Shown: piece after piece, positions 1-64,000 of the stretch | How positions within the stretch are numbered: the stretch's first letter is position 1 | Layout of the letters: each line of letters begins with the position of its first letter | Assembly (NCBI GenBank): GCA_002215645.1 | Contig: NGFI01000002.1 | Location: 513,406-577,405 of the forward strand | Reading direction: 5' to 3' | DNA: 64,000 nucleotides | Source of the DNA: Gemmatimonadetes bacterium 2013_60CM_65_52 | Lineage (GTDB): Bacteria; Gemmatimonadota; Gemmatimonadetes; Gemmatimonadales; Gemmatimonadaceae | Made by a program: the position numbers and the translations under genes | The notes under the pieces: generated by a model | Seen by the model: the letters and a program-made list of their open reading frames with translations, nothing else | What the model was told of the DNA's origin: nothing | Database searches by the model: none

Positions 1-4
1 AACG

Positions 5-2206
5 GTGCCGCTGCCCGCGGCGTTTCTCGGGCTGGCGTTCTCACGCGACGGATCACGCCTGTACGCGTCGGGCGGAAACACCGACAACGTGTACGTCTTC
101 TCATGGGACAATGGTCGTGCCACGCTTCGCGACAGCATCGTGCTGGAGCATCACGCCACGGCGCGATCGTTCGGAACGCGATATCCGGCTGGGCTTGCGC
201 TGTCTCCCGACGGCCGCACGCTGTACGTCGCCGAAAATCTCTCCGATTCGCTGGCGGTCATCGACGCAGAGTCGGGCCGGTTGCTCCAGCGGGTGCCAAC
301 GGGACGGTATCCCTACGGCGTGGTCGCCACTCGCGGTGGCAGCGTCGTCGTGTCGAATTGGGGCGGCTATCATGTCCGCACATACCAACCGGCTGCGGAC
401 GGTTCGCTCTCGTCCACTGGAGACATCTTCGTCGGCCGCCATCCGTCCGCCCTGCTGTCCAACGCCGCGGGTACGAGAGTTTTCGTGGCGCTCGCGAGCA
501 TGGATCGGGTCGTGTCGGTCGATCTCCCGCGTCGTCACGTGATCGGCGAGCTGCTCGATCCGCCGCCAGCCGGCCCCGCGGAGGGCGCAACGCCGAACGC
601 GCTCGCGCTCTCGAGCGACGGCCGTCGGCTGTTCGTCGCTGAGGCCGATGCGAACGCGGTAGCCGTATTCGATCTCGCGCCGAGCACGAGCGGTGTCACC
701 GGCGCGTCAGGCAGTGACGCGCTCGTGGGACGTATTCCTACCGGCTGGTATCCCACTGCGCTCTTCGCGCAGGAGGATGAGCTCGACGTCGCCAGCGCAA
801 AGGGCCGCGGCACGCGCGCCAATCCCGATGGGCCGAGTCCGGTGTCAGCACGCGACCGCGTGCAGATCGCCAACGGAAATACGACCCTGTCGCAGCTCAC
901 CGGAGCGCTCATGCGCACGCGTCTCGCGCGCGCCGACGCCGGTACGCTCGACATGCTGACGCGCCGCGTCGTACAGGCGAACGGGTGGACGTCGCCGCGC
1001 GCCTCCGCGCGCGCGTACCCGCCCATCGAGCACGTCATCTACGTCATCAAGGAGAACCGCACCTACGATCAGATGCTCGGCGACCTGCGTGCGGCGGACG
1101 GTGATACCGCGCTTACGCTCTTCGGCCGCCAGGTGACGCCGAACCATCATGCACTCGCCGAGCGATTCGGCATCTTCGACCGCTTCTTCGTCAACGCCGA
1201 GGTGAGCGCGGATGGGCACAACTGGTCCACTGCCGCGTACGCGAGCGACTACGTCGAGAAGACCGTGCAGCTCAACTACTCGCAGCGGCGTCGCAGCTAC
1301 GACTACGAGGGCTCGCGAGCGTCGGGCAGTTCGTATGTGATCATGGATGACGACGTCAACGCCCCAGCGCGAGGCTACCTGTGGGATCTCGCGCACGAAA
1401 AGGGCATCACGTTCCGGAACTATGGCGAGTTCGTGATCCCCGACAGCCTCGATGCGGACGATCCGCTTCCGCGCGGCTATCGCGGAGACAAGCCCTACCT
1501 CGCGGCCCACACGCACACGGGCTTTCCGGGATTCGGCCAGGCGATTCCGGATCAGCGGCGCGCCGACATCTGGATTGCGGAGCTGGCGGAGTTCTCGCGG
1601 CGCGGCGTCATGCCCGCGCTCGAGATCATCCGTCTACCGAACGATCATACGTCGGGTGCTGCCGCCGGCATGCCGACGCCGCGCGCGGCAGTCGCGGATA
1701 ACGACCTGGCGCTCGGGCGCATGATCGACGCGCTTTCGCGCAGCCCATTCTGGACGAACACCGCCGTGTTCGTCCTCGAGGACGACGCGCAGAACGGACC
1801 CGATCACGTGGACTCGCACCGGTCACCGTTGCTCGTGATCTCGTCATGGGCGCGAGCGGGAGTCGTCCATCGTTTCGCCAACACCACCGACGTGCTGCGC
1901 ACGATCGAAGAGCTGCTCGGCCTCGACGCGCTGTCGCACTTCGATCACTTCGGGCGTCCGCTGCGTGACATCTGGAGCGCACAGGCGGATCCGTCGCCCT
2001 ACGTGGCCATCGTTCCGTTACAGCGGCTGGACGAACGCAACCCGGGCGGTACGCGTGGCGCGCGGGAGTCGCAGACGCTCGATCTGCGCGTCGAGGACGC
2101 GGCAGACGAGGCCCTGTTCAATCGGGTGATCTGGGAGGCCACGAAGCCGGGCGTTCCGTATCCCGGATCGCGCCGGGCAGCGTCGCTGGACCGGCTGCGA
2201 CGCTGA
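5..2206 (+). CDS. YncE-like beta-propeller / phosphoesterase fusion (5' end outside window)
   Basis: The first ~280 residues carry repeated beta-propeller blades of the YncE/surface-layer type (SPDGRTLYVAE, LALSSDGRRLFVAEAD). From about residue 339 a phosphoesterase (alkaline phosphatase superfamily, PF04185-like) domain starts with HVIYVIKENRTYDQMLGD and ends with the metal-site-like DDAQNGPDHVDSHR near residue 593. Known relatives are secreted or periplasmic and pair a lactonase-like propeller with a phosphatase fold; substrate is unknown. The reading frame is open to the first bases of the window and has no signal peptide, so the true start most likely lies upstream and the GTG at 5 is an internal codon. 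It converges on infA, leaving 10 bases between stops. Confidence 0.85.
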   Translation: MPLPAAFLGLAFSRDGSRLYASGGNTDNVYVFSWDNGRATLRDSIVLEHHATARSFGTRYPAGLALSPDGRTLYVAENLSDSLAVIDAESGRLLQRVPTGRYPYGVVATRGGSVVVSNWGGYHVRTYQPAADGSLSSTGDIFVGRHPSALLSNAAGTRVFVALASMDRVVSVDLPRRHVIGELLDPPPAGPAEGATPNALALSSDGRRLFVAEADANAVAVFDLAPSTSGVTGASGSDALVGRIPTGWYPTALFAQEDELDVASAKGRGTRANPDGPSPVSARDRVQIANGNTTLSQLTGALMRTRLARADAGTLDMLTRRVVQANGWTSPRASARAYPPIEHVIYVIKENRTYDQMLGDLRAADGDTALTLFGRQVTPNHHALAERFGIFDRFFVNAEVSADGHNWSTAAYASDYVEKTVQLNYSQRRRSYDYEGSRASGSSYVIMDDDVNAPARGYLWDLAHEKGITFRNYGEFVIPDSLDADDPLPRGYRGDKPYLAAHTHTGFPGFGQAIPDQRRADIWIAELAEFSRRGVMPALEIIRLPNDHTSGAAAGMPTPRAAVADNDLALGRMIDALSRSPFWTNTAVFVLEDDAQNGPDHVDSHRSPLLVISSWARAGVVHRFANTTDVLRTIEELLGLDALSHFDHFGRPLRDIWSAQADPSPYVAIVPLQRLDERNPGGTRGARESQTLDLRVEDAADEALFNRVIWEATKPGVPYPGSRRAASLDRLRR

Positions 2207-2216
2207 GGTCGAGCGG

Positions 2217-2438
2217 TTAGTTCTTGTGCCGGAAGGTGATGCGGCCGCGGGTGAGGTCGTACGGAGAGACCTCGATGGTCACGCGATCGCCCGCGAGCAC
2301 GCGGATGCGGAACCTGCGCATGTTACCGCCGAGTGTGGCCAGGACGTTGTGGCCGTTGGTGAGCTGCACTCGGAATGTGGCGTTCGGGAGCACCTCGGTT
2401 ACGGAGCCCTCGAGCTGGATTGCGTCTTCTTTCGCCAT
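2217..2438 (-). CDS. infA: Translation initiation factor IF-1
   Basis: A 73-residue S1/OB-fold protein that starts [19 protein letters not shown] and contains the typical IF-1 stretches [20 protein letters not shown] and [13 protein letters not shown]. Length equals the normal family length. IF-1 binds the A site of the 30S subunit during initiation and works with IF-2 and IF-3. It lies 9 bases downstream of rpsU on the same strand, so the two are very probably co-transcribed. No strong Shine-Dalgarno sequence precedes the ATG, which fits coupling to rpsU. Confidence 0.97.
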
Positions 2439-2447
2439 CCGGGAAGA

Positions 2448-2636
2448 CTAGCGGGACCGCTCGGTGCGGCTGCGGCGGCGAGCCGCGGCGGCCTTGAGCT
2501 GCCGGGCTTCACTCGGCTTCACGTAATACCGCTTCTTGCGGAGATCCTTGAGGATTCCCGCCTTGGCGATTTTCCGCTTGAACGCCTTGAGAGCCCAGTC
2601 GAGCCGGTCGCTTTCCTCGAGATGAATCTCGACCAT
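2448..2636 (-). CDS. rpsU: 30S ribosomal protein S21
   Basis: A 62-residue basic protein starting MVEIHLEESDRLDWALKAFK, followed by the S21 signature KAGILKDLRKKRYYVKPSE and a lysine/arginine-rich tail. The frame stays open further upstream, but the ATG at 2636 is preceded by an excellent ribosome binding site (AAGGAAGG, 2645-2652) and matches family starts. S21 is a small-subunit protein that acts in initiation on mRNA near the anti-Shine-Dalgarno region. It is the first gene of a probable rpsU-infA operon. Confidence 0.96.
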   Translation of the reverse strand: MVEIHLEESDRLDWALKAFKRKIAKAGILKDLRKKRYYVKPSEARQLKAAAARRRSRTERSR

Positions 2637-2826
2637 CTGCAACGCCTTCCTTGGTGTAGTCCGTGTCAGAGTTGACGCGGAGCCCTGAATATTAGGGGGA
2701 GTGGGTACAGGAGTCAAATCTTGTCGCTTGCGGACAGCAGTAGGGAAGACCAGTACCCGGTATCCGGCACTCGGTAGACGAACGTATCCGGTATGTGCGC
2801 GGCGGAGAGCCCAAGGTGGCGACACC

Positions 2827-2865
2827 TGAAAAAAGAAGAAGGCCCACCGGCCTTGCCGGTGGGCC
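2827..2865 (-). terminator. Rho-independent terminator after the glycine-zipper lipoprotein gene
   Basis: A perfect 10-bp stem (GGCCCACCGG / CCGGTGGGCC, loop CCTTG) sits at 2841-2865. Read on the minus strand it is followed by a T-rich run TTCTTCTTTTTTC (2827-2840). It lies 25 bases beyond the stop of the lipoprotein gene at 2890 and upstream of rpsU, so it separates the two units. Confidence 0.85.
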
Positions 2866-2889
2866 TCCGCCTACGCGGTCAGTCGTGCG

Positions 2890-3360
2890 TCAGGGGACCC
2901 GCTTCTTTTGCTTGTCCACGTTGTTCCCGATGACGCCACCGAGGATGCCGCCCGCGGCCGCGCCGATGAGTCCACCCTTCACGCTATGGCTCGTTGCGGC
3001 GCCAATCGCCGCACCCGCCACGGCGCCGATGGCCGCGTCACGCTGCGTGTGCTTGACCGTCACTTCGTGGCCAGACGAGACGTTGCCCCCACTCGAACTC
3101 CGGGCGCGGTGCGTCCGGCGCTGCGTCGTCGCGACCGGCGCCGCAGCCGTCGTCGTTCCAAGCGCCGCCGGAGCGCGCGCCGTACCGCCGTTCAGCCGCT
3201 CCGCCGCAGTGATCGAATCGAGGGTCGCGTTCTGACGCGCCTGCGCCGCCAGCGTCAGATCGTTGTTGAGCGACGCATCCGTGGCCGGTTTGTCCTTGCT
3301 GCACGCCGCAGCGAGCACGATCGCGGGTGCAAGAATCATCGTGGAGAGACGGTGGCGCAT
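2890..3360 (-). CDS. Glycine-zipper lipoprotein
   Basis: A 156-residue predicted lipoprotein. The signal peptide MRHRLSTMILAPAIVLAAAC ends in a lipobox (LAAAC, lipidated Cys at 20). A low-complexity Ala/Thr/Arg middle is followed at about residues 105-150 by a glycine zipper (AAIGAVAGAAIGAAT, GGLIGAAAGGILGGVIGNN) like that of YMGG/Rick_17kDa outer-membrane lipoproteins, which insert a hairpin into the membrane. The start is set by a perfect AGGAGG at 3364-3369. The exact role is unknown; envelope stability is the usual inference. It is divergent from the bactofilin cluster. Confidence 0.82.
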   Translation of the reverse strand: MRHRLSTMILAPAIVLAAACSKDKPATDASLNNDLTLAAQARQNATLDSITAAERLNGGTARAPAALGTTTAAAPVATTQRRTHRARSSSGGNVSSGHEVTVKHTQRDAAIGAVAGAAIGAATSHSVKGGLIGAAAGGILGGVIGNNVDKQKKRVP

Positions 3361-3577
3361 TTATGCCTCCTGAAGTGTGCGCTTTCGCATCGTAGCATCG
3401 TCTATTGGGCAGACCGCGTGCCACTGCCGTGTCCGAATCGGACGCGTCCCGGCGCCGCAGTGCCCTTCGTCACACCGAGACCCCACCGCCGAGTCTGGCG
3501 CCGGACTCCGTTCGTCCCCAATCTTTCCTCTGCGCCCCGGTGTGCCGGGCGCGGGCGGTTTCCCTCCCGAGGTACCC

Positions 3578-3997
3578 ATGGGCATTTTCTCGGCACGTCC
3601 GAGCGGACCAGTCAAGGCTCCCGCCACCGGCTACAGCCTCTTCGACAGTCAGCTCACCGTCTCCGGCGATATCGATACGGACGGGTCCCTTCGCATCGAC
3701 GGAGTGCTGCTGGGATCGATTCGGCGAGCAGATACGGTCGTGCTCGGTGTGGGCGCGTCCATGCGCGGTGACGTGAATGCGCGCGAAGTGATCGTCGGCG
3801 GAACGCTCGCCGGAAACGTCCACGCGTCGGAACGCGTCGAATTGCAGCCCACGGCCATCGTGACGGGAGACATCACCACACAGGTGGTGCTCGTGCAGGA
3901 GGGCGGGGTGGTGAACGGCCAGGTGCAGATGCAGTCCACCAGAGCCGGAATGCCGGCCGTCAGCGCCGAGTTGGCCATTCCACCGGGGCACCGCTGA
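3578..3997 (+). CDS. Bactofilin (polymer-forming cytoskeletal protein)
   Basis: A 139-residue protein with the bactofilin (DUF583, PF04519) right-handed beta-helix core: LTVSGDIDTDGSLRIDGVL, GVGASMRGDVNAREVIVGG, LAGNVHASERVEL and VTGDITTQVVLVQEG, each repeat ending in V/I-x-G-like turns. Bactofilins self-assemble without nucleotide into filaments at the inner membrane and position cell-wall enzymes. The frame is open upstream to 3377, but the ATG at 3578 has GAGG at 3569-3572 and matches family length. Only two bases separate it from the M23 peptidase gene, a well-known functional pairing. Confidence 0.93.
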   Translation: MGIFSARPSGPVKAPATGYSLFDSQLTVSGDIDTDGSLRIDGVLLGSIRRADTVVLGVGASMRGDVNAREVIVGGTLAGNVHASERVELQPTAIVTGDITTQVVLVQEGGVVNGQVQMQSTRAGMPAVSAELAIPPGHR

Positions 3998-3999
3998 GA

Positions 4000-5073
4000 A
4001 TGCCGTTCTCGCGGCCCACGCCGAGAGACAACCCGCTGGTCCCGCCGGGCCAGAAGCCGGGGCTCGACGACTCCGTCGTCATCCCGCTCCATGCGCGGAG
4101 TGCGATTCCGTCGGCCGAGTCGTTGTCACCGCCACTGGTATCCGAGCCGCGCCGCCCGAGCGTGCCGCTTGCGAGCCGTCCGTGGCGCCTCCTCGTGGTA
4201 CCGCCGACGCCCGATGCGCCCACACGGGCATTCGACATCAAGCGCTGGCAGGCCAAGCTCGCGGTGTGGGGGGTCGGAGCGCTGATCCTCATCGCCGTCG
4301 TGGATGTCGTAGCGGTTGTCGTGACGGTGCGCGAGCAGCAGGCCGCGCCCAGCGACGCCGAGGTCGCGGCCGTGCGCGACGGGCTCATTGCGCTGGAAGA
4401 TTCGCTCACGGTTGCGCGCGCGTCCCTTGCCGAAGCCGAAGCCATCGCGCGGGATTCGATCGCGGCGCTCGGCATCTCCGCGAATAGAGCCCGCGTCGCA
4501 CAGCTCACCGCGCGGCGCCGGGCACTGCTCGCGCGCGGGCAGTCGACGACGATGTCGTCAACCAGCGCTGCCCTCGATGGCGATGGCAGCGCGATAGAAG
4601 GATTGCCCGTCATCGGCGCCATCGCGAGTGGATTCAGCTACGCGCGAAAGCATCCGCTCCTCCATCTCGTGCGTCCACATCTCGGCATCGACGTCGCCGC
4701 GCGGTACGGATCGCGCATCACGGCGCCCGCCGCGGGCCGGGTGACGTACGTTGGCCGGCGATTCTCGTATGGCCTGATGGTGGAGATCGAGCATCCGGGT
4801 GGAATCACGACGCGCTATGCGCATTGCAGTGCGGTGCTCGTGAAGCAGGGTCAGTCCGTCGCACGCGGAGCGCTCATCGCGACGGTGGGATCCAGCGGCC
4901 TCACGACAGGCCCGCATCTGCACTACGAAATTCTGCTCAACGGACACAACATGGATCCTGCGCGCTTTCACTTCCCGGCCGCCGAAGAGAGTGCTGCGGC
5001 CTCCGCGAGCGGCTCCGCGGCGGCCGCGCGCGACCCGCGGAGCACGGCGCCAGAGGCCTCCACTCAGCCCTGA
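4000..5073 (+). CDS. Membrane-anchored M23 (LytM-like) peptidase
   Basis: A 357-residue protein with a cytosolic proline-rich N-terminus, one transmembrane segment (about residues 86-110), a helical linker to ~195 and a LytM/M23 domain at ~220-325. The zinc and catalytic residues are visible as HLGID (His227, Asp231) and GPHLHYE (His306, His308), so the enzyme should be active. M23 enzymes cut peptidoglycan cross-links. The start follows the bactofilin stop by two bases; pairing of bactofilin with an M23 peptidase occurs in Caulobacter and in Helicobacter curvature modules. The Ala/Ser-rich C-terminal tail is probably disordered. Confidence 0.93.
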   Translation: MPFSRPTPRDNPLVPPGQKPGLDDSVVIPLHARSAIPSAESLSPPLVSEPRRPSVPLASRPWRLLVVPPTPDAPTRAFDIKRWQAKLAVWGVGALILIAVVDVVAVVVTVREQQAAPSDAEVAAVRDGLIALEDSLTVARASLAEAEAIARDSIAALGISANRARVAQLTARRRALLARGQSTTMSSTSAALDGDGSAIEGLPVIGAIASGFSYARKHPLLHLVRPHLGIDVAARYGSRITAPAAGRVTYVGRRFSYGLMVEIEHPGGITTRYAHCSAVLVKQGQSVARGALIATVGSSGLTTGPHLHYEILLNGHNMDPARFHFPAAEESAAASASGSAAAARDPRSTAPEASTQP

Positions 5074-5163
5074 GCCGAGGCGCGCCCTTCGGTACGGCTC
5101 CTGCACTCCGGAAGGGACCAACCGACCTCCGGAGTGCGCTGGACATGAGCGAGCTGCTGCTCC

Positions 5164-6027
5164 ATGTCGCCGAATGACCCCGCGGGGGAACGCCGGCACG
5201 AAGGCGGACGCCGTGAGCATGACGAAGGCGCGAGCGACCGGCGCGGTGCACGGAGGCGCTCGTCCCTGCTGCGATACGTGCTCCGGTCGCTCGCAGTGGT
5301 GGTCGTGCTCGTGCTCGTCATCATCTACACCGTGCGGAACACGCGGCCCATCTACACGACGCGTGGAACGGTGGGCGAGGAGCTGCGCAAGCGCGCGCCA
5401 GAGATCGCCGCGACGATAGCGCCGAAGGAAAGCTCCGAGGTGACGCGGCTTCTCGCGACGCCCAGGTACCAACAAGAGAAGCGCAACTTCTACGAGGATC
5501 TGATGCGGCTGAAGCAACTGGACTCGGCGCGCGCCGACTCCATCGCCGCGTTTGCCGTGCGCGAGGCGTACGTCCGCGGCATCTCGCCGGCCATCATTTT
5601 CGGCGTGATGCTGACCGAGAACGCGAAGTTCGTCTCCAAAGCAACGTCCAACGTCGGCGCCGTGGGGCTGATGCAGGTCTACCCGAAGATCTGGCTCACG
5701 AAGGAGATGACGTCGCTGCTCGGCAGGGACCTCTCGAGCGACTCCACCAACGTGAAGTACGGCGTGTTCATCCTGAGCCAGTATTTCCGCCCGCTGTTGC
5801 GTGGCAGGACCACGCAGACGGACTGGCAAACGGCGCTGCTGCACTACAACGGCTGCGTGAGAGGGACGAACACGCCGCGGTGTCATACCTATCCCACGAA
5901 GGTGCGAACCTTCGTCACGAATCAGGCGACGTCGATCTGCGGCGGCCGCGGATTCTACGACTGCATCGCCAAACCGTTCATCGCAGGTCTGTTCGGCGAG
6001 GCGCCGCCGGACGCCAGCACGAAGTGA
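5164..6027 (+). CDS. Membrane-bound lytic transglycosylase (SLT domain)
   Basis: A 287-residue protein: charged cytosolic N-terminus, a transmembrane helix at ~38-57, then a goose-lysozyme-like SLT domain. Motifs are VMLTENAKFVSKA with catalytic-type Glu152, VGAVGLMQVYPKIW (the G-L-M-Q motif), and a late ALLHYNGC. Soluble lytic transglycosylases cleave glycan strands to 1,6-anhydro-muropeptides. It follows the M23 peptidase by 90 bases on the same strand, giving a three-gene cell-wall module with the bactofilin. Cysteines near the C-terminus (CVRG, CHTY, CGGRGFYDC) could form disulfides in the periplasm. Confidence 0.9.
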   Translation: MSPNDPAGERRHEGGRREHDEGASDRRGARRRSSLLRYVLRSLAVVVVLVLVIIYTVRNTRPIYTTRGTVGEELRKRAPEIAATIAPKESSEVTRLLATPRYQQEKRNFYEDLMRLKQLDSARADSIAAFAVREAYVRGISPAIIFGVMLTENAKFVSKATSNVGAVGLMQVYPKIWLTKEMTSLLGRDLSSDSTNVKYGVFILSQYFRPLLRGRTTQTDWQTALLHYNGCVRGTNTPRCHTYPTKVRTFVTNQATSICGGRGFYDCIAKPFIAGLFGEAPPDASTK

Positions 6028-6036
6028 GACTGGCGT

Positions 6037-6957
6037 TCAGGCGTGCAGGGTCTCGCGCGCCACGCACTCCTCCTCGAGCTGCAGCGTGACGTGCGTGATG
6101 CGGAAGTCTTCGCGCAGCGAGACGCACATCGCTTGAAGGACTTCGCGATCGGATCGCGTGCCGTCCACGGCGACGTGCGCCGATAGCGACACGCGCCCGC
6201 TGGCGATGGACCATATGTGGAGATCATGTACCGCGAGCACCCCGCCGATCGCAGCAAGCGCCGCCCGCACCAGATCGGGATCGATTCCGCTCGGCGTGCC
6301 TTCCATGAGGACGTCGAGGCTCTCGCTGAGCAGCGCCCACGCGGACCAGCATACGAGTCCCGCGATGAGCACGGACGCCACCGGGTCCGCCCAACGCCAG
6401 CCGAGGAAGACCACAGCGGCGCCCGCGGCAACCGTGCCGAGATTGCCGAGGGCGTCGGTCGCCACGTGCAGCCACGCGCCGCGCATGTTGAGGTTGGCGC
6501 TCCGACTTCCTCCGCTCAGCACTCGCATGGCCGCGACGTTCACGATGAACCCGCCGGCGGCAATCGCCATGACGACGCCACCCGCCACGACAGGTGGCGC
6601 GCCGAGTCGGTGGTATGCCTCGACGCAAATCCAGACGGAGATCGCGATGAGCGTGGAGGCATTCGCGAGCGCCGCGAGGATTTCGGTGCGGTGATATCCG
6701 TACGAGCGCGCGGGCGTCGCAGGGCGCTGTGCGATCCATGCGGCAAAGAGGCTGAGCGCCAGCGCCGCGACGTCGGAGAGCATGTGTCCGGCGTCCGCGA
6801 GCAGTGCGAGAGAATGCGCCCGCCACCCTCCGACGGCCTCCGCCACCATGTATGCAGCGGCGAGCGCCAGCACGACGGCGAGGCGGCGTGATGGCGACCC
6901 TTCGGCGGCGTGCACGTGGTGCTCGCCAGCGCCGTGACCATGGTGGTGATGGCTCAT
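6037..6957 (-). CDS. CDF-family zinc/cation efflux transporter
   Basis: A 306-residue cation diffusion facilitator with six predicted membrane helices. The His-rich N-terminus (MSHHHHGHGAGEHHVHAAEG) and both HxxxD metal sites, GHMLSD (His58, Asp62) and HVATDALGN, match the ZitB/CzcD branch that exports Zn, Cd or Co in exchange for protons. The C-terminal cytosolic domain (DLHIWSIASGRVSLSAHV) is the usual dimerisation domain. It lies 15 bases downstream of a MarR-type regulator on the same strand, which suggests a metal-responsive operon. Confidence 0.93.
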   Translation of the reverse strand: MSHHHHGHGAGEHHVHAAEGSPSRRLAVVLALAAAYMVAEAVGGWRAHSLALLADAGHMLSDVAALALSLFAAWIAQRPATPARSYGYHRTEILAALANASTLIAISVWICVEAYHRLGAPPVVAGGVVMAIAAGGFIVNVAAMRVLSGGSRSANLNMRGAWLHVATDALGNLGTVAAGAAVVFLGWRWADPVASVLIAGLVCWSAWALLSESLDVLMEGTPSGIDPDLVRAALAAIGGVLAVHDLHIWSIASGRVSLSAHVAVDGTRSDREVLQAMCVSLREDFRITHVTLQLEEECVARETLHA

Positions 6958-6972
6958 CGCACGCGTGGATGC

Positions 6973-7455
6973 TCAGGACGCGTGACGATCCGCCAGCGGG
7001 CGCGCTGCGGGTCGTTGCGCCTCACGCAGCGCCATGAGCTGACGGGCGAGCTGCGTCCGCATGCCGGGGCCAAGCTGTTCGTCCAACGCGTGCTCCTGCT
7101 CGGCCAGAATCGCGTTGGCGCGCTCGTAGGCAGCGCGGCCTTCTCGTGTCGGCGCAGCGCGAATCGTGCGCCGGTCCAGCGGATCGGCGGTGCGCTCCGC
7201 GAGCCCCTCGGCCTCCAGCCGGTCGATGAGCTGGGTGACATTGGACTTGCCGCAGCAGTGACGCTCGGCGAGCTGCGTCAGCGTGAGAGGCTCAGGCGCC
7301 AGGACCAGGTGCCGCAGCGCACCGAGCTTCGCGAGCGAGAGCCCGACCGCGCCAAGCGCCGCTTCCGCGCGCGCCTCGACGGCGCGCGCGGCGTCGAGCA
7401 GCAACAGCGTGAGTGCGCAGCCCGGCAGGTTCGGCCCGTCGCGGCAATCTGACAT
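6973..7455 (-). CDS. MarR-family regulator with cysteine-rich sites
   Basis: A MarR-type winged-helix protein of 160 residues if started at the ATG at 7455; the frame is open to a GTG at 7536 (187 residues), which has a weak GGAG upstream. The DNA-binding region reads LTLTQLAERHCCGKSNVTQLIDRLEAEGLAE, with the wing RTADPLDRRTIRAAPT. Four cysteines stand out: Cys4, Cys13, and Cys67-Cys68 inside the recognition region. Being 15 bases upstream of the cation-efflux gene suggests it controls that gene and may sense metal or thiol stress; this is inference. Zinc-sensing MarR proteins (ZitR/AdcR) exist but use other ligand sets. Confidence 0.85.
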   Translation of the reverse strand: MSDCRDGPNLPGCALTLLLLDAARAVEARAEAALGAVGLSLAKLGALRHLVLAPEPLTLTQLAERHCCGKSNVTQLIDRLEAEGLAERTADPLDRRTIRAAPTREGRAAYERANAILAEQEHALDEQLGPGMRTQLARQLMALREAQRPAARPLADRHAS

Positions 7456-7585
7456 GTCGAACGGTACGGGAGCCGAAGCGATTGAGTCAACCACCAGCGG
7501 TTCGATCGGGAGACGGCCGGGGCTTGGCCCTTGCACATTGCTCCGCTAGCATCCGCCGAGCCACCACAACTCCACTCGCTTCCCA

Positions 7586-8740
7586 ATGTCCATGTTTCAC
7601 GGCAGTCGCTTCGTCGCACTCGCGTATCTCGTCGCGCTCATGACCCTGTCGTGTGCGGACAAGAACGTTCCAGCGGGCGCCACCACGCAGACGGGCGCCG
7701 GCAAGGACAGCGCCGCGAAGCGGGATTCAGTCACGCCGAAGGTCGCGACCGTCGCCGCGTCCGGAGGTCAAGTGAATGTGAGACCGCGGGCGGACGCCGC
7801 CGCGGGGATGGACGCTGCGAAGCATACGGCGGCGACGTCGGGGGAGCTGCCGAAACGGACTCACAGGGACAGCGTTGCGCTCGCCAGCATGACGTCGAAG
7901 AAGGACAGCGTGAACGACGCGAAATGGCCGGTGAAAATGCCGGCGCAGCTGCCGGGAGCGCTCTTCCCCGAAAAGCGTGTCGTCGCGTTCTATGGGAATC
8001 CGCTCTCGAAGAAAATGGGAGTCCTGGGAGAATACCCGAAGGAGGAGATGCTCTCGAAGCTGGATCATGAGGTGGCGCGCTGGGCGCAAGCCGACCCCTC
8101 GCACCCCGTGCAGCCGGCGCTGCACTTCATCGTGACCGTCGCCCAGGGCACGCCCGGCAAGGCAGGCCTCTTCCGGCTGCAGATGCGCGACTCCATGGTC
8201 AACGAGCTCTATTCGTGGGCGCGCGCGAAGCATGCGCTGTTGTTCCTCGACGTGCAGGTCGGCAAGAGCACCGTGCAGGCGGAGGTGCCGCGACTGCGTC
8301 CCTTCCTCGAGAATCCGGACGTCCATCTGGCCATCGATCCGGAATTCGCCATGGCGACCTCTGGCGCCATTCCGGGGACGAAGATCGGCACGCTGGACGC
8401 AAAGGACGTCAATTGGGCCGTCGGATTCCTCGACGAGATCGCCCGGACGAAGAATCTTCCACCGAAGGTGCTGATCGTCCACCGTTTCACGCGAAAGATG
8501 GTGACGAACGCCAGGGAGATTCGCTATGCGCCCCATGTGCAGGTCGTGATGGACATGGATGGGTGGGGCCCGCCGTGGCTCAAGTTCGACTCGTACCACG
8601 ACTACGTGAAGGCAGACCCCGTGCAATTCACCGGGTTCAAGCTCTTCTTCCATAACGACACGAAAAAGGGCGATCCGCTGCTGACACCGGCGGAGGTCCT
8701 TCGCCTCAATCCCCGGCCGCTGTACGTCCAGTACCAGTAG
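7586..8740 (+). CDS. Predicted lipoprotein with TIM-barrel-like domain, function unknown
   Basis: A 384-residue exported protein. The N-terminal signal ends near Cys25 (LMTLSCADK), a weak lipobox. A Lys/Ala/Thr-rich linker runs to about residue 112, then a globular domain starts at LPGALFPEKRVVAFYGNPLS. Alternating strands such as HFIVTVAQG, ALLFLDVQVG, VHLAIDPEFA, VLIVHRFTRKM and VQVVMDMDGWG look like barrel strands with acidic residues at their ends (DVQ, DPEF, DMDG), as in glycoside-hydrolase-like folds. I do not recognise a named family. A second ATG lies 6 bases downstream. Divergent from the MarR gene. Confidence 0.7.
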   Translation: MSMFHGSRFVALAYLVALMTLSCADKNVPAGATTQTGAGKDSAAKRDSVTPKVATVAASGGQVNVRPRADAAAGMDAAKHTAATSGELPKRTHRDSVALASMTSKKDSVNDAKWPVKMPAQLPGALFPEKRVVAFYGNPLSKKMGVLGEYPKEEMLSKLDHEVARWAQADPSHPVQPALHFIVTVAQGTPGKAGLFRLQMRDSMVNELYSWARAKHALLFLDVQVGKSTVQAEVPRLRPFLENPDVHLAIDPEFAMATSGAIPGTKIGTLDAKDVNWAVGFLDEIARTKNLPPKVLIVHRFTRKMVTNAREIRYAPHVQVVMDMDGWGPPWLKFDSYHDYVKADPVQFTGFKLFFHNDTKKGDPLLTPAEVLRLNPRPLYVQYQ

Positions 8741-8749
8741 CGCTTCTTT

Positions 8750-9115
8750 GTGCCCCGCTATCTGGCGGACGCGAGCGTGATTGACCATTGTGAGAGGGTC
8801 GGGCACACGATGGCTCTCAGCGGTCTCCGGACGATGAATCTGCCTGCTCCTTCCCGAACGTTCGTGGATACTGTCGGTCTCGAGTGGACGGTGTCCGAGA
8901 TCGCCACTCCCGAGCTGCATGGCGCCCTCGCGCGGGTGCTGGAGCACGACCGGCGGAAGGGTGGCTGGCTGGTGTTCGAGTCGCAGGATGGTGACAAACG
9001 GCGCCTGGCGCCTTATCCCCCCGACTGGCGCACCATGACCATCTTCGAGTTGGAGCGGTGGTGCATGCGGGCGTCGACGGTCCCACCGGCACCTTCTCGC
9101 CGCGCGCAGGACTAG
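8750..9115 (+). CDS. Small protein with a GGWLxFES-type domain, function unknown
   Basis: A hypothetical protein of up to 121 residues. The GTG at 8750 is only one option; ATGs at 8810 or 8834 would give a shorter and probably more realistic product. The conserved-looking part is GLEWTVSEI followed by GGWLVFESQDGDKRRLAPYP, a Trp, and a helix ending ELERWCMRA. The same pattern occurs in the small protein encoded at 14637-15005 (GGWLAFESDSERRRLVPIP). No catalytic motif, signal peptide or membrane segment is visible. It follows the lipoprotein gene by 9 bases and may share its transcript. Confidence 0.6.
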   Translation: MPRYLADASVIDHCERVGHTMALSGLRTMNLPAPSRTFVDTVGLEWTVSEIATPELHGALARVLEHDRRKGGWLVFESQDGDKRRLAPYPPDWRTMTIFELERWCMRASTVPPAPSRRAQD

Positions 9116-9789
9116 CTCGTCGGCAGGATGTTCACCGCTCGTGCGGCAATGAGCACGATGGTGGTGAACGAGATCAGCGACTGCATCATCATCGCCATCT
9201 TCGCCCACTTCGACACGACCGGCACGTCCGTCGGAGAGAAGGCCGTGCTCGTGTTGAAGGACAGGAAGAGGTAGTCCACGAAGTGCGGGCGCCACCGCTC
9301 GCTTTCCGCGATGGTCACGTCGGCATCGTTGGGCGAAAAAAACGCCATCTGCGGGAACAGGAAGGCGCCCCGGGTATGTGCGTCGCGCCGTTCGCGCGCG
9401 TTCGGGCCGCCGGCATCGAGACGCCAGTACCAAGAGGCGAAGACGATGACGTTGGTCACCCACAGAACGCCGGCCGATTGCAGCAGCGTGGTGGCGTTCA
9501 CGCTGTGATGGAGCACGCCTCCGACGAGCTGCGCGACGCCGAACGCCAGCCCCGCGGTGAGCACGCCGAGCACAGAGTAGGCGAGGAGCTGATTGACGCG
9601 ATGATACCCGAGGCGGCGGGCGCCGGTCGCCGCGGTGATGAGCGCCACGACGACGATGGCGACCACCCAGCGGCGTCCCATGCGAAGGTCGGCCGGAAGA
9701 GCGAAATGCAGCGCGACGGCCGATAGGGCCGCCACGATGGCCGGCCAACGCGGCTCGGGGCGCTCGACCGTCGGCTCGGCTGACGTCAC
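9112..9789 (-). CDS. Membrane protein with a channel-like C-terminal hairpin
   Basis: A 225-residue protein with about six membrane helices. The GTG at 9789 overlaps the stop of the upstream oxidoreductase gene by four bases (GTGA), so I start it there although the frame continues further. The C-terminus resembles an Ion_trans_2-type pore hairpin (YLFLSFNTSTAFSPTDV, then a final helix ending LIAARAVNIL), but the usual TVGYGD filter is replaced by STAFSPTD. It is therefore unlikely to be a classical potassium channel. Third gene of an operon with a molybdoenzyme and a cytochrome b. Confidence 0.75.
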   Translation of the reverse strand: MTSAEPTVERPEPRWPAIVAALSAVALHFALPADLRMGRRWVVAIVVVALITAATGARRLGYHRVNQLLAYSVLGVLTAGLAFGVAQLVGGVLHHSVNATTLLQSAGVLWVTNVIVFASWYWRLDAGGPNARERRDAHTRGAFLFPQMAFFSPNDADVTIAESERWRPHFVDYLFLSFNTSTAFSPTDVPVVSKWAKMAMMMQSLISFTTIVLIAARAVNILPTS

Positions 9790-10496
9790 GTGCCGCCGTA
9801 CCACTCGTATCCCTGATCGCTCCAATAGCCGCCGTTCCGGCTGGGCATGAACACCATCCTGGTCAAATACTTGGTGTTCTTGTATCCAAGCTTGATGGGC
9901 GAATGCACGCGTGCGGGCGCGCCATGTCCCGGACCGAGCATGCGCCCGTCCATGCCGTACGCCACGAGCGTTTGAGGATGCATGGCGCTCTCCATGTCCC
10001 AGCTCTCGTGGTAGTCGTTGTCGAACCCTGCGAAGTCCACGTAGTGCGCATCGGCAGTCGCGCCGGCAAGCCGCGCGAGCTCGCTCACACGGACGCCGGT
10101 CCATTCGGCGCGGGCGTTCCACCCTTCCACGCAGAAGTGATCCACCTTCTGTGCGACGCGCGGCAGAGCGGCCAGTTGCTCCAGCGTAAGGGACAGCGGC
10201 GTCCTCACCGCTCCGCTCACCTCGAGCCGCCACACGCCTCTCACCGCGGGATCCCAGACCGGCACTCGGTCCGAGATGAAATACTTCGGAAAGTCCTTCC
10301 CCGCGAGCGCCGCGGCACTCGGCACACTGTCCATCGCCGTGTGGCGAAACAGCCCCCGCTCGATCGATTCGTTCCCGTGCTCCGCGAGGGCGAGCAGCTT
10401 CGATGCCTTCTCGGGATTCGCGTTGCACGCGGCCAGCAACGCGCCGGAGAGCGACGCAGCGGAGATGGTGACGAACCGGCGTCGATCCATGCTCAC
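9786..10496 (-). CDS. YedY/MsrP-like molybdopterin-dependent oxidoreductase
   Basis: A 236-residue sulfite-oxidase-fold protein. A twin-arginine signal (DRRRFVTISAASLSG) is followed by LLAAC, so it may also be lipidated at Cys24. The molybdenum-ligating cysteine is visible in HFCVEGWNARAEWTGV (Cys122), and the C-terminus has RVHSPIKLGYKNTKYL typical of the family. Such enzymes are exported folded and reduce or oxidise small molecules in the periplasm; MsrP repairs methionine sulfoxide. The GTG start overlaps the cytochrome b stop by four bases. The neighbouring cytochrome b probably supplies electrons instead of a standard MsrQ. Confidence 0.9.
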   Translation of the reverse strand: MSMDRRRFVTISAASLSGALLAACNANPEKASKLLALAEHGNESIERGLFRHTAMDSVPSAAALAGKDFPKYFISDRVPVWDPAVRGVWRLEVSGAVRTPLSLTLEQLAALPRVAQKVDHFCVEGWNARAEWTGVRVSELARLAGATADAHYVDFAGFDNDYHESWDMESAMHPQTLVAYGMDGRMLGPGHGAPARVHSPIKLGYKNTKYLTRMVFMPSRNGGYWSDQGYEWYGGT

Positions 10497-11227
10497 GCGT
10501 CCGTCTCACTTTCGGCGCTGGACCGCCGAGGTGCAACGAGATGGTAGAACGGGCGCGCATTGCGCGCCTCGGGTGAGTTCGCGCGGTTGTACCAGCCCGT
10601 GATGATGGATCGCAGTGCGTAGGGGTCCACGGCGAACACCATGAACACGTGGATGAGCGCGAGCACGATGAGCAGCACCATCGCCACAAAGTGGACCACG
10701 CGCGCCCACTTGTAATTGACGAAGAGCACGGTGATGAAGCCCAGCGTCACGGGCTTCCAGATGGCGAGCCCGCTGAGCACGATGATGACGCCGAGTACCG
10801 GCATCGCGAAATACGCGCTCTTCTGGAGGGCGTTGTGCTTGCCCTGTATCGGATGATCGCGCCGGAGAAAGAGATAGAACCGGAGCATCTCGATCGCATC
10901 GCGCGCGTCCCCTTTTCTGGGCACCACGTCGCGCCACTCACCGTGCAGGAACAGGAAGACCAGGTACGCCAAACCGTTCAGAACGAGGATCCACATCATC
11001 GCGAAATGCCAGTGCCGAGCGCCGCCGAGCCAGGCGCCGAACGTCAGCCATTTCGGGATGGCATGGCCCTCCCAAGGATTCAGTGGAAAGCGCTCGCCGG
11101 GCCGCGCGAAGGCGGGATGCGCGTTGAAGATGCGCATGCCACTGCCGGCCATCACGATGATCGCGACGACGTTGACCCAATGCGTGACGCGCACGACCCA
11201 GTGATTCCGCCGGACGAGATCGGCCAT
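10493..11227 (-). CDS. Cytochrome b561-type membrane subunit
   Basis: A 244-residue membrane protein of the bacterial cytochrome b561/Ni-hydrogenase cytochrome b type. Candidate heme-ligand histidines occur in RRNHWVVRVTHW, ARHWHFAMMW, VVHFVAMVL and ALIHVFMVF, spread over four to five helices. It likely passes electrons between the quinone pool and the periplasmic molybdoenzyme encoded next, whose start overlaps its stop. The ATG at 11227 is preferred over an in-frame TTG at 11236. Unlike usual msrPQ pairs, the membrane partner is not MsrQ-like in its visible motifs. Confidence 0.88.
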   Translation of the reverse strand: MADLVRRNHWVVRVTHWVNVVAIIVMAGSGMRIFNAHPAFARPGERFPLNPWEGHAIPKWLTFGAWLGGARHWHFAMMWILVLNGLAYLVFLFLHGEWRDVVPRKGDARDAIEMLRFYLFLRRDHPIQGKHNALQKSAYFAMPVLGVIIVLSGLAIWKPVTLGFITVLFVNYKWARVVHFVAMVLLIVLALIHVFMVFAVDPYALRSIITGWYNRANSPEARNARPFYHLVAPRRSSAESETDA

Positions 11228-11320
11228 GCTGTTCAATAGTCGTAGGACGCGCAGGCGGTTCCCCTCGGAGCCGTCTGACGCGACAATTGTATCAGTCCGC
11301 GCCTTCTGCGATAGAGGCCG

Positions 11321-12097
11321 ATGAGCCCAAACCGTGTTTCAATGTCGAGGTATTCCATCTTCGCGCTCCTGCTCGGCGCCTGCGTACGCGCGACGGCGAG
11401 TTTGCCGGAGTCTCACTCGGAGCCCGAGTCACTGGCGTCGGCTCGACAGCTGGTGGTCGTCGTCACTCCGTCGTGGGACGCGACGAGCGGTTGGCTGCGG
11501 CGCTACGAGCGCGCCGCCAGCGCGGCTCAGTGGTTTCCCGTCGGAGCGCCCACGCCGGTCGTCATTGGACGCACCGGTCTCGCGTGGGGAGACTCACGAC
11601 TTGCGGCTCGACTCGATCAGCCGATCAAGCGCGAGGGTGACGGCCGCTCACCGGCCGGTCTGTTTCCTCTCGATACCGCGTTCGGATTTGCCGAGCGCGA
11701 GTTGATGTTGCTTCGCGTCCCGTACGTGCAGCTTCGCGACGACAGCGACTGTGTGGACGACGTGCAGTCGGTGCACTACAACACCGTCGTGGACCGATCG
11801 CGCGTGCCGTCCATCGACTGGAGCAGCGCGGAGCGAATGCGACAGATCCCGCAATACCGGCTCGGTGTGATCGTGGGTTACAACGCCGCGCCTCCGGCGC
11901 GGGGTCGCGGCTCGTGCATCTTTCTCCACATCTGGGGTGGCCCGTCGTCGACGACCGCCGGCTGTACGGCCATGGAGGCGGGCGACATGGAGTCGCTCGT
12001 GCGGTGGCTCGAGCGCGCTCGGCGTCCGGTGATCGTCCAGCTTCCCGACAGCGAGTACCAACGGCTGCGAGGTCCGTGGAGACTTCCGTCCCCATGA
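11321..12097 (+). CDS. L,D-transpeptidase-like (YkuD superfamily) exported protein
   Basis: A 258-residue protein with an N-terminal hydrophobic signal (YSIFALLLGACVRATA) and a YkuD-type catalytic region: KREGDGRSPAGLFPL early, and FLHIWGGPSSTTAGCTAM late, where His and Cys215 are the expected catalytic pair. The family forms 3-3 cross-links or attaches lipoproteins to peptidoglycan, though some members have other roles. A second ATG at 11342 is possible. Its stop overlaps the start of the metallophosphatase gene by four bases (ATGA), so the two are translationally coupled. Confidence 0.83.
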   Translation: MSPNRVSMSRYSIFALLLGACVRATASLPESHSEPESLASARQLVVVVTPSWDATSGWLRRYERAASAAQWFPVGAPTPVVIGRTGLAWGDSRLAARLDQPIKREGDGRSPAGLFPLDTAFGFAERELMLLRVPYVQLRDDSDCVDDVQSVHYNTVVDRSRVPSIDWSSAERMRQIPQYRLGVIVGYNAAPPARGRGSCIFLHIWGGPSSTTAGCTAMEAGDMESLVRWLERARRPVIVQLPDSEYQRLRGPWRLPSP

Positions 12098-12993
12098 GGC
12101 GTGGAGGACTCGCACTGGTGCTGCTCTGCCTGGTGGCGTGCCGTGAGCGCAGCAACGCGGATCGGCAGGCACTCGCCATGCGCGACGATACGGTGCCCGT
12201 TTTGGTCGGCGCCGGAGACATCGCGAATTGTGAAACGGGAGGCGACTACGCCACGGCGCGCATTCTCGATACGATCCGCGGCACGGTGTTCGTCGCGGGT
12301 GATGCGGCGTACGTGACCAAGCGGCATCCGCTTCCCTTTCAACAGTGCTACGCGCCCACGTGGGGCCGCCACTTCGCGCGTACGCGCCCGGTGCCCGGCA
12401 ACCACGACTATGACGGCGAGAGCGCGACACCGTACTTCGAGTACTTCGGCACGCGAGCCACGCCGCCGCGCGGATACTACAGTTACGACCTCGGCACCTG
12501 GCACGTGCTGGCGCTCAACACAGCCGCGGCGATCACGGACTCCTCGGAGGAGTTGCGCTGGCTGCGCGCGGACCTCGCGTCGCATCCGGGCCGCTGCGCC
12601 GTCGCCTACATGCACCATCCCAGATTCAGCTCGGGGCCGCACGAGCGGCGCGAGCGTATCGCTCCACTCTGGAACACGCTCGATCGATATGGCGTAAGCG
12701 TCGCGATCGCGGGACACGATCACATCTACGAGCGATTCGCGCCGCTCGACTCCGCAGGACACGCCGATCCGGGCAGTGGTGTTCGCCAGTTCGTCGTCGG
12801 CACCGGCGGGGCGCGGCGGTATGACGTGGGCGCGCTTCTCGCTGGCAGCGAAGCCCATTCGACACGGGATTTCGGCGTCCTCAAGCTGACACTGCTCGCC
12901 GACCGATATCGCTGGGAATTCATTCCCGTGACACCGGGCGGATTTCACGATCGCGGCGAGAGTCGCTGCCATCCCACACACGTCGTCCCCTGA
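12094..12993 (+). CDS. Calcineurin-like metallophosphatase lipoprotein
   Basis: A 299-residue protein starting MRRGGLALVLLCLVAC, a clear lipoprotein signal. The metallophosphoesterase motifs are present in order: GAGDIANC, AGDAAY, PVPGNHDYD, YMHHPRF and AGHDHIYER. The fold uses a two-metal centre to cleave phosphoesters; this arrangement resembles purple-acid-phosphatase-like family members with a compact C-terminus. The frame is open further upstream but the ATG at 12094 overlaps the previous stop (ATGA) and begins the signal peptide exactly. Substrate is unknown. Confidence 0.88.
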   Translation: MRRGGLALVLLCLVACRERSNADRQALAMRDDTVPVLVGAGDIANCETGGDYATARILDTIRGTVFVAGDAAYVTKRHPLPFQQCYAPTWGRHFARTRPVPGNHDYDGESATPYFEYFGTRATPPRGYYSYDLGTWHVLALNTAAAITDSSEELRWLRADLASHPGRCAVAYMHHPRFSSGPHERRERIAPLWNTLDRYGVSVAIAGHDHIYERFAPLDSAGHADPGSGVRQFVVGTGGARRYDVGALLAGSEAHSTRDFGVLKLTLLADRYRWEFIPVTPGGFHDRGESRCHPTHVVP

Positions 12994-13003
12994 CGTACGC
13001 GGC

Positions 13004-14590
13004 GTGAGATCTCTCTCCGGCTCGCTGGCCACGCGCATCATGCAGGTTGGCGCGATCGCGGTGGTGCTCGCCGCCGCGCCCTACAAGACGTTCGAGCTCG
13101 ACCGGTTCTTCGCTCCGAAGGAGCTCGTCCTCGCCGTGACGGCGCTACTCACCGCATTGCTCTGCATCTCGCGCGCGACACGTTTGTCGATCGGCCGGGC
13201 CGATCAATTCCTCATCGCGGCCATGGCGCTGACCGGAGTGTCCGCCGGCTTCGCAACGAATCCCTGGCTCGCGGAACGCGCCGTGGCGGTGTTTGCGGGT
13301 GGCCTCGTCTGTTTCTGGTGTGCACGGTCGCTCTCGAGAGCCGGCTACTCTCACGCACTCGTCGCGGCGCTCGCGCTGGCCGGTGTTGCCGGCGCGGCAA
13401 CCGCGCTGCTGCAAGCGTACGGCGTGCGCACGGATCTCTTCAGCCTCAATCGCGCGCCAGGCGGCACGTTCGGCAATCGCAACTTCATGGCGCATGCAAG
13501 TGCAATCGCGTTGCCCGCTCTCGTCTACTCGGCGCTGCGCGCGAACTCGCGCGGCGCGTACATGCGATGGTGCCTCGGCTTTGCGGTGGTGATCGCCGCG
13601 CTCATTCTCTCGAGAACACGCGCGGCGTGGCTCGCGCTGCTCGTCGGCGGCGCGGTGCTCTTCCTCGCTGGCGTCGTGGCGATGCGCACTCGCGACGGAA
13701 CCGTCGCGCTGTCCAGACTCACGGGTCTTGCCGTCGCCGGACTGCTTGGCGCCGGCGCGTCACTCGCCATGCCGAACACCCTGGACTGGCGCAGCGAGTC
13801 ACCGTATCTGGAGACCGCGCAAAGCATCGTGAATTACAAGGCCGGCAGCGGACGCGGGCGCCTGGTGCAGTACGGCAACAGTGCACGCATGGCGCTCCGG
13901 CATCCGGTCATTGGCGTTGGGCCCGGCAACTGGCCGGTCATGTATCCGCGGTTTGCATCGGACAACGATCCGTCTCTAGGGCAGGACGGCATGACGGCGA
14001 ATCCGTGGCCGAGCAGCGACTGGGTGACGTTTCTCTCGGAGCGAGGCATTGCGGCCACGCTGTGTCTCGCGCTGGCGTTCGCCGCGATCGTGCTCGACGC
14101 GATTCGCGGACTCGCGAGCGAATCCACGACCGAGCGCAGGGTTGGGGCGGCGGTTTTGCTCTCCACGCTCGTGATCGTGATCGTCGTCGGAGCGTTCGAC
14201 GCCGTCCTTCTGCTGCCTGCCCCCGCACTCATTGCATGGTCGCTGCTCGGCGCATTGGCCGGTCCATGTCGTGAGCGCGGCTCATACGCGCTGACGGTTC
14301 CCCGCCGGCTCATGCTCAGTGCAATCGTTTGTGCCGCCTTCGGGCTGGCCGGCGTGCGAAGCGCGGCCCAGGTCGCCTCGATGAACGTTGCGTCCACCGC
14401 TACGAGGGCAAGCGCCCTGGAACGTGCTTCAGCGCTCGATCCCGGAAGCTTTCGGCTCCACGTGCGTATTGCCGAGCGCTACGGTGCGAGGGGAAATTGC
14501 GCGAAGGCGCGCCCGCACGTGGCCGCCGCGCAACGTTTGTTTCCATACTCTCCGGCTGTTAGGCGGGTCGCAAACGCTTGCGGGGGTTGA
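13004..14590 (+). CDS. O-antigen ligase/polymerase-like membrane protein with C-terminal TPR-like tail
   Basis: A 528-residue protein with about ten to twelve hydrophobic helices and a large loop that carries RLVQYGNSARMALRHPVIGVGPGNW, the hallmark of Wzy_C/WaaL-type (PF04932) proteins, preceded by GGTFGNRNFMAHA. These proteins join or polymerise undecaprenyl-linked glycans at the outer face of the inner membrane. The last ~75 residues (ALERASALDPGSFRLHVRIA) look like a TPR pair. The GTG start sits 11 bases after the phosphatase stop, so it belongs to the same run. Acceptor and glycan are unknown. Confidence 0.85.
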   Translation: MRSLSGSLATRIMQVGAIAVVLAAAPYKTFELDRFFAPKELVLAVTALLTALLCISRATRLSIGRADQFLIAAMALTGVSAGFATNPWLAERAVAVFAGGLVCFWCARSLSRAGYSHALVAALALAGVAGAATALLQAYGVRTDLFSLNRAPGGTFGNRNFMAHASAIALPALVYSALRANSRGAYMRWCLGFAVVIAALILSRTRAAWLALLVGGAVLFLAGVVAMRTRDGTVALSRLTGLAVAGLLGAGASLAMPNTLDWRSESPYLETAQSIVNYKAGSGRGRLVQYGNSARMALRHPVIGVGPGNWPVMYPRFASDNDPSLGQDGMTANPWPSSDWVTFLSERGIAATLCLALAFAAIVLDAIRGLASESTTERRVGAAVLLSTLVIVIVVGAFDAVLLLPAPALIAWSLLGALAGPCRERGSYALTVPRRLMLSAIVCAAFGLAGVRSAAQVASMNVASTATRASALERASALDPGSFRLHVRIAERYGARGNCAKARPHVAAAQRLFPYSPAVRRVANACGG

Positions 14591-14614
14591 GTCTCCGCGG
14601 TCGCGACGGTGCAC

Positions 14615-14630
14615 TGTGATCCGGATCACG
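14615..14630. promoter_or_regulatory. CRP/FNR-like palindromic site
   Basis: The 14-bp palindrome GTGATCCGGATCAC (14616-14629) sits inside TGTGA-N6-TCACG, which is the classical CRP half-site arrangement. It lies just upstream of the small gene that starts at 14637 or a downstream ATG. Whether the organism has a CRP-type regulator that reads this motif cannot be told from this window. Confidence 0.4.
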
Positions 14631-14636
14631 GGCACG

Positions 14637-15005
14637 ATGAGTGCTGAAAAACTCTCCATGACGCCCCACCGCCGATTTGAGAATGAGGATTCGAGCATGT
14701 GCGACGCCTGGGACGTAATCCCAAGTTGGGGAGAGCGCCGCGTCCTCCAGCGACGTCAAAAAGACATCGGACCTCCAATGCAGACGGGCGAGCGCCGTAA
14801 GGCCGAACGTCGCCAGAAGCGAGGAATCAGGATCGCTCTCACGGCCGGGCTCGCCGGCGGCTGGCTGGCTTTCGAGTCCGATAGCGAGCGAAGGCGGCTG
14901 GTGCCGATTCCGGGCGGCTGGCACGAGCTCGCGGAAACGGAACTGCGTCGATTGTGGCGCGAGGCGGAGGTGTTGCCGCACCGGAAGCGCAGACTCATCG
15001 AATGA
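14637..15005 (+). CDS. Small protein with a GGWLxFES-type domain, function unknown
   Basis: A basic hypothetical protein of up to 122 residues. Alternative ATGs at 14658 and 14697 exist. The N-terminal half is rich in Arg/Lys (ERRKAERRQKR) and contains DAWDVIPS, comparable to LEWTVSEI in the protein at 8750-9115. The C-terminal half, GGWLAFESDSERRRLVPIP followed by a Trp and a helix with ELRRLWREAEVLP, matches the same protein. The two probably belong to one small-domain family that I do not know by name. A CRP-like palindrome lies directly upstream. Confidence 0.62.
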   Translation: MSAEKLSMTPHRRFENEDSSMCDAWDVIPSWGERRVLQRRQKDIGPPMQTGERRKAERRQKRGIRIALTAGLAGGWLAFESDSERRRLVPIPGGWHELAETELRRLWREAEVLPHRKRRLIE

Positions 15006-15018
15006 CGAACGGCGGTCT

Positions 15019-17433
15019 TCAGTCCGCCGCGTCGAGCACTTCGCGGACGCGTTTCGTCAGCTGCGCTGGTGTAAATGGCTTCTGGAGGAAGTCGATCTTC
15101 TCCTGAACGACTCCACGCCGCAGTACGTCGTCGTCGGTGTAGCCGGACATGTACAGCACTCGCAAGCCCTGCCGAGTGGCGGAGAGACGCGCGCCCACTT
15201 CGCTGCCGCTGGCCTGCGGCATGACGACATCCGTCAACAAGAGGTGAATTCTGTCGCGGTAGCTCTCGCCGATCGCGATCGCTTCGCCGGCGGTCGTTGC
15301 CTCGATCACCGCGTAGCCGGCGTCCGAGAGGATGCGCCGTGCGAGTGAGCGAAGCGACGTGTCATCCTCGACCAGGAGGATGGTCTCCGATCCGATGCGC
15401 GCAGGCCCCGACGTGCGACGGCGGGCGGTGTAATCGCCGTTGGAATGTGGCAGGCGTGGCAGGTAGATGTCGAACGTGGTGCCCCGTCCCGGTTCCGAAT
15501 CGACGAGGATCTCGCCGCTGAACTGCTTCACAACGCCATACACGATGGAAAGACCGAGGCCCGTCCCCTGTCCCTGCTCCTTCGTGGTGAAGAATGGCTC
15601 GAACAGGTGGTCTCGCGTCTCGCGCGTCATGCCTGAGCCGGTATCGACGACACTGAGTGTGACGTAGTCGCCCGGCGGCACGGATTGGCCGTCGCGCAGG
15701 ATCTCATTCGCCACCGTGACGTTGGCGGTCCGCACCACGAGGCGTCCGCCGTTCGGCATCGCGTCGCGCGCGTTGAGCACGAGGTTCATCAATACCTGCT
15801 CCAGCTGCCCCGGGTCCGCACGCACTTCGCCGAGATCGTGCGAGAGATCGAAGACCAGGGCGACGTCTTCGCCGATGAGCCGCTGAAGCATCTTCTCCAT
15901 CTCGGATGCGACGGCATTGAGATTCACCGTTTCGATCTGCAACACCTGCTTCCGGCTGAACGCGAGCAATTGGCGTGTCAGGCGGGCCGCGCGATCGGTG
16001 GACGAGCGGATCTCGAGCATGTCCTGATAGAGCTCGTCCTTGGCGTCGAGCCCCTCGAGGGCCAGCTCCGTGTAGCTGCTGATGACGGTGAGCAGATTGT
16101 TGAAGTCGTGCGCGACGCCGCCCGCGAGCCGCCCGACCGCGTCCATCTTCTGCACGTGCAGCAGCTGTGACTGCGCGAGCTCCCGTCCGGCGTTCGCGGT
16201 GCGCGCTTCTTCCGCAGCCTCGAGCAGCTCCTGGTTGGAGATCTCGAGCTCGTGCGCCATGTCCTGCGCGTCGCGGTAATGCTGCTCGAGCTCCTCGCCC
16301 TGCGCCGCCATCTCGTGCTTGGCCGCCTCGACCTCTTCGCCCATCCTGTTGAAGGACGTCATGAGCAGGCCGATTTCGTCCCTTCGCGTCGTGCCGACCC
16401 GGCGGCCGTAGTCGCCCGAGGCGAGATCGTCCGCCGCACTGCTGAGCTCGAGCAGCGGGCCGGTCACGTGATTGCCGATGACGATCGCGAACACCAGCCC
16501 GATGAGGATGATCGCGATGCCGATGCCGAACATTTGCTGGAGCGCGCGATATTGTCCCGCTCGTGCGGTGGCGACCGGCACCTGCACCCATACGAACCAC
16601 GGTGTCGCCGCGACGCGTAGCGCGACGCCCATCTGCTCGATGCCACCGGCGGGCTCATAGTACGCCGGCGCGGCGCCGAACACCCTGGCGCGATCGGGGC
16701 CCGACGTCGGTGTCGAGAGGTCCGTCCAGACGCGCGCCCCCTTGGCGTTGCCGAGCATGAAGGTGACGTCGCGTCCAATCAGCGCACTGATCATGCGCCC
16801 GCCGGTCGGCGAGGTGATCGTGCGCACCTGCACCAACGTACCGAGGGTATCCGTGCCCTTTACGACTGGCGCGATCACCGCGTAGAGGACGGTATCTCCA
16901 CGAATGACGAACGGTTGAACCCAGGCCTGCCGGCCCGCTCCCTTCACACTCACGAGCGGTGAGTGGGCCGGACAGGTCTTGAGCAGCGCGGATTCCTTCA
17001 TCTCGCCTCCCGAAGCGACGAGGCGACAATCCTTCGCGAAGAGCGCCCGCGACGCCGCTTGCAGGGGAGGGAACTGCTTCGCAAGGAGGCTTTCTGCCGC
17101 GGCGGCGGTTTGCGGCGTCGGGTTCATGAGCGATGCGACGAGTATCGGATCGCCGGCCTGTGAGGCAAGTTGATTTCGAATGAGGCCGGTCTGTTCGGCA
17201 AGCACGCTGCCCAGGCGCTGTGCGGCGACGTGGAGACGATCGGTCGCCATGGCCTCGAATGCGATGTGCAATTGGCGGTTCGCCAGAAGGCCGAACGTCG
17301 CAACGGCCAGGGCGATGAGCCCCGCGATCAAGAGCGGAAGCTTGCGTCGAAGCGGTTGAAGAGCCGGAAACCACTCAGTAAAGCGCACGAAGAAACCTGT
17401 GTAGGAAACTTGCGGTGGTTTCCGCAAACTCAA
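15019..17433 (-). CDS. Hybrid sensor histidine kinase / response regulator
   Basis: An 804-residue protein. A transmembrane helix at about 33-52 is followed by a periplasmic sensor region to ~300 (CACHE-like by length, contains a few cysteines), a second helix, a HAMP domain with coiled coil, a HisKA dimerisation helix with phospho-acceptor His442 (GGVAHDFNNLL), an HATPase domain (NLVLNARDAMPNGG, GTGLGLSIVYG), and a receiver domain (LLVEDD, phospho-Asp735 in LLTDVVMP, KPF lysine). Because the receiver is C-terminal without an output domain, the next step is probably another protein. No regulator gene is adjacent. Ligand unknown. Confidence 0.93.
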   Translation of the reverse strand: MSLRKPPQVSYTGFFVRFTEWFPALQPLRRKLPLLIAGLIALAVATFGLLANRQLHIAFEAMATDRLHVAAQRLGSVLAEQTGLIRNQLASQAGDPILVASLMNPTPQTAAAAESLLAKQFPPLQAASRALFAKDCRLVASGGEMKESALLKTCPAHSPLVSVKGAGRQAWVQPFVIRGDTVLYAVIAPVVKGTDTLGTLVQVRTITSPTGGRMISALIGRDVTFMLGNAKGARVWTDLSTPTSGPDRARVFGAAPAYYEPAGGIEQMGVALRVAATPWFVWVQVPVATARAGQYRALQQMFGIGIAIILIGLVFAIVIGNHVTGPLLELSSAADDLASGDYGRRVGTTRRDEIGLLMTSFNRMGEEVEAAKHEMAAQGEELEQHYRDAQDMAHELEISNQELLEAAEEARTANAGRELAQSQLLHVQKMDAVGRLAGGVAHDFNNLLTVISSYTELALEGLDAKDELYQDMLEIRSSTDRAARLTRQLLAFSRKQVLQIETVNLNAVASEMEKMLQRLIGEDVALVFDLSHDLGEVRADPGQLEQVLMNLVLNARDAMPNGGRLVVRTANVTVANEILRDGQSVPPGDYVTLSVVDTGSGMTRETRDHLFEPFFTTKEQGQGTGLGLSIVYGVVKQFSGEILVDSEPGRGTTFDIYLPRLPHSNGDYTARRRTSGPARIGSETILLVEDDTSLRSLARRILSDAGYAVIEATTAGEAIAIGESYRDRIHLLLTDVVMPQASGSEVGARLSATRQGLRVLYMSGYTDDDVLRRGVVQEKIDFLQKPFTPAQLTKRVREVLDAAD

Positions 17434-17493
17434 ATGACGACAATTACCGTCGTTGAGTGTCGGCTGGCGAGACCGCTTTCTACACTATGGACA

Positions 17494-17533
17494 TCGCAAA
17501 GGGGGCCCGGGTTTGCCGGGCCCCCTTTTGCGA
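17494..17533. terminator. Strong bidirectional hairpin terminator
   Basis: A 17-18 bp inverted repeat (left arm TCGCAAAGGGGGCCCGG, right arm CCGGGCCCCCTTTTGCGA) with a short loop lies between the histidine kinase start and the fecR-like stop. It can end transcription of the fecR-like gene on the minus strand before it enters the kinase gene. Confidence 0.75.
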
Positions 17534-17585
17534 CGAGTACCGCATGCCGGATCTACCGGGCACGCGGCTATCTCTTAGAGCATTC

Positions 17586-18818
17586 TCAACGCAGACGCGT
17601 CTTCCGGTCCGCGGTGTCCACGAATGCCATGTTCTCGCCAACGTAGCCGAATCGGAGACCGGCGCTCGTGGCCACCTGCTGGACCGCCTGCATGGCCGAA
17701 TCGAGCGAGGCCTTCACCGTCACCGGCCGCTTCAGCAAGGCGACGTCCGCGACGCGAACGTCATACCCGTACCAGCGCTTGAGCGCCGCGACGCCATCCT
17801 TGAGCGTGCGATGCGAGAGGGCCAGCGAACCCTTCCGCCATGCCGTGACCTCCTCGATCTCGTCCGCCGTGGCCGCACGCGTTCCTGACGCCGAGATGAC
17901 GACGCCCGCCCCCGCGTTCACCGCCTGCGGCTGATCGCCGACACGTACCTCGACCGACCCTTCGCCGACGACCACCGTGCTCGTGGAGTCGTCGCCGTAG
18001 GCTTGCACCGTGAACGAGGTACCGGTGGCCACCACGACGGCGTTCCGCACATGGACCTGGAACGGGTCCTTGAGTCCTGGTGCGACGTCGAACGTCGCGG
18101 CGCCCTCGATCTTCACGCCACGGAGCTGCGGGCCAAAGTCCTTCGGTATGCTGAGCTTCGAGTCCGGTGCGACGTGCGCGATGCTTCCGTCGGCAAGACT
18201 GATCTCGCCGGCGCGACCTGGAGGCGTCGGCACGACACGCGCATCGCTGGCGTTGACGGCCTTGGCGATCTTGCCCTTGGCTGCGACCACATCCATCACC
18301 TTCATCCCGCCGAGCACGGCCACGGCCGCGGCGACGGCGAGTCCAACGGCGATGGCGATGCCGCGATTGGAGCCCACCTTGGCGATGTGGCCGGCGGCCT
18401 CGTGACGGGACGCCGCGGCGACGGCCGCGAGCGTGCCCGGTGCATGTGCTTCACCATGCAGCGCGTGCTGGATGTGCAGCCACGACTCGTCGGGGTTGAT
18501 CGCACCGCTGCTGGCGTGGTGTGTTTCCGCGTGGCCCGCGAAGCGGTGCGCCGCGGCGCGTCGGCTGAGGGCGCGGGCGGCGGCGTGATGCACGTCCTGC
18601 GTGAGAAAGGTGGTCAGCTCCTCAGTGGTCTTGAACTGCGCGCGGGCGTCCCACGCGCGGACAAAGGCACCTTCCACCACTTTCGGGGCAAGGGCAAAGG
18701 CATCCGCGCCAAGCTGGGCGCGGGCTTTTTCACCGAGCGACGCATGCTGGGCGAAGAAGAATCGCTTGAGGGCGTCTTCGTCGCGCAGCGGAACGTCCGG
18801 CTTTACGGGTGTCGTCAT
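17586..18818 (-). CDS. FecR-like anti-sigma protein with degenerate sigma-like N-terminus
   Basis: A 410-residue protein. Residues ~10-95 (ALAPKVVEGAFVRAWDARAQ, FLTQDVHHAAARALSRRAA) resemble ECF sigma region 2 with its helix, linker and arginine-rich end, although key aromatic and basic promoter-melting residues are not clear. A single transmembrane helix is at ~152-171, a FecR domain at ~200-310 (GEISLADGSIAHVAPDSKL, VVATGTSFTVQAY), and a C-terminal secretin/TonB-short-like DUF4974 region at ~340-402. FecR proteins transmit a signal from an outer-membrane receptor to an ECF sigma factor. The nearest receptor is the SusC gene at 20217. No separate sigma gene is next to it. Confidence 0.85.
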   Translation of the reverse strand: MTTPVKPDVPLRDEDALKRFFFAQHASLGEKARAQLGADAFALAPKVVEGAFVRAWDARAQFKTTEELTTFLTQDVHHAAARALSRRAAAHRFAGHAETHHASSGAINPDESWLHIQHALHGEAHAPGTLAAVAAASRHEAAGHIAKVGSNRGIAIAVGLAVAAAVAVLGGMKVMDVVAAKGKIAKAVNASDARVVPTPPGRAGEISLADGSIAHVAPDSKLSIPKDFGPQLRGVKIEGAATFDVAPGLKDPFQVHVRNAVVVATGTSFTVQAYGDDSTSTVVVGEGSVEVRVGDQPQAVNAGAGVVISASGTRAATADEIEEVTAWRKGSLALSHRTLKDGVAALKRWYGYDVRVADVALLKRPVTVKASLDSAMQAVQQVATSAGLRFGYVGENMAFVDTADRKTRLR

Positions 18819-19158
18819 GGCAGGCTCCAGCCGTGGTGTGGTTCGACTGAATTGCGCGTCCGAACACTATTGTCCGATTCCCTGACTATATACGGAAACT
18901 TTTGTGTGCCGTCCAGAATGGGGCGAACAGACTCAGCAGTTTTGAGGTAGGACCCAGGACGCTAGGACAATAGACGGCAAGCCCGACTGTCCTACCGAGC
19001 GCGACCATAAATCGTTGCTCCACAACACTTTACATGCGACGCAGGACCTATTAGCTTTATGACTCCCGCCTGAAGCTCGCCGGGCGCTTTTCAGCGCCAA
19101 CGGAGTATGACGTACGTCCCCGCCTGGCGCCCATCGCGCCGCAGCCGACAAGGAGTCC
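18819..19158. other. Gene-free divergent region between fecR-like and ykuD_2-like genes
   Basis: About 340 bases without a convincing gene and with lower G+C than its surroundings. It should hold the promoters of both divergent genes. It includes copies of a GTAGGAC motif (18946, 18963) and its inverse at 18989-18995 forming a loose inverted repeat, a small GGCGC/GCGCC hairpin around 19083-19098, and the AGGAG ribosome binding site (19151-19155) of the downstream gene. I see no certain -10/-35 pair. Confidence 0.5.
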
Positions 19159-19965
19159 ATGCGTCCATCAAGGCACTTTCAGCACGTGCTCGCCGGTACG
19201 AGCGCCCTCATCTTTGCTGGTGCGCAGGTCGCACCGAGCTCGTCCGCGACGGGGCCCGTGCTCGAGGCCGCCGCTGCATTCGTGTCGCCGCCGGCAAGCC
19301 CATCTGCAAACGTACACCCCACGAACAGCGTCGCCGCCGTCACGCATTCGGCTCTCGTCGCATTCACGAACGTGGTTCGGCCGCTCAGTCATCCGCAGGC
19401 CCTCGAGAGTGCGTTTCACAGCTATTTCGCGTTCAGGGCGGCGCACGCCGACGACGTGCGGAAACCATATCTGTACTTCGTCGATTACGGCCTCGCCAGC
19501 ACGCAGCCGCGCGGCTACGTGTTCGACATGGAGAAGCTGACGATCGTCGACGGCCCCTTCACGGTTGCACACGGTCGCGGATCATCCGTGTCGCAGTACG
19601 GTGTCCCGACGCGCTTCTCGAATTACTCGGGAAGCAGCACCACGTCGCTCGGCCTGTACGTCGCGCAGTCGACCTACGACTTTCACGGGCACGCCGGCGG
19701 CGGAACGTACAGCGCCCTCGGCATGCGACTTCAGGGCGTGTCGCGCGGATTCAACGACCAGGCGCTTGCACGCGGCGTCGTGGCGCACGGCGCTCCGTAC
19801 GTGACCGCGACGAAAGCGGGCCGCAGTCAGGGCTGTCCCGCAATGGAGCCCGCGCGCGCGCAGCGCTTGCTGCCCAAGCTCGCGGATGGCGGTCTGGTGT
19901 TTCTCTTCGCGCCCGATGCCACGTGGCTGCAACATGATCCATGGGTGAGTGCGACGACCGACTGA
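19159..19965 (+). CDS. YkuD_2-type murein L,D-transpeptidase-like protein
   Basis: A 268-residue exported protein with an N-terminal signal (AGTSALIFAGAQVAPSSSA). The C-terminal half has the YkuD_2 family pattern: YLYFVDYGLAS, VAHGRGSSVSQYGVPTRFSN, then VVAHGAPYVTATKAGRSQGCPA with His and Cys226 as probable catalytic residues. This is a different branch from the L,D-transpeptidase at 11321. AGGAG lies just upstream of the ATG. A second overlapping frame (19107-19937) is a shadow. Acts presumably on peptidoglycan in the periplasm. Confidence 0.85.
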   Translation: MRPSRHFQHVLAGTSALIFAGAQVAPSSSATGPVLEAAAAFVSPPASPSANVHPTNSVAAVTHSALVAFTNVVRPLSHPQALESAFHSYFAFRAAHADDVRKPYLYFVDYGLASTQPRGYVFDMEKLTIVDGPFTVAHGRGSSVSQYGVPTRFSNYSGSSTTSLGLYVAQSTYDFHGHAGGGTYSALGMRLQGVSRGFNDQALARGVVAHGAPYVTATKAGRSQGCPAMEPARAQRLLPKLADGGLVFLFAPDATWLQHDPWVSATTD

Positions 19966-19994
19966 TCGCAAGATTCGACGACCGACGGACGGTG

Positions 19995-20028
19995 AACGGT
20001 GAACGCTGCCGTTCACCGTTCTGCTTTT
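19995..20028 (+). terminator. Terminator after the ykuD_2-like gene
   Basis: A perfect 10-bp stem AACGGTGAAC / GTTCACCGTT (19995-20004 and 20011-20020) with a six-base loop is followed by CTGCTTTTCT. It stands 30 bases after the stop codon and isolates the SusC/SusD operon from read-through. The arm is preceded by a further GGTGAAC copy, related to the heptamer repeats seen elsewhere. Confidence 0.75.
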
Positions 20029-20216
20029 CTGCTCGTGGCTCCCCTTTCGCGTGCCGAGATCCGCCGCTACGATGAACGACTCTCCGCACCCACGGTACCG
20101 CGCGCGCCTGTGACCCATCCGCGCGAAACCGGGTGAGTGTGTACGTAGGTCGCGTTCCTCGAGCGGCAGTTTGCAGTTTGAGCGGACGAACATTCCTCCA
20201 GACAGGATTTCCTTTC

Positions 20217-23200
20217 ATGCGAATGGTGCCAGCCAGGATGGCGGCGAACGCCGTGGCGTTTGCGCTTCTGTTCCTGATCTCGACCGCCGGCTTCGCTGCG
20301 GCCCAGGGCACGATCACCGGACGGGTGACTGCTCAGGGTACCGGCGAGGCCATCCTCGAAACACGTGTGCTCGTCGTCGGTACGAGCCTCGTGGCGACCA
20401 CAGGGACCGACGGCCGCTACACCCTCCGCGGCGTGCCGAATGGCGCGCAACAGATCCGCGTTCTCCGCGTCGGCTTCGCCGAGCAGAAAAAGGGCGTCGA
20501 CGTGGCGGCCGGTCAGACGGCGACACTGGACTTCGTGTTGTCGGCCGTCGTGGTCAAGCTCGCGGAAGTGGTGACGACGGCGACGGGTGAGGCGCGCCGC
20601 GTCGAGCTGGGCAATACCGTGAGTAACATCAACGCGGCGCAGCGCACCGCGACGGCGCCGGTGAAGAGCCTCGCTGACGTGCTCGCCGGCCAGGCGCCCG
20701 GCGTGCAGGTCGCATCGGGATCCGTCACCGGGTCGGGCGCGCGGGTCCGCATTCGCGGAACGAGCTCGCTCTCCTTGTCGAGCGATCCGATTTACGTCAT
20801 CGACGGCGTGCGCATGACCAGCTCCACCGGCTCCGTGAGCCCGAACATCTTCGTCGGCTCCGGCGACGGACGCGGCACGCAGACGCGCGCGCTCGACATC
20901 AATCCGGACGACATCGAGAACATCGAGATCGTGAAGGGACCGTCGGCGGCGACGTTGTACGGCACCGACGCGGCAAACGGCGTCATCGTGATCACCACGA
21001 AGCACGGTCGCGGCGGCCCGCAAAAATGGACGGCGTTCGGGGAAACCGGGCTGCTGAAGGATCGCAACACCTATCCGACGGCGTACACCACCCTCGTAAA
21101 GGGTGCGACGGCCCTGAGCCAGATCTGTCGCCTCACGGCGCAGGCGGCGGGGACCTGCACGCCCGACTCGCTGCGCTCGTACAGTCTGTTCACGGATCCG
21201 ACGGCATCTCCCATCGGCAGCGGCTCGCGCCGCCAGGGCGGCGTGCAACTCAGCGGAGGATCGGAGACGCTCCGCTACTTCTCGTCGGGACAGTTCGAGG
21301 ACGAGATCGGTGTCTATCAGATTCCGTCATACGAGATCTCGCGGCTCGACACGATTGGCGGCACCCGCGAAGAATGGATTCATCCCAATCGCCTCTCGCG
21401 CCAGAATCTTCGGGCGAACATCAACGCGTCGCCGAGCGGCTCACTCGACGTCTCGGTGAACACGGGCTTCGTGCACAGCACGACGCGCATTCCGCAGACG
21501 GACAACAACTCGCTCGGGCTTCTTTCGCATGCGTACGGCGGCCCGGGCTTCGTCAGCATGCCGAGCGTGGGCTACAACCTCAGCTCGACGGGGGCGCAAT
21601 TGCACGGTTATCGCGCGTCCACGCCTGGCGACATCTTCCAGAACACCACGACGCAGGAGATCAACCGCTTCATCGGCAGCACGAATGCGAACTGGCGTCC
21701 GATCTCCTGGCTGGCGAACCGCGCCAACGTCGGCATCGACTACACGGCGCGCCAGGATCAACAGCTGTGCCGCCGGGGGACGTGTGCCGACATCGGCAGC
21801 ACGCGGCTCGGGTTGGTCGAGGACGACCGCGCGAGCATCAACACCTTCTCGGCGGATGTCGGCAGCACGGCGACGTTCGCTCCGGCCGCATCGATGAACT
21901 TCAAGACCACCGTTGGTGCGCAGTACGTGAATGCGTACTCGGGCCGCAACGGCTCGGGCACCAGCAATCTCGCGCCGGGCACGCAGACGGTGAGTGCGGG
22001 GGCCACGCCGTTTTCCGACGAGGCGACGTCCTCGAGCCGCACTCTGGGTCTGTTCATCGAGGAAGCCGCCGCGTTTCGCGATCGGCTCTTCCTCACGGCC
22101 GCGCTTCGCACGGACCAGAACAGCGCGTTCGGCACGAACTTCCAGCGCGTCGTCTACCCGAAGCTGAGCGCGTCGTATCTCATCAGCGAAGAGTCGTTCT
22201 TCCCCAAGCCTCGCTTCCTGTCGGAGCTTCGCCTCCGCGCCGCGCTCGGTGAATCGGGCGTGCAGCCCGGGCCGCTCGACGCGCTGCGCTTCTACGCGCC
22301 GGCGACCGTAAACATCAACGCCGTGGATCAGCCCGCCGTGCAGTTTTCGACGCTCGGCAACTCCGACCTGCGCCCCGAGCGCGCTCGCGAGTTCGAGGGC
22401 GGGTTCGACGCGCGGATGTTCGATAGCCGCGTCACGCTCGAGGCGACCTACTACAGCAAGGTGACGAAGGATGCGCTGATCTCCGCGGTGATCCCGCCGT
22501 CCGCGGGCTCCGGCGCCACGACGCGCCGGCAGAATCTCGGCTCCGTCAAGAACGCGGGCGCCGAGATGAGCTTGAATGCCCAGCTCGTCGACCGCCGGAA
22601 CTTCGCTTGGAGCACCACGCTGAGCGGCTCGATGAACGAGAACAAGCTCGTGACGCTCGGCGAGGGCATTCAGCCCATCGTCGGCGCGACCATTCGCCAG
22701 GTGCCGGGCTTTCCGCTGAACGGCTACTGGCAGCGTCAGATCCTGAGCTACGACGACAAGGACAAGAACGGCATCATCACAGCCAGCGAAGTCGTCGTGG
22801 ACACCGCCTTCTCGTATATCGGCTACTCCATTCCGCGCTACGAAGCGACGCTGAGCAACGGCATCGAGACGTTCAACCGGAAGGTGCGCATCAACGCGAT
22901 GTTCGACTACAAGGGCGGCAACATGCTGTTGAACGGCACGGAGCGCATTCGCTGTCAGAACCGCAACAACTGCCGCGGTCTCTTCGACCAGACGGCGCCG
23001 CTGTTCGAGCAGGCACGTGTCGTCGCGCTGCGCGACGATCCGTCGCGGACGCAGGCCGGATACATGGAGGGCGCCGGCTTCGTGCGCTTCCGTGAGCTGT
23101 CGGTCACCGCGGACATGCCGCAGATCGTCGCGGCGCATCTGCGCGCGAGCACGGCGAGCATCACCTTCGCCGGCCGGAACCTGTTCAAATGGACGAGCTA

Positions 23201-23324
23201 CAGCGGCATCGATCCGGAGAGCAATGCAGACGCGGGCGGCGGCGGAACGCTGAGCGCACCGAGCGATTTCCAGACGTCACCTCCTGTGACGTTCTACACC
23301 GTTCGACTCAATCTCGGCTTCTGA
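20217..23324 (+). CDS. SusC/RagA-type TonB-linked outer-membrane transporter
   Basis: A 1,035-residue protein. Signal peptide to ~31 (FALLFLISTAGFAAAQG), a carboxypeptidase-regulatory-like domain at ~32-105 (GTITGRVTAQGTGEAIL), a TonB plug at ~115-240 with the SusC signature RIRGTSSLSLSSDPIYVIDG, then a 22-strand-type beta barrel ending in an aromatic C-terminus (YTVRLNLGF). The ATG at 20217 is chosen because it begins the signal peptide; an upstream in-frame codon exists at 20133. Forms an energy-driven uptake pore with the SusD-like lipoprotein encoded 22 bases downstream. Cargo is unknown. Confidence 0.94.
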   Translation: MRMVPARMAANAVAFALLFLISTAGFAAAQGTITGRVTAQGTGEAILETRVLVVGTSLVATTGTDGRYTLRGVPNGAQQIRVLRVGFAEQKKGVDVAAGQTATLDFVLSAVVVKLAEVVTTATGEARRVELGNTVSNINAAQRTATAPVKSLADVLAGQAPGVQVASGSVTGSGARVRIRGTSSLSLSSDPIYVIDGVRMTSSTGSVSPNIFVGSGDGRGTQTRALDINPDDIENIEIVKGPSAATLYGTDAANGVIVITTKHGRGGPQKWTAFGETGLLKDRNTYPTAYTTLVKGATALSQICRLTAQAAGTCTPDSLRSYSLFTDPTASPIGSGSRRQGGVQLSGGSETLRYFSSGQFEDEIGVYQIPSYEISRLDTIGGTREEWIHPNRLSRQNLRANINASPSGSLDVSVNTGFVHSTTRIPQTDNNSLGLLSHAYGGPGFVSMPSVGYNLSSTGAQLHGYRASTPGDIFQNTTTQEINRFIGSTNANWRPISWLANRANVGIDYTARQDQQLCRRGTCADIGSTRLGLVEDDRASINTFSADVGSTATFAPAASMNFKTTVGAQYVNAYSGRNGSGTSNLAPGTQTVSAGATPFSDEATSSSRTLGLFIEEAAAFRDRLFLTAALRTDQNSAFGTNFQRVVYPKLSASYLISEESFFPKPRFLSELRLRAALGESGVQPGPLDALRFYAPATVNINAVDQPAVQFSTLGNSDLRPERAREFEGGFDARMFDSRVTLEATYYSKVTKDALISAVIPPSAGSGATTRRQNLGSVKNAGAEMSLNAQLVDRRNFAWSTTLSGSMNENKLVTLGEGIQPIVGATIRQVPGFPLNGYWQRQILSYDDKDKNGIITASEVVVDTAFSYIGYSIPRYEATLSNGIETFNRKVRINAMFDYKGGNMLLNGTERIRCQNRNNCRGLFDQTAPLFEQARVVALRDDPSRTQAGYMEGAGFVRFRELSVTADMPQIVAAHLRASTASITFAGRNLFKWTSYSGIDPESNADAGGGGTLSAPSDFQTSPPVTFYTVRLNLGF

Positions 23325-23346
23325 CGCCGCGGAGGAATACAGACAC

Positions 23347-24720
23347 ATGAAGATCTCGATCAGACATCGCGGCCGGACAGCAGCGATGCTCGGCGTCCTG
23401 CTGCTCGCGGCGAGCGGGTGTCACGCCATCAGTGACCCGCTCCTCGATGCGCCGCAGCCGGACATCATCAATCCGAACGACGTGCAGAACGCGGACGGTG
23501 CCGAGGCGGCGCGTGTCGGCGCCATCGGTCGGCTCAAGACCATGACGGCGGGCGACGAGAGTACCTGGATCATGGGCGGACTCTTCGCCGACGAATGGAA
23601 GTCCAGCGACACCTTTCAGCAGCGGGACGAGACGGATCAGCGTCTCGTCGATCCGACGAACGCGCAGATCACCACGGCCTTCCGCTTCATCCATCGGGCT
23701 CGTCTGTCGTCGATGCTGGCCATCGGGCTGCTGCGGAAGTACAAGCCGGCACCTGCGTCGAACGTGGGTATGATGTTCTTCGTGAAGGGATTTGCCGAGC
23801 TGCAGTCGGCGCAGGACTTCTGCGATGCGCAGATTTTCAGCGACGCCACGGCGGAACCGATTCAGTATGGGTCGCCGATTACGGTGGCTCAAGCGTTCCA
23901 ACTCGCGTCGGCGTCGTTCGATTCCGCCCTCGCCAACGCGGGTACGGATGCGGGCAGCGCGCTCGTGAACAACCTTGCGAAGCTCGGCAAGGCACGCGCG
24001 CAGATCGGGTTGAAGAACTACGCGGGTGCGGCAACGTTGGTGGCCACGGTGCCGACGAACTTCGTGTTCAACGAGACCTACCTCCAGGTCTCGGGCGACA
24101 ACGGGATCTGGGCGCTCAACAACAGCGTCAAGCGGTACACGGTGCAGGATTCGATCGAGCGGAACGGCGCTCTCGCGGGTACCGCCATCCCGAACGCCCT
24201 TCCGTTCGTTTCGGCCAAGGACCCGCGCGTTCCGACGTCGCGGCCGACCACACGTGGCTTCGATGGAGTGACGCTCTTTGACGCGCAGCAGATCTGGCCC
24301 ACGCGTGAGACGGCGGTTGCGCTCCTGTCTGGCGTAGAGGCTCGGCTCGACGAAGCGGAGGCGGCGCTCAAGGCCGGCGACGTTGCGACGTATCTGCAGA
24401 AGCTCAACGACCTGCGTGCGGCCACCGGCGCGAACAGCGGCGGCGTGGCGGGACTGACTCCGCTCGCCGATCCGGGCACCCAGACAGCGCGCGAGGACCT
24501 GCTGTTCCGCGAGCGCGCATTCTGGAATTTCGGGCGTGGCTCGCGGCTATTCGATCTTCGCCGTCGCATTCGTGATTACGGCCGCGCAACGACGAGCTTC
24601 CCCGGCTCGGGAGCGCCGTTCCACAAGGGCGGAAATTACGGAACGCAGCTCAGTCTCCCGATTCCGCAGGCGGAGCTGAACAACGCGAACGCACAGAGCT
24701 GCGACGCGACCAAGCCGTAG
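23347..24720 (+). CDS. SusD/RagB-like outer-membrane lipoprotein
   Basis: A 457-residue lipoprotein (signal MLGVLLLAASGC, lipid at the Cys). Helical, TPR-like SusD features include GRLKTMTAGDESTWIMGGLF, VKGFAELQSAQDFC, LVNNLAKLGKARAQIGL and the late RERAFWNFGRGSRLFDLRR followed by a KGGNYG loop. SusD proteins form the lid over the SusC barrel and bind the substrate at the cell surface. GGAGGA lies 12 bases before the ATG. It is the last gene of the two-gene operon and is closed by a strong hairpin. Confidence 0.9.
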   Translation: MKISIRHRGRTAAMLGVLLLAASGCHAISDPLLDAPQPDIINPNDVQNADGAEAARVGAIGRLKTMTAGDESTWIMGGLFADEWKSSDTFQQRDETDQRLVDPTNAQITTAFRFIHRARLSSMLAIGLLRKYKPAPASNVGMMFFVKGFAELQSAQDFCDAQIFSDATAEPIQYGSPITVAQAFQLASASFDSALANAGTDAGSALVNNLAKLGKARAQIGLKNYAGAATLVATVPTNFVFNETYLQVSGDNGIWALNNSVKRYTVQDSIERNGALAGTAIPNALPFVSAKDPRVPTSRPTTRGFDGVTLFDAQQIWPTRETAVALLSGVEARLDEAEAALKAGDVATYLQKLNDLRAATGANSGGVAGLTPLADPGTQTAREDLLFRERAFWNFGRGSRLFDLRRRIRDYGRATTSFPGSGAPFHKGGNYGTQLSLPIPQAELNNANAQSCDATKP

Positions 24721-24734
24721 TCGCGTGTGAATGC

Positions 24735-24775
24735 GACGAAGGCCCGCGACGAGTGTCGCGGGCCTTCGTCTTTCC
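24735..24775. terminator. Bidirectional terminator between susD-like and acylase genes
   Basis: A perfect 16-bp stem (GACGAAGGCCCGCGAC / GTCGCGGGCCTTCGTC) with a four-base loop, followed by TTTCC on the plus strand. It lies between two convergent stop codons (24720 and 24788) and can serve both. Confidence 0.9.
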
Positions 24776-24787
24776 AACAAGCACGAG

Positions 24788-27700
24788 TTACGGCGCAATA
24801 CCTGGCCGATAACGGCGAATCGTGCTTCGCTCAATCTCCGATTCACTCCACGCCACCGGCTTGAGCTCCTTCCGCGCAAACATCGCCGCCTGGTCGGCGT
24901 GGTACGGCGAGTCCGGACGCGGGCTTTCACCATATGCCAGTACCGAATACGCGTGCGGCCGATCAGAACCGAATTCGATGGCCAGGATCCACCCATCGCC
25001 GCCTGTGGCCGAGCGCTTGCCGTCAGGGTCGTCCTTGAACCACAGGACGCGAAAGCAGCCGAGGTCGCCGTTGCAGCCGCCGACCGGGACATCGACGTCG
25101 CCGACGCGCACACGATGGACGTCGCCCCACGCAACGTCGAACGCGCCATACCGCTTCGTCGCTTCTCGCACCGCCCAGGAGAATGCGTCCGTCGCTCGGC
25201 TCGCAGTGCGAATGCCGTGCGGCGTGCTCGTCGGGGCGGACGCGGACCATGCCACGGCGAACATGGTGTCAGGGCGCGCGCCCGCCACATAGCGCCGCCA
25301 CCAGAGCTCAAAGAGCACACCGCCCTTGCTGTCCGGTGCTGTGGTGCCGTCCCACTTCGCGATGACGTCGATCGCACGCAGCGTATCTCCGCCGGGATGC
25401 GTCGCACGAACGAGGGACACGAGATCATCACGCACGCGCTCCGCCAGCAACATGCGATAGGAGTGCTTCAAGGTCAGTACGTCCTGGAGGTTCAACTTTC
25501 GATCCGAGTCGATCAGCGAGATCGCGAGCTGACTGCGGAGACCCAGTCGCGGCGACGGGAACCATGACGGATACGACGCAGGATCGAGTGGCTCGCGCAT
25601 GTTGGTGAACCAGGGCGCGTCGTTCTCGTTGTGGACGTATCCGCCCCGTGGATTCAGCACCTGTGGCAGCGAGTCGAACGGCACGTAGTGCGTCCAGATG
25701 TCCGTCACGCCGCGCGCCTGTACGACGACGCTGTCCGAGCCCCTGCCCTGCGGAAGCGACGGTACGGTACCGTTCCAGAGATACAGGATGTTGCCAGCAC
25801 GATCCGCATAGGTGAAGCTCGAGTTGAGCCGTGCGCGCATACCCATGGCGCCCTTCCACTCGGCCAGTGAGCGCGCGCGCATCATCCGAAGAAACTGCTC
25901 TCCGGCGCGAAAGTCGCCGTCCATGCCGGCGCGGAGGACGTAAAGCTTCGTACTGTCGCGATGCACGACAGGTCCATACGGTGTGCGCGCGATCTCACGT
26001 GTTTCGATCGCGAGGGAATCACCGCTCCGGTACTCGACGCTGATCCTGTCGCGCAGAACGGCATGAGTCGCACCGTCGAGCAGATAGTGGTCCGGCCGCG
26101 CTCGATCGAGATCGAGCGCATACACCTGTCCAAGCAGTGGATCGTTGTTCGTGGTGGACCAGCCAAGGTCGCGGTTGAAGCCGCCAATAACGCCGAACGG
26201 GCCGCCGATGCGGAAGTCGCCGTAGAAGTCGAGCGTGTCCTTGACCGCTACGTGCGCCTCGTAGTAGCCGGCACTCCACGCGAGGTGTGGATTGCGCAGC
26301 AGGATCGCGCGCTTCGACGTCGTGCGGCTCGGCGCAAATGCCCAGGCGTTCGATCCCTCGTCCGGGACATCGAGCCACGATGTCATTGGTTCATCGCTTT
26401 CGGCCGGACTCGCCTGGGCCGCATCCGGTTGCGTGCGAACACGACGAAACGACGGATCGATCGACGCAAGTGCGCGGGCAGCCTGCGCCGGCGATGCGAC
26501 GTAGACATCGTGCGCCAGGACGTCATAGCCGGTGAAGCGCGGCACGAAGTGCGCGGGGAATTCCGCCGCGTGCAACTCGACGTAGCGATTCACGCCCGAA
26601 GCGAAGCCCTCGTACACAGCACGTGTTTCCTGATCGAGCAGCGCGTATGTCTCGACGGCACGCGTCCACGCAAGGCGCGCCGCGAAGTCCCGTTCGATGC
26701 TGTCGCGCCCGAACCAGCGTCCCATCTCGCCGCGCGCCTTGATCAGATCGAAGGCGACGCGGGCGCCATAGTCCTCGGACTGCACGTATGCGAGGGCGAA
26801 CTCCGCGGCGGCGAGATTGTCGGCCTTGATGTGCGGAACACCGTGCGTCGTCCGGCGGATCTCGACGTGCGACGCGTGGTCGATCGTCGCATTACCGGAT
26901 CCCGAACGCCGAAGCGCACGTCCGGCGAGTGCTCCCGAATAATGGCCGCCGTCTACCGCGACCGTTCCGTTGACCAATACGTAGCGCATGCCGACCGCGA
27001 GCTCTTCGGGATGCACGTATGTCGCCTTGTCGGCGAACGTGTTCGGGTCGAAGGCCACCACGTCCGCGAACGCACCAATTCTGAGCACGCCGCGGCCGCG
27101 GAGCCCGAGCGTCTCCGCGGTCAACTGACTCGAACGCTGAACCGCCTGCGGAAGCGCGAGGAGCTTGCGACGATAGACGTACTCCCTGAACACGCGTGGA
27201 AACGTTCCGTACTTGCGCGGATGTCCCGTGCTGCCGTCGGAGCCTGTCATCACCCACGGTTGCACGAGGAACTTCTCGATATCCGCGTCCTTCATGTTGA
27301 AGGACGCGACACTCGATCCGCCGTTCGTGATGATCTGGAGCGCGGCATCGATCGGTGACTCCTTTCGTGCAACCGCGATGTCCGCCAGCGTCTTTCCAAC
27401 GATCGACGAGTCGCGCGACGACGTCATCAACAGTGAGGCTGCGCCGCCGCGCCGCGTGAGATTCCGCTCCATGTCGCTCACGAGGCGCCGCCGAATGGCG
27501 GGATCAGCAATGCGCGCACGCAACGAGTCGCCACCACCTTCCTCGGCCCAGCGTGGCAGGAGCGCCGCACTCACACTCGTCCCCGAAGCACTGTACGGAT
27601 ACTGATCCGCCGTGACCGTCAGTCCCTCCCGCCGCGCCGCACGCACCAGTGCGATGACCGAATCCGACTGCCCCCAGACATCCGCGCCGAGTGCCTTGAT

Positions 27701-28459
27701 GTGAGAGATGTGCACGGGGATGTGTGCTTCGCGCGCGACGCGGAGCGTCTCGTTGATCGACCCGAGGAGACCGATGGTATACGAGCTTTCGTCGCGCATG
27801 TGCGAGTCGTAGATGCCGCCGTCCTTCGCGGCGACCTTCGCGAGCTCTATGACCTCCTCTGTGGTGGAGTAGCTGCCGGGCGCATAGTACAAGCCGGTGG
27901 AGAGGCCGAGCGCACCCTCGGACATGCCGCGCGCCACGATGGCGCGCATCGAATCCATTTGCGCAGGCGTCGGCGCGGCGGCCGACATCCCGAGCACACG
28001 GCGTCTGACGTCTCCCTGAGGGACGTACAACGCAGCGTTGGTGCCGATGCCCTCTCGTTGCCAGGCGTCCAGCGTGCGGCCGATGTCGAGCGTGCCGCCG
28101 CCGTCGTTGTTGGTGATGACGGTCGTGACGCCCTGCATGAGATAGTTGACGTTGCCGCGGCGACGCGGATCGGAGAGATCGCCCTGCGTGTGCGTGTGCG
28201 GGTCGATGAATCCCGGCGCCACGACGAGCCCACGCGCGTTGATCGTGCGCGCTGTGGTCACGCGGGCCGTGCGTGCGTCGCCGATGAAGACGATGCGATC
28301 ACCTGCAATGCCCACATCGGCACGACGCGCGGGTGAGCCCGTGCCATCGACGACTGTGCCGCTCCGGATCAGGATATCGAGGCGCTGTTGGGCGGCGATC
28401 GGCGTCGCCGCGACAGCGATGGCCAGGAGCGCGCCCGCGAGCTGAAAGCGAAGGGTCAT
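24788..28459 (-). CDS. D-aminoacylase-like amidohydrolase fused to penicillin-acylase-like Ntn hydrolase
   Basis: One open frame of 1,223 residues from the ATG at 28459. A signal peptide ends near IAAQQ. Residues ~25-525 form an N-acyl-D-amino-acid deacylase-type amidohydrolase: PGFIDPHTH (His88, His90), IYDSHMRDES, HISHIKALG and MTGSDGSTGHP supply metal ligands, but the usual cysteine of GNCG is Asp119 in TNNDGG. After a short linker, residues ~538-1223 match the S45 penicillin acylase family: VEIRRTTHGVPHIKADN, the autocleavage and nucleophile site EGSNAWAF (Ser703), and GGYVHNENDAPW with the likely oxyanion Asn. The product is probably a periplasmic pro-enzyme that cleaves itself before Ser703. 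It converges on SusD. Confidence 0.88.
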   Translation of the reverse strand: MTLRFQLAGALLAIAVAATPIAAQQRLDILIRSGTVVDGTGSPARRADVGIAGDRIVFIGDARTARVTTARTINARGLVVAPGFIDPHTHTQGDLSDPRRRGNVNYLMQGVTTVITNNDGGGTLDIGRTLDAWQREGIGTNAALYVPQGDVRRRVLGMSAAAPTPAQMDSMRAIVARGMSEGALGLSTGLYYAPGSYSTTEEVIELAKVAAKDGGIYDSHMRDESSYTIGLLGSINETLRVAREAHIPVHISHIKALGADVWGQSDSVIALVRAARREGLTVTADQYPYSASGTSVSAALLPRWAEEGGGDSLRARIADPAIRRRLVSDMERNLTRRGGAASLLMTSSRDSSIVGKTLADIAVARKESPIDAALQIITNGGSSVASFNMKDADIEKFLVQPWVMTGSDGSTGHPRKYGTFPRVFREYVYRRKLLALPQAVQRSSQLTAETLGLRGRGVLRIGAFADVVAFDPNTFADKATYVHPEELAVGMRYVLVNGTVAVDGGHYSGALAGRALRRSGSGNATIDHASHVEIRRTTHGVPHIKADNLAAAEFALAYVQSEDYGARVAFDLIKARGEMGRWFGRDSIERDFAARLAWTRAVETYALLDQETRAVYEGFASGVNRYVELHAAEFPAHFVPRFTGYDVLAHDVYVASPAQAARALASIDPSFRRVRTQPDAAQASPAESDEPMTSWLDVPDEGSNAWAFAPSRTTSKRAILLRNPHLAWSAGYYEAHVAVKDTLDFYGDFRIGGPFGVIGGFNRDLGWSTTNNDPLLGQVYALDLDRARPDHYLLDGATHAVLRDRISVEYRSGDSLAIETREIARTPYGPVVHRDSTKLYVLRAGMDGDFRAGEQFLRMMRARSLAEWKGAMGMRARLNSSFTYADRAGNILYLWNGTVPSLPQGRGSDSVVVQARGVTDIWTHYVPFDSLPQVLNPRGGYVHNENDAPWFTNMREPLDPASYPSWFPSPRLGLRSQLAISLIDSDRKLNLQDVLTLKHSYRMLLAERVRDDLVSLVRATHPGGDTLRAIDVIAKWDGTTAPDSKGGVLFELWWRRYVAGARPDTMFAVAWSASAPTSTPHGIRTASRATDAFSWAVREATKRYGAFDVAWGDVHRVRVGDVDVPVGGCNGDLGCFRVLWFKDDPDGKRSATGGDGWILAIEFGSDRPHAYSVLAYGESPRPDSPYHADQAAMFARKELKPVAWSESEIERSTIRRYRPGIAP

Positions 28460-28501
28460 GCGAGTGGGATTGGGGTCTCCCAACCTACGCGCACCGCGCT
28501 G

Positions 28502-29431
28502 CTATTGCTGGGGCCGACTCATCGCTGAAATGAGTCGCGCCGCGACTCGCTCCACGCGCTCGAAGAATGGGTCCGATTCCTTGCCGAGCCAATCGCGCTT
28601 GAGGGACGAGTACGCGCGCTTGCCCCGCTGCTGGAGGTGGTGCGTGAGCACCGGCGGCGCGGTTTTGCCTTCGGCACTCGAGGGCGCGATCTCTTGTAGA
28701 AACACGTGGACGTCATGCGAGTCGCCCGCAATCTCCTGGAATTCCTCGAGATCCTTCACGATGGCACCCGCTCCGTACACTTCGCCAGTGACCGGCTCGA
28801 GCAGGTAGCGCAGTCGCTTCGCGGCGATGCGCGCCTCGTGGATTTCCTCGTGATCCGACCGCGAGTGAATTTTTTCCAGACTTCGACGTAGCTCGGCCGC
28901 GGCCTCTCCGAGGTGCGCCGCGAGCGCGTGGTCGAATCGGTCACCATCACGCGGCGAGCTTGCCCGCACGGCGGCGCAATACTGGGAGAGGCGGGTCGAG
29001 AGCGCGTCGTGGACTTCATCCAGTTCGGCGGCGGCATCCGCGGCGAGATCGAGCGCCTTTTCCGCGCGGGCCTCGAAATGCGCGATCAAGGTGTCGATCG
29101 CGTCGCGGTCGCTCCCGCGCAGGCGGCGGCGCTCCTTGCGGAGCCAATCGATGTGGACCTCGAGGTCGCGAGCCGGTCCGGTGTCCCGGGCAATGTCGCG
29201 GATATGCCGGCGGCGGCGCCCAGAAACGGACTCGGACATCTCCGTTTTCCAGAGTTGAAGCCAGCTGCGCAGCCGCCGGACGGCCACCCGGAATTTGTGC
29301 AGCGCGTCGTCGTCGTCCTTCCGGTGCTTCTCGAAGTGACGTGCGCCGTGCCGGGCCTTGTCGAGGAGGTCGAGGGCGGTGAGACGCGTGGCCCGCGAGG
29401 CGGGCTCGTTGAGCAGCTTGCGGCGAGGCAC
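28502..29431 (-). CDS. CHAD domain protein
   Basis: A 309-residue, highly helical and charged protein. Conserved histidines and basic residues of CHAD domains are visible: ALHKFRVAVRRLRSWLQLW in the N-terminal half and IHEARIAAKRLRYLLEPV in the C-terminal half. CHAD domains bind inorganic polyphosphate and localise to polyphosphate granules. The start is a GTG, placed 18 bases after the tag stop on the same strand. No partner CYTH domain is present in the protein. Confidence 0.9.
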   Translation of the reverse strand: MPRRKLLNEPASRATRLTALDLLDKARHGARHFEKHRKDDDDALHKFRVAVRRLRSWLQLWKTEMSESVSGRRRRHIRDIARDTGPARDLEVHIDWLRKERRRLRGSDRDAIDTLIAHFEARAEKALDLAADAAAELDEVHDALSTRLSQYCAAVRASSPRDGDRFDHALAAHLGEAAAELRRSLEKIHSRSDHEEIHEARIAAKRLRYLLEPVTGEVYGAGAIVKDLEEFQEIAGDSHDVHVFLQEIAPSSAEGKTAPPVLTHHLQQRGKRAYSSLKRDWLGKESDPFFERVERVAARLISAMSRPQQ

Positions 29432-29449
29432 CTGATCAGCCGTGCCTCA

Positions 29450-30010
29450 TCATCCGACCTGCGCGCGCCGGAAACATTTTGCGGAGTGATCGTTGGCGAT
29501 GCCGACCGCTTGCATCCAGGCGTACACGATCGTCGGGCCGACGAACTTGAAGCCGCGTCGCTTCATCTCTCGCGAGATCTTCTCCGACAACGGCGACGAC
29601 GCGAGCAGGGTCCGCCCGTTGCTCTTCAGGACCTTGCCATCGGTAAAGGACCAACAGAAGTCGTCGAAGCCCTCGCCGGCATCCGTCATCTCGCAGTAGA
29701 GCTGCGCGCCGAGGATCGTCGCGTCGATCTTGGCCCGAGCACGGATGATGCCGGCGTCGGCCATGAGACGCGTGACGTCGGCCTCACGGAATCCAGCAAC
29801 TTTCCTGGGATCGAAGCCGGCGAACGCTTTCCGAAACCCCTCTCGCTTTCGCAGGACGGTGATCCACGCCAGGCCGGCCTGGAATCCCTCCAACATCAAC
29901 ATCTCCCACAACATGCGCGAATCATGTTGGGGGACGCCCCATTCCTCATCGTGATAGGCACGCATGAGCGGGTCGTTCTCGGCCCACGCGCATCGCGGCT
30001 TGACGGTCAT
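29450..30010 (-). CDS. tag: DNA-3-methyladenine glycosylase I
   Basis: A 186-residue Tag-type glycosylase beginning MTVKPRCAWAENDPLMRAYHDEEWG. The zinc ligands Cys and His at the N-terminus, the catalytic-type Glu in MLEGFQAGLAWITVLRKRE, and the C-terminal NDHSAKCFRR zinc pair are present. The enzyme excises 3-methyladenine from alkylated DNA in base-excision repair. The frame is open to 30115 but the ATG at 30010 matches the family. CHAD follows on the same strand. Confidence 0.96.
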   Translation of the reverse strand: MTVKPRCAWAENDPLMRAYHDEEWGVPQHDSRMLWEMLMLEGFQAGLAWITVLRKREGFRKAFAGFDPRKVAGFREADVTRLMADAGIIRARAKIDATILGAQLYCEMTDAGEGFDDFCWSFTDGKVLKSNGRTLLASSPLSEKISREMKRRGFKFVGPTIVYAWMQAVGIANDHSAKCFRRAQVG

Positions 30011-30142
30011 GTTCGGGATTGGTGAGGTATGTTGGCAGGACCGCACAGCCACCAGTCCGCCACCAGGAAACTTCTCACGAACCCGCAGTATAGACCCAGT
30101 TCCGCCGATCTTCACCAGACCTCAAAGCTCAGGACCGTATCC

Positions 30143-31219
30143 ATGACTGCAACAGGAGCCATGATCGAGACCATCGGCTACGCCGCCACGAGTCCCGAAG
30201 CGCCGCTCGGCCCATTCTCCTTCGCGCGTCGCGAGCCGGGTCCGACGGATGTTCGCATCGATATCCTGTTCTGCGGCGTCTGCCATTCCGACCTCCACAC
30301 GGCACGCGGCGAATGGCCCGGAACGGTTTACCCATGCGTGCCCGGTCATGAGATCATCGGGCGTGTCGCTGAGACTGGGACAAGCGTGAAAGGGTTCAAG
30401 CGCGGCGACCTCGTCGGCGTCGGCTGCATGGTGGATTCCTGCCAGCATTGTGCGAGCTGCGCCGAGGGGCTCGAGCAGTACTGCGAGAACGGGATGACCG
30501 GCACCTATAACTCGCCGGACAAGCACACCGGCGGTGTCACCTACGGCGGATACTCGAAGGAGATCGTCGTCGAGCAGAAGTTCGTGCTTCGCATCTCCGA
30601 CAAGCTCGATCCCGCCGCAGCCGCGCCGCTCCTCTGCGCAGGCATCACCACCTGGTCGCCTTTGCGGCATTGGAAGGTCGGCAAGGGGACGAAGGTCGGC
30701 GTCGTCGGACTCGGCGGCCTTGGGCACATGGGGATCAAGCTCGCACACGCCCTCGGCGCGCACGTCGTGTTGTTCACCACATCGCCGAGCAAGACGGCCG
30801 ATGCGCTCGCGCTCGGCGCGGACGAGGTGGTGATCTCGAAGGATGCCGCCGCGATGGCGGCACGCGCTGGCTCGCTCGACTTCATCCTCGACACCGTTGC
30901 CGCGCCACACGACCTCGATCCGTTCCTGGTCGCCCTCAAGCGCGACGGCGTCATGACGCTGGTCGGCGCGCCGGCCGAGCCGCATCCGTCGCCCGGCGTG
31001 TTCAACCTCATCATGAAGCGCCGGAGCCTCGCCGGCTCGCTGATCGGCGGAATCGCGGAGACGCAGGAGCTGCTCGACTTCTGTGCGAAGCACAACATCG
31101 TATCCGAGATCGAGACGATCCCGATCGACAGGATCAACGAGGCCTATGATCGAATGCTGAAGAGCGACGTCAGGTATCGCTTCGTGATCGACATGAAGTC
31201 GCTGCCGAAGACTGTCTAG
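30143..31219 (+). CDS. Zinc-dependent NAD(P) alcohol dehydrogenase (AdhA/YahK-like)
   Basis: A 358-residue medium-chain dehydrogenase. The catalytic zinc site is CGVCHSDLH and GHEIIG, and the structural zinc site is CMVDSCQHCASCAEGLEQYC. The nucleotide-binding Rossmann motif is VGVVGLGGLGHMG. The overall pattern, with NGMTGTYN and a HTGGVTYGGYS loop, fits the cinnamyl-alcohol/YahK branch that reduces aldehydes with NADPH. The ATG at 30143 is chosen by homology; the frame runs open to 30029. Divergent from tag. Confidence 0.94.
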   Translation: MTATGAMIETIGYAATSPEAPLGPFSFARREPGPTDVRIDILFCGVCHSDLHTARGEWPGTVYPCVPGHEIIGRVAETGTSVKGFKRGDLVGVGCMVDSCQHCASCAEGLEQYCENGMTGTYNSPDKHTGGVTYGGYSKEIVVEQKFVLRISDKLDPAAAAPLLCAGITTWSPLRHWKVGKGTKVGVVGLGGLGHMGIKLAHALGAHVVLFTTSPSKTADALALGADEVVISKDAAAMAARAGSLDFILDTVAAPHDLDPFLVALKRDGVMTLVGAPAEPHPSPGVFNLIMKRRSLAGSLIGGIAETQELLDFCAKHNIVSEIETIPIDRINEAYDRMLKSDVRYRFVIDMKSLPKTV

Positions 31220-31323
31220 CCGAACGAGCTACTCCAGCGCTATTGCCGCCACCGATACCAGATCGGATAGAGCGCTCAAAACAGGCCGCCGAGATGGGCG
31301 GGGGGTCAAGTGCTTATCCAAAA

Positions 31324-31347
31324 GCTTATGCATCTTGATGCATAAGC
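31324..31347. promoter_or_regulatory. Palindromic operator of the AbrB/Doc toxin-antitoxin locus
   Basis: A perfect inverted repeat GCTTATGCATC-TT-GATGCATAAGC of 11+2+11 bases. A further GCTTAT half-site lies on each side (around 31313 and 31356). It overlaps the -35 hexamer of the promoter for the antitoxin gene, as expected of an auto-repressed toxin-antitoxin operon. The surrounding DNA is AT-rich compared with the genome. Confidence 0.7.
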
Positions 31348-31364
31348 ACTATTATGCTTATAAT
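31335..31364 (+). promoter_or_regulatory. Sigma70-like promoter of the antitoxin-toxin operon
   Basis: TTGATG (31335-31340) and a perfect TATAAT (31359-31364) are separated by 18 bases, 38 bases before the antitoxin ATG. The -35 lies within the palindromic operator. Confidence 0.65.
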
Positions 31365-31402
31365 AGGGCATCGGAACCTTCACGACATCCAAGCAGGATC
31401 GC

Positions 31403-31633
31403 ATGGTAAAGATCGTCACGATCAGGCAGACGGGGACTTCGCTCTCCGCGACGATTCCGAAGGAGATGACGGAGCGCTTTCATCTCGGCGTCGGTGACCG
31501 AGTATTTGCAGTTGAGCGGGAAGATGGGGTGCTGTTCACACCCTACGACCCGACGATTGCACGGGCGATGCAAGCGTATGAGCGCATTGCAAAGCGTGAT
31601 CGTGAGGGCCTTCGGGCGCTTGCGAAGAAGTAG
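31403..31633 (+). CDS. AbrB/MazE/SpoVT-type antitoxin
   Basis: A 76-residue protein with a swapped-hairpin AbrB DNA-binding domain: MVKIVTIRQTGTSLSATIP, then FHLGVGDRVFAVEREDGVLF. The C-terminal helix (ARAMQAYERIAKRDREGLR) would bind and neutralise the toxin. It is followed 66 bases later by a Doc/Fic gene. The palindrome and promoter upstream fit autoregulation. Pairing of an AbrB-type antitoxin with Doc instead of Phd shows domain shuffling between toxin-antitoxin families. Confidence 0.88.
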   Translation: MVKIVTIRQTGTSLSATIPKEMTERFHLGVGDRVFAVEREDGVLFTPYDPTIARAMQAYERIAKRDREGLRALAKK

Positions 31634-31699
31634 CTCCGTCACCGCAATGGCTGGGCACTCCGCCCTGTCCCGATAGACGGCGGCATGTAGACCACACCG

Positions 31700-32101
31700 G
31701 TGTGGCTGACCAGAATCATCGTTGAGATGATTCACCAGGAGCAATTGAAGGAGCACGGCGGAGCGTTCGGCATTCGCGGCGAGAACGCCTTCGAGACCGC
31801 ACTCGCTCGACCGCAACACAAGCACCATTACGAAAGCCCCGACCTAGCGGCGCTCGCGGCTGCGTACGCGTTCGCGCTGACGACATCGCACGCGTTCAAC
31901 GACGGGAACAAGCGCACCGCGTATGTTACCGCCGCGGTTTTCCTGGAGTTGAACGCGTACGATTTGGATCTGGAAGGAGAGGAGTTGGAGCGCACCATGG
32001 TTGGCATGGCAACAGGAGACTGTACGGAGGAGCAGCTCGCCGCAGTCTTCCGCGACCATATGAAGCCGATGCCATCTGACGAGACAAAGGCAGACGACTG
32101 A
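31700..32101 (+). CDS. doc: Doc-type Fic toxin
   Basis: A 133-residue Doc/Fic protein with an intact active motif HAFNDGNKRTAY. The N-terminus WLTRIIVEMIHQEQLKEHGG is typical of Doc. Doc transfers phosphate to EF-Tu and halts translation. The start is uncertain: an ATG at 31685 in the same frame is followed immediately by TAG, so translation would have to begin at the GTG at 31700, which lies inside a 14-bp palindrome (CCACACCGGTGTGG, 31692-31705). No good ribosome binding site is visible. It may be weakly expressed. Confidence 0.85.
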   Translation: MWLTRIIVEMIHQEQLKEHGGAFGIRGENAFETALARPQHKHHYESPDLAALAAAYAFALTTSHAFNDGNKRTAYVTAAVFLELNAYDLDLEGEELERTMVGMATGDCTEEQLAAVFRDHMKPMPSDETKADD

Positions 32102-32193
32102 CGAAGATGCGGAGGGTCGTCGAGCGCACGGGCGAGACGGATACCAGTCGTGTACACCCGATCACCCGCGCCCAGCAAGTACTATTTGCATAG

Positions 32194-32222
32194 TTGACAG
32201 CCGCCGTCGTTCGTGCCATACT
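32194..32222 (+). promoter_or_regulatory. Sigma70-like promoter of the blaI-like operon
   Basis: TTGACA (32194-32199) and CATACT (32217-32222) with 17-base spacing, ending 39 bases before the BlaI-like ATG. The -10 element overlaps the palindromic operator at 32219-32240. Confidence 0.7.
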
Positions 32223-32240
32223 ACTATGTAGATAGTAGTA
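32219..32240. promoter_or_regulatory. BlaI/MecI-type operator
   Basis: A perfect palindrome TACTACTAT-GTAG-ATAGTAGTA. It closely resembles the TACTACA/TGTAGTA operators bound by BlaI and MecI dimers and covers the -10 region and transcription start, so a bound repressor would block initiation. Confidence 0.8.
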
Positions 32241-32261
32241 CTACCGCGACGGAGACTGCCG

Positions 32262-32645
32262 ATGGACGACGCATCGCTGGGCGAGCGGGAGCTCGATGTC
32301 ATGACCTGGCTCTGGGCCAATGCCTCGGGGACAGTGGCCGAGGTGAAGGACGGACTAGGTGTCCCGCTCGCATACACGACCGTTCTGACGATCCTCAGAA
32401 ACCTCGAGACCAAGGGGTTTCTCCGGCGGGAGGGCGAGGGACGTGCGCACCGGTACTTCCCACGCGTGAAACAGAAGGCCGCACGGCGGCGCGCGCTCCG
32501 CCAACTCATCGACACACTCTTCCTCGGCTCACCGGAGGCGCTGCTCTCGCATCTCGTCGACGACCACGACGTTTCGCCGGACGAATTGCGTCGCATGGCC
32601 AAGCGGCTCTCCGAGCAGGAGAAGACCAAGCGAGGGCAGAAATGA
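32262..32645 (+). CDS. BlaI/MecI-family repressor
   Basis: A 127-residue winged-helix repressor with the family core LGERELDVMTWLWANASGT, PLAYTTVLTILRNLETKGFL and RAHRYFPRVKQ (the region cleaved in BlaI/MecI during induction). The C-terminal helix mediates dimerisation. GGAG precedes the ATG. The gene lies downstream of its own palindromic operator and overlaps the M56 peptidase gene by four bases (ATGA), so the two form a coupled sensor-repressor pair. Confidence 0.94.
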   Translation: MDDASLGERELDVMTWLWANASGTVAEVKDGLGVPLAYTTVLTILRNLETKGFLRREGEGRAHRYFPRVKQKAARRRALRQLIDTLFLGSPEALLSHLVDDHDVSPDELRRMAKRLSEQEKTKRGQK

Positions 32646-33907
32646 TCCTCTCCTGGATGCTCTCGGCGCTCCTGTTCACCACGTGCGTGGCTGTGGGTGC
32701 CGCGTCGGTGGAGTCGATCGCCCGCGCGCTCGGATGGCCCGCCCGGTGGAGTTGGAGCGCGGCCTTGGCAGTCGGCGCACTGTGGCCTGTGCTGGCGCCA
32801 CTTGCAGCGCTTGTCCTGCCCCAACTCAACACTGTCTCGGCGATCCTTCCCACCATGTTAGTGGCGCCGGATGCCGCCGCGTTGTTACGACGTTCCAGTC
32901 CGGAAATTATGGACATGGCGGGACGCGCACTGCTTGGTCTCTGGGCGCTTGCTACGCTGTTGCTTGCCGGCCGACTCGCGTATGCCGTCGTCGCATTGCG
33001 TCGACTTCGAGCTGGCGCCGAGCCTCGGTTCGTCGACGGTGTGCTCGTGCTTGTCACCGATGAGATCGGGCCGGCCACGATTGGATGGCGTCGGCGCACG
33101 GTGATCATCCCGCGCACGCTGCTCGAGCTCGAGGAACCTCTGCGTCTTCTGGTGCTGCGCCATGAGCGGGAGCACTGCGCGGCTCGAGATCCCTGGCTCC
33201 TCCTCGGTACTGGCGTCGCCGTCGTCCTCTTCCCGTGGAACGCCGCGCTCTGGTTCATCGCGCGGCGGCTGCACCTCGCACTGGAAATGGACTGTGATGC
33301 GAGAGTGCTCGCCGCCGGCGCCGATCCGACTCGTTACGGACAACTCCTCCTCTGGACCGCGCAGCGTCGAAGCGCGATCCCATTCGCGACCATGCTCGCA
33401 GCTCCGCCATCACACCTCGAACGGAGAATCATCGCCATGCGTCTCACGCGCCCTCGTCGTGCACACCTCGTTGGTGCCCTCGTGCTCCTCGTGCTCGCCA
33501 TCGTTGGCGCCTGCTCGGAGGGTGCTCCGAACGGTCCGCTCGCGCAGAAGAGTCCCGGCGCGAATGCCGACCGCGTCCCGGCACCCACGAAGACAGACGG
33601 ACCCTACGTCGAGTTCCAGGTGGAGAACCAGGCGCGGCAGATCGAGGGCACCGGTCAGCTGAAGTATCCGCCAGCCATGCGGCAGGCGCGGCGCGAGGGA
33701 GATGTGCTCGCCCAGTTCGTGATCGATCCGAATGGAGTTCCCGACGCGTCCACGTTCAGGGTGCTCAAGTCCGCGGACCCTGCCTTCACCGCGGCCGTTC
33801 ACGAGGCACTTTCGTCAATGCGATTCGTACCGGCACGCGTCGGCGGAAGGGCCGTGAGACAGGTCGTGCAGGAGCCGTTCACTTTCGCGTTGCGGTCCGC
33901 TCCGTAA
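32642..33907 (+). CDS. BlaR1-like M56 metallopeptidase with TonB-type C-terminus
   Basis: A 421-residue membrane protein. Two to three hydrophobic helices precede the zinc-peptidase site HEREH (His174-His178) in LRHEREHCAARDPW, with EMDCDARV downstream as third ligand region; another helix follows at ~280-297 and ends at Cys, then a Pro/Ala-rich linker. Residues ~338-420 (YPPAMRQARREGDVLAQFVI, MRFVPARVGGRAVRQ) form a TonB C-terminal-like domain rather than a penicillin-binding sensor. It should cleave the BlaI-like repressor on receipt of a signal, but the inducer is not a simple beta-lactam by this architecture. Confidence 0.9.
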   Translation: MILSWMLSALLFTTCVAVGAASVESIARALGWPARWSWSAALAVGALWPVLAPLAALVLPQLNTVSAILPTMLVAPDAAALLRRSSPEIMDMAGRALLGLWALATLLLAGRLAYAVVALRRLRAGAEPRFVDGVLVLVTDEIGPATIGWRRRTVIIPRTLLELEEPLRLLVLRHEREHCAARDPWLLLGTGVAVVLFPWNAALWFIARRLHLALEMDCDARVLAAGADPTRYGQLLLWTAQRRSAIPFATMLAAPPSHLERRIIAMRLTRPRRAHLVGALVLLVLAIVGACSEGAPNGPLAQKSPGANADRVPAPTKTDGPYVEFQVENQARQIEGTGQLKYPPAMRQARREGDVLAQFVIDPNGVPDASTFRVLKSADPAFTAAVHEALSSMRFVPARVGGRAVRQVVQEPFTFALRSAP

Positions 33908-33968
33908 TCCGCCGAGTGGCGTTCGCCGTCTATATTGCCCGGACTACCATCGGGAAAGCGCAGGCGAG

Positions 33969-34631
33969 ATGACGGAGAGAATCGGGGTACTGATCCGCGC
34001 CGACTCCGGCCCGGGTGTCCTTCACGTGCTGACGGGCGCGATTGCCGGACACGAGGGCGATATCGCGTCCGTCGACATCGTCGACGAGGGAGAGCGCTCG
34101 CACGAGACGCGCGTGTACTTCGAGATCGACCTGCCTGGCGCCGCGGATCCGCTGATCGAGGACATTCGGTCGCTCTCCATCGTGCATGCCGTCACGCTGG
34201 TAAACACCCTGCGTGCCATTTACGGCAAACGCATCATCATCATGGGTGGGGGCGCCCAGGTTGGGCAGGTGGCCGTGGGGGCCATCTCCGAAGCCGATCG
34301 GCACAACATCCGTGGCGAGCGCATCTCGGTTGACACCATCCCGCTGGTGGGTGAGCAGCCGGTGGCCGACGCAGTGCGCGCAGTGGCTCGGCTCCCGCGC
34401 GCCGCGGCGCTCGTTCTCGCGGGGTCGATCATGGGCGGGGAAATCGAGAAGGCCGTCCGCGAGGTGCGCGCGCAGGGACTGCTCGTCGTGAGTCTCAACA
34501 TGGCGGGGAGCGTGCCCGACGCCGCCGATCTCGTGGTGACCGATCCGATTCAGGCGGGCGTCATGACGGTGATGGCCGTGGCGGATACGGCCAAGTTCAC
34601 GATCAGTCGGCTCCAACGACGCGTATTCTGA
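33969..34631 (+). CDS. ACT-domain protein (DUF5612-like)
   Basis: A 220-residue soluble protein. Residues ~4-75 form an ACT-like regulatory domain (IGVLIRADSGPGVLHVLTGA, VDIVDEGERSHETRVYFEID). The rest resembles the DUF5612 C-terminal region, with IIIMGGGAQVGQVAVGAIS, LVLAGSIMGGEIEKAV and LVVSLNMAGSVPDAADLVVTDP, a Rossmann-like alternation. ACT domains bind amino acids or similar ligands; the role of this protein is not known. It lies 61 bases after the M56 gene and may have its own promoter. Confidence 0.75.
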   Translation: MTERIGVLIRADSGPGVLHVLTGAIAGHEGDIASVDIVDEGERSHETRVYFEIDLPGAADPLIEDIRSLSIVHAVTLVNTLRAIYGKRIIIMGGGAQVGQVAVGAISEADRHNIRGERISVDTIPLVGEQPVADAVRAVARLPRAAALVLAGSIMGGEIEKAVREVRAQGLLVVSLNMAGSVPDAADLVVTDPIQAGVMTVMAVADTAKFTISRLQRRVF

Positions 34632-34640
34632 CGCGTCGTA

Positions 34641-35234
34641 TCACCGCACGAACATTCGCATCTTCCTGTCGATGCGAGCGAAGAGCGCGGGAATATCCAT
34701 CACCAGCGGCTCACCTCCGCGCGGCGCCCATTCGAACCGGTCGCGCAGCAGTTCGGGCGTCTCCTGTGCAGGTCGCCAGCGCTCGAAGAGTTGCGCATCG
34801 AGATCGACGATCCAGTATTCCTCGGCGCCGTTGTCCAGGTAGAAGTCGCGCTTTTTCACGCGATCGGCGCGGAGCGAGCTTGGCGACAGCACTTCGACCG
34901 CGAGCAGCAGCGATTTGACGTCCGGCCACTGAAGCACGTCCGCCATGATTCTGGTTTCAGCGGGGATCACGAAGACATCTGGCTGCGTGATTGTGCCGGG
35001 CTTCAACTCCAGGTCCGACGGCGACGTGACCGCCAGGCCGATGGGCTCGCGGGCGAGATACGCCTCGAGCACGGTCCAGACTTCCGTCGTCGCAATCTGG
35101 TGGATGAGGCCGGGCGCTGGTGTCACCAGAAGCTCGCCGGCAATGAACTCGTACCGGGGCCACGCGCGCTCCTCGCTTGTGAGAGCACGAACGTCGGCGG
35201 TCGTCCAGCGGCGTCGGATCGCAGGCATGGCCAT
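34641..35234 (-). CDS. Uma2-family (DUF820) putative restriction-fold nuclease
   Basis: A 197-residue protein starting MAMPAIRRRWTTADVRALTS at the ATG at 35234; an upstream in-frame TTG at 35264 is less likely. Uma2 features are YEFIAGELLVTPAPGLIHQ, ITQPDVFVI (Asp), LAVEVLSPSS (Glu), RVKKRDFYLDNGAEEYWIVDLD. The fold is PD-(D/E)xK-like, and the residues D, E and K of the active site are present. Function in bacteria is unclear; many copies occur per genome and are often mobile. It overlaps an HTH open frame on the same strand, which suggests one of the two is damaged. Confidence 0.88.
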   Translation of the reverse strand: MAMPAIRRRWTTADVRALTSEERAWPRYEFIAGELLVTPAPGLIHQIATTEVWTVLEAYLAREPIGLAVTSPSDLELKPGTITQPDVFVIPAETRIMADVLQWPDVKSLLLAVEVLSPSSLRADRVKKRDFYLDNGAEEYWIVDLDAQLFERWRPAQETPELLRDRFEWAPRGGEPLVMDIPALFARIDRKMRMFVR

Positions 35235-35661
35235 AGTCTGCTCGGCGAAGGAGAGAGTTGGCAAGAAGGATACGGGCGGCTAGACCGGATGGTCCCCGGA
35301 CGGCGTCGTCGAGCTCCTCGACGTCGGGATCTGAGAGCAGTGTTGCCGTACACTCCGCGACGAAGGTTTTGATCGAGAGCGGTATGTACTGCATCTCCTC
35401 GACGCGTGCTGGAAAGACGTAGTGGAGGCCGTGTTCGACGAAGTCCAGAAATGCATGTCGATTGACGCGCCTCCAAGCGTCGACAAGCCCCGCCTCGACC
35501 AAACGTCGCACACCCTTATGAGCTGTGCTGACGTTCATGCCGAGCCCATCTGCAATTCGCTTGGATGTCGCTCCTGCAAGCACATTCGCCCTTGCAAGGC
35601 GTACCAGCACATCCAGCAGGATGCCAGCCGGCGGCTCGCCCCCTATTGGCTCGCCGAGCAT
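34957..35661 (-). CDS. Winged-helix protein, probably truncated or frameshifted
   Basis: An open frame of 234 residues whose first ~90 residues look real: LLDVLVRLARANVLAGATSK, an HTH (RIADGLGMNVSTAHKGVRRLVEAGL) and AFLDFVEHGLHYVFPARV, a segment I recall from a family of regulators near accessory genes. Beyond about residue 125 the frame runs into the Uma2 gene in another register and becomes Arg/His-rich shadow sequence, so the true C-terminus is missing or shifted. The ATG at 35661 abuts the left arm of a large inverted repeat. I infer a decayed gene; the first 380 bases are the supported part. Confidence 0.45.
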   Translation of the reverse strand: MLGEPIGGEPPAGILLDVLVRLARANVLAGATSKRIADGLGMNVSTAHKGVRRLVEAGLVDAWRRVNRHAFLDFVEHGLHYVFPARVEEMQYIPLSIKTFVAECTATLLSDPDVEELDDAVRGPSGLAARILLANSLLRRADYGHACDPTPLDDRRRSCSHKRGARVAPVRVHCRRASGDTSARPHPPDCDDGSLDRARGVSRPRAHRPGGHVAVGPGVEARHNHAARCLRDPR

Positions 35662-35715
35662 AGTGTATCATGTATGCTACTTTAACACGCCTAATGAAGC
35701 ATACATGACACACTA
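35661..35715. promoter_or_regulatory. Large inverted repeat in the hth/hipB divergent region
   Basis: Arms TAGTGTATCATGTATGCT (35661-35678) and the reverse complement AGCATACATGACACACTA (35698-35715) match at 17 of 18 positions around a 19-base spacer. The region is strongly AT-rich. A TTGACG (35731) and the AT-rich runs GCATATATAG and GCATATATGAG before the hipB ATG give further candidate promoter or operator elements. Likely a regulatory site between the two divergent genes. Confidence 0.6.
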
Positions 35716-35802
35716 GCACGAAAATGATCATTGACGGGACAAAAACAGTAGTGTAGCATATATAGGACATTAAGTCAGATAATGCTGCATATATGAGGCG
35801 CT

Positions 35803-36135
35803 ATGAAGTCAGCGACCAACGACACGCTCCCCAGCCCCGTCCGCCGCGCCCTCGTCAAATTCGGCGCTGACATCTCCGTGGGGCGCCGACGTCGTGGCAT
35901 CACGACCGTCATGATGGCCGAGCGACTTGGCATCGCGCGCACCACGTACGACCGCCTGGAGAACGGGGACCCGAGCGTCGCCATCGGGACGTACATGATG
36001 GCATTGTTCGTTCTTGGGCTCGGCACGCCCGTCGCCGATCTGGCGGACCCCCGAGCGGACGAGACGGGGACGCTGCTCGAGTCCGAGCACCTACCCAAGC
36101 GCGTCCGGCCCAAGCGAGAGCCGCAGCCCAAATGA
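35803..36135 (+). CDS. hipB: HipB-like XRE antitoxin
   Basis: A 110-residue protein with an XRE helix-turn-helix (FGADISVGRRRRGITTVMMA, RLGIARTTYDRLENGDPSVAIG). The basic, proline-rich tail probably contacts the kinase. Its stop overlaps the hipA start by four bases (ATGA), the typical antitoxin-first order. It should repress its own operon together with HipA by binding the palindromic DNA upstream. Confidence 0.92.
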   Translation: MKSATNDTLPSPVRRALVKFGADISVGRRRRGITTVMMAERLGIARTTYDRLENGDPSVAIGTYMMALFVLGLGTPVADLADPRADETGTLLESEHLPKRVRPKREPQPK

Positions 36136-37424
36136 AACGCACCATCGGGGTAGCCCTCGGCAACAGCGGCCGGCGCATGGGCGTCCTGCGGTATAACGGG
36201 GATGGCGCGCGCGAAAGCGCGTCGTTCGAGTACGATGCCGAGTGGCTCGCGGCGCCCGATCGCTTCCGCATCGACCCAGCGTTGCCGCTGGTCGCCGGTC
36301 CGCAGTTCCACAAGCGGCGCGAGGGCGGGTCGATCTTCCCGGGCACCATCGCCGACTCCGAGCCGGACGGCTGGGCAGCCAAGGTCATCCTGCGCGATCA
36401 CGGGAAGCGCCGTGCCCTGGCCAAGGCCGCCGGCGAGGCGCACCCCGCGCTCGCCGGGGCGATGGATTTTCTGCTCGAAGTCGATGACTTCAGCCGGGTC
36501 GGTGCGCTCCGCTTCTACGACGAGTCGGGCATCTTCCGCCGTCCGCGCGAAGATGGAGGGCGCGCGGCCCCACCGTTGATCGAACTCGACCACCTGCTGT
36601 CCTCGAGCCGAGCCGTCGAGATGAACACGGAGACGGAAGCCGACCTGGCTTACCTGCGCGGGCGCGGCACGTCGCTCCAGGGCGTCCGCCCGAAGTGCAC
36701 CGTGCTCGATGACGACGGCGGCCTCTCGATCGGCAAGTTCCCGAGTGTGAAGGACGAGCGCGCGGTCACGAAGGCTGAGATCCTCGCGCTGACGCTCGCC
36801 GCCGACGCCGGCATCCGGGCGGCGCACGGGCGACTTGTGTCAAGCGACGGGATCCCCGTGGCGCTCGTCCGCCGCTTCGACCGCGTTGATGGCGAACGCT
36901 TGATGTATCTCTCCGCCGCCACGCTCATGGGGGCCACCGCCGGTGGGCACACCGAGCACACGTACGCCGAGATGGTCGACACCATCCGCATCTTCGGCGC
37001 GGCCCCGCAGGAGGACATCGAGGAGCTGTGGCGCCGCGTCGCCTTCTCCATTCTCATCACGAACGTCGACGATCACTTGCACAACCACGGCTTCCTGCAT
37101 GTCGAACGTGAGACCTGGCGCCTAGCCCCCGCCTTCGACGTGAACCCGTTCCCTGACAAGCTGCGGGAGCTCAAGACGTGGGTGAGCGAAGAGACGGGTC
37201 CGGCGGCGTCCGTCGAGGCCCTCATGTCGGCAGTGCCCTACTTCGGGCTCAAGCTCGATCGTGCGCGCCAGGTGCTCGGTGAGGTGGAATCCGCGGTGGC
37301 GCAGTGGCGTACACGCGGCGCGGAGTTCGGGATGACCGACGTGGAACTCGACGAGTTCGTCGACGCCTTCGAGCACGACGAGCGACTCGCGGCCCAGTCC
37401 GAAAGTGGGCACGTTTCGACGTAA
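36132..37424 (+). CDS. hipA: HipA-like serine/threonine kinase toxin
   Basis: A 430-residue HipA-family kinase. The nucleotide-binding GVRPK loop, the catalytic ITNVDDHLHNHGFLH (Asp313-Asp314, His315, Asn318) and the metal-binding APAFDVNP are all intact, as is the N-terminal HipA region with GTIADSEPDGWAAKV. HipA phosphorylates aminoacyl-tRNA synthetases (GltX in E. coli) and induces persistence. Coupled to hipB by ATGA overlap. The target here is unknown. Confidence 0.94.
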   Translation: MKRTIGVALGNSGRRMGVLRYNGDGARESASFEYDAEWLAAPDRFRIDPALPLVAGPQFHKRREGGSIFPGTIADSEPDGWAAKVILRDHGKRRALAKAAGEAHPALAGAMDFLLEVDDFSRVGALRFYDESGIFRRPREDGGRAAPPLIELDHLLSSSRAVEMNTETEADLAYLRGRGTSLQGVRPKCTVLDDDGGLSIGKFPSVKDERAVTKAEILALTLAADAGIRAAHGRLVSSDGIPVALVRRFDRVDGERLMYLSAATLMGATAGGHTEHTYAEMVDTIRIFGAAPQEDIEELWRRVAFSILITNVDDHLHNHGFLHVERETWRLAPAFDVNPFPDKLRELKTWVSEETGPAASVEALMSAVPYFGLKLDRARQVLGEVESAVAQWRTRGAEFGMTDVELDEFVDAFEHDERLAAQSESGHVST

Positions 37425-37465
37425 GGCGACAGAATGTGCCGCGTCCAGCACGCGCTACAAAGTTC

Positions 37466-38665
37466 TTACTGCACCGCGTTGATCATGTCGAAGATCGGCA
37501 GATACATGGCGACCACCATGCCGCCCACCACCACGCCCAGGAACACGATCATCACCGGTTCCATCAGCGACAGCAGGCCCGACACCGCCGCATCCACTTC
37601 TTCATCATAGAAGTCCGCGATCTTCGACAGCATCTCGTCCAGACCACCCGTCTGTTCGCCGACCGCGATCATCGAGATGACCATCGGCGGAAACACCGCC
37701 GACTTCTGGAGCGGCGCAGCGATCGTCTCACCGCCGGCGATGCTGGCGCGCGACTCCATGATGGCGTCCGAGATGACGCGGTTGCCCGCGGTCTTCGCGG
37801 TGATCTCGAGCCCCTCGAGAATCGAAACGCCCGAACCGATCAGCGTGCCGAGCGTGCGTGTGAACCGCGACACGGCTGACTTCCGGAGCACGTCACCGAG
37901 CACCGGCATCTTTAGCATGAGCTTGTCGATCTGGAGCTTGCCGTTGGACGTAGCGTAGTAGCGCTTCAGCATGGTCACGCCCCCCGCGGTGGCGGCGAGC
38001 ACGATCCACCAGTAGCTCTTGAGAAAACGCGACATGCCGAGGACAACGCGCGTGGGTAGCGGAAGAGCCATGCCCACGCTTGCAAACATCTTCTCGAACA
38101 CGGGAATGACGAAGATGAGCAGCACCACGATAGCGATCGCGGCAACGCTCATGATCACGCCAGGGTAGATCATGGCGCCCTTCACCTTCCGGATGAGGGC
38201 GTCGTTCTTTTCCATGAAGGTGGCGAGACGCATGAGGATGGTGTCGAGAATACCACCCGCCTCGCCGGCAGCGACCATGTTGACGTACAGTTCGCCGAAC
38301 GCCTTGGGATGCTTCCGGAGTGCGTCGGCGACGGTGTGTCCCGACTCGACGTCGAAGACGACGGCATTGGTGACGTCCTTCAGCGCCTTGTTCTCGCTCT
38401 GCTTGCTCAGAATGTCGAGTGCCTGCACGAGGGGCAGGCCGGCGTTGATCATGGTGGAGAACTGCCGGGTGAAGATGACGATGTCGCGCATCGTGATCTT
38501 CCCACTGCCCTTCTTCTTCTTTGCGGTGGCCGCCTCGTCGATCTTGACGACGTTCAGTCGCTGGCGCTTGAGCTGCGCGACGACCTCGTCGCGGTTTGGC
38601 GCGTCGATGGTGGCCGTGCGGAGATCGCCGTTGAGGGCGCGCGCAGTGTACGTAAATGCTGGCAT
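37466..38665 (-). CDS. pilC: Type IV pilus / type II secretion inner-membrane protein PilC (GspF family)
   Basis: A 399-residue protein with two T2SS_F domains, each about 120 residues (MRDIVIFTRQFSTMINAGLPL; SAVSRFTRTLGTLIGSGVSI), and three membrane helices. Typical GERLR-like phrases are AAGEAGGILDTILMRLATFM and AVGEQTGGLDEMLSKIADFY. PilC is the platform that links the PilB/PilT motors to the pilus base. It follows pilT by 39 bases on the same strand. Confidence 0.95.
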   Translation of the reverse strand: MPAFTYTARALNGDLRTATIDAPNRDEVVAQLKRQRLNVVKIDEAATAKKKKGSGKITMRDIVIFTRQFSTMINAGLPLVQALDILSKQSENKALKDVTNAVVFDVESGHTVADALRKHPKAFGELYVNMVAAGEAGGILDTILMRLATFMEKNDALIRKVKGAMIYPGVIMSVAAIAIVVLLIFVIPVFEKMFASVGMALPLPTRVVLGMSRFLKSYWWIVLAATAGGVTMLKRYYATSNGKLQIDKLMLKMPVLGDVLRKSAVSRFTRTLGTLIGSGVSILEGLEITAKTAGNRVISDAIMESRASIAGGETIAAPLQKSAVFPPMVISMIAVGEQTGGLDEMLSKIADFYDEEVDAAVSGLLSLMEPVMIVFLGVVVGGMVVAMYLPIFDMINAVQ

Positions 38666-38704
38666 CGGTCTACCTCAGTGCTGTCTGACGCTGGATCCTG
38701 ACGT

Positions 38705-39856
38705 TCAGCGCTTGGCTCCGGCCATGGCGCCGCCCGAGCCTGCCGGCTTGGGCTTTCCCTCGTCCTCGGGAGTCTGCCCGATCATGCGGAGGAACTCGTT
38801 CTGATCATGCGATGCCCGGAGGCAATCATCAAGGTTCACCTCGCGGCTCATGTACAGATTGTAGAGCGCGTCGTTCATCGTCTGCATGCCGAACTTCTTG
38901 CCCGACTGCATGGTGCTGTAGATCTGATGGATCTTGTCGTCGCGAATGAGGGCACGCACGGCAGGCGTGACGACGAGAATTTCGGCGGCCATCGCGCGGC
39001 CGCGTCCCTTGGCTTTGGGCAGCAACGTCTGCGTCACGATGCCCTCGAGCACGAACGCGAGCTGCGCGCGAACCTGGCTCTGCTGATGGCTCGGGAATAC
39101 GTCGATGATGCGGTTGATGGCCTCGGCGGCGCTGTTGGTGTGCAACGTCGCGAACGCGAGGTGACCAGTTTCGGAGATGGTGAGCGCCGCCTGGATGGTG
39201 TCCAGGTCGCGCATTTCTCCCACGAGAATCACGTCGGGATCCTGCCGGAGGGCGTACTTCAGCGACGCCTGGAAGCTCTTCGTGTCCGTCCCCACCTCGC
39301 GCTGGTTGACGATGCAACCCTGGTGGCGGTGGATGAATTCGATCGGATCCTCGACCGTGATGATGTGGCCGTGCCGCTCCTTGTTGATCTTGTCGATCAT
39401 CGCGGCCAGCGTCGTGCTCTTGCCCGATCCGGTCGGACCGGTCACGAGCACGAGACCGCGCGGACGCTCGGCCATCTTGCGGATGACGTCGGGGAGCTTG
39501 AGGTCGTCGAACGTCTTGATGTTGAACGGAATCTGTCGGATGACCATCGAGACACAGCCGCGCTGCTTGAAGCAGTTGCCGCGGAAACGCGCGAGGTTCT
39601 GGATGCCGAACGAGAAGTCGAGCTCGTCCTCCATCTCGAAACGCTTCTTCTGGTTTTCCGTCAGTACGGAATACGCGAGCTGCAGCGTGTCCTTGGGATT
39701 CATCACGTACTCGACGTTCGAGTTCGTGATCTCGCCGTCGATACGCATCTTGGGCCGCTCGCCGGCGGTGATATGCAAATCGGACGCGCCACGCTCGATG
39801 ACTTCCTCGAGGAGGACGCGAAGGTTGATGCCGGGTGCGGTTGCTGGAGCAGTCAT
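38705..39856 (-). CDS. pilT: Type IV pilus retraction ATPase PilT
   Basis: A 383-residue hexameric ATPase. Walker A GPTGSGKSTT, the Asp box/Walker B ILVGEMRDLDTIQAALT and the His box HLAFATLHTNSAAEAINRII are present, as is the PilT C-terminal motif EFLRMIG near the end. A PxP-rich C-terminal tail (EDEGKPKPAGSGG) extends past the usual end. PilT drives pilus retraction and twitching or DNA uptake. Located between pilB and pilC. Confidence 0.96.
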   Translation of the reverse strand: MTAPATAPGINLRVLLEEVIERGASDLHITAGERPKMRIDGEITNSNVEYVMNPKDTLQLAYSVLTENQKKRFEMEDELDFSFGIQNLARFRGNCFKQRGCVSMVIRQIPFNIKTFDDLKLPDVIRKMAERPRGLVLVTGPTGSGKSTTLAAMIDKINKERHGHIITVEDPIEFIHRHQGCIVNQREVGTDTKSFQASLKYALRQDPDVILVGEMRDLDTIQAALTISETGHLAFATLHTNSAAEAINRIIDVFPSHQQSQVRAQLAFVLEGIVTQTLLPKAKGRGRAMAAEILVVTPAVRALIRDDKIHQIYSTMQSGKKFGMQTMNDALYNLYMSREVNLDDCLRASHDQNEFLRMIGQTPEDEGKPKPAGSGGAMAGAKR

Positions 39857-39863
39857 TTGAGAC

Positions 39864-39914
39864 GGTTTACGGTTTACGGTTCACGGTTCACGGTGCAACA
39901 CCGCATGGTAAACC
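39864..39914. repeat. Tandem heptamer repeat between pilB and pilT
   Basis: Four tandem units GGTTTAC, GGTTTAC, GGTTCAC, GGTTCAC at 39864-39891, followed at 39908-39914 by the reverse complement GTAAACC. The array lies just upstream of the pilT start. Similar GGTGAAC copies precede the hairpin at 19991. Function, if any, is unknown. Confidence 0.6.
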
Positions 39915-39950
39915 GCACAGCCACTAGACGATCTATCCGCGCCCGCGCTA

Positions 39951-41780
39951 CTAGGCGCTGGTCTCGCGAACGACCTGCTCGAGCGTCGTAATTCCCTTCA
40001 TGACCTTCACCCATCCGTCCATGCGGAGGGTCAACATCCCTTCGTCCACCGCCGCATCCTTGATCTCGGCGGCGCCGACGCTCTGGAGGATGAGTCTCCG
40101 GAGATTCGGGCTCATCGGCATGACCTCGTAGACGCCCTGACGGCCCTTCATTCCGGTGCCGTTGCAGGAGTCGCACCCTTTGCCCTTGAAGAAGGGTAGC
40201 TGCATGACCGGCGTATCGAGCGTCACGCTCTGGAGCAACGGCATCGCTTCCTTGGTTGCCTTGATCTTGGCGTTGTCGATCGTCTCCTGCTGGAACCGCA
40301 GGCTCCTCAAAGTGGTATCGGCCCGCACCTTGGCAACGTCGAATTCCTCCGCGCTCGGCGTGTACTGCACCTTGCAGTTCGAGCAGATGCGGCGCAGGAG
40401 GCGCTGGGCGAGCACGAGGTTGAGCGCCGACGCGACGTTGAACGGCTCCAGCCCCATGTCCATGAGGCGCGTCACCGTTTCCGGCGCCGAATTGGTGTGT
40501 AGCGTCGAGAGCACCATGTGGCCAGTGAGCGCCGCCTTGATGGCGATGCCGCCGGTCTCGAGGTCACGGATCTCGCCCACCATGATGATGTTCGGATCCT
40601 GCCGCAGGAACGCCTTGAGCGCCGCGGCGAAGGTCATGCCGATCTCGGTGCGCACGAGCACCTGATTGACGCCGTAGAGGTTGTACTCCACGGGGTCCTC
40701 GGCCGTCATGATGTTGACGTCGATGTTGTTGACCTTCGAGAGCGCCGAGTAGAGCGTGGTGGTCTTGCCAGAGCCGGTTGGGCCGGTGACGAGCACCATG
40801 CCGTACGGATTCGACACGGCCTCCATCAAGTCCTTCTCGGCCTTGGGCTCGATGCCGAACTTCTCGAGATCGAGCGTCAGGTTTCCCTTGTCGAGAATCC
40901 GGAGCACGATCTTTTCGCCGAAGAGTGTGGGAAGGGTCGACACGCGGTAGTCGATGACCTTCTTCGGCATCTTCAGCTTGATGCGCCCGTCCTGCGGCAC
41001 GCGGCGCTCGGCGATGTTGAGCTGCGCCATGATCTTGAAGCGGGAGATGAGCGCCGCCTTCAGCTTCATCGGCGGCTTCATGACCTCCTGGAGCGCTCCG
41101 TCGATACGATACCGGACGCGGATGTCGTGCTCGAAGCACTCGAAGTGAATGTCCGACGCGCCGCGCTTCACGGCGTCGGTGAGGATGGCATTGATGAGCT
41201 TGACGACCGGGGCGTCGTCCATCTGCGCCGAGAGGGCCGCGGCGGAGACGTCCTCTTCCTTCTCCTCGAGGACCTCGATGTCCTCGCCGCCCATGTCGTC
41301 AATCACCGACATCAGGTCGGCGACCTGCGTGTCGACGGCGGTCTCGTACAGCTTCTCGATGACGGTCTTCAGCGTGAACTCGCCGCCGATGACCGGGAAG
41401 ATGTCGTAGCGGGTGATGAACTTCAGGTCATCGAGGACGCCGAGATTGGTCGGATCCGCCATGGCGACGGTGAGCGTGCGGCCGTCGCGCTTGAGGGGGA
41501 GGACCAGGTGTTTGATGGCGAGGTCGCCCGGGATCAGCTTCGCGATGCGGGGATCGACCTCGAACTTCGAGAGGTCCACGGCCGGCATCTTGTGCTGGCG
41601 GGCCAGCATCTTCGTCAGCTCAGTCTCGGGAATGAAGCCGAGCTTGACGAGGTTGTACCCTACCCGGGTTCCGCTCTGGCGCTGTTCCTGGAGCGCTTTT
41701 TCAAGCTGCTCGCGCGTAATGAGCCCCTCGCGGACGAGGAGATCGCCGAGGCGTTCGCTGGAAGCGGCCGGAGCAGCCAT
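39951..41780 (-). CDS. pilB: Type IV pilus assembly ATPase PilB
   Basis: A 609-residue ATPase. The N-terminal MshEN-type domain (LGDLLVREGLITREQLEKAL) is followed by the catalytic part: Walker A GPTGSGKTTT, VEYNLYGVNQVLVRTEIGMT, Walker B IIMVGEIRDLETGGIAIKAA, and the tetracysteine zinc site CSNCKV...CDSCNGTG. PilB powers pilus extension. The frame is open upstream to 42485, but the ATG at 41780 begins the MshEN domain. First gene of the pilB-pilT-pilC set. Confidence 0.96.
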   Translation of the reverse strand: MAAPAASSERLGDLLVREGLITREQLEKALQEQRQSGTRVGYNLVKLGFIPETELTKMLARQHKMPAVDLSKFEVDPRIAKLIPGDLAIKHLVLPLKRDGRTLTVAMADPTNLGVLDDLKFITRYDIFPVIGGEFTLKTVIEKLYETAVDTQVADLMSVIDDMGGEDIEVLEEKEEDVSAAALSAQMDDAPVVKLINAILTDAVKRGASDIHFECFEHDIRVRYRIDGALQEVMKPPMKLKAALISRFKIMAQLNIAERRVPQDGRIKLKMPKKVIDYRVSTLPTLFGEKIVLRILDKGNLTLDLEKFGIEPKAEKDLMEAVSNPYGMVLVTGPTGSGKTTTLYSALSKVNNIDVNIMTAEDPVEYNLYGVNQVLVRTEIGMTFAAALKAFLRQDPNIIMVGEIRDLETGGIAIKAALTGHMVLSTLHTNSAPETVTRLMDMGLEPFNVASALNLVLAQRLLRRICSNCKVQYTPSAEEFDVAKVRADTTLRSLRFQQETIDNAKIKATKEAMPLLQSVTLDTPVMQLPFFKGKGCDSCNGTGMKGRQGVYEVMPMSPNLRRLILQSVGAAEIKDAAVDEGMLTLRMDGWVKVMKGITTLEQVVRETSA

Positions 41781-41904
41781 ATCTGAAGGGCGACGGCGGA
41801 GGGAAAGCGCGAGCGACGGGACAGGAAGTCCCGCTGGAAAAGCCGGATTTTGAAGGTCGCGCTGTGTCGATGACGTGTCAAGAAATCCGCACGCAACAAA
41901 CCCT

Positions 41905-42819
41905 TCAGGGAAGCAGTCTTGCGGGCAGATTCGGCCTGAAATCGCACGGAGTGGTGCTGCCGGCCGCCAGGCACGCACGGGCGCGTCCGACGGCTGCGTC
42001 GATGGTGCCAAAGCCGACTTGGTCAGTGGGGAGTTCCACGTGCCCCCAGTCCCAGGTGCGTTCGGGAGTTCCCAGAAGCTTGAAGGATATACCCGTGCCG
42101 GTTTCGTATTTCGCGACCCACCGGCGGAACGCGATCCAATCCGAAACGCGTCGGGAGCGCTTTCCCTTTGGCGTATCGACTTCCACGTCGACGGCCCGGC
42201 CGTAGGAATGATTGGAGGTGAGCGTGTGGGTGTGTCCACCACCGCGCGCCATGAGTGCGGCTTCTCGGCGGGGCGAACGGTAGGTGGTTTTGACGGTGAG
42301 GTGAAATCCCGCAGCACGAGCATCCCCCAGCATGCGCTCGAAGATCGGCCGCGCCTCGGGATCGAGATCGGCGAGCGAGGTGCTTCCCGCGTCGCCGGTC
42401 TGCGGGGCGAAGGCACTGGGCTTGGAGGCTCGAACACGCCGCTCGGCCTGTTCCCACGATTCGCCCGGGAGACGAACGGACACATACCCGATGCGATAAC
42501 TGTTGACGTAGCATGTTCGGCAGCGCTTCACCTCCGTGTCGTACTTGAGGATGCCCTCCTCGGTGGAATCGGAGACATATAGATGATGCGGGTTCTCGAT
42601 TCCGTACGCATGCAGCAGGAGGGCTGAGTCCTCCGCCGAGAACGCGCGCGTGAGCGCGTAGTGAGGAACTCCGCGGTCGTCGGTGCCCTCGAACTCCGCG
42701 TCCGTAGTGTCACCGCGGGCAATCGAGGCCGCTACAGCTCCGCTGTCCTCCGCGGATCCTGCCGGCCCTGCGTGGCTGCACGCGAACATGAGCGTGCAGC
42801 CGAGCAGCATGCGCCTCAC
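41905..42819 (-). CDS. M15-type peptidase (D-Ala-D-Ala carboxypeptidase-like) lipoprotein
   Basis: A 304-residue protein with a short lipoprotein-like signal (MLLGCTLMFACSHA). The C-terminal part carries an M15/VanY-like zinc site: KTTYRSPRREAALM, SNHSYGRAVDVEVD (His, Asp) and WDWGHVELP (His). Such enzymes trim peptidoglycan stem peptides. A middle region with CRTCYVNSYRIGYVSVRLPGE has no clear match. The start overlaps the stop of the upstream lipoprotein gene by four bases (ATGA). Confidence 0.8.
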   Translation of the reverse strand: MRRMLLGCTLMFACSHAGPAGSAEDSGAVAASIARGDTTDAEFEGTDDRGVPHYALTRAFSAEDSALLLHAYGIENPHHLYVSDSTEEGILKYDTEVKRCRTCYVNSYRIGYVSVRLPGESWEQAERRVRASKPSAFAPQTGDAGSTSLADLDPEARPIFERMLGDARAAGFHLTVKTTYRSPRREAALMARGGGHTHTLTSNHSYGRAVDVEVDTPKGKRSRRVSDWIAFRRWVAKYETGTGISFKLLGTPERTWDWGHVELPTDQVGFGTIDAAVGRARACLAAGSTTPCDFRPNLPARLLP

Positions 42820-43544
42820 TGTTTCGTAAAGACTTTCTCGAGCTCGTCTACCTCATCGAGGAACGGCGTGGCGAGCTTGGCGTACTGCGACGGCGCCTTC
42901 GCAGCTCTGATGCGTGAGACGAGCGAGTCGGTGTGCTGCATCGCTACCGCGCCCTGATGCTTTTCCACTGACGGACGGAGCGCCTTCCATGTGTCCTGTA
43001 TGTCCACTGACACCTGGGCGAGCTTCGCCGCGTTCTGTTCGGCGGACCAGATCTCGAGCTCGCGGCCATAGTAGTCGAGCAGGAGCACCTGCACCGGCGT
43101 AACGGGCTGGAACGCATCCGTCATTTTCGCGGACAGGAAGGTGACGCGGTTGGCGGCCTTCATGGCGGCAGTGCGCTGCTTCTGTGAGACCGCCTGCCGC
43201 AGCGAATCGATGACGGGAATGAGACGCCGAGTCTCCGCGGAGAGCCGGGGATCATTCGTAGGAAGTGCTTTTGCGGCGCGATCGAGGGAATCCAACAGTG
43301 CGTTGGCATTCGTCCAATTGGATGCCCTGGCCTGGTCGTACAGGTCTTCGCCGTAAGTGCCGACGGCGGCGACATCGGCCGCCGGGCTGGCGGACGTGCT
43401 GTCCGCAGCGCGAACGCCTGAGGCGGGCGCGGCGGGCGAGGTCTCGGTGGAGACGGCGCCCGACGCGCTGTCGGTCTTGAGCGGTCCGCGCTGGTTGCAG
43501 GCGAGGAGAGCGAGCGGAGTGAGAAGCAGAGCGAGCTGACGCAT
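42816..43544 (-). CDS. Predicted lipoprotein, helical, function unknown
   Basis: A 242-residue lipoprotein (MRQLALLLTPLALLACNQ, lipid at Cys16) with an Ala/Ser/Thr-rich linker and a helical domain from ~65 onward (LYDQARASNWTNANALLDSL, QKQRTAAMKAANRVTF, VQVLLLDYYGRELEIWSAEQ). A good AGGAGG precedes the ATG at 43544; an open frame further upstream is ignored. Looks like four-helix-bundle metal or ligand binding lipoproteins but no motif is decisive. Coupled to the M15-like peptidase gene. Confidence 0.7.
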   Translation of the reverse strand: MRQLALLLTPLALLACNQRGPLKTDSASGAVSTETSPAAPASGVRAADSTSASPAADVAAVGTYGEDLYDQARASNWTNANALLDSLDRAAKALPTNDPRLSAETRRLIPVIDSLRQAVSQKQRTAAMKAANRVTFLSAKMTDAFQPVTPVQVLLLDYYGRELEIWSAEQNAAKLAQVSVDIQDTWKALRPSVEKHQGAVAMQHTDSLVSRIRAAKAPSQYAKLATPFLDEVDELEKVFTKQ

Positions 43545-43635
43545 GGAGCCTCCTTGGTGAGGACGCAACCGGCAAGGAGTGAACCGCGAATTGAGCTGTG
43601 AACGGTTCGGACATCGGGACACCGGACGGAGCAAT

Positions 43636-44280
43636 TCAGGGTTGGGCACCGAATGTCACCAGCGGATCGAGCGCGGACAGCATTGCCGGGCCGAGGCCTT
43701 TGACGCGGCGGAGCTTGGCGAGACTGCCGAACGGGCCCAACGAGTCACGATTTGCGACGATTCGCCGCGCGAGCGCCGGACCGATTCGTGGCAATCGGTC
43801 GATCTCCTCTACCGTGGCGCGATCGAGGTCGATGCGCTCGCCTGGCGGTCGCGGCGAGTTCCTGGACGCGACGGGTGGAGGTGGTACGCGCCCAGATCCC
43901 ATCTGGTATGAATTGGACGTCACGGTGATGGCGCCCTGATTCACGTCCATGCGCGGACCGGCGGCTGGATAGCCGTATGGTGACTTCGCATACGGCTGAT
44001 CGGGCCTCGCAAACGAAGGCGCCACGCTCGACACGCCACCGACGACGACGGGCATCGTGTCGCGGCCGCGAGATCTTTGAGAGCGCGCGCGCCGGCCCGT
44101 TCGCGATGCCTTGTCCGATGAGGATGCAACGTCAACGGCGCGCGCCTGCGCCGCTACCGCCTGCTGCTCGGCGACAGTGGGCTCAGGGGAGGAGTTTGCG
44201 CGCAGCACGCGCACGGCTCCGCCGAGCAGGACAACGATGGCGACGAAGGCGAGAGCCTTCTGTTCTGATGGTGTGGGCAT
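43636..44280 (-). CDS. ComEA-like helix-hairpin-helix protein
   Basis: A 214-residue membrane-anchored protein: one helix near the start (ALAFVAIVVLLGGAVRVL), a long low-complexity linker, and a C-terminal double helix-hairpin-helix (IDLDRATVEEIDRLPRIGPA, LARRIVANRDSLGPFGSLAK, VKGLGPAMLSALDPLV) typical of ComEA DNA receptors. It would bind DNA in the periplasm for uptake. A start at 44355, which overlaps the M28 stop (TGATG) and has AGGG upstream, would add 25 residues and cannot be excluded. Placement beside pilB/T/C supports a role in natural transformation. Confidence 0.8.
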   Translation of the reverse strand: MPTPSEQKALAFVAIVVLLGGAVRVLRANSSPEPTVAEQQAVAAQARAVDVASSSDKASRTGRRARSQRSRGRDTMPVVVGGVSSVAPSFARPDQPYAKSPYGYPAAGPRMDVNQGAITVTSNSYQMGSGRVPPPPVASRNSPRPPGERIDLDRATVEEIDRLPRIGPALARRIVANRDSLGPFGSLAKLRRVKGLGPAMLSALDPLVTFGAQP

Positions 44281-44354
44281 GCGCGGAAGATGGATCGTCC
44301 GCACATGACAGCATCGTCGAATGTGTGCGCTGCGCATCATTCGAATGCGCGCCA

Positions 44355-45302
44355 TCAGCCCTGAGTGATGAGTGCCAGCGCCACGTCGCCAACGATCTGG
44401 AGACTCTGCTTACTGATGTGCTCCATGGTGTCGCCGAGCGTGTGATGATAGTTCGGCTCCGCGCCGCCGTTGGGTGCGGGAGGGCCGTAGTCGTAATCGA
44501 TGACGTCGATGACACGCATGCCGTGCTCGATGAATGGAACGTGATCGTCGATGACGTCCTGGCCCACGCTCGAGATGAAGTACCTGGAGTACCCGAGCTC
44601 CTTTGCCTTTTCCCAGACGCGTGAGACGACCTCGGGGGCTGCGTTCACCGACCGTACTTCCTGCAGGACATTGAGGTCCTTGTCCGCGATCATGTCCCAG
44701 AGCACGCCGTACATCGGTTTGTAGTCCGGCGTCGGCAGATGCGTCGCGAAGTACTGCGAGCCGAGCAGGACGTCCACGTACGGTGGATTGAAGCTCGCCC
44801 CGTAGTCCTCGCCATCCACGAAGAGGAGATCGACGCCGACGTTGGGCGGCGTCTTCTTGAGTGCATCGCCGAGCGCGATGAACAATCCGACGCCGGATGC
44901 GCCGTCGTTGGCGCCGAGGATTGGCGTGTTTCTGTTGCCGAGCACGGGGTCCGAGTCGGCCATCGGGCGCGTGTCCCAGTGCGTGACGTAGAGAATTCGC
45001 TGCGTGGCCTGCGGCCTGAATCGCGCGAGAATGTTTCGCAGCGGAAGCGAGTCGCCCTTCGCCGTTCGGTGCACCCACCGTTGCTCGATGACGGTGTCGG
45101 CGCGCTGCTTCATCATGGCGACGATCCAGTCTCCGGCCTTCGCGGCGGCAGGAGTGCCGGGCACACGCGGCCCGAAGTTCACCTGCTGCTGCGTATACGA
45201 CCACGCCGAGTCGGCGTTGAACGCCGTTTTCGGTCTGGTGGGAAGCTTGTCGCATGCGGTCAGCGACAGGGCGAGCAAGGCTGTGAGCACCGTGGGGCGC
45301 AT
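44355..45302 (-). CDS. M28 peptidase / glutaminyl-cyclase-like lipoprotein
   Basis: A 315-residue lipoprotein (LLALSLTACDKLP). The M28 zinc ligands are visible in order: YVTHWDTRP (His, Asp), GANDGASGVG (Asp), LFVDGEDYG (Glu), LWDMIADKDL (Asp) and YHHTLGDT (His). The substrate loop with NILARFRP and the IDVIDYDYG stretch resemble glutaminyl-peptide cyclotransferases, but the exact activity (aminopeptidase or cyclase) cannot be decided. The ATG at 45302 begins the signal. Located next to the sprA gene. Confidence 0.87.
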   Translation of the reverse strand: MRPTVLTALLALSLTACDKLPTRPKTAFNADSAWSYTQQQVNFGPRVPGTPAAAKAGDWIVAMMKQRADTVIEQRWVHRTAKGDSLPLRNILARFRPQATQRILYVTHWDTRPMADSDPVLGNRNTPILGANDGASGVGLFIALGDALKKTPPNVGVDLLFVDGEDYGASFNPPYVDVLLGSQYFATHLPTPDYKPMYGVLWDMIADKDLNVLQEVRSVNAAPEVVSRVWEKAKELGYSRYFISSVGQDVIDDHVPFIEHGMRVIDVIDYDYGPPAPNGGAEPNYHHTLGDTMEHISKQSLQIVGDVALALITQG

Positions 45303-45311
45303 TGAGAATAA

Positions 45312-45335
45312 GTAGGACGGTAGGACAGTAGGACA
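45312..45335. repeat. Tandem octamer GTAGGACR
   Basis: Three 8-base copies GTAGGACG, GTAGGACA, GTAGGACA stand in the short gap between the sprA stop and the M28 start. Related GTAGGAC copies occur at 18946 and 11234 (GTAGGACGC), and the reverse form GTCCTAC at 18989 and 60383. All sit between genes, so it may be a dispersed intergenic repeat. Confidence 0.6.
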
Positions 45336-45348
45336 GAAAACAAAAGCG

Positions 45349-48300
45349 CTACTTCTGCTCTCCGAAGAACTGCACCTGTAACACCGTGGACAGGACGAAC
45401 TGCGTGGTGCGCCGATTGAAGTTGTTGTCGTACGTGACCACGCGCGACCCCTGGAGCGTGAACACCAGTGTTTCGCTGAGGTCGGTGTCCGCATTCAGGC
45501 TCACTGCGCTGCGCCCGTTGTCGGCGAGGCGGCTCGTGCCGGCACGCGCCAGGTCGCTGACGAACAGGTTCGTGCGCGACTGCTGCCATGACAGATGCGT
45601 ACGGACGTCACTCGTGGTCGTGAGGCCGAGCGCCTTCGGCACCCGGAACGGGCGTCCCACGTCGAAGCTCAGGTCCTCCGACCGGCCCTCCGCGAGAGAA
45701 CCGGGCAGCGAATCAGTTCGCCTCGTGAGGTTGTATCCGGCTGACGTCGTGAGTCCCCGCGCGAATCCCCACGCAATGGTAGTATTGAGCGGAATGCTGC
45801 GCACGCGATTGGCGCGCAGCTCGGGCGCTTGATCGAGTCCGTCCGCGGGAAGAAAGATCGTTCCAGTCGAAAGCGCGAAGCCGGCGTTGGCGCCGAGCGA
45901 CTTCACGAGTGGCTGGATCATGGTAGGCGGCTGCCAGCTCCAGCGCAGGCTCATGTCCGGGAAGACGGTCTGCCCAGCATCCGCGACGGACTGCGCGTCC
46001 GCCGCGCGGCGCGTCCAGCTTCGCGTCGTCGTCCGCCGAAAGCGATTCAACAGCGCCACGTTTCCGGGAAGTCGCAGCGTCTGACTTGCGGCGAACGCGT
46101 TCGTGAGGCCGGTCGCGGCGGCCAGTTGCTCGTTCACCCGACGAAACGCATCCACGCCGCCGAAGCCAAGCTGAAATCCGAGCGGAGCGCCTGCCGGCGC
46201 ATCGTCGAAGGCGGAGAGCAGACTCCGGTTCAGTGTGACGTCGAGCGGCGCAAAGACGCCCGCGAGCCGCCGGGCGAGCGATGAATCGGCGCCATAGAGC
46301 GTGAGCGCGCGGCCGATGTCGATTGACACGCCACCACCGAGTGTCTGCGACGCCGTGAGCCGGTGCGGGATGTGGTTCGTCACCGTATTGCCGCTGGCGG
46401 CGATGAACGATGAAAGGTTCGGGTCGCGCAACATTCCGTATTGCGTTCCAAAGTCGAACCGCGGCTTGATCCACTCGGATCGCTGCGGCGCATATGCGAA
46501 GGACGTCAGCAGTGAACGCTCGCGTTCCATTCCCACGTCCGTGCCGAAGAGTCGCGCGCGCCCCTCGGCGACCGAGCGCGCTGCGCTGGTGGTGTCACCG
46601 TAGTCGCGCAGATCACGCAACGAGATGAAATCCCATCGTGCGGTGAGCTCGTTCGTGGGGCGGAGCTCGAGCGTGCTCGCGTTTCGCCAGAGATTCTGCT
46701 CCGCGCGCGCGATGCGGGCCGAGTCATCGGCCGCCGCAGCAGGCTTGAGAAACGAGTAGCGGAGGTCGCTGCTCCGCACGACGCCGCTGGAGACGCGGAT
46801 CACAGTGGGATTCCATCTGAAGACCTGCGGCGTATTCACCGTATCCTGCGCACTCGAGCTTCTCGGCAGGCCGAGCGGTAACCCGATGATCGAGGGCACG
46901 GAGGCGGTTCGCGCTTCGGCGGCGACGTTGTAGTCCAGCGTCAATGCAAAGTTGTCGTTGTTGCCGCGCTGGTATTCGTTTCTGCTGTCGCCCGTGGTGT
47001 ACGTGGACGTCAGTCCGAGGTTGTCCACCAGCGCGCCGAGGATCGCGTTGCCGAGGGGAGCGGTACGCCGAACGCTCAGCGCATATGTGGTGACTCCCGT
47101 CCCCGGCGCGCGCAGATCGGGTACGCCTGCGCCCGGGATGTCGGTGCCGCTGAGAAACATCGGAGTACTCGACGCCGAGACGTGCGTGATGGTCAGCGGC
47201 ATTGCGACGCCGAGTCCCGCGGGGAGCAGCTTCTCGATGTGAAGCGTGCCGACGACGTCGAGGACGCGGTCGTCCACGAACGTCGGTTGTTCGGCGAGCT
47301 GGCGAAACCACGGATCTCGCTTGGTGAAGCCGACGCGTACGTCCGCGATGTCGGCGGCGGACAATGCCACGCTCACCTGCCCCGCGTAGCCCGCGTGATT
47401 GACCACCTGGCCAAGCCGGATGTCGTCCACCCACAACTCGAGTGAGTCCGCGGGACCGATGGCACTTGGCGCACCGTTCGACGGCGGAAGGCGGACAAAG
47501 CCGACCGCCATCTCCTGCACCGCGGCGAGATTCGGCGGTGCAGCGCCCGGCTCGACCGTGTATACCATGTATCCGCCGTCGCACGCCACGTAGCGCTGCT
47601 GGCCGACGATGCCCGGAACGCGCGACGCGGTGACGAGAGCGGCATCCACACCGGTGCATTGCAGCGTGTCGCCACGATTGGCGAGATATGCGTTCTGGAG
47701 CTTCTGTCGCAGTGCAAAGAAGCGATTGAAGTCGACGAGGACTTCCGGATTCCACGCTTCCTGGCCGGGACCGGACATCACCGTCGTGCGATAGAGATAG
47801 AAGTTGTTCGCGTCGCGTCCGATCTTGACGTACATCTGCAGCTCGCCGTTCGGGCCCCAGCCGACGCGGCGTCCGCGCGCCCAGAGCCGAAGCTGCTGGT
47901 AGCCCATGAAGCTCTGCTGACCATTTGGAAAGCGGTAATAGGCCTCCGCGCGTCCATAGAGCGGAAGGTTGCCTCCCTGAAGCCGCAACGAGTGCTCGTT
48001 GATCTGGATGCTCGTTGCTGCAAACTGCGAGACTCGGGAATCCGGTTCGTCCGTGACGCCGGGTGGCGACTGATAGTCGTCGCCGTTGAGCGTACCCCGG
48101 TCCGCGGTGCCGATGAGGGAGCTCAGCGTATATCCGCCGGCGGGCGCCTCTCCAGCGACACCAGCGAGCGTCTGATCGCTGCGCTTGACCCACGGCGCGC
48201 CGATGAGGCGAAGCCTCGCGAGCGGAATCTGCGTAAACTGGTCGTCCGCGACCGCACCGCCGCTCACGATGGTCACCCTTAGTGCACGCACGCGCCGGAG

Positions 48301-51300
48301 CAGTGGGTCGTTGACGGTGTCGTCGGCCGCACGGAATGGCACACGCACCAGCACCCACTGCAGCGTATGCGCCGTGGAGAGGGAATCGAGGCGTTGCGTG
48401 AACGTCCGCCCAAAACGAACCCACTTTCGAGGATCGGACAGGTCCACGACGAAGCGCAAGAGCCGCTCTCGATCGCGCGCGCTGCTCGGAAGATTGAGCA
48501 CGTTGTCGAGATCGATGTCCTCCTCGTCGAGCCGGTTGTTCCGCACGGTGCAATTGGCGCGCGTGTCGCCGAGTCTTACGAGCTCGCGCGTCGCGCCGGA
48601 GCAGATGGGAACGTTGAACGCGCGAGAAGGTGTCCCGTTGTCGTTCACCACGAGCGTGTCGACGACGTCCCCCGGCAGTCCCGTGTCGTTGACCTCCGCG
48701 TTGAACGCGTGGGAAATGGGATCTCGCTCGCTGTTGAGGACGTCGAAGCCCTGAAGCTTGCGCCCGCGATACGTGGAGTCAGGTTTCGCTCCCGCGCGAA
48801 CGGTGAGCGTCTCCGGGGCAAACGCGACGCGATTCTCCGAGATCTCTCCGACGTCGAAAACGAGAGTGGGATTCGTGCCGCGACGCAACGCGCTGGTATC
48901 CACCAGGGTCCAGAACTCGAGATTCTCCGCGCGGGAAAGGTCGGTACCGGCAGGGCTCAGCACCGTTTGCACGCTGCGGTAGCGCCGCCCGGGGAGCGGG
49001 TTGCCGATGGACCATGCGTAGCTTCGCGTCGCGGTGTTGTACTGGCCGCCGACGCTCAGCGGATAGAGCGTGAGCCAGAGCAATTGCTCGTTGCTGGTGA
49101 GCCCAGGTCCGAAGAGGCTCGCATTTGGATCGATGCTGTCGCCGCGTATCTGGAGCGGAATGCCGTCGAAGCTGAGACCGATGCTCTGGTATGCCACGGT
49201 GGCCGCGCGCCGCAGGTCGAAGGGATTGGCGCCAAGCCGGCGCGGCATGACGTGTCCATCAGCCGGCTGGCTCGAGAGCGACCAGTTCTGATCCGCGAGA
49301 TTGACGGTGACGCCGGCTTCGCCCTCGAAGCTCTCGACGTACGCCTGTTGCTTCGCGTTGCCCTGCGGCCGGCTGGTGGCGAACTCTCCCTGCACGCTGA
49401 CGCGCGACGGCACTGACGTCGCCACGAAGGGAAGACGATTGACGAGGCGGGTGAGCGGGCCGACTTCCCATGCCAGTTGCCCGTTCACGCCCGCGACCAG
49501 GGACCGGTTCTGTTCCAGCCCGAGCTGCGGTCGCGTGAAGCTCGTGCTCTGCGACTGCTGGAGGGCCATGAAGTTGAGCTCACCACTACCCACGGACAGC
49601 GTGCTCGTGACGCCAAACAGCGTGGTCGGCGTCGCGGCCAGCGCGAACGTGGGATTCTCCTCGTAGCGAACGGTGACCGTGCGTTGCCGATTGAAGAGCG
49701 TGTCCGGGCGCGCGAAGGTCAGGCGTCCCAGATCGTAATCGAGGCGATAGTCGACGCCGCGGACGAGCGGACGGCCATCGAGAATGACGCGCTCCGAACC
49801 GGGACGCACCTGCACGCTGCCGACTATGACGGCGCCGTCCTCGCCGGTGGCCTCCGTCTCGTACGCCAACTTGAGCCGATAGACGTTGGCGGGGTGTTGC
49901 GGCGAATAGAGGTATTCGTTCGGCGTGACGTAGATGGCGTCATTGCTCGGGTTTCCGGGAACGACGAGCCCCGAGTCGGCACGCGCAAACGGCTGGACCG
50001 ACGGGAAGATGATGAAGTGATCGCGGATGATCCGTCCGCTGCTCGATGCACCCGCCATCGTGGCCCACGACATCGATGCGGCGCTCGCGAGGCCGGCCGA
50101 TCCTCCCGCCGCGGCGCTGTAGTTCGGATCGCTGGGACGCGGCCAGAGTCGGTTCTCGAGATCGAATGCCGCGGGGTTCACGGACTGCGCGAGACCGAAC
50201 ATCTGGAGGAACGTCGCGAACGATCCCGCCGCGGGCTTCTCCTGCTCTCCCGCGCCGCTGACGATGCGGACGCGCGTGGAGGAGCGAATGAGCTCCTCTC
50301 CACCCACGCGATATACCGCACGGATCTCTCGGCGAAACGCCGGCGCACCGGGCTGGACGTCCGGATCCCAGACGAGATTGGCCACCTGATCGCGCCCCGT
50401 AAACTGGAGATCGGGCGTGCCGCCGGTGTTGGCATAGGTGGTATCGCGGCCGCTCAGACGCACCGTGTAGGCGACGACGAGCCGCTCGTTGTTCGGGTTG
50501 AGCGGGCGCACGAGGGCGAACCAGAGCTGGGACGGATCCAGATAGTAGTCCACCCCTTCGCGGAGCACGTCGTAGGTCTGCGCGCCCCGCGCCGGGTCGT
50601 CCCGCAGACGAAAGCGTGGCCCGTTCGGATTCTGCGGTTGCGTGCCGAACTGCACGCGATACAGCATCACTCGGCGCGGACGCAGCGTGTCGGGCAGCGC
50701 CGTGGCGAGCGACGCGAGCTGCGTGCGATTGAGGATGTCGATGTTGGGGTATGCCCCGCGAAGCAGGAGTGGATCGACGGTAAAGAAGAATCGACGCGGC
50801 TCGACTTCGTTGTCCTTCACCTCACGCTCGCCGCTCTGAAGGGTGCGCGCGCCAACGTAGAACGTCCGATCCTGAACGATGTTACCCTTCTGCTGCGCGG
50901 CGATGCCCTGAAACCGCAGTCGGCCAACGCGGCCGGTGGCCTGGAGGCCGTAGTTGCCGCTGGGCACGCCGCTGGCGAGGAATCGTGTGGACGGCAGCGT
51001 AAACGCGACGTTGCCCACCTCGAGGCGTTGCAGGCGATCCGCCGTCTTTCCCTCGTAGAAGATGTTGACCGCGTTGGAGGCGTCGAATTCGCGCTGTGTG
51101 TCGTAATCGACGTTGACGTGCACGCGATCGCCCACTTTTCCCACGCTGCGCATGGAAAATTGCACGTCGGGGTTGATCAACCATGCGCTCTGGCACGTGA
51201 GGTTCGAGCCCGGAAACAGCCCGTTCGCGCACCGCGCGTCGGTGCGCTTGTCTGCCTTGTATTCGATACGTGATCGGACGTCGAGTCCGAGGTCCGTTCC

Positions 51301-51519
51301 GGGGCCAAAGAGGCCGGGTCTGCGTGTGGTGTCCTCGGGCGGCTTCGGCATGGCCACGCGCTTCGCGGAATCGGCCGCGGCGGGGCGCAGCGTGTCCACG
51401 CGCACCGAGTCGACGCGCGGGACCGCGGGCTTCGTGGGGTTCTGGCCTTGGGCGGCTGGAGGGGCCGTCAGCCCTGCGATGGCCGCGATTGCGACGAGAA
51501 GCCGGTGAGCGCGCACCAA
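45349..51519 (-). CDS. sprA: SprA/Sov-like giant outer-membrane protein (type IX secretion translocon family)
   Basis: A 2,056-residue exported protein (signal LVAIAAIAGLTAPPAAQGQ). SprA-like segments occur in the expected order: a plug-and-barrel start (RLEVGNVAFTLPSTRF, GRLRFQGIAAQQKGN, QSGEREVKDNEVEPRRFFF), repeated GVDYRLDYDLGRLTF/GVDYYLDPSQLWF hairpins, and the hallmark AYVESFEGEAGVTVNLADQ, followed by long repeated beta-strand segments to an aromatic C-terminus (TVLQVQFFGEQK). In Bacteroidota, SprA/Sov forms a 36-strand barrel that is the type IX secretion pore. The start is a TTG at 51519 or GTG at 51516. No other type IX genes lie in the window. Confidence 0.85.
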   Translation of the reverse strand: MVRAHRLLVAIAAIAGLTAPPAAQGQNPTKPAVPRVDSVRVDTLRPAAADSAKRVAMPKPPEDTTRRPGLFGPGTDLGLDVRSRIEYKADKRTDARCANGLFPGSNLTCQSAWLINPDVQFSMRSVGKVGDRVHVNVDYDTQREFDASNAVNIFYEGKTADRLQRLEVGNVAFTLPSTRFLASGVPSGNYGLQATGRVGRLRFQGIAAQQKGNIVQDRTFYVGARTLQSGEREVKDNEVEPRRFFFTVDPLLLRGAYPNIDILNRTQLASLATALPDTLRPRRVMLYRVQFGTQPQNPNGPRFRLRDDPARGAQTYDVLREGVDYYLDPSQLWFALVRPLNPNNERLVVAYTVRLSGRDTTYANTGGTPDLQFTGRDQVANLVWDPDVQPGAPAFRREIRAVYRVGGEELIRSSTRVRIVSGAGEQEKPAAGSFATFLQMFGLAQSVNPAAFDLENRLWPRPSDPNYSAAAGGSAGLASAASMSWATMAGASSSGRIIRDHFIIFPSVQPFARADSGLVVPGNPSNDAIYVTPNEYLYSPQHPANVYRLKLAYETEATGEDGAVIVGSVQVRPGSERVILDGRPLVRGVDYRLDYDLGRLTFARPDTLFNRQRTVTVRYEENPTFALAATPTTLFGVTSTLSVGSGELNFMALQQSQSTSFTRPQLGLEQNRSLVAGVNGQLAWEVGPLTRLVNRLPFVATSVPSRVSVQGEFATSRPQGNAKQQAYVESFEGEAGVTVNLADQNWSLSSQPADGHVMPRRLGANPFDLRRAATVAYQSIGLSFDGIPLQIRGDSIDPNASLFGPGLTSNEQLLWLTLYPLSVGGQYNTATRSYAWSIGNPLPGRRYRSVQTVLSPAGTDLSRAENLEFWTLVDTSALRRGTNPTLVFDVGEISENRVAFAPETLTVRAGAKPDSTYRGRKLQGFDVLNSERDPISHAFNAEVNDTGLPGDVVDTLVVNDNGTPSRAFNVPICSGATRELVRLGDTRANCTVRNNRLDEEDIDLDNVLNLPSSARDRERLLRFVVDLSDPRKWVRFGRTFTQRLDSLSTAHTLQWVLVRVPFRAADDTVNDPLLRRVRALRVTIVSGGAVADDQFTQIPLARLRLIGAPWVKRSDQTLAGVAGEAPAGGYTLSSLIGTADRGTLNGDDYQSPPGVTDEPDSRVSQFAATSIQINEHSLRLQGGNLPLYGRAEAYYRFPNGQQSFMGYQQLRLWARGRRVGWGPNGELQMYVKIGRDANNFYLYRTTVMSGPGQEAWNPEVLVDFNRFFALRQKLQNAYLANRGDTLQCTGVDAALVTASRVPGIVGQQRYVACDGGYMVYTVEPGAAPPNLAAVQEMAVGFVRLPPSNGAPSAIGPADSLELWVDDIRLGQVVNHAGYAGQVSVALSAADIADVRVGFTKRDPWFRQLAEQPTFVDDRVLDVVGTLHIEKLLPAGLGVAMPLTITHVSASSTPMFLSGTDIPGAGVPDLRAPGTGVTTYALSVRRTAPLGNAILGALVDNLGLTSTYTTGDSRNEYQRGNNDNFALTLDYNVAAEARTASVPSIIGLPLGLPRSSSAQDTVNTPQVFRWNPTVIRVSSGVVRSSDLRYSFLKPAAAADDSARIARAEQNLWRNASTLELRPTNELTARWDFISLRDLRDYGDTTSAARSVAEGRARLFGTDVGMERERSLLTSFAYAPQRSEWIKPRFDFGTQYGMLRDPNLSSFIAASGNTVTNHIPHRLTASQTLGGGVSIDIGRALTLYGADSSLARRLAGVFAPLDVTLNRSLLSAFDDAPAGAPLGFQLGFGGVDAFRRVNEQLAAATGLTNAFAASQTLRLPGNVALLNRFRRTTTRSWTRRAADAQSVADAGQTVFPDMSLRWSWQPPTMIQPLVKSLGANAGFALSTGTIFLPADGLDQAPELRANRVRSIPLNTTIAWGFARGLTTSAGYNLTRRTDSLPGSLAEGRSEDLSFDVGRPFRVPKALGLTTTSDVRTHLSWQQSRTNLFVSDLARAGTSRLADNGRSAVSLNADTDLSETLVFTLQGSRVVTYDNNFNRRTTQFVLSTVLQVQFFGEQK

Positions 51520-51542
51520 TCGTGGTAGGCGGGGTACACTTG

Positions 51543-51569
51543 AAATTCCGCGCGTGCCGAGCGGAATTT
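51543..51569. promoter_or_regulatory. Inverted repeat in the sprA/lptF divergent region
   Basis: Perfect 9-bp arms AAATTCCGC (51543-51551) and GCGGAATTT (51561-51569) around a nine-base spacer. It sits between the two divergent starts and could be a regulator site or an mRNA hairpin for the lptF leader. Confidence 0.45.
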
Positions 51570-51605
51570 ACTGGCTGCGACGCACGCTACAACCCTGTGC
51601 AAATC

Positions 51606-51647
51606 ATGAAGTTCCGCGTGCCGCCCGCACTCCGGGCCCTCATTTGA
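51606..51647 (+). CDS. 13-codon leader peptide candidate before lptF
   Basis: A mini reading frame MKFRVPPALRALI begins at the ATG at 51606 and its TGA overlaps the TTG start of lptF by four bases (TTGA). It could couple translation of lptF, whose start codon is weak. There is no other evidence that it is made. Confidence 0.3.
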   Translation: MKFRVPPALRALI

Positions 51648-53248
51648 AGATACTCACCCGCTACGTCCTGAGGGAACACGCGGGACCTTTGACGTTCGCG
51701 TTCACCGCGCTGACGTCCCTGCTGCTGCTCAACTTCATCTCGCGGCAGTTCGGGCAGTTGGTCGGCAAAGGGCTGCCGTGGTCCGTGATCGGCCAGTTCT
51801 TTCTGCTCTCGATTCCGTTCACGGTGGCGCTGACGATCCCGATGTCGGTGTTGGTCGCGGTACTGTACGCGTTCAGCCGCCTGGCTTCGGAGAACGAGAT
51901 CACCGCGCTGAAAGCGAGCGGCGTGAGCCCGTGGACATTGGTGTCGCCGGCGCTGGCGGGCGGCGTCGTGATGTCGCTGCTGCTGCTGGCGTTCAACGAT
52001 CAGGTGCTGCCGCGCGCAAATCACGAGCTCAAGACGCTGCAGGACGATATCGCGCAAACCAAGCCGACGCTGCTGCTCAAGGAACAGGTCATCAACACGG
52101 TGGCGGAGGGGCGCGTCTACCTGCGGGCCGGAAAGATCGATCAGGCCGGGGGACGAATGCGCGAGGTGGTGCTGTACAACCTCGCGGACCCGCTGCGCCG
52201 GCGCACGATCTACGCCGACAGCGGACGCATTGCGTTCGCGTCGAATCACGTGGACCTCGACTTCGACCTGTATCACGGACAGATGCAGGAGGTGTCCACG
52301 GACAAGCCCGGCCAGCTCGATCGGCTGTTCTACAACCGGGACCGGATTCGCGTGCGCAATGTGGGGCATGAGTTCAAGGCGAGCCGCACCGATCCCGCGT
52401 CGAAAGGGGATCGTGAGATGAGCGTCTGTGAGATGCAGCGGCGACTGTGGGTGGCGGAGACGCAACTCTTCCAGGCGCAGCGCGAGTATGAGGACGCCGT
52501 GCACCCAAAGCGGGTGCCGGACGATCTGCCGGCGTTCTATCGCGCGCGAGAGCCGCACGGCATCGGGTGGGCGTACTGCACGCTGCTGAAAGTCTTCACG
52601 GTCAAGGAGGCGAAGGCCAGCGAGCTGCAGGACACGGTGGCGAAACCGCCGGTGTTCGTGCCTACGCCGGCCGGCGTGAAGCCGGTTGCGCCCGCAGTCC
52701 CCATCGTCCGGGCGGAAACGACCGGAGGCAAGACGCAGCAGCAGATCGCGGCCGAAGCGGCGGCGGCGATCATGGGGAGGGTCACGAAGACGGGAGACCC
52801 CGGATTCACCCCCAATGCATCGCGCGCCAGCGACGCGAAGCTGCGTCTCGACATGGCGAAGCGCGCCCGCGACCGGTTCGACATCGAGATTCACAAGAAG
52901 TTCTCGCTCGCCGCGGCGTGCCTGATCTTCTGCATTCTTGCGCCGCCCATCGCGCTGCGGTTTCCACGCGGCGGCGTGGGGCTGGTGATCGGCGTCAGCC
53001 TGATGGCGTTCGCCCTCTATTACGTCGGCTTGATCGGCGGCGAGGCGGCTGCAAACCATGGGCTCGTGCCGCCCTTCTGGGCCATGTGGGGCACCAACGT
53101 GCTCATGACGGTGACCGGCCTCGTGATGCTGTTCCGCATCGGACGTGATTCCGGCGGCGCACGTGGCGGCGGCCTGGGCGAGTGGCTCGAGGAGCGCCGC
53201 CTGCGGCGCGAGGAGCGTCGTCGCGGTGCAACGGGAGCAGCAGCATGA
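51644..53248 (+). CDS. lptF: LptF-like LPS export permease subunit with extended periplasmic region
   Basis: A 534-residue LptF/LptG-family permease that begins with the family-typical N-terminus LKILTRYVLREHAGPLTFAF at a TTG. Six helices are expected, three at the start (residues ~14-120) and three at the end (~425-510). The periplasmic middle contains jellyroll-like strands (EGRVYLRAGKID, VVLYNLADPLRRRTIYA) plus an unusual ~170-residue insert rich in Gln/Arg and Ala, making the protein about 170 residues longer than usual. LptF and LptG extract lipopolysaccharide or similar lipid from the inner membrane. The stop overlaps lptG by four bases. Confidence 0.9.
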   Translation: MKILTRYVLREHAGPLTFAFTALTSLLLLNFISRQFGQLVGKGLPWSVIGQFFLLSIPFTVALTIPMSVLVAVLYAFSRLASENEITALKASGVSPWTLVSPALAGGVVMSLLLLAFNDQVLPRANHELKTLQDDIAQTKPTLLLKEQVINTVAEGRVYLRAGKIDQAGGRMREVVLYNLADPLRRRTIYADSGRIAFASNHVDLDFDLYHGQMQEVSTDKPGQLDRLFYNRDRIRVRNVGHEFKASRTDPASKGDREMSVCEMQRRLWVAETQLFQAQREYEDAVHPKRVPDDLPAFYRAREPHGIGWAYCTLLKVFTVKEAKASELQDTVAKPPVFVPTPAGVKPVAPAVPIVRAETTGGKTQQQIAAEAAAAIMGRVTKTGDPGFTPNASRASDAKLRLDMAKRARDRFDIEIHKKFSLAAACLIFCILAPPIALRFPRGGVGLVIGVSLMAFALYYVGLIGGEAAANHGLVPPFWAMWGTNVLMTVTGLVMLFRIGRDSGGARGGGLGEWLEERRLRREERRRGATGAAA

Positions 53249-54333
53249 CGCTCGTGCGGCCGCTGGACCGGTACATCTTCCTGGAGTGGGTGAAGATCTT
53301 CCTCTCCACCGCGCTGGGACTTCCGTTCCTGCTCGTCATCATCGACGTCACCGACCACCTCCAGACGTATCTGGATCGGAACCTTCCGGCAGGCGACATC
53401 GCACTGAGCTACGTCTATTACGTGCCGCAGTCCATGTTCCTCGCGCTGCCGGCCGCGGTGCTGTTCGCGACGGTCTTCTCCATCGGCACGTTCACGAGGC
53501 ACTCGGAGGTGACGGCGGCGAAGGCGTCGGGCATCAGCTTCTATCGGCTGGTCGCGCCAATCCTGCTCGGCGCGGCGCTCGCGTCCGGCGTCGATCTCCT
53601 CGTCGGCGAGATGGTGCCGGTCACCGATGCGCGACGCAACGACCTCCTCGGCGAGAGCAAGATCGGGTCTGGCACGCAGCGGTCCAACTTCGCCTACGCG
53701 GGGGAGTATGGGCGAGTGTACAAGGCCCTCTCGCTGGACGTGACGACCGGCCGCATCGACCGGCTGCAGATCGAACGAAAGGGGCTGGGCGCGGATTACC
53801 CCACGCTATTGATTTCGGCGGCGGCGGCGGCGTATTCACGCGACACCCACCAGTGGACCCTCCAGCAGGGCGTGATGCACATCATTCGCGATACGCAGCC
53901 GGACGTCGCCGTGGAATATGGCGCCATGCGCGACCGGCGCATGAATGCGCTGGCGCCGTCGGACCTGATGGCGAAGCCGCGCGACCCCTCGGAGATGCGC
54001 TTTCAGGAGCTTTCGCGCTTCATCACGTCGCTGGAGCGCTCGGGTGGCGACTCGAACGAGCTGCGCGTGGAGCGGATGTTGAAGATTGCGATTCCGCTCA
54101 CCTGCTTCGTCATCGCCCTGATCGGCGCGCCTCTTGCCACGAGCACGCAGCGCGGAGGCACGGCGTGGGGGATCGGCGTCAGCCTCGTGATCACCGTGAC
54201 CTTTCTCATGCTCGTGCAGCTCACCAAGGCCGTCGGCAAGGGGGGATTCGTGTCGCCCGACGCGGCGGCGTGGCTGCCGAATGCCGCGTTCGCGGTGATG
54301 GGGCTCGTGCTGCTCTATCGCGTGCGCACGTGA
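53245..54333 (+). CDS. lptG: LptG-like LPS export permease subunit
   Basis: A 362-residue LptF/LptG-family protein: N-terminus LVRPLDRYIFLEWVKIFLST, helices near 15-110, VYYVPQSMFLALPAAVLFAT with SIGTFTRHSEVTAAKASGIS, periplasmic jellyroll region, and three C-terminal helices (IALIGAPLATSTQRGGTAWG). It forms the transmembrane pore with LptF; the ATPase LptB is not in the window. ATGA overlap with lptF and GTGA overlap with mlaE show tight coupling. Confidence 0.92.
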   Translation: MTLVRPLDRYIFLEWVKIFLSTALGLPFLLVIIDVTDHLQTYLDRNLPAGDIALSYVYYVPQSMFLALPAAVLFATVFSIGTFTRHSEVTAAKASGISFYRLVAPILLGAALASGVDLLVGEMVPVTDARRNDLLGESKIGSGTQRSNFAYAGEYGRVYKALSLDVTTGRIDRLQIERKGLGADYPTLLISAAAAAYSRDTHQWTLQQGVMHIIRDTQPDVAVEYGAMRDRRMNALAPSDLMAKPRDPSEMRFQELSRFITSLERSGGDSNELRVERMLKIAIPLTCFVIALIGAPLATSTQRGGTAWGIGVSLVITVTFLMLVQLTKAVGKGGFVSPDAAAWLPNAAFAVMGLVLLYRVRT

Positions 54334-55184
54334 GTGAGATCGACCGGCCGTTCGAGGGTCGGCGCCCGACGGAGACCTTTCCGATCGTGCAGCGCCAGGG
54401 CATCCGATTCACGCGGCGTGTGACGTATGGATTCCTCCATTTTCTCACCGAGATGGGCAAGCGCGCCTACTTCATGCGCGACATCGGTCGCGCATTCGGT
54501 GAGCCACGCACGTACGTGCCCGAGACCATCCGTCAGATGCGGGGAATCGGCGTGGAGTCGATACCGCTCACCGTCATCGTGGCGTCGTTCATCGGCGGCG
54601 TGATCGCGTTACAGACGCGCTACCAGCTGTTCCCTGGCGTGCAGCTCTCCATCATCGGATTGTCCGTGCGGCTCATGCAGGTGCTGGAACTCGGGCCGTT
54701 GCTCACGGGGCTCGTGTTGACGGGACGTGTTGGCGCGCGGATGACGGCGGAGATCGGCACCATGCGGGTGACAGAGCAGATCGACGCACTCGAGACGCTC
54801 TCGTACGACCCGTACGCGTTTCTCGTCGTGCCACGTCTGCTCGCGGCGCTGGTGATGCTGCCGGCGCTCGTGGTGCTCGCGGACACGATGGGGCTTCTGA
54901 GCGGATACGTGGTCGCCGTGTACGCGACGGACGTCACCAAGCAGGAGTTCATCGAAGGCGTTCGGCTGGGCTTCGGCGTGTTTCAGGTCGTCTATTCCCT
55001 GCTCAAGGCGACGCTGTTCGGTGGCGCCATCGCCTTCATCTGCTCGTACGAGGGCTACGTGACCGAGGCGGGAGCGGAAGGGGTCGGGCGTTCCACCGCG
55101 AAGGCGGTCGTGTTCACCTCCGTGGCGATCCTCGTGCTCGACACGTTGACGGCGGCGCTCTTCGCTCCTTACCTACAGACATGA
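54330..55184 (+). CDS. mlaE: MlaE-like permease (ABC lipid transport)
   Basis: A 284-residue membrane protein of the MlaE/YrbE family: VESIPLTVIVASFIGGVIAL, ELGPLLTGLVLTGRVGARMT, AEIGTMRVTEQIDALETLSYDP and VPRLLAALVMLPALVVLADT. MlaE forms the membrane core of a phospholipid transporter at the inner membrane. The GTG start overlaps the lptG stop by four bases. The usual ATPase MlaF is not present before or after this gene. Confidence 0.94.
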   Translation: MSEIDRPFEGRRPTETFPIVQRQGIRFTRRVTYGFLHFLTEMGKRAYFMRDIGRAFGEPRTYVPETIRQMRGIGVESIPLTVIVASFIGGVIALQTRYQLFPGVQLSIIGLSVRLMQVLELGPLLTGLVLTGRVGARMTAEIGTMRVTEQIDALETLSYDPYAFLVVPRLLAALVMLPALVVLADTMGLLSGYVVAVYATDVTKQEFIEGVRLGFGVFQVVYSLLKATLFGGAIAFICSYEGYVTEAGAEGVGRSTAKAVVFTSVAILVLDTLTAALFAPYLQT

Positions 55185-56083
55185 AACGGCGCGACGAAGT
55201 CCTGGTGGGCTCGTTCCTCACGGTCGCCCTCGCGGTCCTGCTACTCGGGACGCTGTGGCTCGTCCGCGGCGGGCTTTCGTCCGGCTATCCGCTCTACAGC
55301 AGGTTCTCGTGGGGCCAAAACCTCAAGCAAGGCCAGCAGGTCCTGCTCGCGGGCGTCAACGTCGGAGCGGTGGCGGACGTGAAGCTGCGTCCCGACGGTT
55401 TTCTCGACGTGACGCTGCGCGTCAACAAGGGCGTGAAGGTACCGAAGAACTCGAAGGCGAGCGTGCGGCCCATCGGCATCTTCGGCGACGCCGCCATCGC
55501 GCTCACTCCCGCCGCGCCAAGCAATACGGCATTCGCCGAGGGCGATACCGTGCCCGTCGGTGCTGCGGAAACGGACGTGCAGGCCATCGAGAATCGCGTG
55601 GACTCGATCGGAAAGACCGTTCAGGCGATGGTCAACGCGATGAACACGCAGCTCGTGGAGGCGGGCGGCATCCGAGACATCCGCCGGACGATGGCGAATG
55701 CCGCAGCGCTCTCCGAGAACGCCTCGCGGCTCTCGCTGCAGCTCAGTGGCGTGGTGGCGGAGCAGAACAAGAATCTGTCGGCCACGATGGCGTCTCTCCG
55801 CCGCGCGACGAGCGCGATCGACTCCGCGGCCATCGACTCTACGCTGAAAAACATGCGCCGCTCGAGCGAGTCGCTCACGCGCATCGCGGCAAATTTCGAC
55901 AGCACGAGCAGGCGTGCGAACGCGCTCGTGGGCGGCATCGAGCGCGGCGAGGGAAACATCGGCAAACTGATGCGCGACTCGCTGCTCTACACCGACCTGC
56001 ACCGGCTGGTGTCGCAGGCGGATTCGGTGCTGGCCGACCTCAAGGCCAACCCCAGGAAGTACATCAATCTCCGAATCTTCTAG
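55181..56083 (+). CDS. mlaD: MlaD/Mce-domain lipid-binding protein
   Basis: A 300-residue protein with one N-terminal helix (EVLVGSFLTVALAVLLLGTL) and an Mce domain at ~35-120 (LKQGQQVLLAGVNVGAVADV, VRPIGIFGDAAIALTPA), followed by a long helical tail that may contact MlaE or bridge the periplasm. MlaD hexamers bind lipids beside MlaE. Coupled to mlaE by ATGA overlap; last gene of the operon. Confidence 0.92.
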   Translation: MKRRDEVLVGSFLTVALAVLLLGTLWLVRGGLSSGYPLYSRFSWGQNLKQGQQVLLAGVNVGAVADVKLRPDGFLDVTLRVNKGVKVPKNSKASVRPIGIFGDAAIALTPAAPSNTAFAEGDTVPVGAAETDVQAIENRVDSIGKTVQAMVNAMNTQLVEAGGIRDIRRTMANAAALSENASRLSLQLSGVVAEQNKNLSATMASLRRATSAIDSAAIDSTLKNMRRSSESLTRIAANFDSTSRRANALVGGIERGEGNIGKLMRDSLLYTDLHRLVSQADSVLADLKANPRKYINLRIF

Positions 56084-56109
56084 CGGCACTGCGCGGCTGA
56101 ACTTCGACG

Positions 56110-57474
56110 TCAGCGCCGGTGGCTCAACAGGTACGCCTGCATGATCGTGTGATACTTCACGAGCATGTTCGGGACTTCCCACGCCGGTAGCGCACCATCG
56201 CGCAGGTATCTCAGATAGTTCTCGGTGACCTGCCCAAAGTGCGCCTCGTGGCCAACGTCGTAGCGGTCGGGAATCACCACGCGCCACGCGCCGCCATCCG
56301 GGGTAACGTCGACTCCGGGATAGCGATCCTGAAGTGACGCAATTGCGGACCGCAGCGCCGCGGCGTGCTGCTCAGCGGGCACGGAGGTGTCGCGCTCCAC
56401 ATAGAGCACGGGCTTGAAGCGCTGCTCCGCGCCCTGCCTGATGACGAGCCGGGCATGCGTGCCGCGCATGCGTGAGAAGTGCGTATCGCTGGTGCCGGCC
56501 GGCGGCTCGAAGTTCCAGGTCACCGACACTCTCGCGTGCACGCCGCGGAGCGTGTAATCGAACTGGCTGTTCGTGAAGACCTGGAGCACGCCATCCTTCA
56601 CGTCGCCCCGGAGGTATTCCGGGAACTCCGCCAGCCCCGTGACGCCACGAAACTGCGCCGGCGAGATAGCGGTGGCCCAGCGCCGAGCGCGAAGCATGTC
56701 GACGTCGGACATCGCGAGCGGTTGATCGGGGAACGCCTCCCATTGCACCAGATCCACGAGGTGGGTGGTAACGTCCACGATCCCCTCCCCTTCCTGCCTC
56801 ACGTCGAAGAACCACGGCGGCCGCTTGAGCGGCGCACCGGCAACGATCTTCGAGAAGTAGTGGACGCTCTCCTTGGTGATTGCGGGATCGTCCTCGGTGC
56901 CGCGCACGAGCGTGCCGAACAGCGCGGGCTGGCGCGCGAGCTCGCGCTGGAGTGCCGTCGTGACCTCGTAGCGCTCCGTCATCACGTCGTACAGGACCAC
57001 GCCCTTCTCCCTTGCGACGTCGAACGCATGGCGCAGACGGCCGACGTCCTCCGGCACGCGAGCCATGGGCTTGTCCGCGAGCACGTTGAATCCCGCCTCG
57101 ACGGAACGGACGATGTACTCGGTCTTTCGCGCGTTGTTGCCCGCGATCACGACGATGTTTCCGGCGCGCTCCGCCAACATTCGGTCGAAGTAGTCGGCGC
57201 CCGTGTACACCGTCTCGATCCAGTGCGTCGGCTGCTCGGCGCGGCGGTTGAATGATTCGATCCGCGCGAGGTGCTGTTGCACGTCTTCACCCGGCGGCGC
57301 GTATACATGCACGACGGAGTCCACGTCCGCGTACATGAACTTCTGCACGAGCGACGCGTGAAAGTGTCCCGGATCCAGTGTGATGAGCCGGAAGCGGGGC
57401 GACACGGTCCTGCTCACGCCCAGCGCCAGAGTTGCGAGCGCCGCGATGGCGACGATACGGATACCGATCCGCAT
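56110..57474 (-). CDS. Exported Gfo/Idh/MocA-type oxidoreductase
   Basis: A 454-residue protein with a signal-like N-terminus (IRIVAIAALATLALGVS) and a Rossmann-fold NAD-binding region (FRLITLDPGHFHASLVQKFM; GNIVVIAGNNARKTEYIVRS; NVLADKPMARVPED with the family's K-P). The C-terminal half (DVTTHLVDLVQWEAFPDQPL, YDVGHEAHFGQVTENYLRYL) resembles the putative oxidoreductase C-terminal domain of sugar-related enzymes. It starts four bases after the next oxidoreductase gene ends, in one operon. Substrate unknown. Confidence 0.85.
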   Translation of the reverse strand: MRIGIRIVAIAALATLALGVSRTVSPRFRLITLDPGHFHASLVQKFMYADVDSVVHVYAPPGEDVQQHLARIESFNRRAEQPTHWIETVYTGADYFDRMLAERAGNIVVIAGNNARKTEYIVRSVEAGFNVLADKPMARVPEDVGRLRHAFDVAREKGVVLYDVMTERYEVTTALQRELARQPALFGTLVRGTEDDPAITKESVHYFSKIVAGAPLKRPPWFFDVRQEGEGIVDVTTHLVDLVQWEAFPDQPLAMSDVDMLRARRWATAISPAQFRGVTGLAEFPEYLRGDVKDGVLQVFTNSQFDYTLRGVHARVSVTWNFEPPAGTSDTHFSRMRGTHARLVIRQGAEQRFKPVLYVERDTSVPAEQHAAALRSAIASLQDRYPGVDVTPDGGAWRVVIPDRYDVGHEAHFGQVTENYLRYLRDGALPAWEVPNMLVKYHTIMQAYLLSHRR

Positions 57475-57478
57475 AGCG

Positions 57479-58921
57479 TTACGCCTTCGCCAGCTGCGCC
57501 GCGAGCCGCGTCGCACCATAGGGGGCACGCTCGGCGCGGGAGAGCATCGCGTTCGCTTCCGCGTCCTTGGCGAACTGTTCGCCTCTGGCGTCCCAGGTGA
57601 GCGGACGGGCGAGCTTCATGGCGATCCAACTGAGGATGCACGCCGCATTGCTGCGATGTGCGATCGGCGCGGGCGCGAGCGGCTGCTGACGCGACTTCAC
57701 GCACTCGAGCCAGTTGCGGTGATGCGAAAGGCTGTGCGGCAGCTCCACGGTGACACCGCGCGGATCGAGGAGGCGAGGGTCGCTCGCATCGAGCGGCTTG
57801 AGCGACGTCGGCGCGGACGTTGGATCACTCGCGGTTGCCGCCTGAGCGTCGCGCGACACGAAAATCCATCCGTCGTCGCCGATGAAGCGAATGCCATTCG
57901 GCAGCTTGTCCGATACGGTCATGATGATGTTTCCGGGATACGTGAGCTCCACGTGATACGCGCCGTGCACGTTCCAGATCTTGTTCGCGGGGAACTCGCC
58001 GCGCCCCTCGATCCGGCTGGGCCCCGTGTGCTCCAGATTCATGCCCCAGTGCGCCGTATCGAAGTGATGGGCGCCCCAACCCGTGATCATGCCGAGGCAA
58101 TAGGCGTCGTTGCGCAGCCAGCCGGGCCGCGAGTTCACGTCGGGGTTTCCTGCGGCGTCCGTCTTCTGTGAGTGCACGCGCTGCTCGGTGTAGTACACCT
58201 GCGGTGTTGGGCCGAGCCACATGTCGTAGTTCAGATTCGGCGGGACGGGCTGCGGCGGATCGTCGGGCGCGGTTGGATCCGTGGGCAGGCCGATCTCCAC
58301 GCGGCGCAGGGTGCCGACGCGCCCGCTGCGAACGAATTCCACCGCCTTGCGGAATTGCTCGTTCGGTCCCCATGAGCGCTGCTGGCTTCCTACCTGAAGG
58401 ATGCGCCCCGTCTTCGCGACGGCGTCGCGCAGCAGCACACCTTCGGCGTGCGTCATCGTCATCGGCTTTTGCAGATAGACGTCCTTCCCTGCGTAGATCG
58501 CGGCGAGGGCGAGCTGTGCGTGCCAGTGGTCGGGTGTACTGATGGTGACCGCATCGATGTCCGGCCGTGCAAGGAGCTCGTGATAGTCCGTGTAGACCTG
58601 CACGTCGGGCAGCGGCGACGTCTTCGCGGCATACAGGCGCGCGATGCGGCGCTTGCCCGCCTCGGCCCGGCGCGAATCGAGATCGCACACTGCGAGCACG
58701 TCGGCGAGATCTGCGTTTGCGACGCCTGGCATATCGTGCCCCGACGCGATGCGCCCCGCGCCGATGTGGCCAACGCGAACGCGGTTGCTCGGTGCGTGAA
58801 TGCCGCCGAGGAGCCGCGAGGGGATGATCATGGGAGCAGCCATAACGGCGGCTGCGACGGACGACCGCTGCACGAACTCGCGGCGCGAAATCGAATCGGA
58901 CGTGCGTGCGTCCTTGCTCAT
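57479..58921 (-). CDS. Tat-exported Gfo/Idh/MocA oxidoreductase
   Basis: A 480-residue protein with a twin-arginine signal (SISRREFVQRSSVAAAVMAA). The nucleotide-binding motif is VGHIGAGRIASGHDM; the active-site lysine lies in YLQKPMTMTHAEG. The C-terminal domain (DPVNSRPGW-like stretch, MITGWGAHHFDTAHWGMN) is typical of Tat-secreted glycoside-related dehydrogenases of Bacteroidota and relatives. The ATG at 58921 overlaps the permease stop by four bases. The upstream part of the open frame is a shadow of the permease gene. Confidence 0.9.
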   Translation of the reverse strand: MSKDARTSDSISRREFVQRSSVAAAVMAAPMIIPSRLLGGIHAPSNRVRVGHIGAGRIASGHDMPGVANADLADVLAVCDLDSRRAEAGKRRIARLYAAKTSPLPDVQVYTDYHELLARPDIDAVTISTPDHWHAQLALAAIYAGKDVYLQKPMTMTHAEGVLLRDAVAKTGRILQVGSQQRSWGPNEQFRKAVEFVRSGRVGTLRRVEIGLPTDPTAPDDPPQPVPPNLNYDMWLGPTPQVYYTEQRVHSQKTDAAGNPDVNSRPGWLRNDAYCLGMITGWGAHHFDTAHWGMNLEHTGPSRIEGRGEFPANKIWNVHGAYHVELTYPGNIIMTVSDKLPNGIRFIGDDGWIFVSRDAQAATASDPTSAPTSLKPLDASDPRLLDPRGVTVELPHSLSHHRNWLECVKSRQQPLAPAPIAHRSNAACILSWIAMKLARPLTWDARGEQFAKDAEANAMLSRAERAPYGATRLAAQLAKA

Positions 58922-60276
58922 CGCAATCTCCGTCCTACCGTGAGGAGATAGACCGGAACGCCAACGAGAATGATGCCAAGTACTGCGAGCGTCGCCCAGC
59001 GCGACGAGGGATCGATGATTGCGTTGCCCAGCAGAAACAACGTGGCGAGGATGAAAAGCGCTGGGACCACCGGGTATAGCGGCGTGCGGAATGGCGGTTG
59101 ATAGTCGGCACGGCGCCTGAACACGTAGATGGACGCCACGGCGAGGGCATAAAACGGAATGATGGCTGTGACGAAGGTGTCCGCGAGCTGCTCGAACGTG
59201 CGGGCGAGGACGAACACGATGCCAAGCGCCGTCACAAGCAGGATCGACACGTAGGGCGTGTGATACCGCGGATGCACCGAGGCGACCTTCTTGAAGAAGA
59301 GCCCATCGTCCGCCATGGCGAAGAAGACGCGCGGCGACGTCAGCAGCGTCCCATTCAGCGTACCGAACGTGGACACCATCACCATCACGGCGACCAGCAC
59401 CACTCCCGGCGCGCCGATCAGTCGCTGCGCGACGTCCGCCGCGACGAGCTTCGAGTGACGGATCACGTCGACCGGCATCACCGCGAGATACGCCACGTTG
59501 GCCAGCAGGTAGATCGCGATTACTGCCAGCGTGCCGATGATGATGGCGCGAGGCAGCGTACGTCGCGGATCCTTGACCTCGCCCTGCACGAAGCTGAGGT
59601 CCGCCCAGCCGTCGAACGCCCAGAGCACCGAGACCAACGCCAGACCGAACGCAGCGACGTGGAATGATCCCGCCGGTACGGCGGGCGTGAAGTGACCTCC
59701 CGTCCGCGGCAACCCGATGGCGAGAGCGAGCAGAATGATGAAGAGCAGACCGCCGTACTTCGCCGCGGTCGTGAGATTCTGCACCAGCGCGCCCCACCGG
59801 AGCCCTACGTAGTTGAACGTGGCCGTGAGCGCGATGGCGACGGCGGCGATGTAGTGCACGAAATCGCTGTATGGCGCGGCCGAAGGATCGTGCCCCAATA
59901 CGCGAAGCAGGTATTCGGCGAACGTGGTGCTGATGGCGCCGAGTGATGCGGCGCGAATGAGGACGAGCTCGGACCAGCCGAAGAGGAACGCCGGCATGCG
60001 TCCCCAGCCCTCGCGGATGAAGACGTACGCGCCTCCGGTTTCCGGGAAGGCGCCAGACAGCTCGGCCAGTGTGAGTGCGCCGCATAGTGCGAACAGTCCG
60101 CCGGCAACCCACACTGCCATCAACGGCAGCGGTCCGGGCAACTTGTCGGTGACGCCCGCAGGTGACCGGAAGATGCCCGAACCGATCGTGGAACCGATGA
60201 GCACGGCCACCGCGCTCCACAGGCCGAGCTGACGCTGGAGGGAAAGTCGTTCGGGAGCCGCCGGCGAGGTCGTCAT
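58918..60276 (-). CDS. APC-family amino acid permease
   Basis: A 452-residue transporter with about twelve helices. APC motifs include GLWSAVAVLIGSTIGSGIFR (substrate-binding unwound helix 1), AELSGAFPETGGAYVFIREG, and ALVSVLWAFDGWADLSFVQG (helix 6 region). It likely imports an amino acid in symport. The ATG at 60276 is chosen as family start. First gene of an operon with the two oxidoreductases; no direct functional link is clear. Confidence 0.92.
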   Translation of the reverse strand: MTTSPAAPERLSLQRQLGLWSAVAVLIGSTIGSGIFRSPAGVTDKLPGPLPLMAVWVAGGLFALCGALTLAELSGAFPETGGAYVFIREGWGRMPAFLFGWSELVLIRAASLGAISTTFAEYLLRVLGHDPSAAPYSDFVHYIAAVAIALTATFNYVGLRWGALVQNLTTAAKYGGLLFIILLALAIGLPRTGGHFTPAVPAGSFHVAAFGLALVSVLWAFDGWADLSFVQGEVKDPRRTLPRAIIIGTLAVIAIYLLANVAYLAVMPVDVIRHSKLVAADVAQRLIGAPGVVLVAVMVMVSTFGTLNGTLLTSPRVFFAMADDGLFFKKVASVHPRYHTPYVSILLVTALGIVFVLARTFEQLADTFVTAIIPFYALAVASIYVFRRRADYQPPFRTPLYPVVPALFILATLFLLGNAIIDPSSRWATLAVLGIILVGVPVYLLTVGRRLR

Positions 60277-60392
60277 GGCGGAATGGTACGGCGCGGGAAA
60301 CGGAGGCGGGAGTGCGCCGTAAGGGATTGCCCGGTTGACCCCTACCTGCGGGTGGGTGACCTTTCTTGCTCCCCTCATAGTTGTCCTACCGA

Positions 60393-60662
60393 ATGCGTCT
60401 TTCCTTCGCCGACGGACTGTTCTGGCTGTCCGTGGCGTGCTGCGCCATCGCGCAGACCTTCATCATCCGGTCGGTCCAGTCCACGAGAAACGCCCCCGAG
60501 CCGGTGGCGGCCGTGCCGCGCTCGCGTCACTCGGTCGAAATGCTCTGGGCGGTGCTTCCGGCGCTCGCTCTCGCCGTACTGCTCGCGTTCACGTGGCGCG
60601 CCATCCACTCACGCGCCGATCGGACCGGAGCACGGAGTCAGGTCGTCTCGGCGAGGATGTGA
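60393..60662 (+). CDS. Small membrane protein resembling the COX2 transmembrane hairpin
   Basis: An 89-residue protein with two helices (GLFWLSVACCAIAQTFII and VEMLWAVLPALALAVLLAFT). The second helix with E-x-x-W-x-x-x-P at its start is like transmembrane helix 2 of cytochrome c oxidase subunit II, but the CuA domain is missing. ATG at 60393; the frame is open to a TTG at 60381. Its stop overlaps the ctaA start (TGATG). The position before heme A and heme O synthase genes supports a link with the terminal oxidase, by inference. Confidence 0.65.
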   Translation: MRLSFADGLFWLSVACCAIAQTFIIRSVQSTRNAPEPVAAVPRSRHSVEMLWAVLPALALAVLLAFTWRAIHSRADRTGARSQVVSARM

Positions 60663-61687
60663 TGCGGATGCTCCGGCGGTATGCGTTGATCTCCTTTGTC
60701 GTGGCGTGCGCCCATCTCGTGTTCGGCGCCGTCGTGCGCATTTCGGGATCGGGCATGGGATGCGGCGATCACTGGCCGCGCTGTTACGGATCGTTCTTCC
60801 CGCCGCTCGATCGCCCCGATCTCATCATCGAGGTGACGCACCGGTATCTCGCGTCGCTGCTACTCCTGACGCTCGTGGTGTCGTTCGCGGCGGCATGGCG
60901 GAGGCGCGGCGAGCCTGGTGTCCGGGAGAGCGGTGTGCTGCGCAGCTCTGCGCTCGCTCTGGTGCTGGGACTCGCTGCCGCGCTGCTCGGCGCATTGACG
61001 GTGAAGCTCGGCAACGCGCCCTTTGCGACGCTCGCGCATTGGACCGTTGCCATGAGTCTCGTGGCGACGGTCGCTGCAACGTGGATCCGTACCGGTGGGC
61101 TGGGCGGCGACGAAGCGCGCGCGATCGAAGTCTCAGGCACCGCGCGGCGAGCCTCGATGGCCGCCGCGGCGGTAGCGCTCGTGACCGTCGTGATGGGTGG
61201 GCTCACGGCAAAGTATCCTGGCGCCGCTGTCGCATGCCAGGCGTTCCCGTCGTGCGGCACCAATCCCGACGTGGCGCGTGCAGCGGTATTCGTTCAGGTG
61301 ACGCACCGTATCCTCGCCGTACTCCTCGTCCTGCATCTGTTCGGCTTCGTCATGGGTCTGCGGCGCCGGCGTGAAGAGCCGCTCATCCGCCGGGCGGCCG
61401 GAATCGCGCTGTCGCTGGGCGTGCTGCAGCTCGTCCTCGCGGGCGCGATGATCGGGTTGCACCTCCCTCCCGTACTCCGCTCGCTGCACGAAGCCACTGG
61501 CGTCAGCATCTGGATCTCGACGTTCGTGCTGGCGTACCTGGCGCATCTCGGACGCGGCGGGCACGGGGTCCGTGAGCCCCGCGTAGAGAACCCTGACGAT
61601 CTCGTTGGCGGGGACGCGCTACGCATTCCGGCAGGTTCGATGCAGCACAGCGTGGCGGTGATCATCGCGCGCGGGGCTGACCTGTGA
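60662..61687 (+). CDS. ctaA: Heme A synthase (CtaA/Cox15)
   Basis: A 341-residue eight-helix membrane protein. Heme-liganding histidines are in EVTHRYLASLLLL, TLAHWTVAMSL, VTHRILAVLLV and SLHEATGVSI. The N-terminal loop CGDHWPRC and the CQAFPSC loop contain the cysteine pairs common in CtaA. The enzyme oxidises the methyl group of heme O to the formyl of heme A for cytochrome oxidase. The stop overlaps ctaB (GTGA). The C-terminal tail (~35 residues) has no clear function. Confidence 0.95.
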   Translation: MRMLRRYALISFVVACAHLVFGAVVRISGSGMGCGDHWPRCYGSFFPPLDRPDLIIEVTHRYLASLLLLTLVVSFAAAWRRRGEPGVRESGVLRSSALALVLGLAAALLGALTVKLGNAPFATLAHWTVAMSLVATVAATWIRTGGLGGDEARAIEVSGTARRASMAAAAVALVTVVMGGLTAKYPGAAVACQAFPSCGTNPDVARAAVFVQVTHRILAVLLVLHLFGFVMGLRRRREEPLIRRAAGIALSLGVLQLVLAGAMIGLHLPPVLRSLHEATGVSIWISTFVLAYLAHLGRGGHGVREPRVENPDDLVGGDALRIPAGSMQHSVAVIIARGADL

Positions 61688-62571
61688 ACGCGGTCGCGGA
61701 AACGCCGGCGAAAAAGAGCTTCACGCGCGATCTGATCGCGCTCACCAAGCCTCGCATCATCTCGCTGCTGCTAGTGACCACCATCGCGCCGATGTACGTG
61801 GCCGGCTCGCCGGACTGGAAGCTCGTGCTTGCCGTGTTCGTCGGCGGCTATCTGATGGCCGGCGGCGCCAACGCGGTGAACATGTACATGGACCGCGACA
61901 TCGACGACCGGATGTCGCGCACGCGGCTGCGTCCCATTCCCAGCGGCCGGATGCGGGCGGAAACGGTGTTGGCATTCGGGATTCTGTGCGCGACGACCGC
62001 GACGTATCTCCTCGCACACGTGGCCAACGTGCTAACGGCGACGCTCGCGCTCGGTGGTTTCTACACGTATGTCTTCGTTTACACGCGCTGGCTCAAGCGC
62101 AGCTCGCCGCAGAACATCGTGATCGGCGGTGCAGCCGGCGCGTTTCCGCCGCTGGTGGGCTGGGCGTCGGTCACGGGACGCGTCGATCTGCTCGCCGTGT
62201 ACCTGTTTCTGATCATCTTCTACTGGACACCGCCGCATTTCTGGGCGCTCGCGCTCAACAAGCAGCGGGACTACGGCCGCGCAGGTGTGCCGATGGCGCC
62301 GCTGGTGTGGGGCGAGCGCGAGACCATGCGAAACATGTTGTGGTATACGCTCATTCTCGTGCCACTGACACTGTTGCCGGTGACGTTCGGCGCGCTCGGC
62401 GTTCCGTACTTCGTCATGGCGCTGGTGCTGGGTCTCCTGCTGCTTCGCGGCGTGATCCGGGTGATGAGGGCATCGGAATACGCGAAGCCCGCGTGGGCGG
62501 TGTACAAGTTCTCGCTGCTCTATCTCGCCCTCTTGTTTGCCGCGATGGTGGTGGATCGGGCTCTCGCGTGA
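61684..62571 (+). CDS. ctaB: Protoheme IX farnesyltransferase (heme O synthase)
   Basis: A 295-residue UbiA-family prenyltransferase with the Asp-rich motif NAVNMYMDRDIDDRMSRTR, the second motif with YFVMALVLG, and LRPIPSGRM. It adds a farnesyl group to heme B to form heme O, the substrate of CtaA. GTG start overlaps the ctaA stop by four bases and its stop overlaps the ABC transporter start. Confidence 0.96.
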   Translation: MNAVAETPAKKSFTRDLIALTKPRIISLLLVTTIAPMYVAGSPDWKLVLAVFVGGYLMAGGANAVNMYMDRDIDDRMSRTRLRPIPSGRMRAETVLAFGILCATTATYLLAHVANVLTATLALGGFYTYVFVYTRWLKRSSPQNIVIGGAAGAFPPLVGWASVTGRVDLLAVYLFLIIFYWTPPHFWALALNKQRDYGRAGVPMAPLVWGERETMRNMLWYTLILVPLTLLPVTFGALGVPYFVMALVLGLLLLRGVIRVMRASEYAKPAWAVYKFSLLYLALLFAAMVVDRALA

Positions 62572-64000
62572 GCGAGGCGCCGCGCCAACCGGCCACTCCG
62601 CGTGCGCTCACGGCGCTCGTTCCGCGCGTGCGGCCATATGCGACGCGGCTCATCGTGGCCGCGCTCTGCCTGCTCGTCGCCGCGGCGGTCGCGTTGGCAT
62701 TTCCGCAGGTGGTCCGTCGCCTGCTCGATGCAGCATTTCAACAGCACGACCGCGCGCTGCTCGACAACATCGCGATCGTCCTGGTCCTCGCCTTCGCGTT
62801 ACAAGGCGTGATGAACTTCGTGCAGGTCTATCTTCTGACGAGCACAGCGGAGCGGGTCGTCGCGAAGCTTCGAGAGGATGTGTTCGCGCATCTGGTGCGC
62901 CTGTCGCCGGGATTTTTCACCGAGCGCAGGACCGGCGAGCTCACCAGCCGGTTGTCGGCGGATCTCGCCGTTCTTCAATCGCTGATGGGCACGTGGGTGA
63001 GCGAGCTGTCGAGGCAATCGCTCTTCCTCATTGGCGGAGTCGTGCTGCTGACGCTCACCCACCCGCGACTCACGACGACGACGCTCGCGGTGGTACCCCT
63101 GGTGGTCGGCACGGCGTTCTTCTTCGGGCGTCGTCTGCGGCGCGCGAGCACTGGCGTGCAGGACCGCATTGCGACCGCGACGGCAATGGCGGACGAAACA
63201 TTCTCGCAGATCCGCACGGTGCAGAGCTTCGTGCGCGAGGCGGAGGAGACGCGCCGCTACGAGTTCTTGCTGGCGGACGTGGTGCGTGCGGCGATCGCCC
63301 GCGCGTCGCAGCGGGCGGTGCTCTTCGGGCTCGTGGGGTTCATCGCTTTTACCGGTGTGGTAGCGGTGCTGTGGCAGGGCGGCCGCCTCGTGCTCGAGGG
63401 CGCACTCACGCCGGGCGCGCTCGTGTCGTTCCTCCTCTATGCGATCACGGTGGCGGCGGCGGTTGGCTCGCTCGCATCGCTATTCGGGAGCTATCAGGAG
63501 GCCATCGGCGCCGCGCAGCGCGTGTTCGAGCTGCTGGAGACGACGCCAACGGTGGCCGAGCCCGCGCGGCCGCTCGCGCTTTCGCAGCCGGTGCGCGGCG
63601 CGGTCGCGCTCGAGGGCGTCCGATTCCGCTATGCGCCCGAGCTACCCGAGGTGCTTCAGGACGTTTCAATCCGCCTCGCGCCCGGCGAGGTTGTCGCGCT
63701 GGTGGGGCCAAGTGGCGCGGGCAAGACCACGGTGGCGTCGCTCATCTCGCGTTTCTGGGACGTCACTGACGGGCGCATCACGCTCGACGGCAGCGACGTG
63801 CGCACACTCTCACTCGGCACGTTGCGGGGCTCGGTGGGCCTCGTGCCCCAGGAGCCCGCGCTGTTCAGCGGCACGGTTCGCGAGAACATCGCTTATGCAC
63901 GGCCTGACGCGTCGGAGGCGGATGTGCTCGCGGCCGCACGCGCGGCGCATGCGACGGAGTTCATCGACCGTCTACCGACGGGGCTGGACACGCTCGTCGG
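62568..64000 (+). CDS. ABC exporter, MsbA-like (3' end outside window)
   Basis: At least 477 residues are visible in a frame that starts with GTG overlapping the ctaB stop (GTGA) and runs off the window. Six helices with ABC exporter loops (FTERRTGELTSRLSADLAVL; FSQIRTVQSFVREAEE) precede a nucleotide-binding domain: FRYAPELPEVLQDVSIRLAP, Walker A GPSGAGKTT, Q-loop LVPQEPALFSGTVRENIAYA. ABC signature and Walker B would lie beyond the end. Such half-transporters flip lipids or drugs. Position after the heme genes is not functionally explained. Confidence 0.93.
   Translation, partial: MSEAPRQPATPRALTALVPRVRPYATRLIVAALCLLVAAAVALAFPQVVRRLLDAAFQQHDRALLDNIAIVLVLAFALQGVMNFVQVYLLTSTAERVVAKLREDVFAHLVRLSPGFFTERRTGELTSRLSADLAVLQSLMGTWVSELSRQSLFLIGGVVLLTLTHPRLTTTTLAVVPLVVGTAFFFGRRLRRASTGVQDRIATATAMADETFSQIRTVQSFVREAEETRRYEFLLADVVRAAIARASQRAVLFGLVGFIAFTGVVAVLWQGGRLVLEGALTPGALVSFLLYAITVAAAVGSLASLFGSYQEAIGAAQRVFELLETTPTVAEPARPLALSQPVRGAVALEGVRFRYAPELPEVLQDVSIRLAPGEVVALVGPSGAGKTTVASLISRFWDVTDGRITLDGSDVRTLSLGTLRGSVGLVPQEPALFSGTVRENIAYARPDASEADVLAAARAAHATEFIDRLPTGLDTLV

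Follow-up and report, generated by a model that had tools for sequence, protein, structure and literature searches.

Known combinations of sigma and FecR domains

In the available parts of PMC5411451, PMC8999054 and PMC9249621, the fused sigma/FecR protein found in print is IutY from Pseudomonas putida, a sigma/anti-sigma hybrid of group ECF243, which the first of these sources terms a unique hybrid. According to the same parts, both sigma2 and sigma4 are complete in IutY, RIP renders the protein active in transcription, and its gene adjoins the receptor gene iutA. It is the closest known protein to the product of the gene described here, which lies in a stretch of 64,000 nucleotides (the window) from Gemmatimonadetes bacterium 2013_60CM_65_52. 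Both unite a cytosolic FecI-type sigma part, one transmembrane helix and a periplasmic FecR-type domain in a single protein. The fusion protein differs from IutY in that the complete pair of sigma2 and sigma4 is not found in it, sigma4 being not recognisable, in that the residues expected to contact polymerase and promoter are replaced, and in being encoded by an orphan gene.

Other systems are more distant. FecI-FecR pairs share with the fusion the FecR and transmembrane parts, the sigma2-like domain of the fusion is nearest to FecR-partnered ECF sigma factors, and two such loci occur in its genome. Unlike these pairs, however, the fusion is one protein and not two, has sigma2 in place of the anti-sigma bundle and has no adjoining gene for an STN receptor or a sigma factor. 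PhyR is reportedly a response regulator bearing a sigma domain. As outlined in the available part of PMC8999054, the PhyR-NepR-EcfG system resembles the fusion in that a sigma-like domain may serve protein binding and not transcription; unlike PhyR, the fusion is membrane-bound and carries FecR, and its binding of an anti-sigma factor is only putative. ECF36, 48, 52, 53 and 270 also combine sigma and a regulatory extension in one chain, and the description in that part sets them apart from the fusion as ECF sigma factors with other extensions (PMC8999054). Literature searches on FecR in Gemmatimonas or Gemmatimonadetes and on sigma2-only ECF proteins with FecR retrieved no such fusion.

Layout of the gene and its product

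The gene is intact, and its parts, in window positions, are as follows.

17586..18818, minus strand: whole gene of the sigma2-like / transmembrane / FecR fusion, an ATG-initiated reading frame of 410 aa; full-length relatives exist
18825..18828, minus strand: GGAG, likely ribosome-binding site, read from the sequence
18543..18785, minus strand: FecI-type ECF sigma region 2-like domain, residues 12-92, core W56 and R59 kept (profile comparisons, tree, predicted helices)
18681..18683, minus strand: codon of K46; Asp or Glu takes this position in each of the 39 ECF sigmas compared (alignment counts)
18369..18596, minus strand: His-rich stretch, residues 75-150, 12 His among 76 residues in the window protein, H144 in 76/77 members (composition)
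18450..18497, minus strand: residues 108-123, 'vDxaWxxIxxxLh' segment resembling the pre-transmembrane segment of conventional FecR, probable last anti-sigma helix (profile comparison)
18303..18359, minus strand: transmembrane helix, residues 154-172 (mean hydropathy 2.46)
17949..18233, minus strand: FecR domain, residues 196-290, predicted periplasmic (Pfam)
17685..17816, minus strand: FecR C-terminal domain, residues 335-378 (Pfam FecR_C E 0.027, below the cut-off; 15/18 relatives match at E<=1)

The window protein thus has the sigma domain, the transmembrane helix and FecR in this order in one chain. Its FecR domain is well supported by Pfam (E 5.6e-14, 52.8 bits against a cut-off of 24) and is matched in 18/18 relatives at E<=1. 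Furthermore, a single segment above the hydropathy threshold precedes the FecR domain in 76 of the 77 family members described below.

The N-terminus resembles sigma region 2

Judged by profile comparisons, the N-terminus of the fusion is homologous to sigma-70 region 2, of the FecI-like ECF type. Individual sequences reveal this weakly. Pfam Sigma70_r2 matches the window protein at residues 48-88 with E 0.025, or 0.0033 when the N-terminal 107 aa are scanned alone, and is found at E<=1 in 4/18 full-length members (best 0.021); Pfam is less sensitive here than the profile comparisons. Residues 12-128 give weak matches to several NCBIfam sigma-factor models, the best at 4.6e-5 with the first 107 residues. 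When 20 N-termini of the family are taken together, they hit 21 NCBIfam families at E<=0.01, each of them a sigma-factor family, Sig70_bacteroi1 being the commonest (17/20 N-termini). A profile of the same 20 N-termini retrieves three of 177,635 distinct PDB sequences at E<=10, and all three are ECF sigmas (9n9q RpoE 4.8e-4, SigL 0.0096, CnrH 0.067).

In hhalign, the family profile aligns to 23 ECF sigma2 regions of the same genome over 81 columns with probability 95.9, E 6e-9 and a score of 53.6, as compared with a mean of 10.3 (SD 2.1, maximum 17.8) for 200 column shuffles and 13.6 for the reversed profile. These 23 form an unselected comparison set, unlike the 16 nearest ECFs, which were picked for high family scores, two to four of them in the knowledge of a FecR nearby; figures derived from the latter, such as an E-value of 2e-20, are therefore biased upward.

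Comparison of predicted structures agrees in part. A single-sequence AlphaFold2 model has helices at 14-24, 26-36, 38-57 and 65-100, with block pLDDT of about 67-90 over residues 11-90 and poor confidence past residue 95, including the helix at 108-123. Foldseek places a sigma structure first and others at ranks 2, 4, 5, 8, 12 and 13, but the best E is 0.45 (9n9q sigma); VIA-align ranks an unrelated ribosomal chain first and gives numerous sigma2 structures a Z of 5-8, less than would be decisive for helical bundles. Chain C of 9n9q, both the closest solved sigma in sequence and the top Foldseek entry, is RpoE as part of an RNA-guided transcription complex.

The first-pass annotation had described an N-terminus like sigma region 2 ahead of a transmembrane helix and FecR, and this description holds. 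It had also allowed for a chance likeness, which would here be one of Ala-rich helices. The single-sequence Pfam score under the cut-off and the weak fold matches would fit such a coincidence, yet the PDB, NCBIfam and hhalign results, the phylum-wide search and the tree all oppose it. The profile comparisons with column shuffles exclude this option, and its probability is negligible.

A protein family within one taxonomic family

The fusion is a conserved protein family of the order sigma2, transmembrane helix, FecR, within one taxonomic family. Matches to the fusion protein at E<=1e-5 occur in 27/41 genomes (its own and 40 relatives), and they take in the N-terminal part in 20, in one case as two contig pieces (G008) and in another as a piece cut at a contig end (G019). 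All 20 belong to the taxonomic family of the window, which contributes 25 genomes to the set; none of the matches in the set's 16 genomes from two further families of that order includes the N-terminal part. With the A2 N-terminal profile, 395 genomes of the phylum yield two kinds of match: long frames covering nearly the whole profile, which among the matches listed come from the same family only, and mostly ECF-sized frames with partial matches, which among the matches listed are spread over many families.

From these searches 77 members were examined, 72 from the 395 genomes and 5 from the 41, leaving out a duplicate of the window gene and a second copy in one genome (G105); at least six further long frames are listed. 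Letters stand at the FecR columns in 73/77, and the other four are short contig-end pieces as far as readable. The domain order noted at first pass therefore recurs in the 77 members, all within one taxonomic family among the matches listed. Outside the phylum, 108 plasmid records match the fusion protein, none over 80% of the query, and the best 20 of the 108 align only from residue 191 onward, that is, with the FecR part. A scan of the genome contigs gave one further locus with a 37-residue match, which was not used.

One genome of the same family (G016) has 30 FecR-like matches in 2.9 Mb, far above its relatives, and none of these begins in the sigma2-like part.

Descent from FecI-type sigma factors

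Tree, profile ranking and signature residues indicate that the sigma2 domain of the fusion descends from sigmas of the FecI type. Among the 59 sigma2 domains in a tree over 95 columns, in which many forks are unresolved, 20 fusions form a single clade (100/100) that groups with 13/18 FecR-partnered ECFs; 5/18 fall with the genome's other ECFs (97/94). Among the 26 sigma ORFs that ECF profiles detect in this genome, the best match to the family sigma2 model is a FecR-partnered sigma (L058) with 55.1 bits, followed by one with 27.5 bits, and the other FecR-partnered sigma (L042) scores 27.3 bits. This ranking and the hhalign comparison to same-genome ECFs with shuffles are the unselected tests of ancestry and homology. 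A FecR ORF is present in the same locus for 16/16 of the nearest ECFs, a figure biased upward, versus 2/30 of the genome's sigma loci. Furthermore, W56 is kept in 73/77 and R59 in 76/77 fusions; both are present in 16/16 FecI-like ECFs, and in only 5 and 1, respectively, of the 23 in the genome's own ECF set.

Altered surfaces on a conserved domain

Alignments of 39 ECFs and 77 fusions, on which the column counts were made, reveal systematic substitutions in the fusions at the positions where a sigma factor would be expected to contact RNA polymerase and the -10 element. Position 46 is Asp or Glu in 39/39 ECFs, as against Lys or Arg in 69/77 fusions and an acidic residue in none (0/77). Gln at position 49 occurs in 36/39 ECFs versus 3/77 fusions, and Asn at position 78 in 30/39 versus 2/77. 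We take positions 46, 49 and 50 to be D403, Q406 and E407 of sigma70, which contact the beta-prime clamp, and position 78 presumably falls in the -10 contact region. The homology to sigma region 2 that belongs to an ECF sigma factor is present in the fusion; the acidic and Gln residues of region 2.2 expected to touch the polymerase clamp are lacking. The fold and the hydrophobic core of sigma2 are kept, as would be required if the tethered domain held core polymerase at the membrane and thereby titrated it, but with the expected clamp contacts changed and the charge at position 46 reversed in most members, this seems very unlikely.

The domain is nevertheless under purifying selection and as conserved as the FecR part: its surfaces are rewritten, not eroded. 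Over residues 8-98, dN/dS is 0.08-0.27 in 10 non-overlapping pairs of more than 72% identity, as compared with 0.06-0.45 for the FecR residues in the 9 pairs having them; for the linker, one value of 1.97 comes from very few sites. All-pairs identity is 0.345 in the sigma2 part versus 0.354 in the FecR part. The first-pass annotation had called the domain decayed, which is apt for the altered functional surfaces (46, 49 and 78) but not for decay itself. A vestigial sigma domain without function would account for the loss of sigma hallmark residues; it is disfavoured by the dN/dS of the sigma2 part and by full-length frames being kept throughout one taxonomic family, and we regard it as highly improbable.

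The segment between sigma2 and the membrane

As far as profile comparisons can tell, sigma4 is missing or unrecognisable in the fusion. Residues 99-152 score 11.6 against ECF profiles that include sigma4, not above the shuffles (200; mean 8.1, maximum 14.6), so that a sigma4 remnant in this segment lacks significant support; Pfam finds no sigma4 in the window protein or in 18 members. A shrunken sigma4 may still be present, because the family HMM aligned 4/5 further sigma ORFs onward into the start of sigma4, as an extension of the sigma2 match. These results bear on the possibility that the fusion is a reduced sigma of the IutY type, in which proteolysis frees the N-terminal part and sigma2 still binds core polymerase and changes transcription without sigma4. 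The order of sigma, transmembrane and FecR parts is that of IutY, which RIP activates according to the available part of PMC5411451, an M50 protease is present and the sigma2 core residues are kept. Activation of a hybrid of the IutY type would involve Prc and RseP. However, acidic 46, Gln 49 and Asn 78 are lost in nearly all 77 members and sigma4 is not recognisable; IutY, as described in the available part of PMC9249621, retains both sigma2 (8-84) and sigma4 (100-164). We consider this possibility unlikely.

The same segment matches conventional FecR N-termini. Residues 99-152 score 20.25 (E 0.0017, probability 15.6) as compared with a mean of 7.4 and a maximum of 14.2 for 200 shuffles, and the hhalign match spans just 21 columns, the 'vDxaWxxIxxxL' segment. 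W113 with Asp or Glu three residues upstream is found in 53/77 fusions; a looser form of this W-helix pattern occurs in 13/24 FecR N-termini (these 24 include one fusion member and one duplicate) versus 1/16 ECFs. For residues 1-98 there is no match to the N-termini of conventional FecRs (score 13.5, E 0.11), and no Pfam domain for the anti-sigma helix bundle is found among 18 members. In class I anti-sigma domains, according to the available part of PMC7406223, helix 4 binds sigma2 at the polymerase-clamp surface and helix 1 binds sigma4. We infer that residues 108-123 may be the last helix of a reduced anti-sigma domain.

The charges on sigma2 region 2.2 and on the downstream helix are, in the sequences compared, altered reciprocally. 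The region 2.2 helix carries on average a net charge of -2.1 in ECFs versus -0.4 in fusions, and the segment one of +1.4 in conventional FecR versus -1.0 in fusions; Arg at W+6 is present in 10/14 conventional FecR helices versus 4/68 fusions, the conventional counts omitting 8/22 FecRs that lack the motif.

The histidine-rich stretch

Histidine makes up 10.5% of residues 75-150 (mean of 77 members), as compared with 1.9% for 16 ECFs and 1.4% for the N-termini of conventional FecRs. H144 is kept in 76/77, and H121 and H139 each in 58/77. This stretch (18369-18596) is conserved in the fusion family, and neither sigma nor FecR ancestry accounts for it. It could be imagined that the cytosolic part is itself a sensor of a metal or another ligand, in which sigma2 serves as scaffold, the His-rich juxtamembrane stretch binds the ligand and the output goes to some partner. 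The enrichment and the kept His residues speak for such a sensor. Against it, no known metal motif was recognised, H144 alone is nearly invariant and no gene of any sort is conserved nearby; there seems to be only a minor chance that it applies.

Genomic context

None of the 32 sigma region 2 matches found genome-wide at E<=0.01 lies between C2:513406 and 577405, the limits of the window, which agrees with the first-pass remark that no sigma gene adjoins the fusion. The adjacent sigma gene and STN receptor that accompany a FecR regulator are absent from this locus. Three FecR domains are encoded in the genome, and two adjoin ECF sigma genes. At C5:167972-169916 and C13:453587-455285, an ECF sigma and a FecR are followed directly downstream by a frame that STN matches weakly, below the cut-off. 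These two loci are possible cross-talk partners of the fusion.

The neighbours of the fusion gene encode a hybrid histidine kinase, an L,D-transpeptidase and a TonB-dependent receptor. The last (20133-23324), divergent from the fusion gene, is SusC/RagA-like with a carboxypeptidase-regulatory-like domain and without STN. The 457-aa frame after the TonB-dependent receptor (L063:14753-16123) has no Pfam match and by eye looks like a SusD-type lipoprotein. The kinase (15019-17433; HAMP, HisKA, HATPase and receiver) lies directly downstream of the fusion on the same strand, an arrangement that is not conserved. In 16 neighbourhoods of 11-19 kb no conserved partner gene was found: the fusion is the sole common gene, and every other cluster, as defined with our own ORF caller, occurs in at most 3 of 16. 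A sigma ORF besides the fusion lies within the stretch in 2/16 (L067, L068).

A possible mode of action

On the basis of these sequence comparisons, it is possible to speculate about origin and function. In the reading that we favour, the fusion would be a FecR-type membrane transducer carrying a repurposed FecI-type sigma2 in place of its cytosolic anti-sigma domain, and this sigma2 would act by sigma mimicry; we consider this a serious possibility, somewhat short of an even chance. Adjoining sigma and fecR genes would have fused, and sigma4 would have disappeared together with the anti-sigma helix bundle by which it is gripped. What would be left is sigma2 followed by the last anti-sigma helix, the part that binds sigma2 in class I anti-sigma factors. 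If residues 108-123 are that helix, the lost parts (sigma4 and its gripping helices) and the kept parts (sigma2 and its helix) are exactly complementary, as would result if a single deletion had removed the middle of a sigma-fecR gene pair. The first-pass idea of a fused sigma/anti-sigma unit fits this inferred origin. Its other idea, a decoy, would suit a domain predicted to have lost its contacts with polymerase and promoter.

The fusion would direct no transcription itself, because it has no recognisable sigma4 and because the residues contacting polymerase and the -10 element are replaced. Its pseudo-sigma2 would serve to bind other proteins and would probably be restrained by the helix downstream of it. 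Upon receipt of a signal by the periplasmic FecR domain, the cytosolic part could be exposed or be released by intramembrane proteolysis; in favour of this reading, the genome encodes an M50 (site-2) protease. Against it, the Gly-Thr site at which FecR reportedly cleaves itself is not kept (Thr in 39/73). The freed pseudo-sigma2 might then mimic sigma and compete for anti-sigma factors, for example the two conventional FecRs of this genome. The altered surface is, however, the one used by canonical anti-sigma helices, and therefore the fusion may have lost its affinity for other anti-sigmas as well. The lack of a conserved partner gene in the 16 neighbourhoods, the shortness of the helix match and the possibility of a shrunken sigma4 also weigh against this reading.

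A more detailed form of the mimicry reading can be envisaged: a membrane-tethered pseudo-sigma2 over which the anti-sigma helix remaining in the same chain forms a cap, the charges of the two being exchanged, until the FecR sensor, perhaps with a His-bound metal, removes this cap and lets the pseudo-sigma2 titrate the anti-sigmas of other FecI-FecR systems. This form is speculative and somewhat unlikely. If true, it would be a new class of sigma mimic, an anti-anti-sigma into which a fossil pair of sigma and anti-sigma has been turned.

Throughout a taxonomic family, a sigma/FecR fusion is maintained that is different from IutY and has its sigma surface rewritten. If mimicry is the true function, a sigma domain would have exchanged its role in transcription for one in signalling, as part of a membrane receptor, and the family would provide a natural test of which sigma2 residues are important for binding to polymerase and which for binding to anti-sigma factors.

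Follow-up and report, generated by a model that had tools for sequence, protein, structure and literature searches.

Which described enzymes come closest to the protein encoded at this locus? Its N-terminal half resembles the D-aminoacylase of Alcaligenes faecalis (PDB entry 1m7j), the N-acyl-D-glutamate deacylase 3gip and PpOngB, a GlcNAc1A deacetylase (9kb1), in fold, HxH motif, two His metal ligands, catalytic Asp, and Lys and Arg at carboxylate-binding positions. Subtype V amidohydrolases are defined by a Cys/His/His beta-metal site (PMC12017989). Its C-terminal half resembles the S45 penicillin-acylase-type hydrolases, among them the cephalosporin or glutaryl-7-ACA acylases (1keh, 3s8r and 4e55), the N-acyl-homoserine-lactone acylases PvdQ and MacQ, and D-succinylase (7eby), which belongs among the S45 enzymes (PMC11241749). 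A third point of comparison is offered by the Rosetta-stone gene-fusion enzymes of nutrient-uptake loci, in which genes that are neighbours in relatives become one chain adjoining a SusCD importer, as here. In the window, by which we mean the whole stretch of 64,000 nucleotides that was analysed (it lies in C2 of genome G000, a contig of 655 kb, from a soil bacterium of the Gemmatimonadota), one gene joins a D-aminoacylase-like domain (NAAD) to an S45 domain (PVA). Both halves belong to described kinds of enzyme; what appears new is that they are fused. The initial annotation knew of no characterised enzyme with this layout, and in the literature searched we too found nothing relevant to a NAAD-S45 fusion or its SusCD locus.

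The fused gene occupies positions 24788..28459 of the minus strand. Its open reading frame spans 24788-28483 if started at TTG; the natural start is the ATG at 28459, which opens onto a signal peptide and gives a protein of 1223 residues. Pfam places Amidohydro_3 at residues 71-501 (E 1.7e-18) and Penicil_amidase (PF01804) at residues 532-1210 (E 9.8e-112), the latter covering model positions 2-674/675 and thus a complete S45 fold. The nearest solved proteins by PDB sequence are D-aminoacylase for about residues 27-520 (E 5e-69) and cephalosporin acylase for about residues 534-1213 (E 9.7e-84). An AlphaFold2 model of the mature 1200-residue protein (pLDDT 81.4, pTM 0.60) contains both folds, as Foldseek also indicates: in structure comparison it matches the cephalosporin acylase 4e55 with Z 45.9 over 641 residues at 2.8 A, N-acyl-D-glutamate deacylase 3gip with Z 37.6 over 435 residues, and D-aminoacylase 1m7j with Z 36.4. 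Pfam, PDB matches and modelled folds thus agree with the initial annotation that one open frame joins a D-aminoacylase-type amidohydrolase to a complete S45 hydrolase. The boundaries that it gave, residues 25-525 and 538-1223, were essentially right and are better placed at about 24-520 and 529-1223. From Pfam, the PDB alignment and the fold match, the D-aminoacylase-like amidohydrolase domain comprises residues 24-520 (26900..28390, minus strand). By alignment and hydropathy it is followed by a linker of residues 521-528 (26876..26899, minus strand) that holds no signal peptide, and residues 508-525 of the full-length protein, around this linker, have low pLDDT in the model, which suits a tether. 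The S45 alpha-subunit and spacer, defined by PF01804, span residues 529-702 (26354..26875, minus strand), and the beta-subunit spans residues 703-1223 (24791..26353, minus strand), as set by an alignment to 1keh and 3s8r in which the columns were checked. The stretch 672-700 ahead of Ser703 is disordered in the model, which fits an S45 spacer.

Is the joint real? A stop or frameshift between residues 525 and 540, which the initial annotation had named as the point on which the fusion could fail, was sought at the junction of the frame and none was found. The same in-frame joint occurs in two further genomes, both from Gemmatimonadaceae; the named relatives are Gemmatimonadetes and Gemmatimonadaceae metagenome-assembled genomes (MAGs). 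G001 (JAQBPY010000117) encodes residues 239-1219 across the joint at 70% protein identity and G144 (JAICKA010000078) encodes residues 28-1142 at 67%, each with no stop. With the open frame in the window, these two genes rule out a sequencing error or hidden stop at the joint. An assembly or sequencing artefact could otherwise be entertained, given that the genomes are of MAG type and that the fused genes of G001 and G144 each end at a contig end, neither being complete; the window contig, however, is 655 kb long, and the architecture, together with the missing internal signal peptide described below, is common to three genomes of differing divergence, making an artefact extremely improbable. 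A junction query found the fusion in three of 179 family genomes (G000, G001 and G144) and in none of the order, class and phylum samples, where it would miss distant fusions. Separate orthologues in every close relative, the other outcome that the initial annotation had set against its proposal, is not what we see: two more genomes carry the fusion and many carry the genes unfused. Substitutions among the fused genes are about 0.5-0.58 at codon position 3 versus 0.16-0.27 elsewhere in both halves (for example, 0.21/0.16/0.52 by codon position in the PVA beta-subunit). This excess of differences at codon position 3 shows that purifying selection acts on both halves.

The signal peptides of fused and unfused genes differ in a way that bears on export. 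Residues 1-23 form a Sec-type signal peptide (MTLRFQLAGALLAIAVAATPIAA; 28391..28459, minus strand), the only one in the protein, with a cleavage site predicted from an A-x-A-like pattern. The hydropathy maximum is 2.22 at this N-terminus versus 0.51 around the junction, which bears out the earlier statement that one signal peptide serves the whole protein. In each of the 12 unfused PVA orthologues that were examined, a hydrophobic segment (14-residue hydropathy 1.3-2.6) lies directly ahead of the mature start 'HVEVRRT'; an equivalent internal segment was sought by hydropathy at the three fused junctions and found in none (values 0.5-0.7). Since no signal segment is present at the fused junctions, the fused S45 half could be exported to the periplasm only together with NAAD, on one polypeptide.

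What is the state of the NAAD active site? Alignment gives a metal and catalytic set of H88, H90, D119, H220, H253 and D408, in which the HxH motif (His88 and His90) and the catalytic Asp408 are kept, and the half contains a beta/alpha barrel with a small beta domain (Z 36-38 to 3gip, 9kb1 and 1m7j). Unlike these three enzymes, the fused protein is secreted, carries a C-terminal S45 acylase and has Asp119 in place of the Cys ligand. In the alignment to 1m7j, the Asp119 codon (28103..28105, minus strand) takes the place of the metal-binding Cys found in D-aminoacylases of subtype V; the beta-metal site is therefore Asp119/His220/His253 and not Cys/His/His. Because the Cys ligand is Asp119, we call this half D-aminoacylase-like and not a canonical subtype V enzyme. 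The Asp is present ('xDG') in all clade members in which the motif was readable, many of them stand-alone genes. As a separate observation, the NAAD orthologues in L021-L154 form a secreted D-aminoacylase-like clade with 'NDG' for 'NCG'. This Asp-for-Cys clade may represent an unrecognised metal-site subtype. Could the S45 half be the only active acylase, with the NAAD half non-catalytic or acting differently, as a binding domain, an export carrier or the catalyst of another amidohydrolase reaction? The replaced Cys, which defines the subtype V metal site, and NCBIfam matches that fall under curated cut-offs would suit such a role. Yet the Asp change is clade-wide and not confined to the fusion, the other ligands and the catalytic Asp are all kept, and Asp is able to bind zinc; likewise, Lys255, a Tyr near 287 and Arg415 are present at the carboxylate-binding positions reported for PpOngB. 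We judge an inactive or diverted NAAD half to be improbable.

In the S45 half, alignment to 1keh and 3s8r identifies Ser703 (beta1), His725 (beta23) and Asn946 (beta244) as the catalytic residues. Gly702-Ser703-Asn704 is invariant in 23 aligned rows, the Ser nucleophile following Gly at the alpha/beta boundary, which upholds the nucleophile named in the initial annotation; the aligned rows likewise show no variation at His725 and Asn946, the counterparts of His23-beta and Asn244-beta in the cephalosporin-acylase branch. The half thus shares with the cephalosporin or glutaryl-7-ACA acylases the whole fold (Z 44-46), Ser1-beta, His23-beta, Asn244-beta and the pre-nucleophile spacer. In contrast to those enzymes, it has no S45 signal peptide of its own, bears a NAAD domain on its alpha chain, and differs at two positions in the beta chain. 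The position of Glu455-beta, a Glu that is not required of all S45 enzymes, is Asp1155, and since the acid is retained its function may persist. The position of Arg57-beta, which we take to be the residue that binds the glutaryl group in cephalosporin acylase, aligns with Ile. PvdQ, MacQ and 7eby are alike in S45 fold and catalytic N-terminus (Z 31-40), but at just 22-27% identity and with no fused amidohydrolase their substrates are not transferable to the fused protein. Since a D-succinylase is found among the S45 enzymes, specificity of the S45 half for L substrates is not to be assumed, and a split of D for NAAD and L for PVA would be conjectural. Conjectural, too, is the suggestion of the initial annotation that one exported protein could deacylate both D- and L- or lipo-peptide substrates.

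In most relatives NAAD and PVA are separate genes, and their arrangement connects them to a SusC/SusD locus. NAAD-SusC-SusD-PVA stand unfused on one strand in G002, G087 and G088; SusC-SusD-PVA is found in G140 and L075, and PVA-SusC-SusD in G132. NAAD, SusCD and PVA also form a cluster at L118 and L081, two loci from Longimicrobiaceae. In G024 and G127, NAAD lies directly 5' of PVA, and in G127 the two genes share 4 bp (GTGA) that hold both the stop of NAAD and the GTG start of PVA. The reading frame of the G024 stand-alone acylase (L022, 4502-6588) is split in two by a frameshift or sequencing error; the adjoining NAAD gene is intact. An IclR regulator lies within the G088 locus, and G085 and G087 have proteins similar to it. 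Co-directional SusC and SusD genes come after the fusion in G001. The window encodes a SusC/RagA TonB-linked outer-membrane importer (20133..23324, plus strand; TIGR04056 430.9 bits, cut-off 368) and a SusD-like lipoprotein (23347..24720, plus strand) with 40-46% identity to the SusD of linked loci. The SusD_RagB match of the latter (E 0.0039) is under the Pfam cut-off, and its orthologues in L054 and L057 are above it. Of 38 matches in the window's genome to the SusC adjoining the G001 fusion, the window SusC ranks first. A truer SusCD orthologue elsewhere in that genome was considered and rejected, the neighbouring pair already being the best match. Several observations count against the explanation that we favor below, among them the Asp at the positions of the Cys metal ligand and of Glu455-beta and the incomplete state of the other two fused genes. 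In addition, the window pair adjoins the fusion convergently and not co-directionally; its SusC has 46-50% identity to the SusC of other loci, which are mostly 58-70% identical among themselves; and many NAAD and PVA orthologues are unlinked.

Did the fusion arise once? The NAAD tree places the G001 half, a partial sequence, as sister to a stand-alone gene of G005 (100/98). The PVA tree makes the G144 half sister to a stand-alone gene of G132 (99/96), and in it G000 and G001 group together with the unfused G085 outside. The AU test rejects the placing of all fused proteins in one clade for both NAAD (p 5e-5) and PVA (p 0.026), and with it a single fusion inherited by descent; for NAAD a clade of G000 and G001 alone is also rejected (p 0.005). 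To judge from the trees, the choice is between repeated fusion and a single fusion with later fissions and exchange of domains, with gene conversion or fission plus swapping possible, and several fusions appear to account for both trees better than one does. We prefer repeated fusion because fission would demand that the acylase regain a signal peptide. Separately, two same-genus genomes, G005 (L025) and G003 (L154), have a stand-alone NAAD (72-74%) and no close acylase orthologue, the best being 26-30% identical.

These histories bear on whether the joint means anything at all. Rearrangements might simply have joined two neighbouring exported enzymes with no common substrate, leaving independent domains on a functionless tether. 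Such an accident would be in keeping with the rarity of the joint, absent from most relatives and present in three of the 179 family genomes, and with linkers that are disordered in the model and differ from one fused protein to another in both length and sequence. Set against it, the joint has been retained among proteins 67-70% identical whose two halves are both constrained, by both trees it appears to have arisen more than once, and the genes so joined share a SusCD locus when unfused too, Longimicrobiaceae included. We therefore regard a fortuitous fusion as rather unlikely. The same joint in three species suggests that the two enzymes work on one imported nutrient.

Sequence comparison establishes the fusion, the folds, the conserved catalytic residues, the linkage to the locus and the fact that the internal signal peptide has been lost. 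The SusC/SusD locus, this lost signal peptide and the apparent repetition of the fusion had escaped the initial annotation. We propose, as the probable explanation, that the gene product is a two-domain N-acyl amidase that is exported, cleaves itself and serves an uptake locus of SusCD type, with both predicted sites acting on one class of N-acylated substrate. One exported pro-enzyme would have arisen by fusion of two N-acyl amidases that in relatives are members of a single SusC/SusD locus. First, the NAAD signal peptide would take the pro-enzyme across the inner membrane. Second, by analogy with S45 biochemistry, the S45 half would cleave itself between Gly702 and Ser703, yielding an alpha chain of about 680 residues (NAAD domain plus S45 alpha) and a beta chain of 521 residues, which would form a stable heterodimer with NAAD carried on the alpha chain. 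Because the alpha and beta chains are proposed to remain together, the NAAD domain would stay tethered to the S45 active site. Third, a metal-dependent and a Ser-dependent site, both presumably in the periplasm, would strip N-acyl groups from N-acylated amino acids or peptides, the substrate class for import by SusCD to which linkage and fusion point, acting in sequence or on complementary bonds or chirality. A bolder version, which we offer tentatively, is that repeated fusion in the same order with precise loss of the second signal reflects a need for both amidases on one SusCD-imported compound that is doubly N-acylated or N-acylated with mixed chirality, the tether making a two-site acylase, with an Asp-ligated variant of the metal site, that frees all of its amines.

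Finally, two biotechnologically used enzyme families are here linked by genome evidence and not by a guess: the fusion, the common SusCD locus and what seems to be repeated joining all point to a single class of substrate. What penicillin-acylase-type enzymes do naturally in soil bacteria is poorly settled and is now directly testable, and the fused gene is a ready-made two-domain acylase. Two flanking genes may also be noted. A YkuD_2 L,D-transpeptidase-type gene (19159-19965, plus strand) lies just upstream of the SusC/SusD pair, and a CHAD-domain gene (28502-29431, minus strand) precedes the fusion by 42 bp in the same orientation, so that the two may share a transcript.
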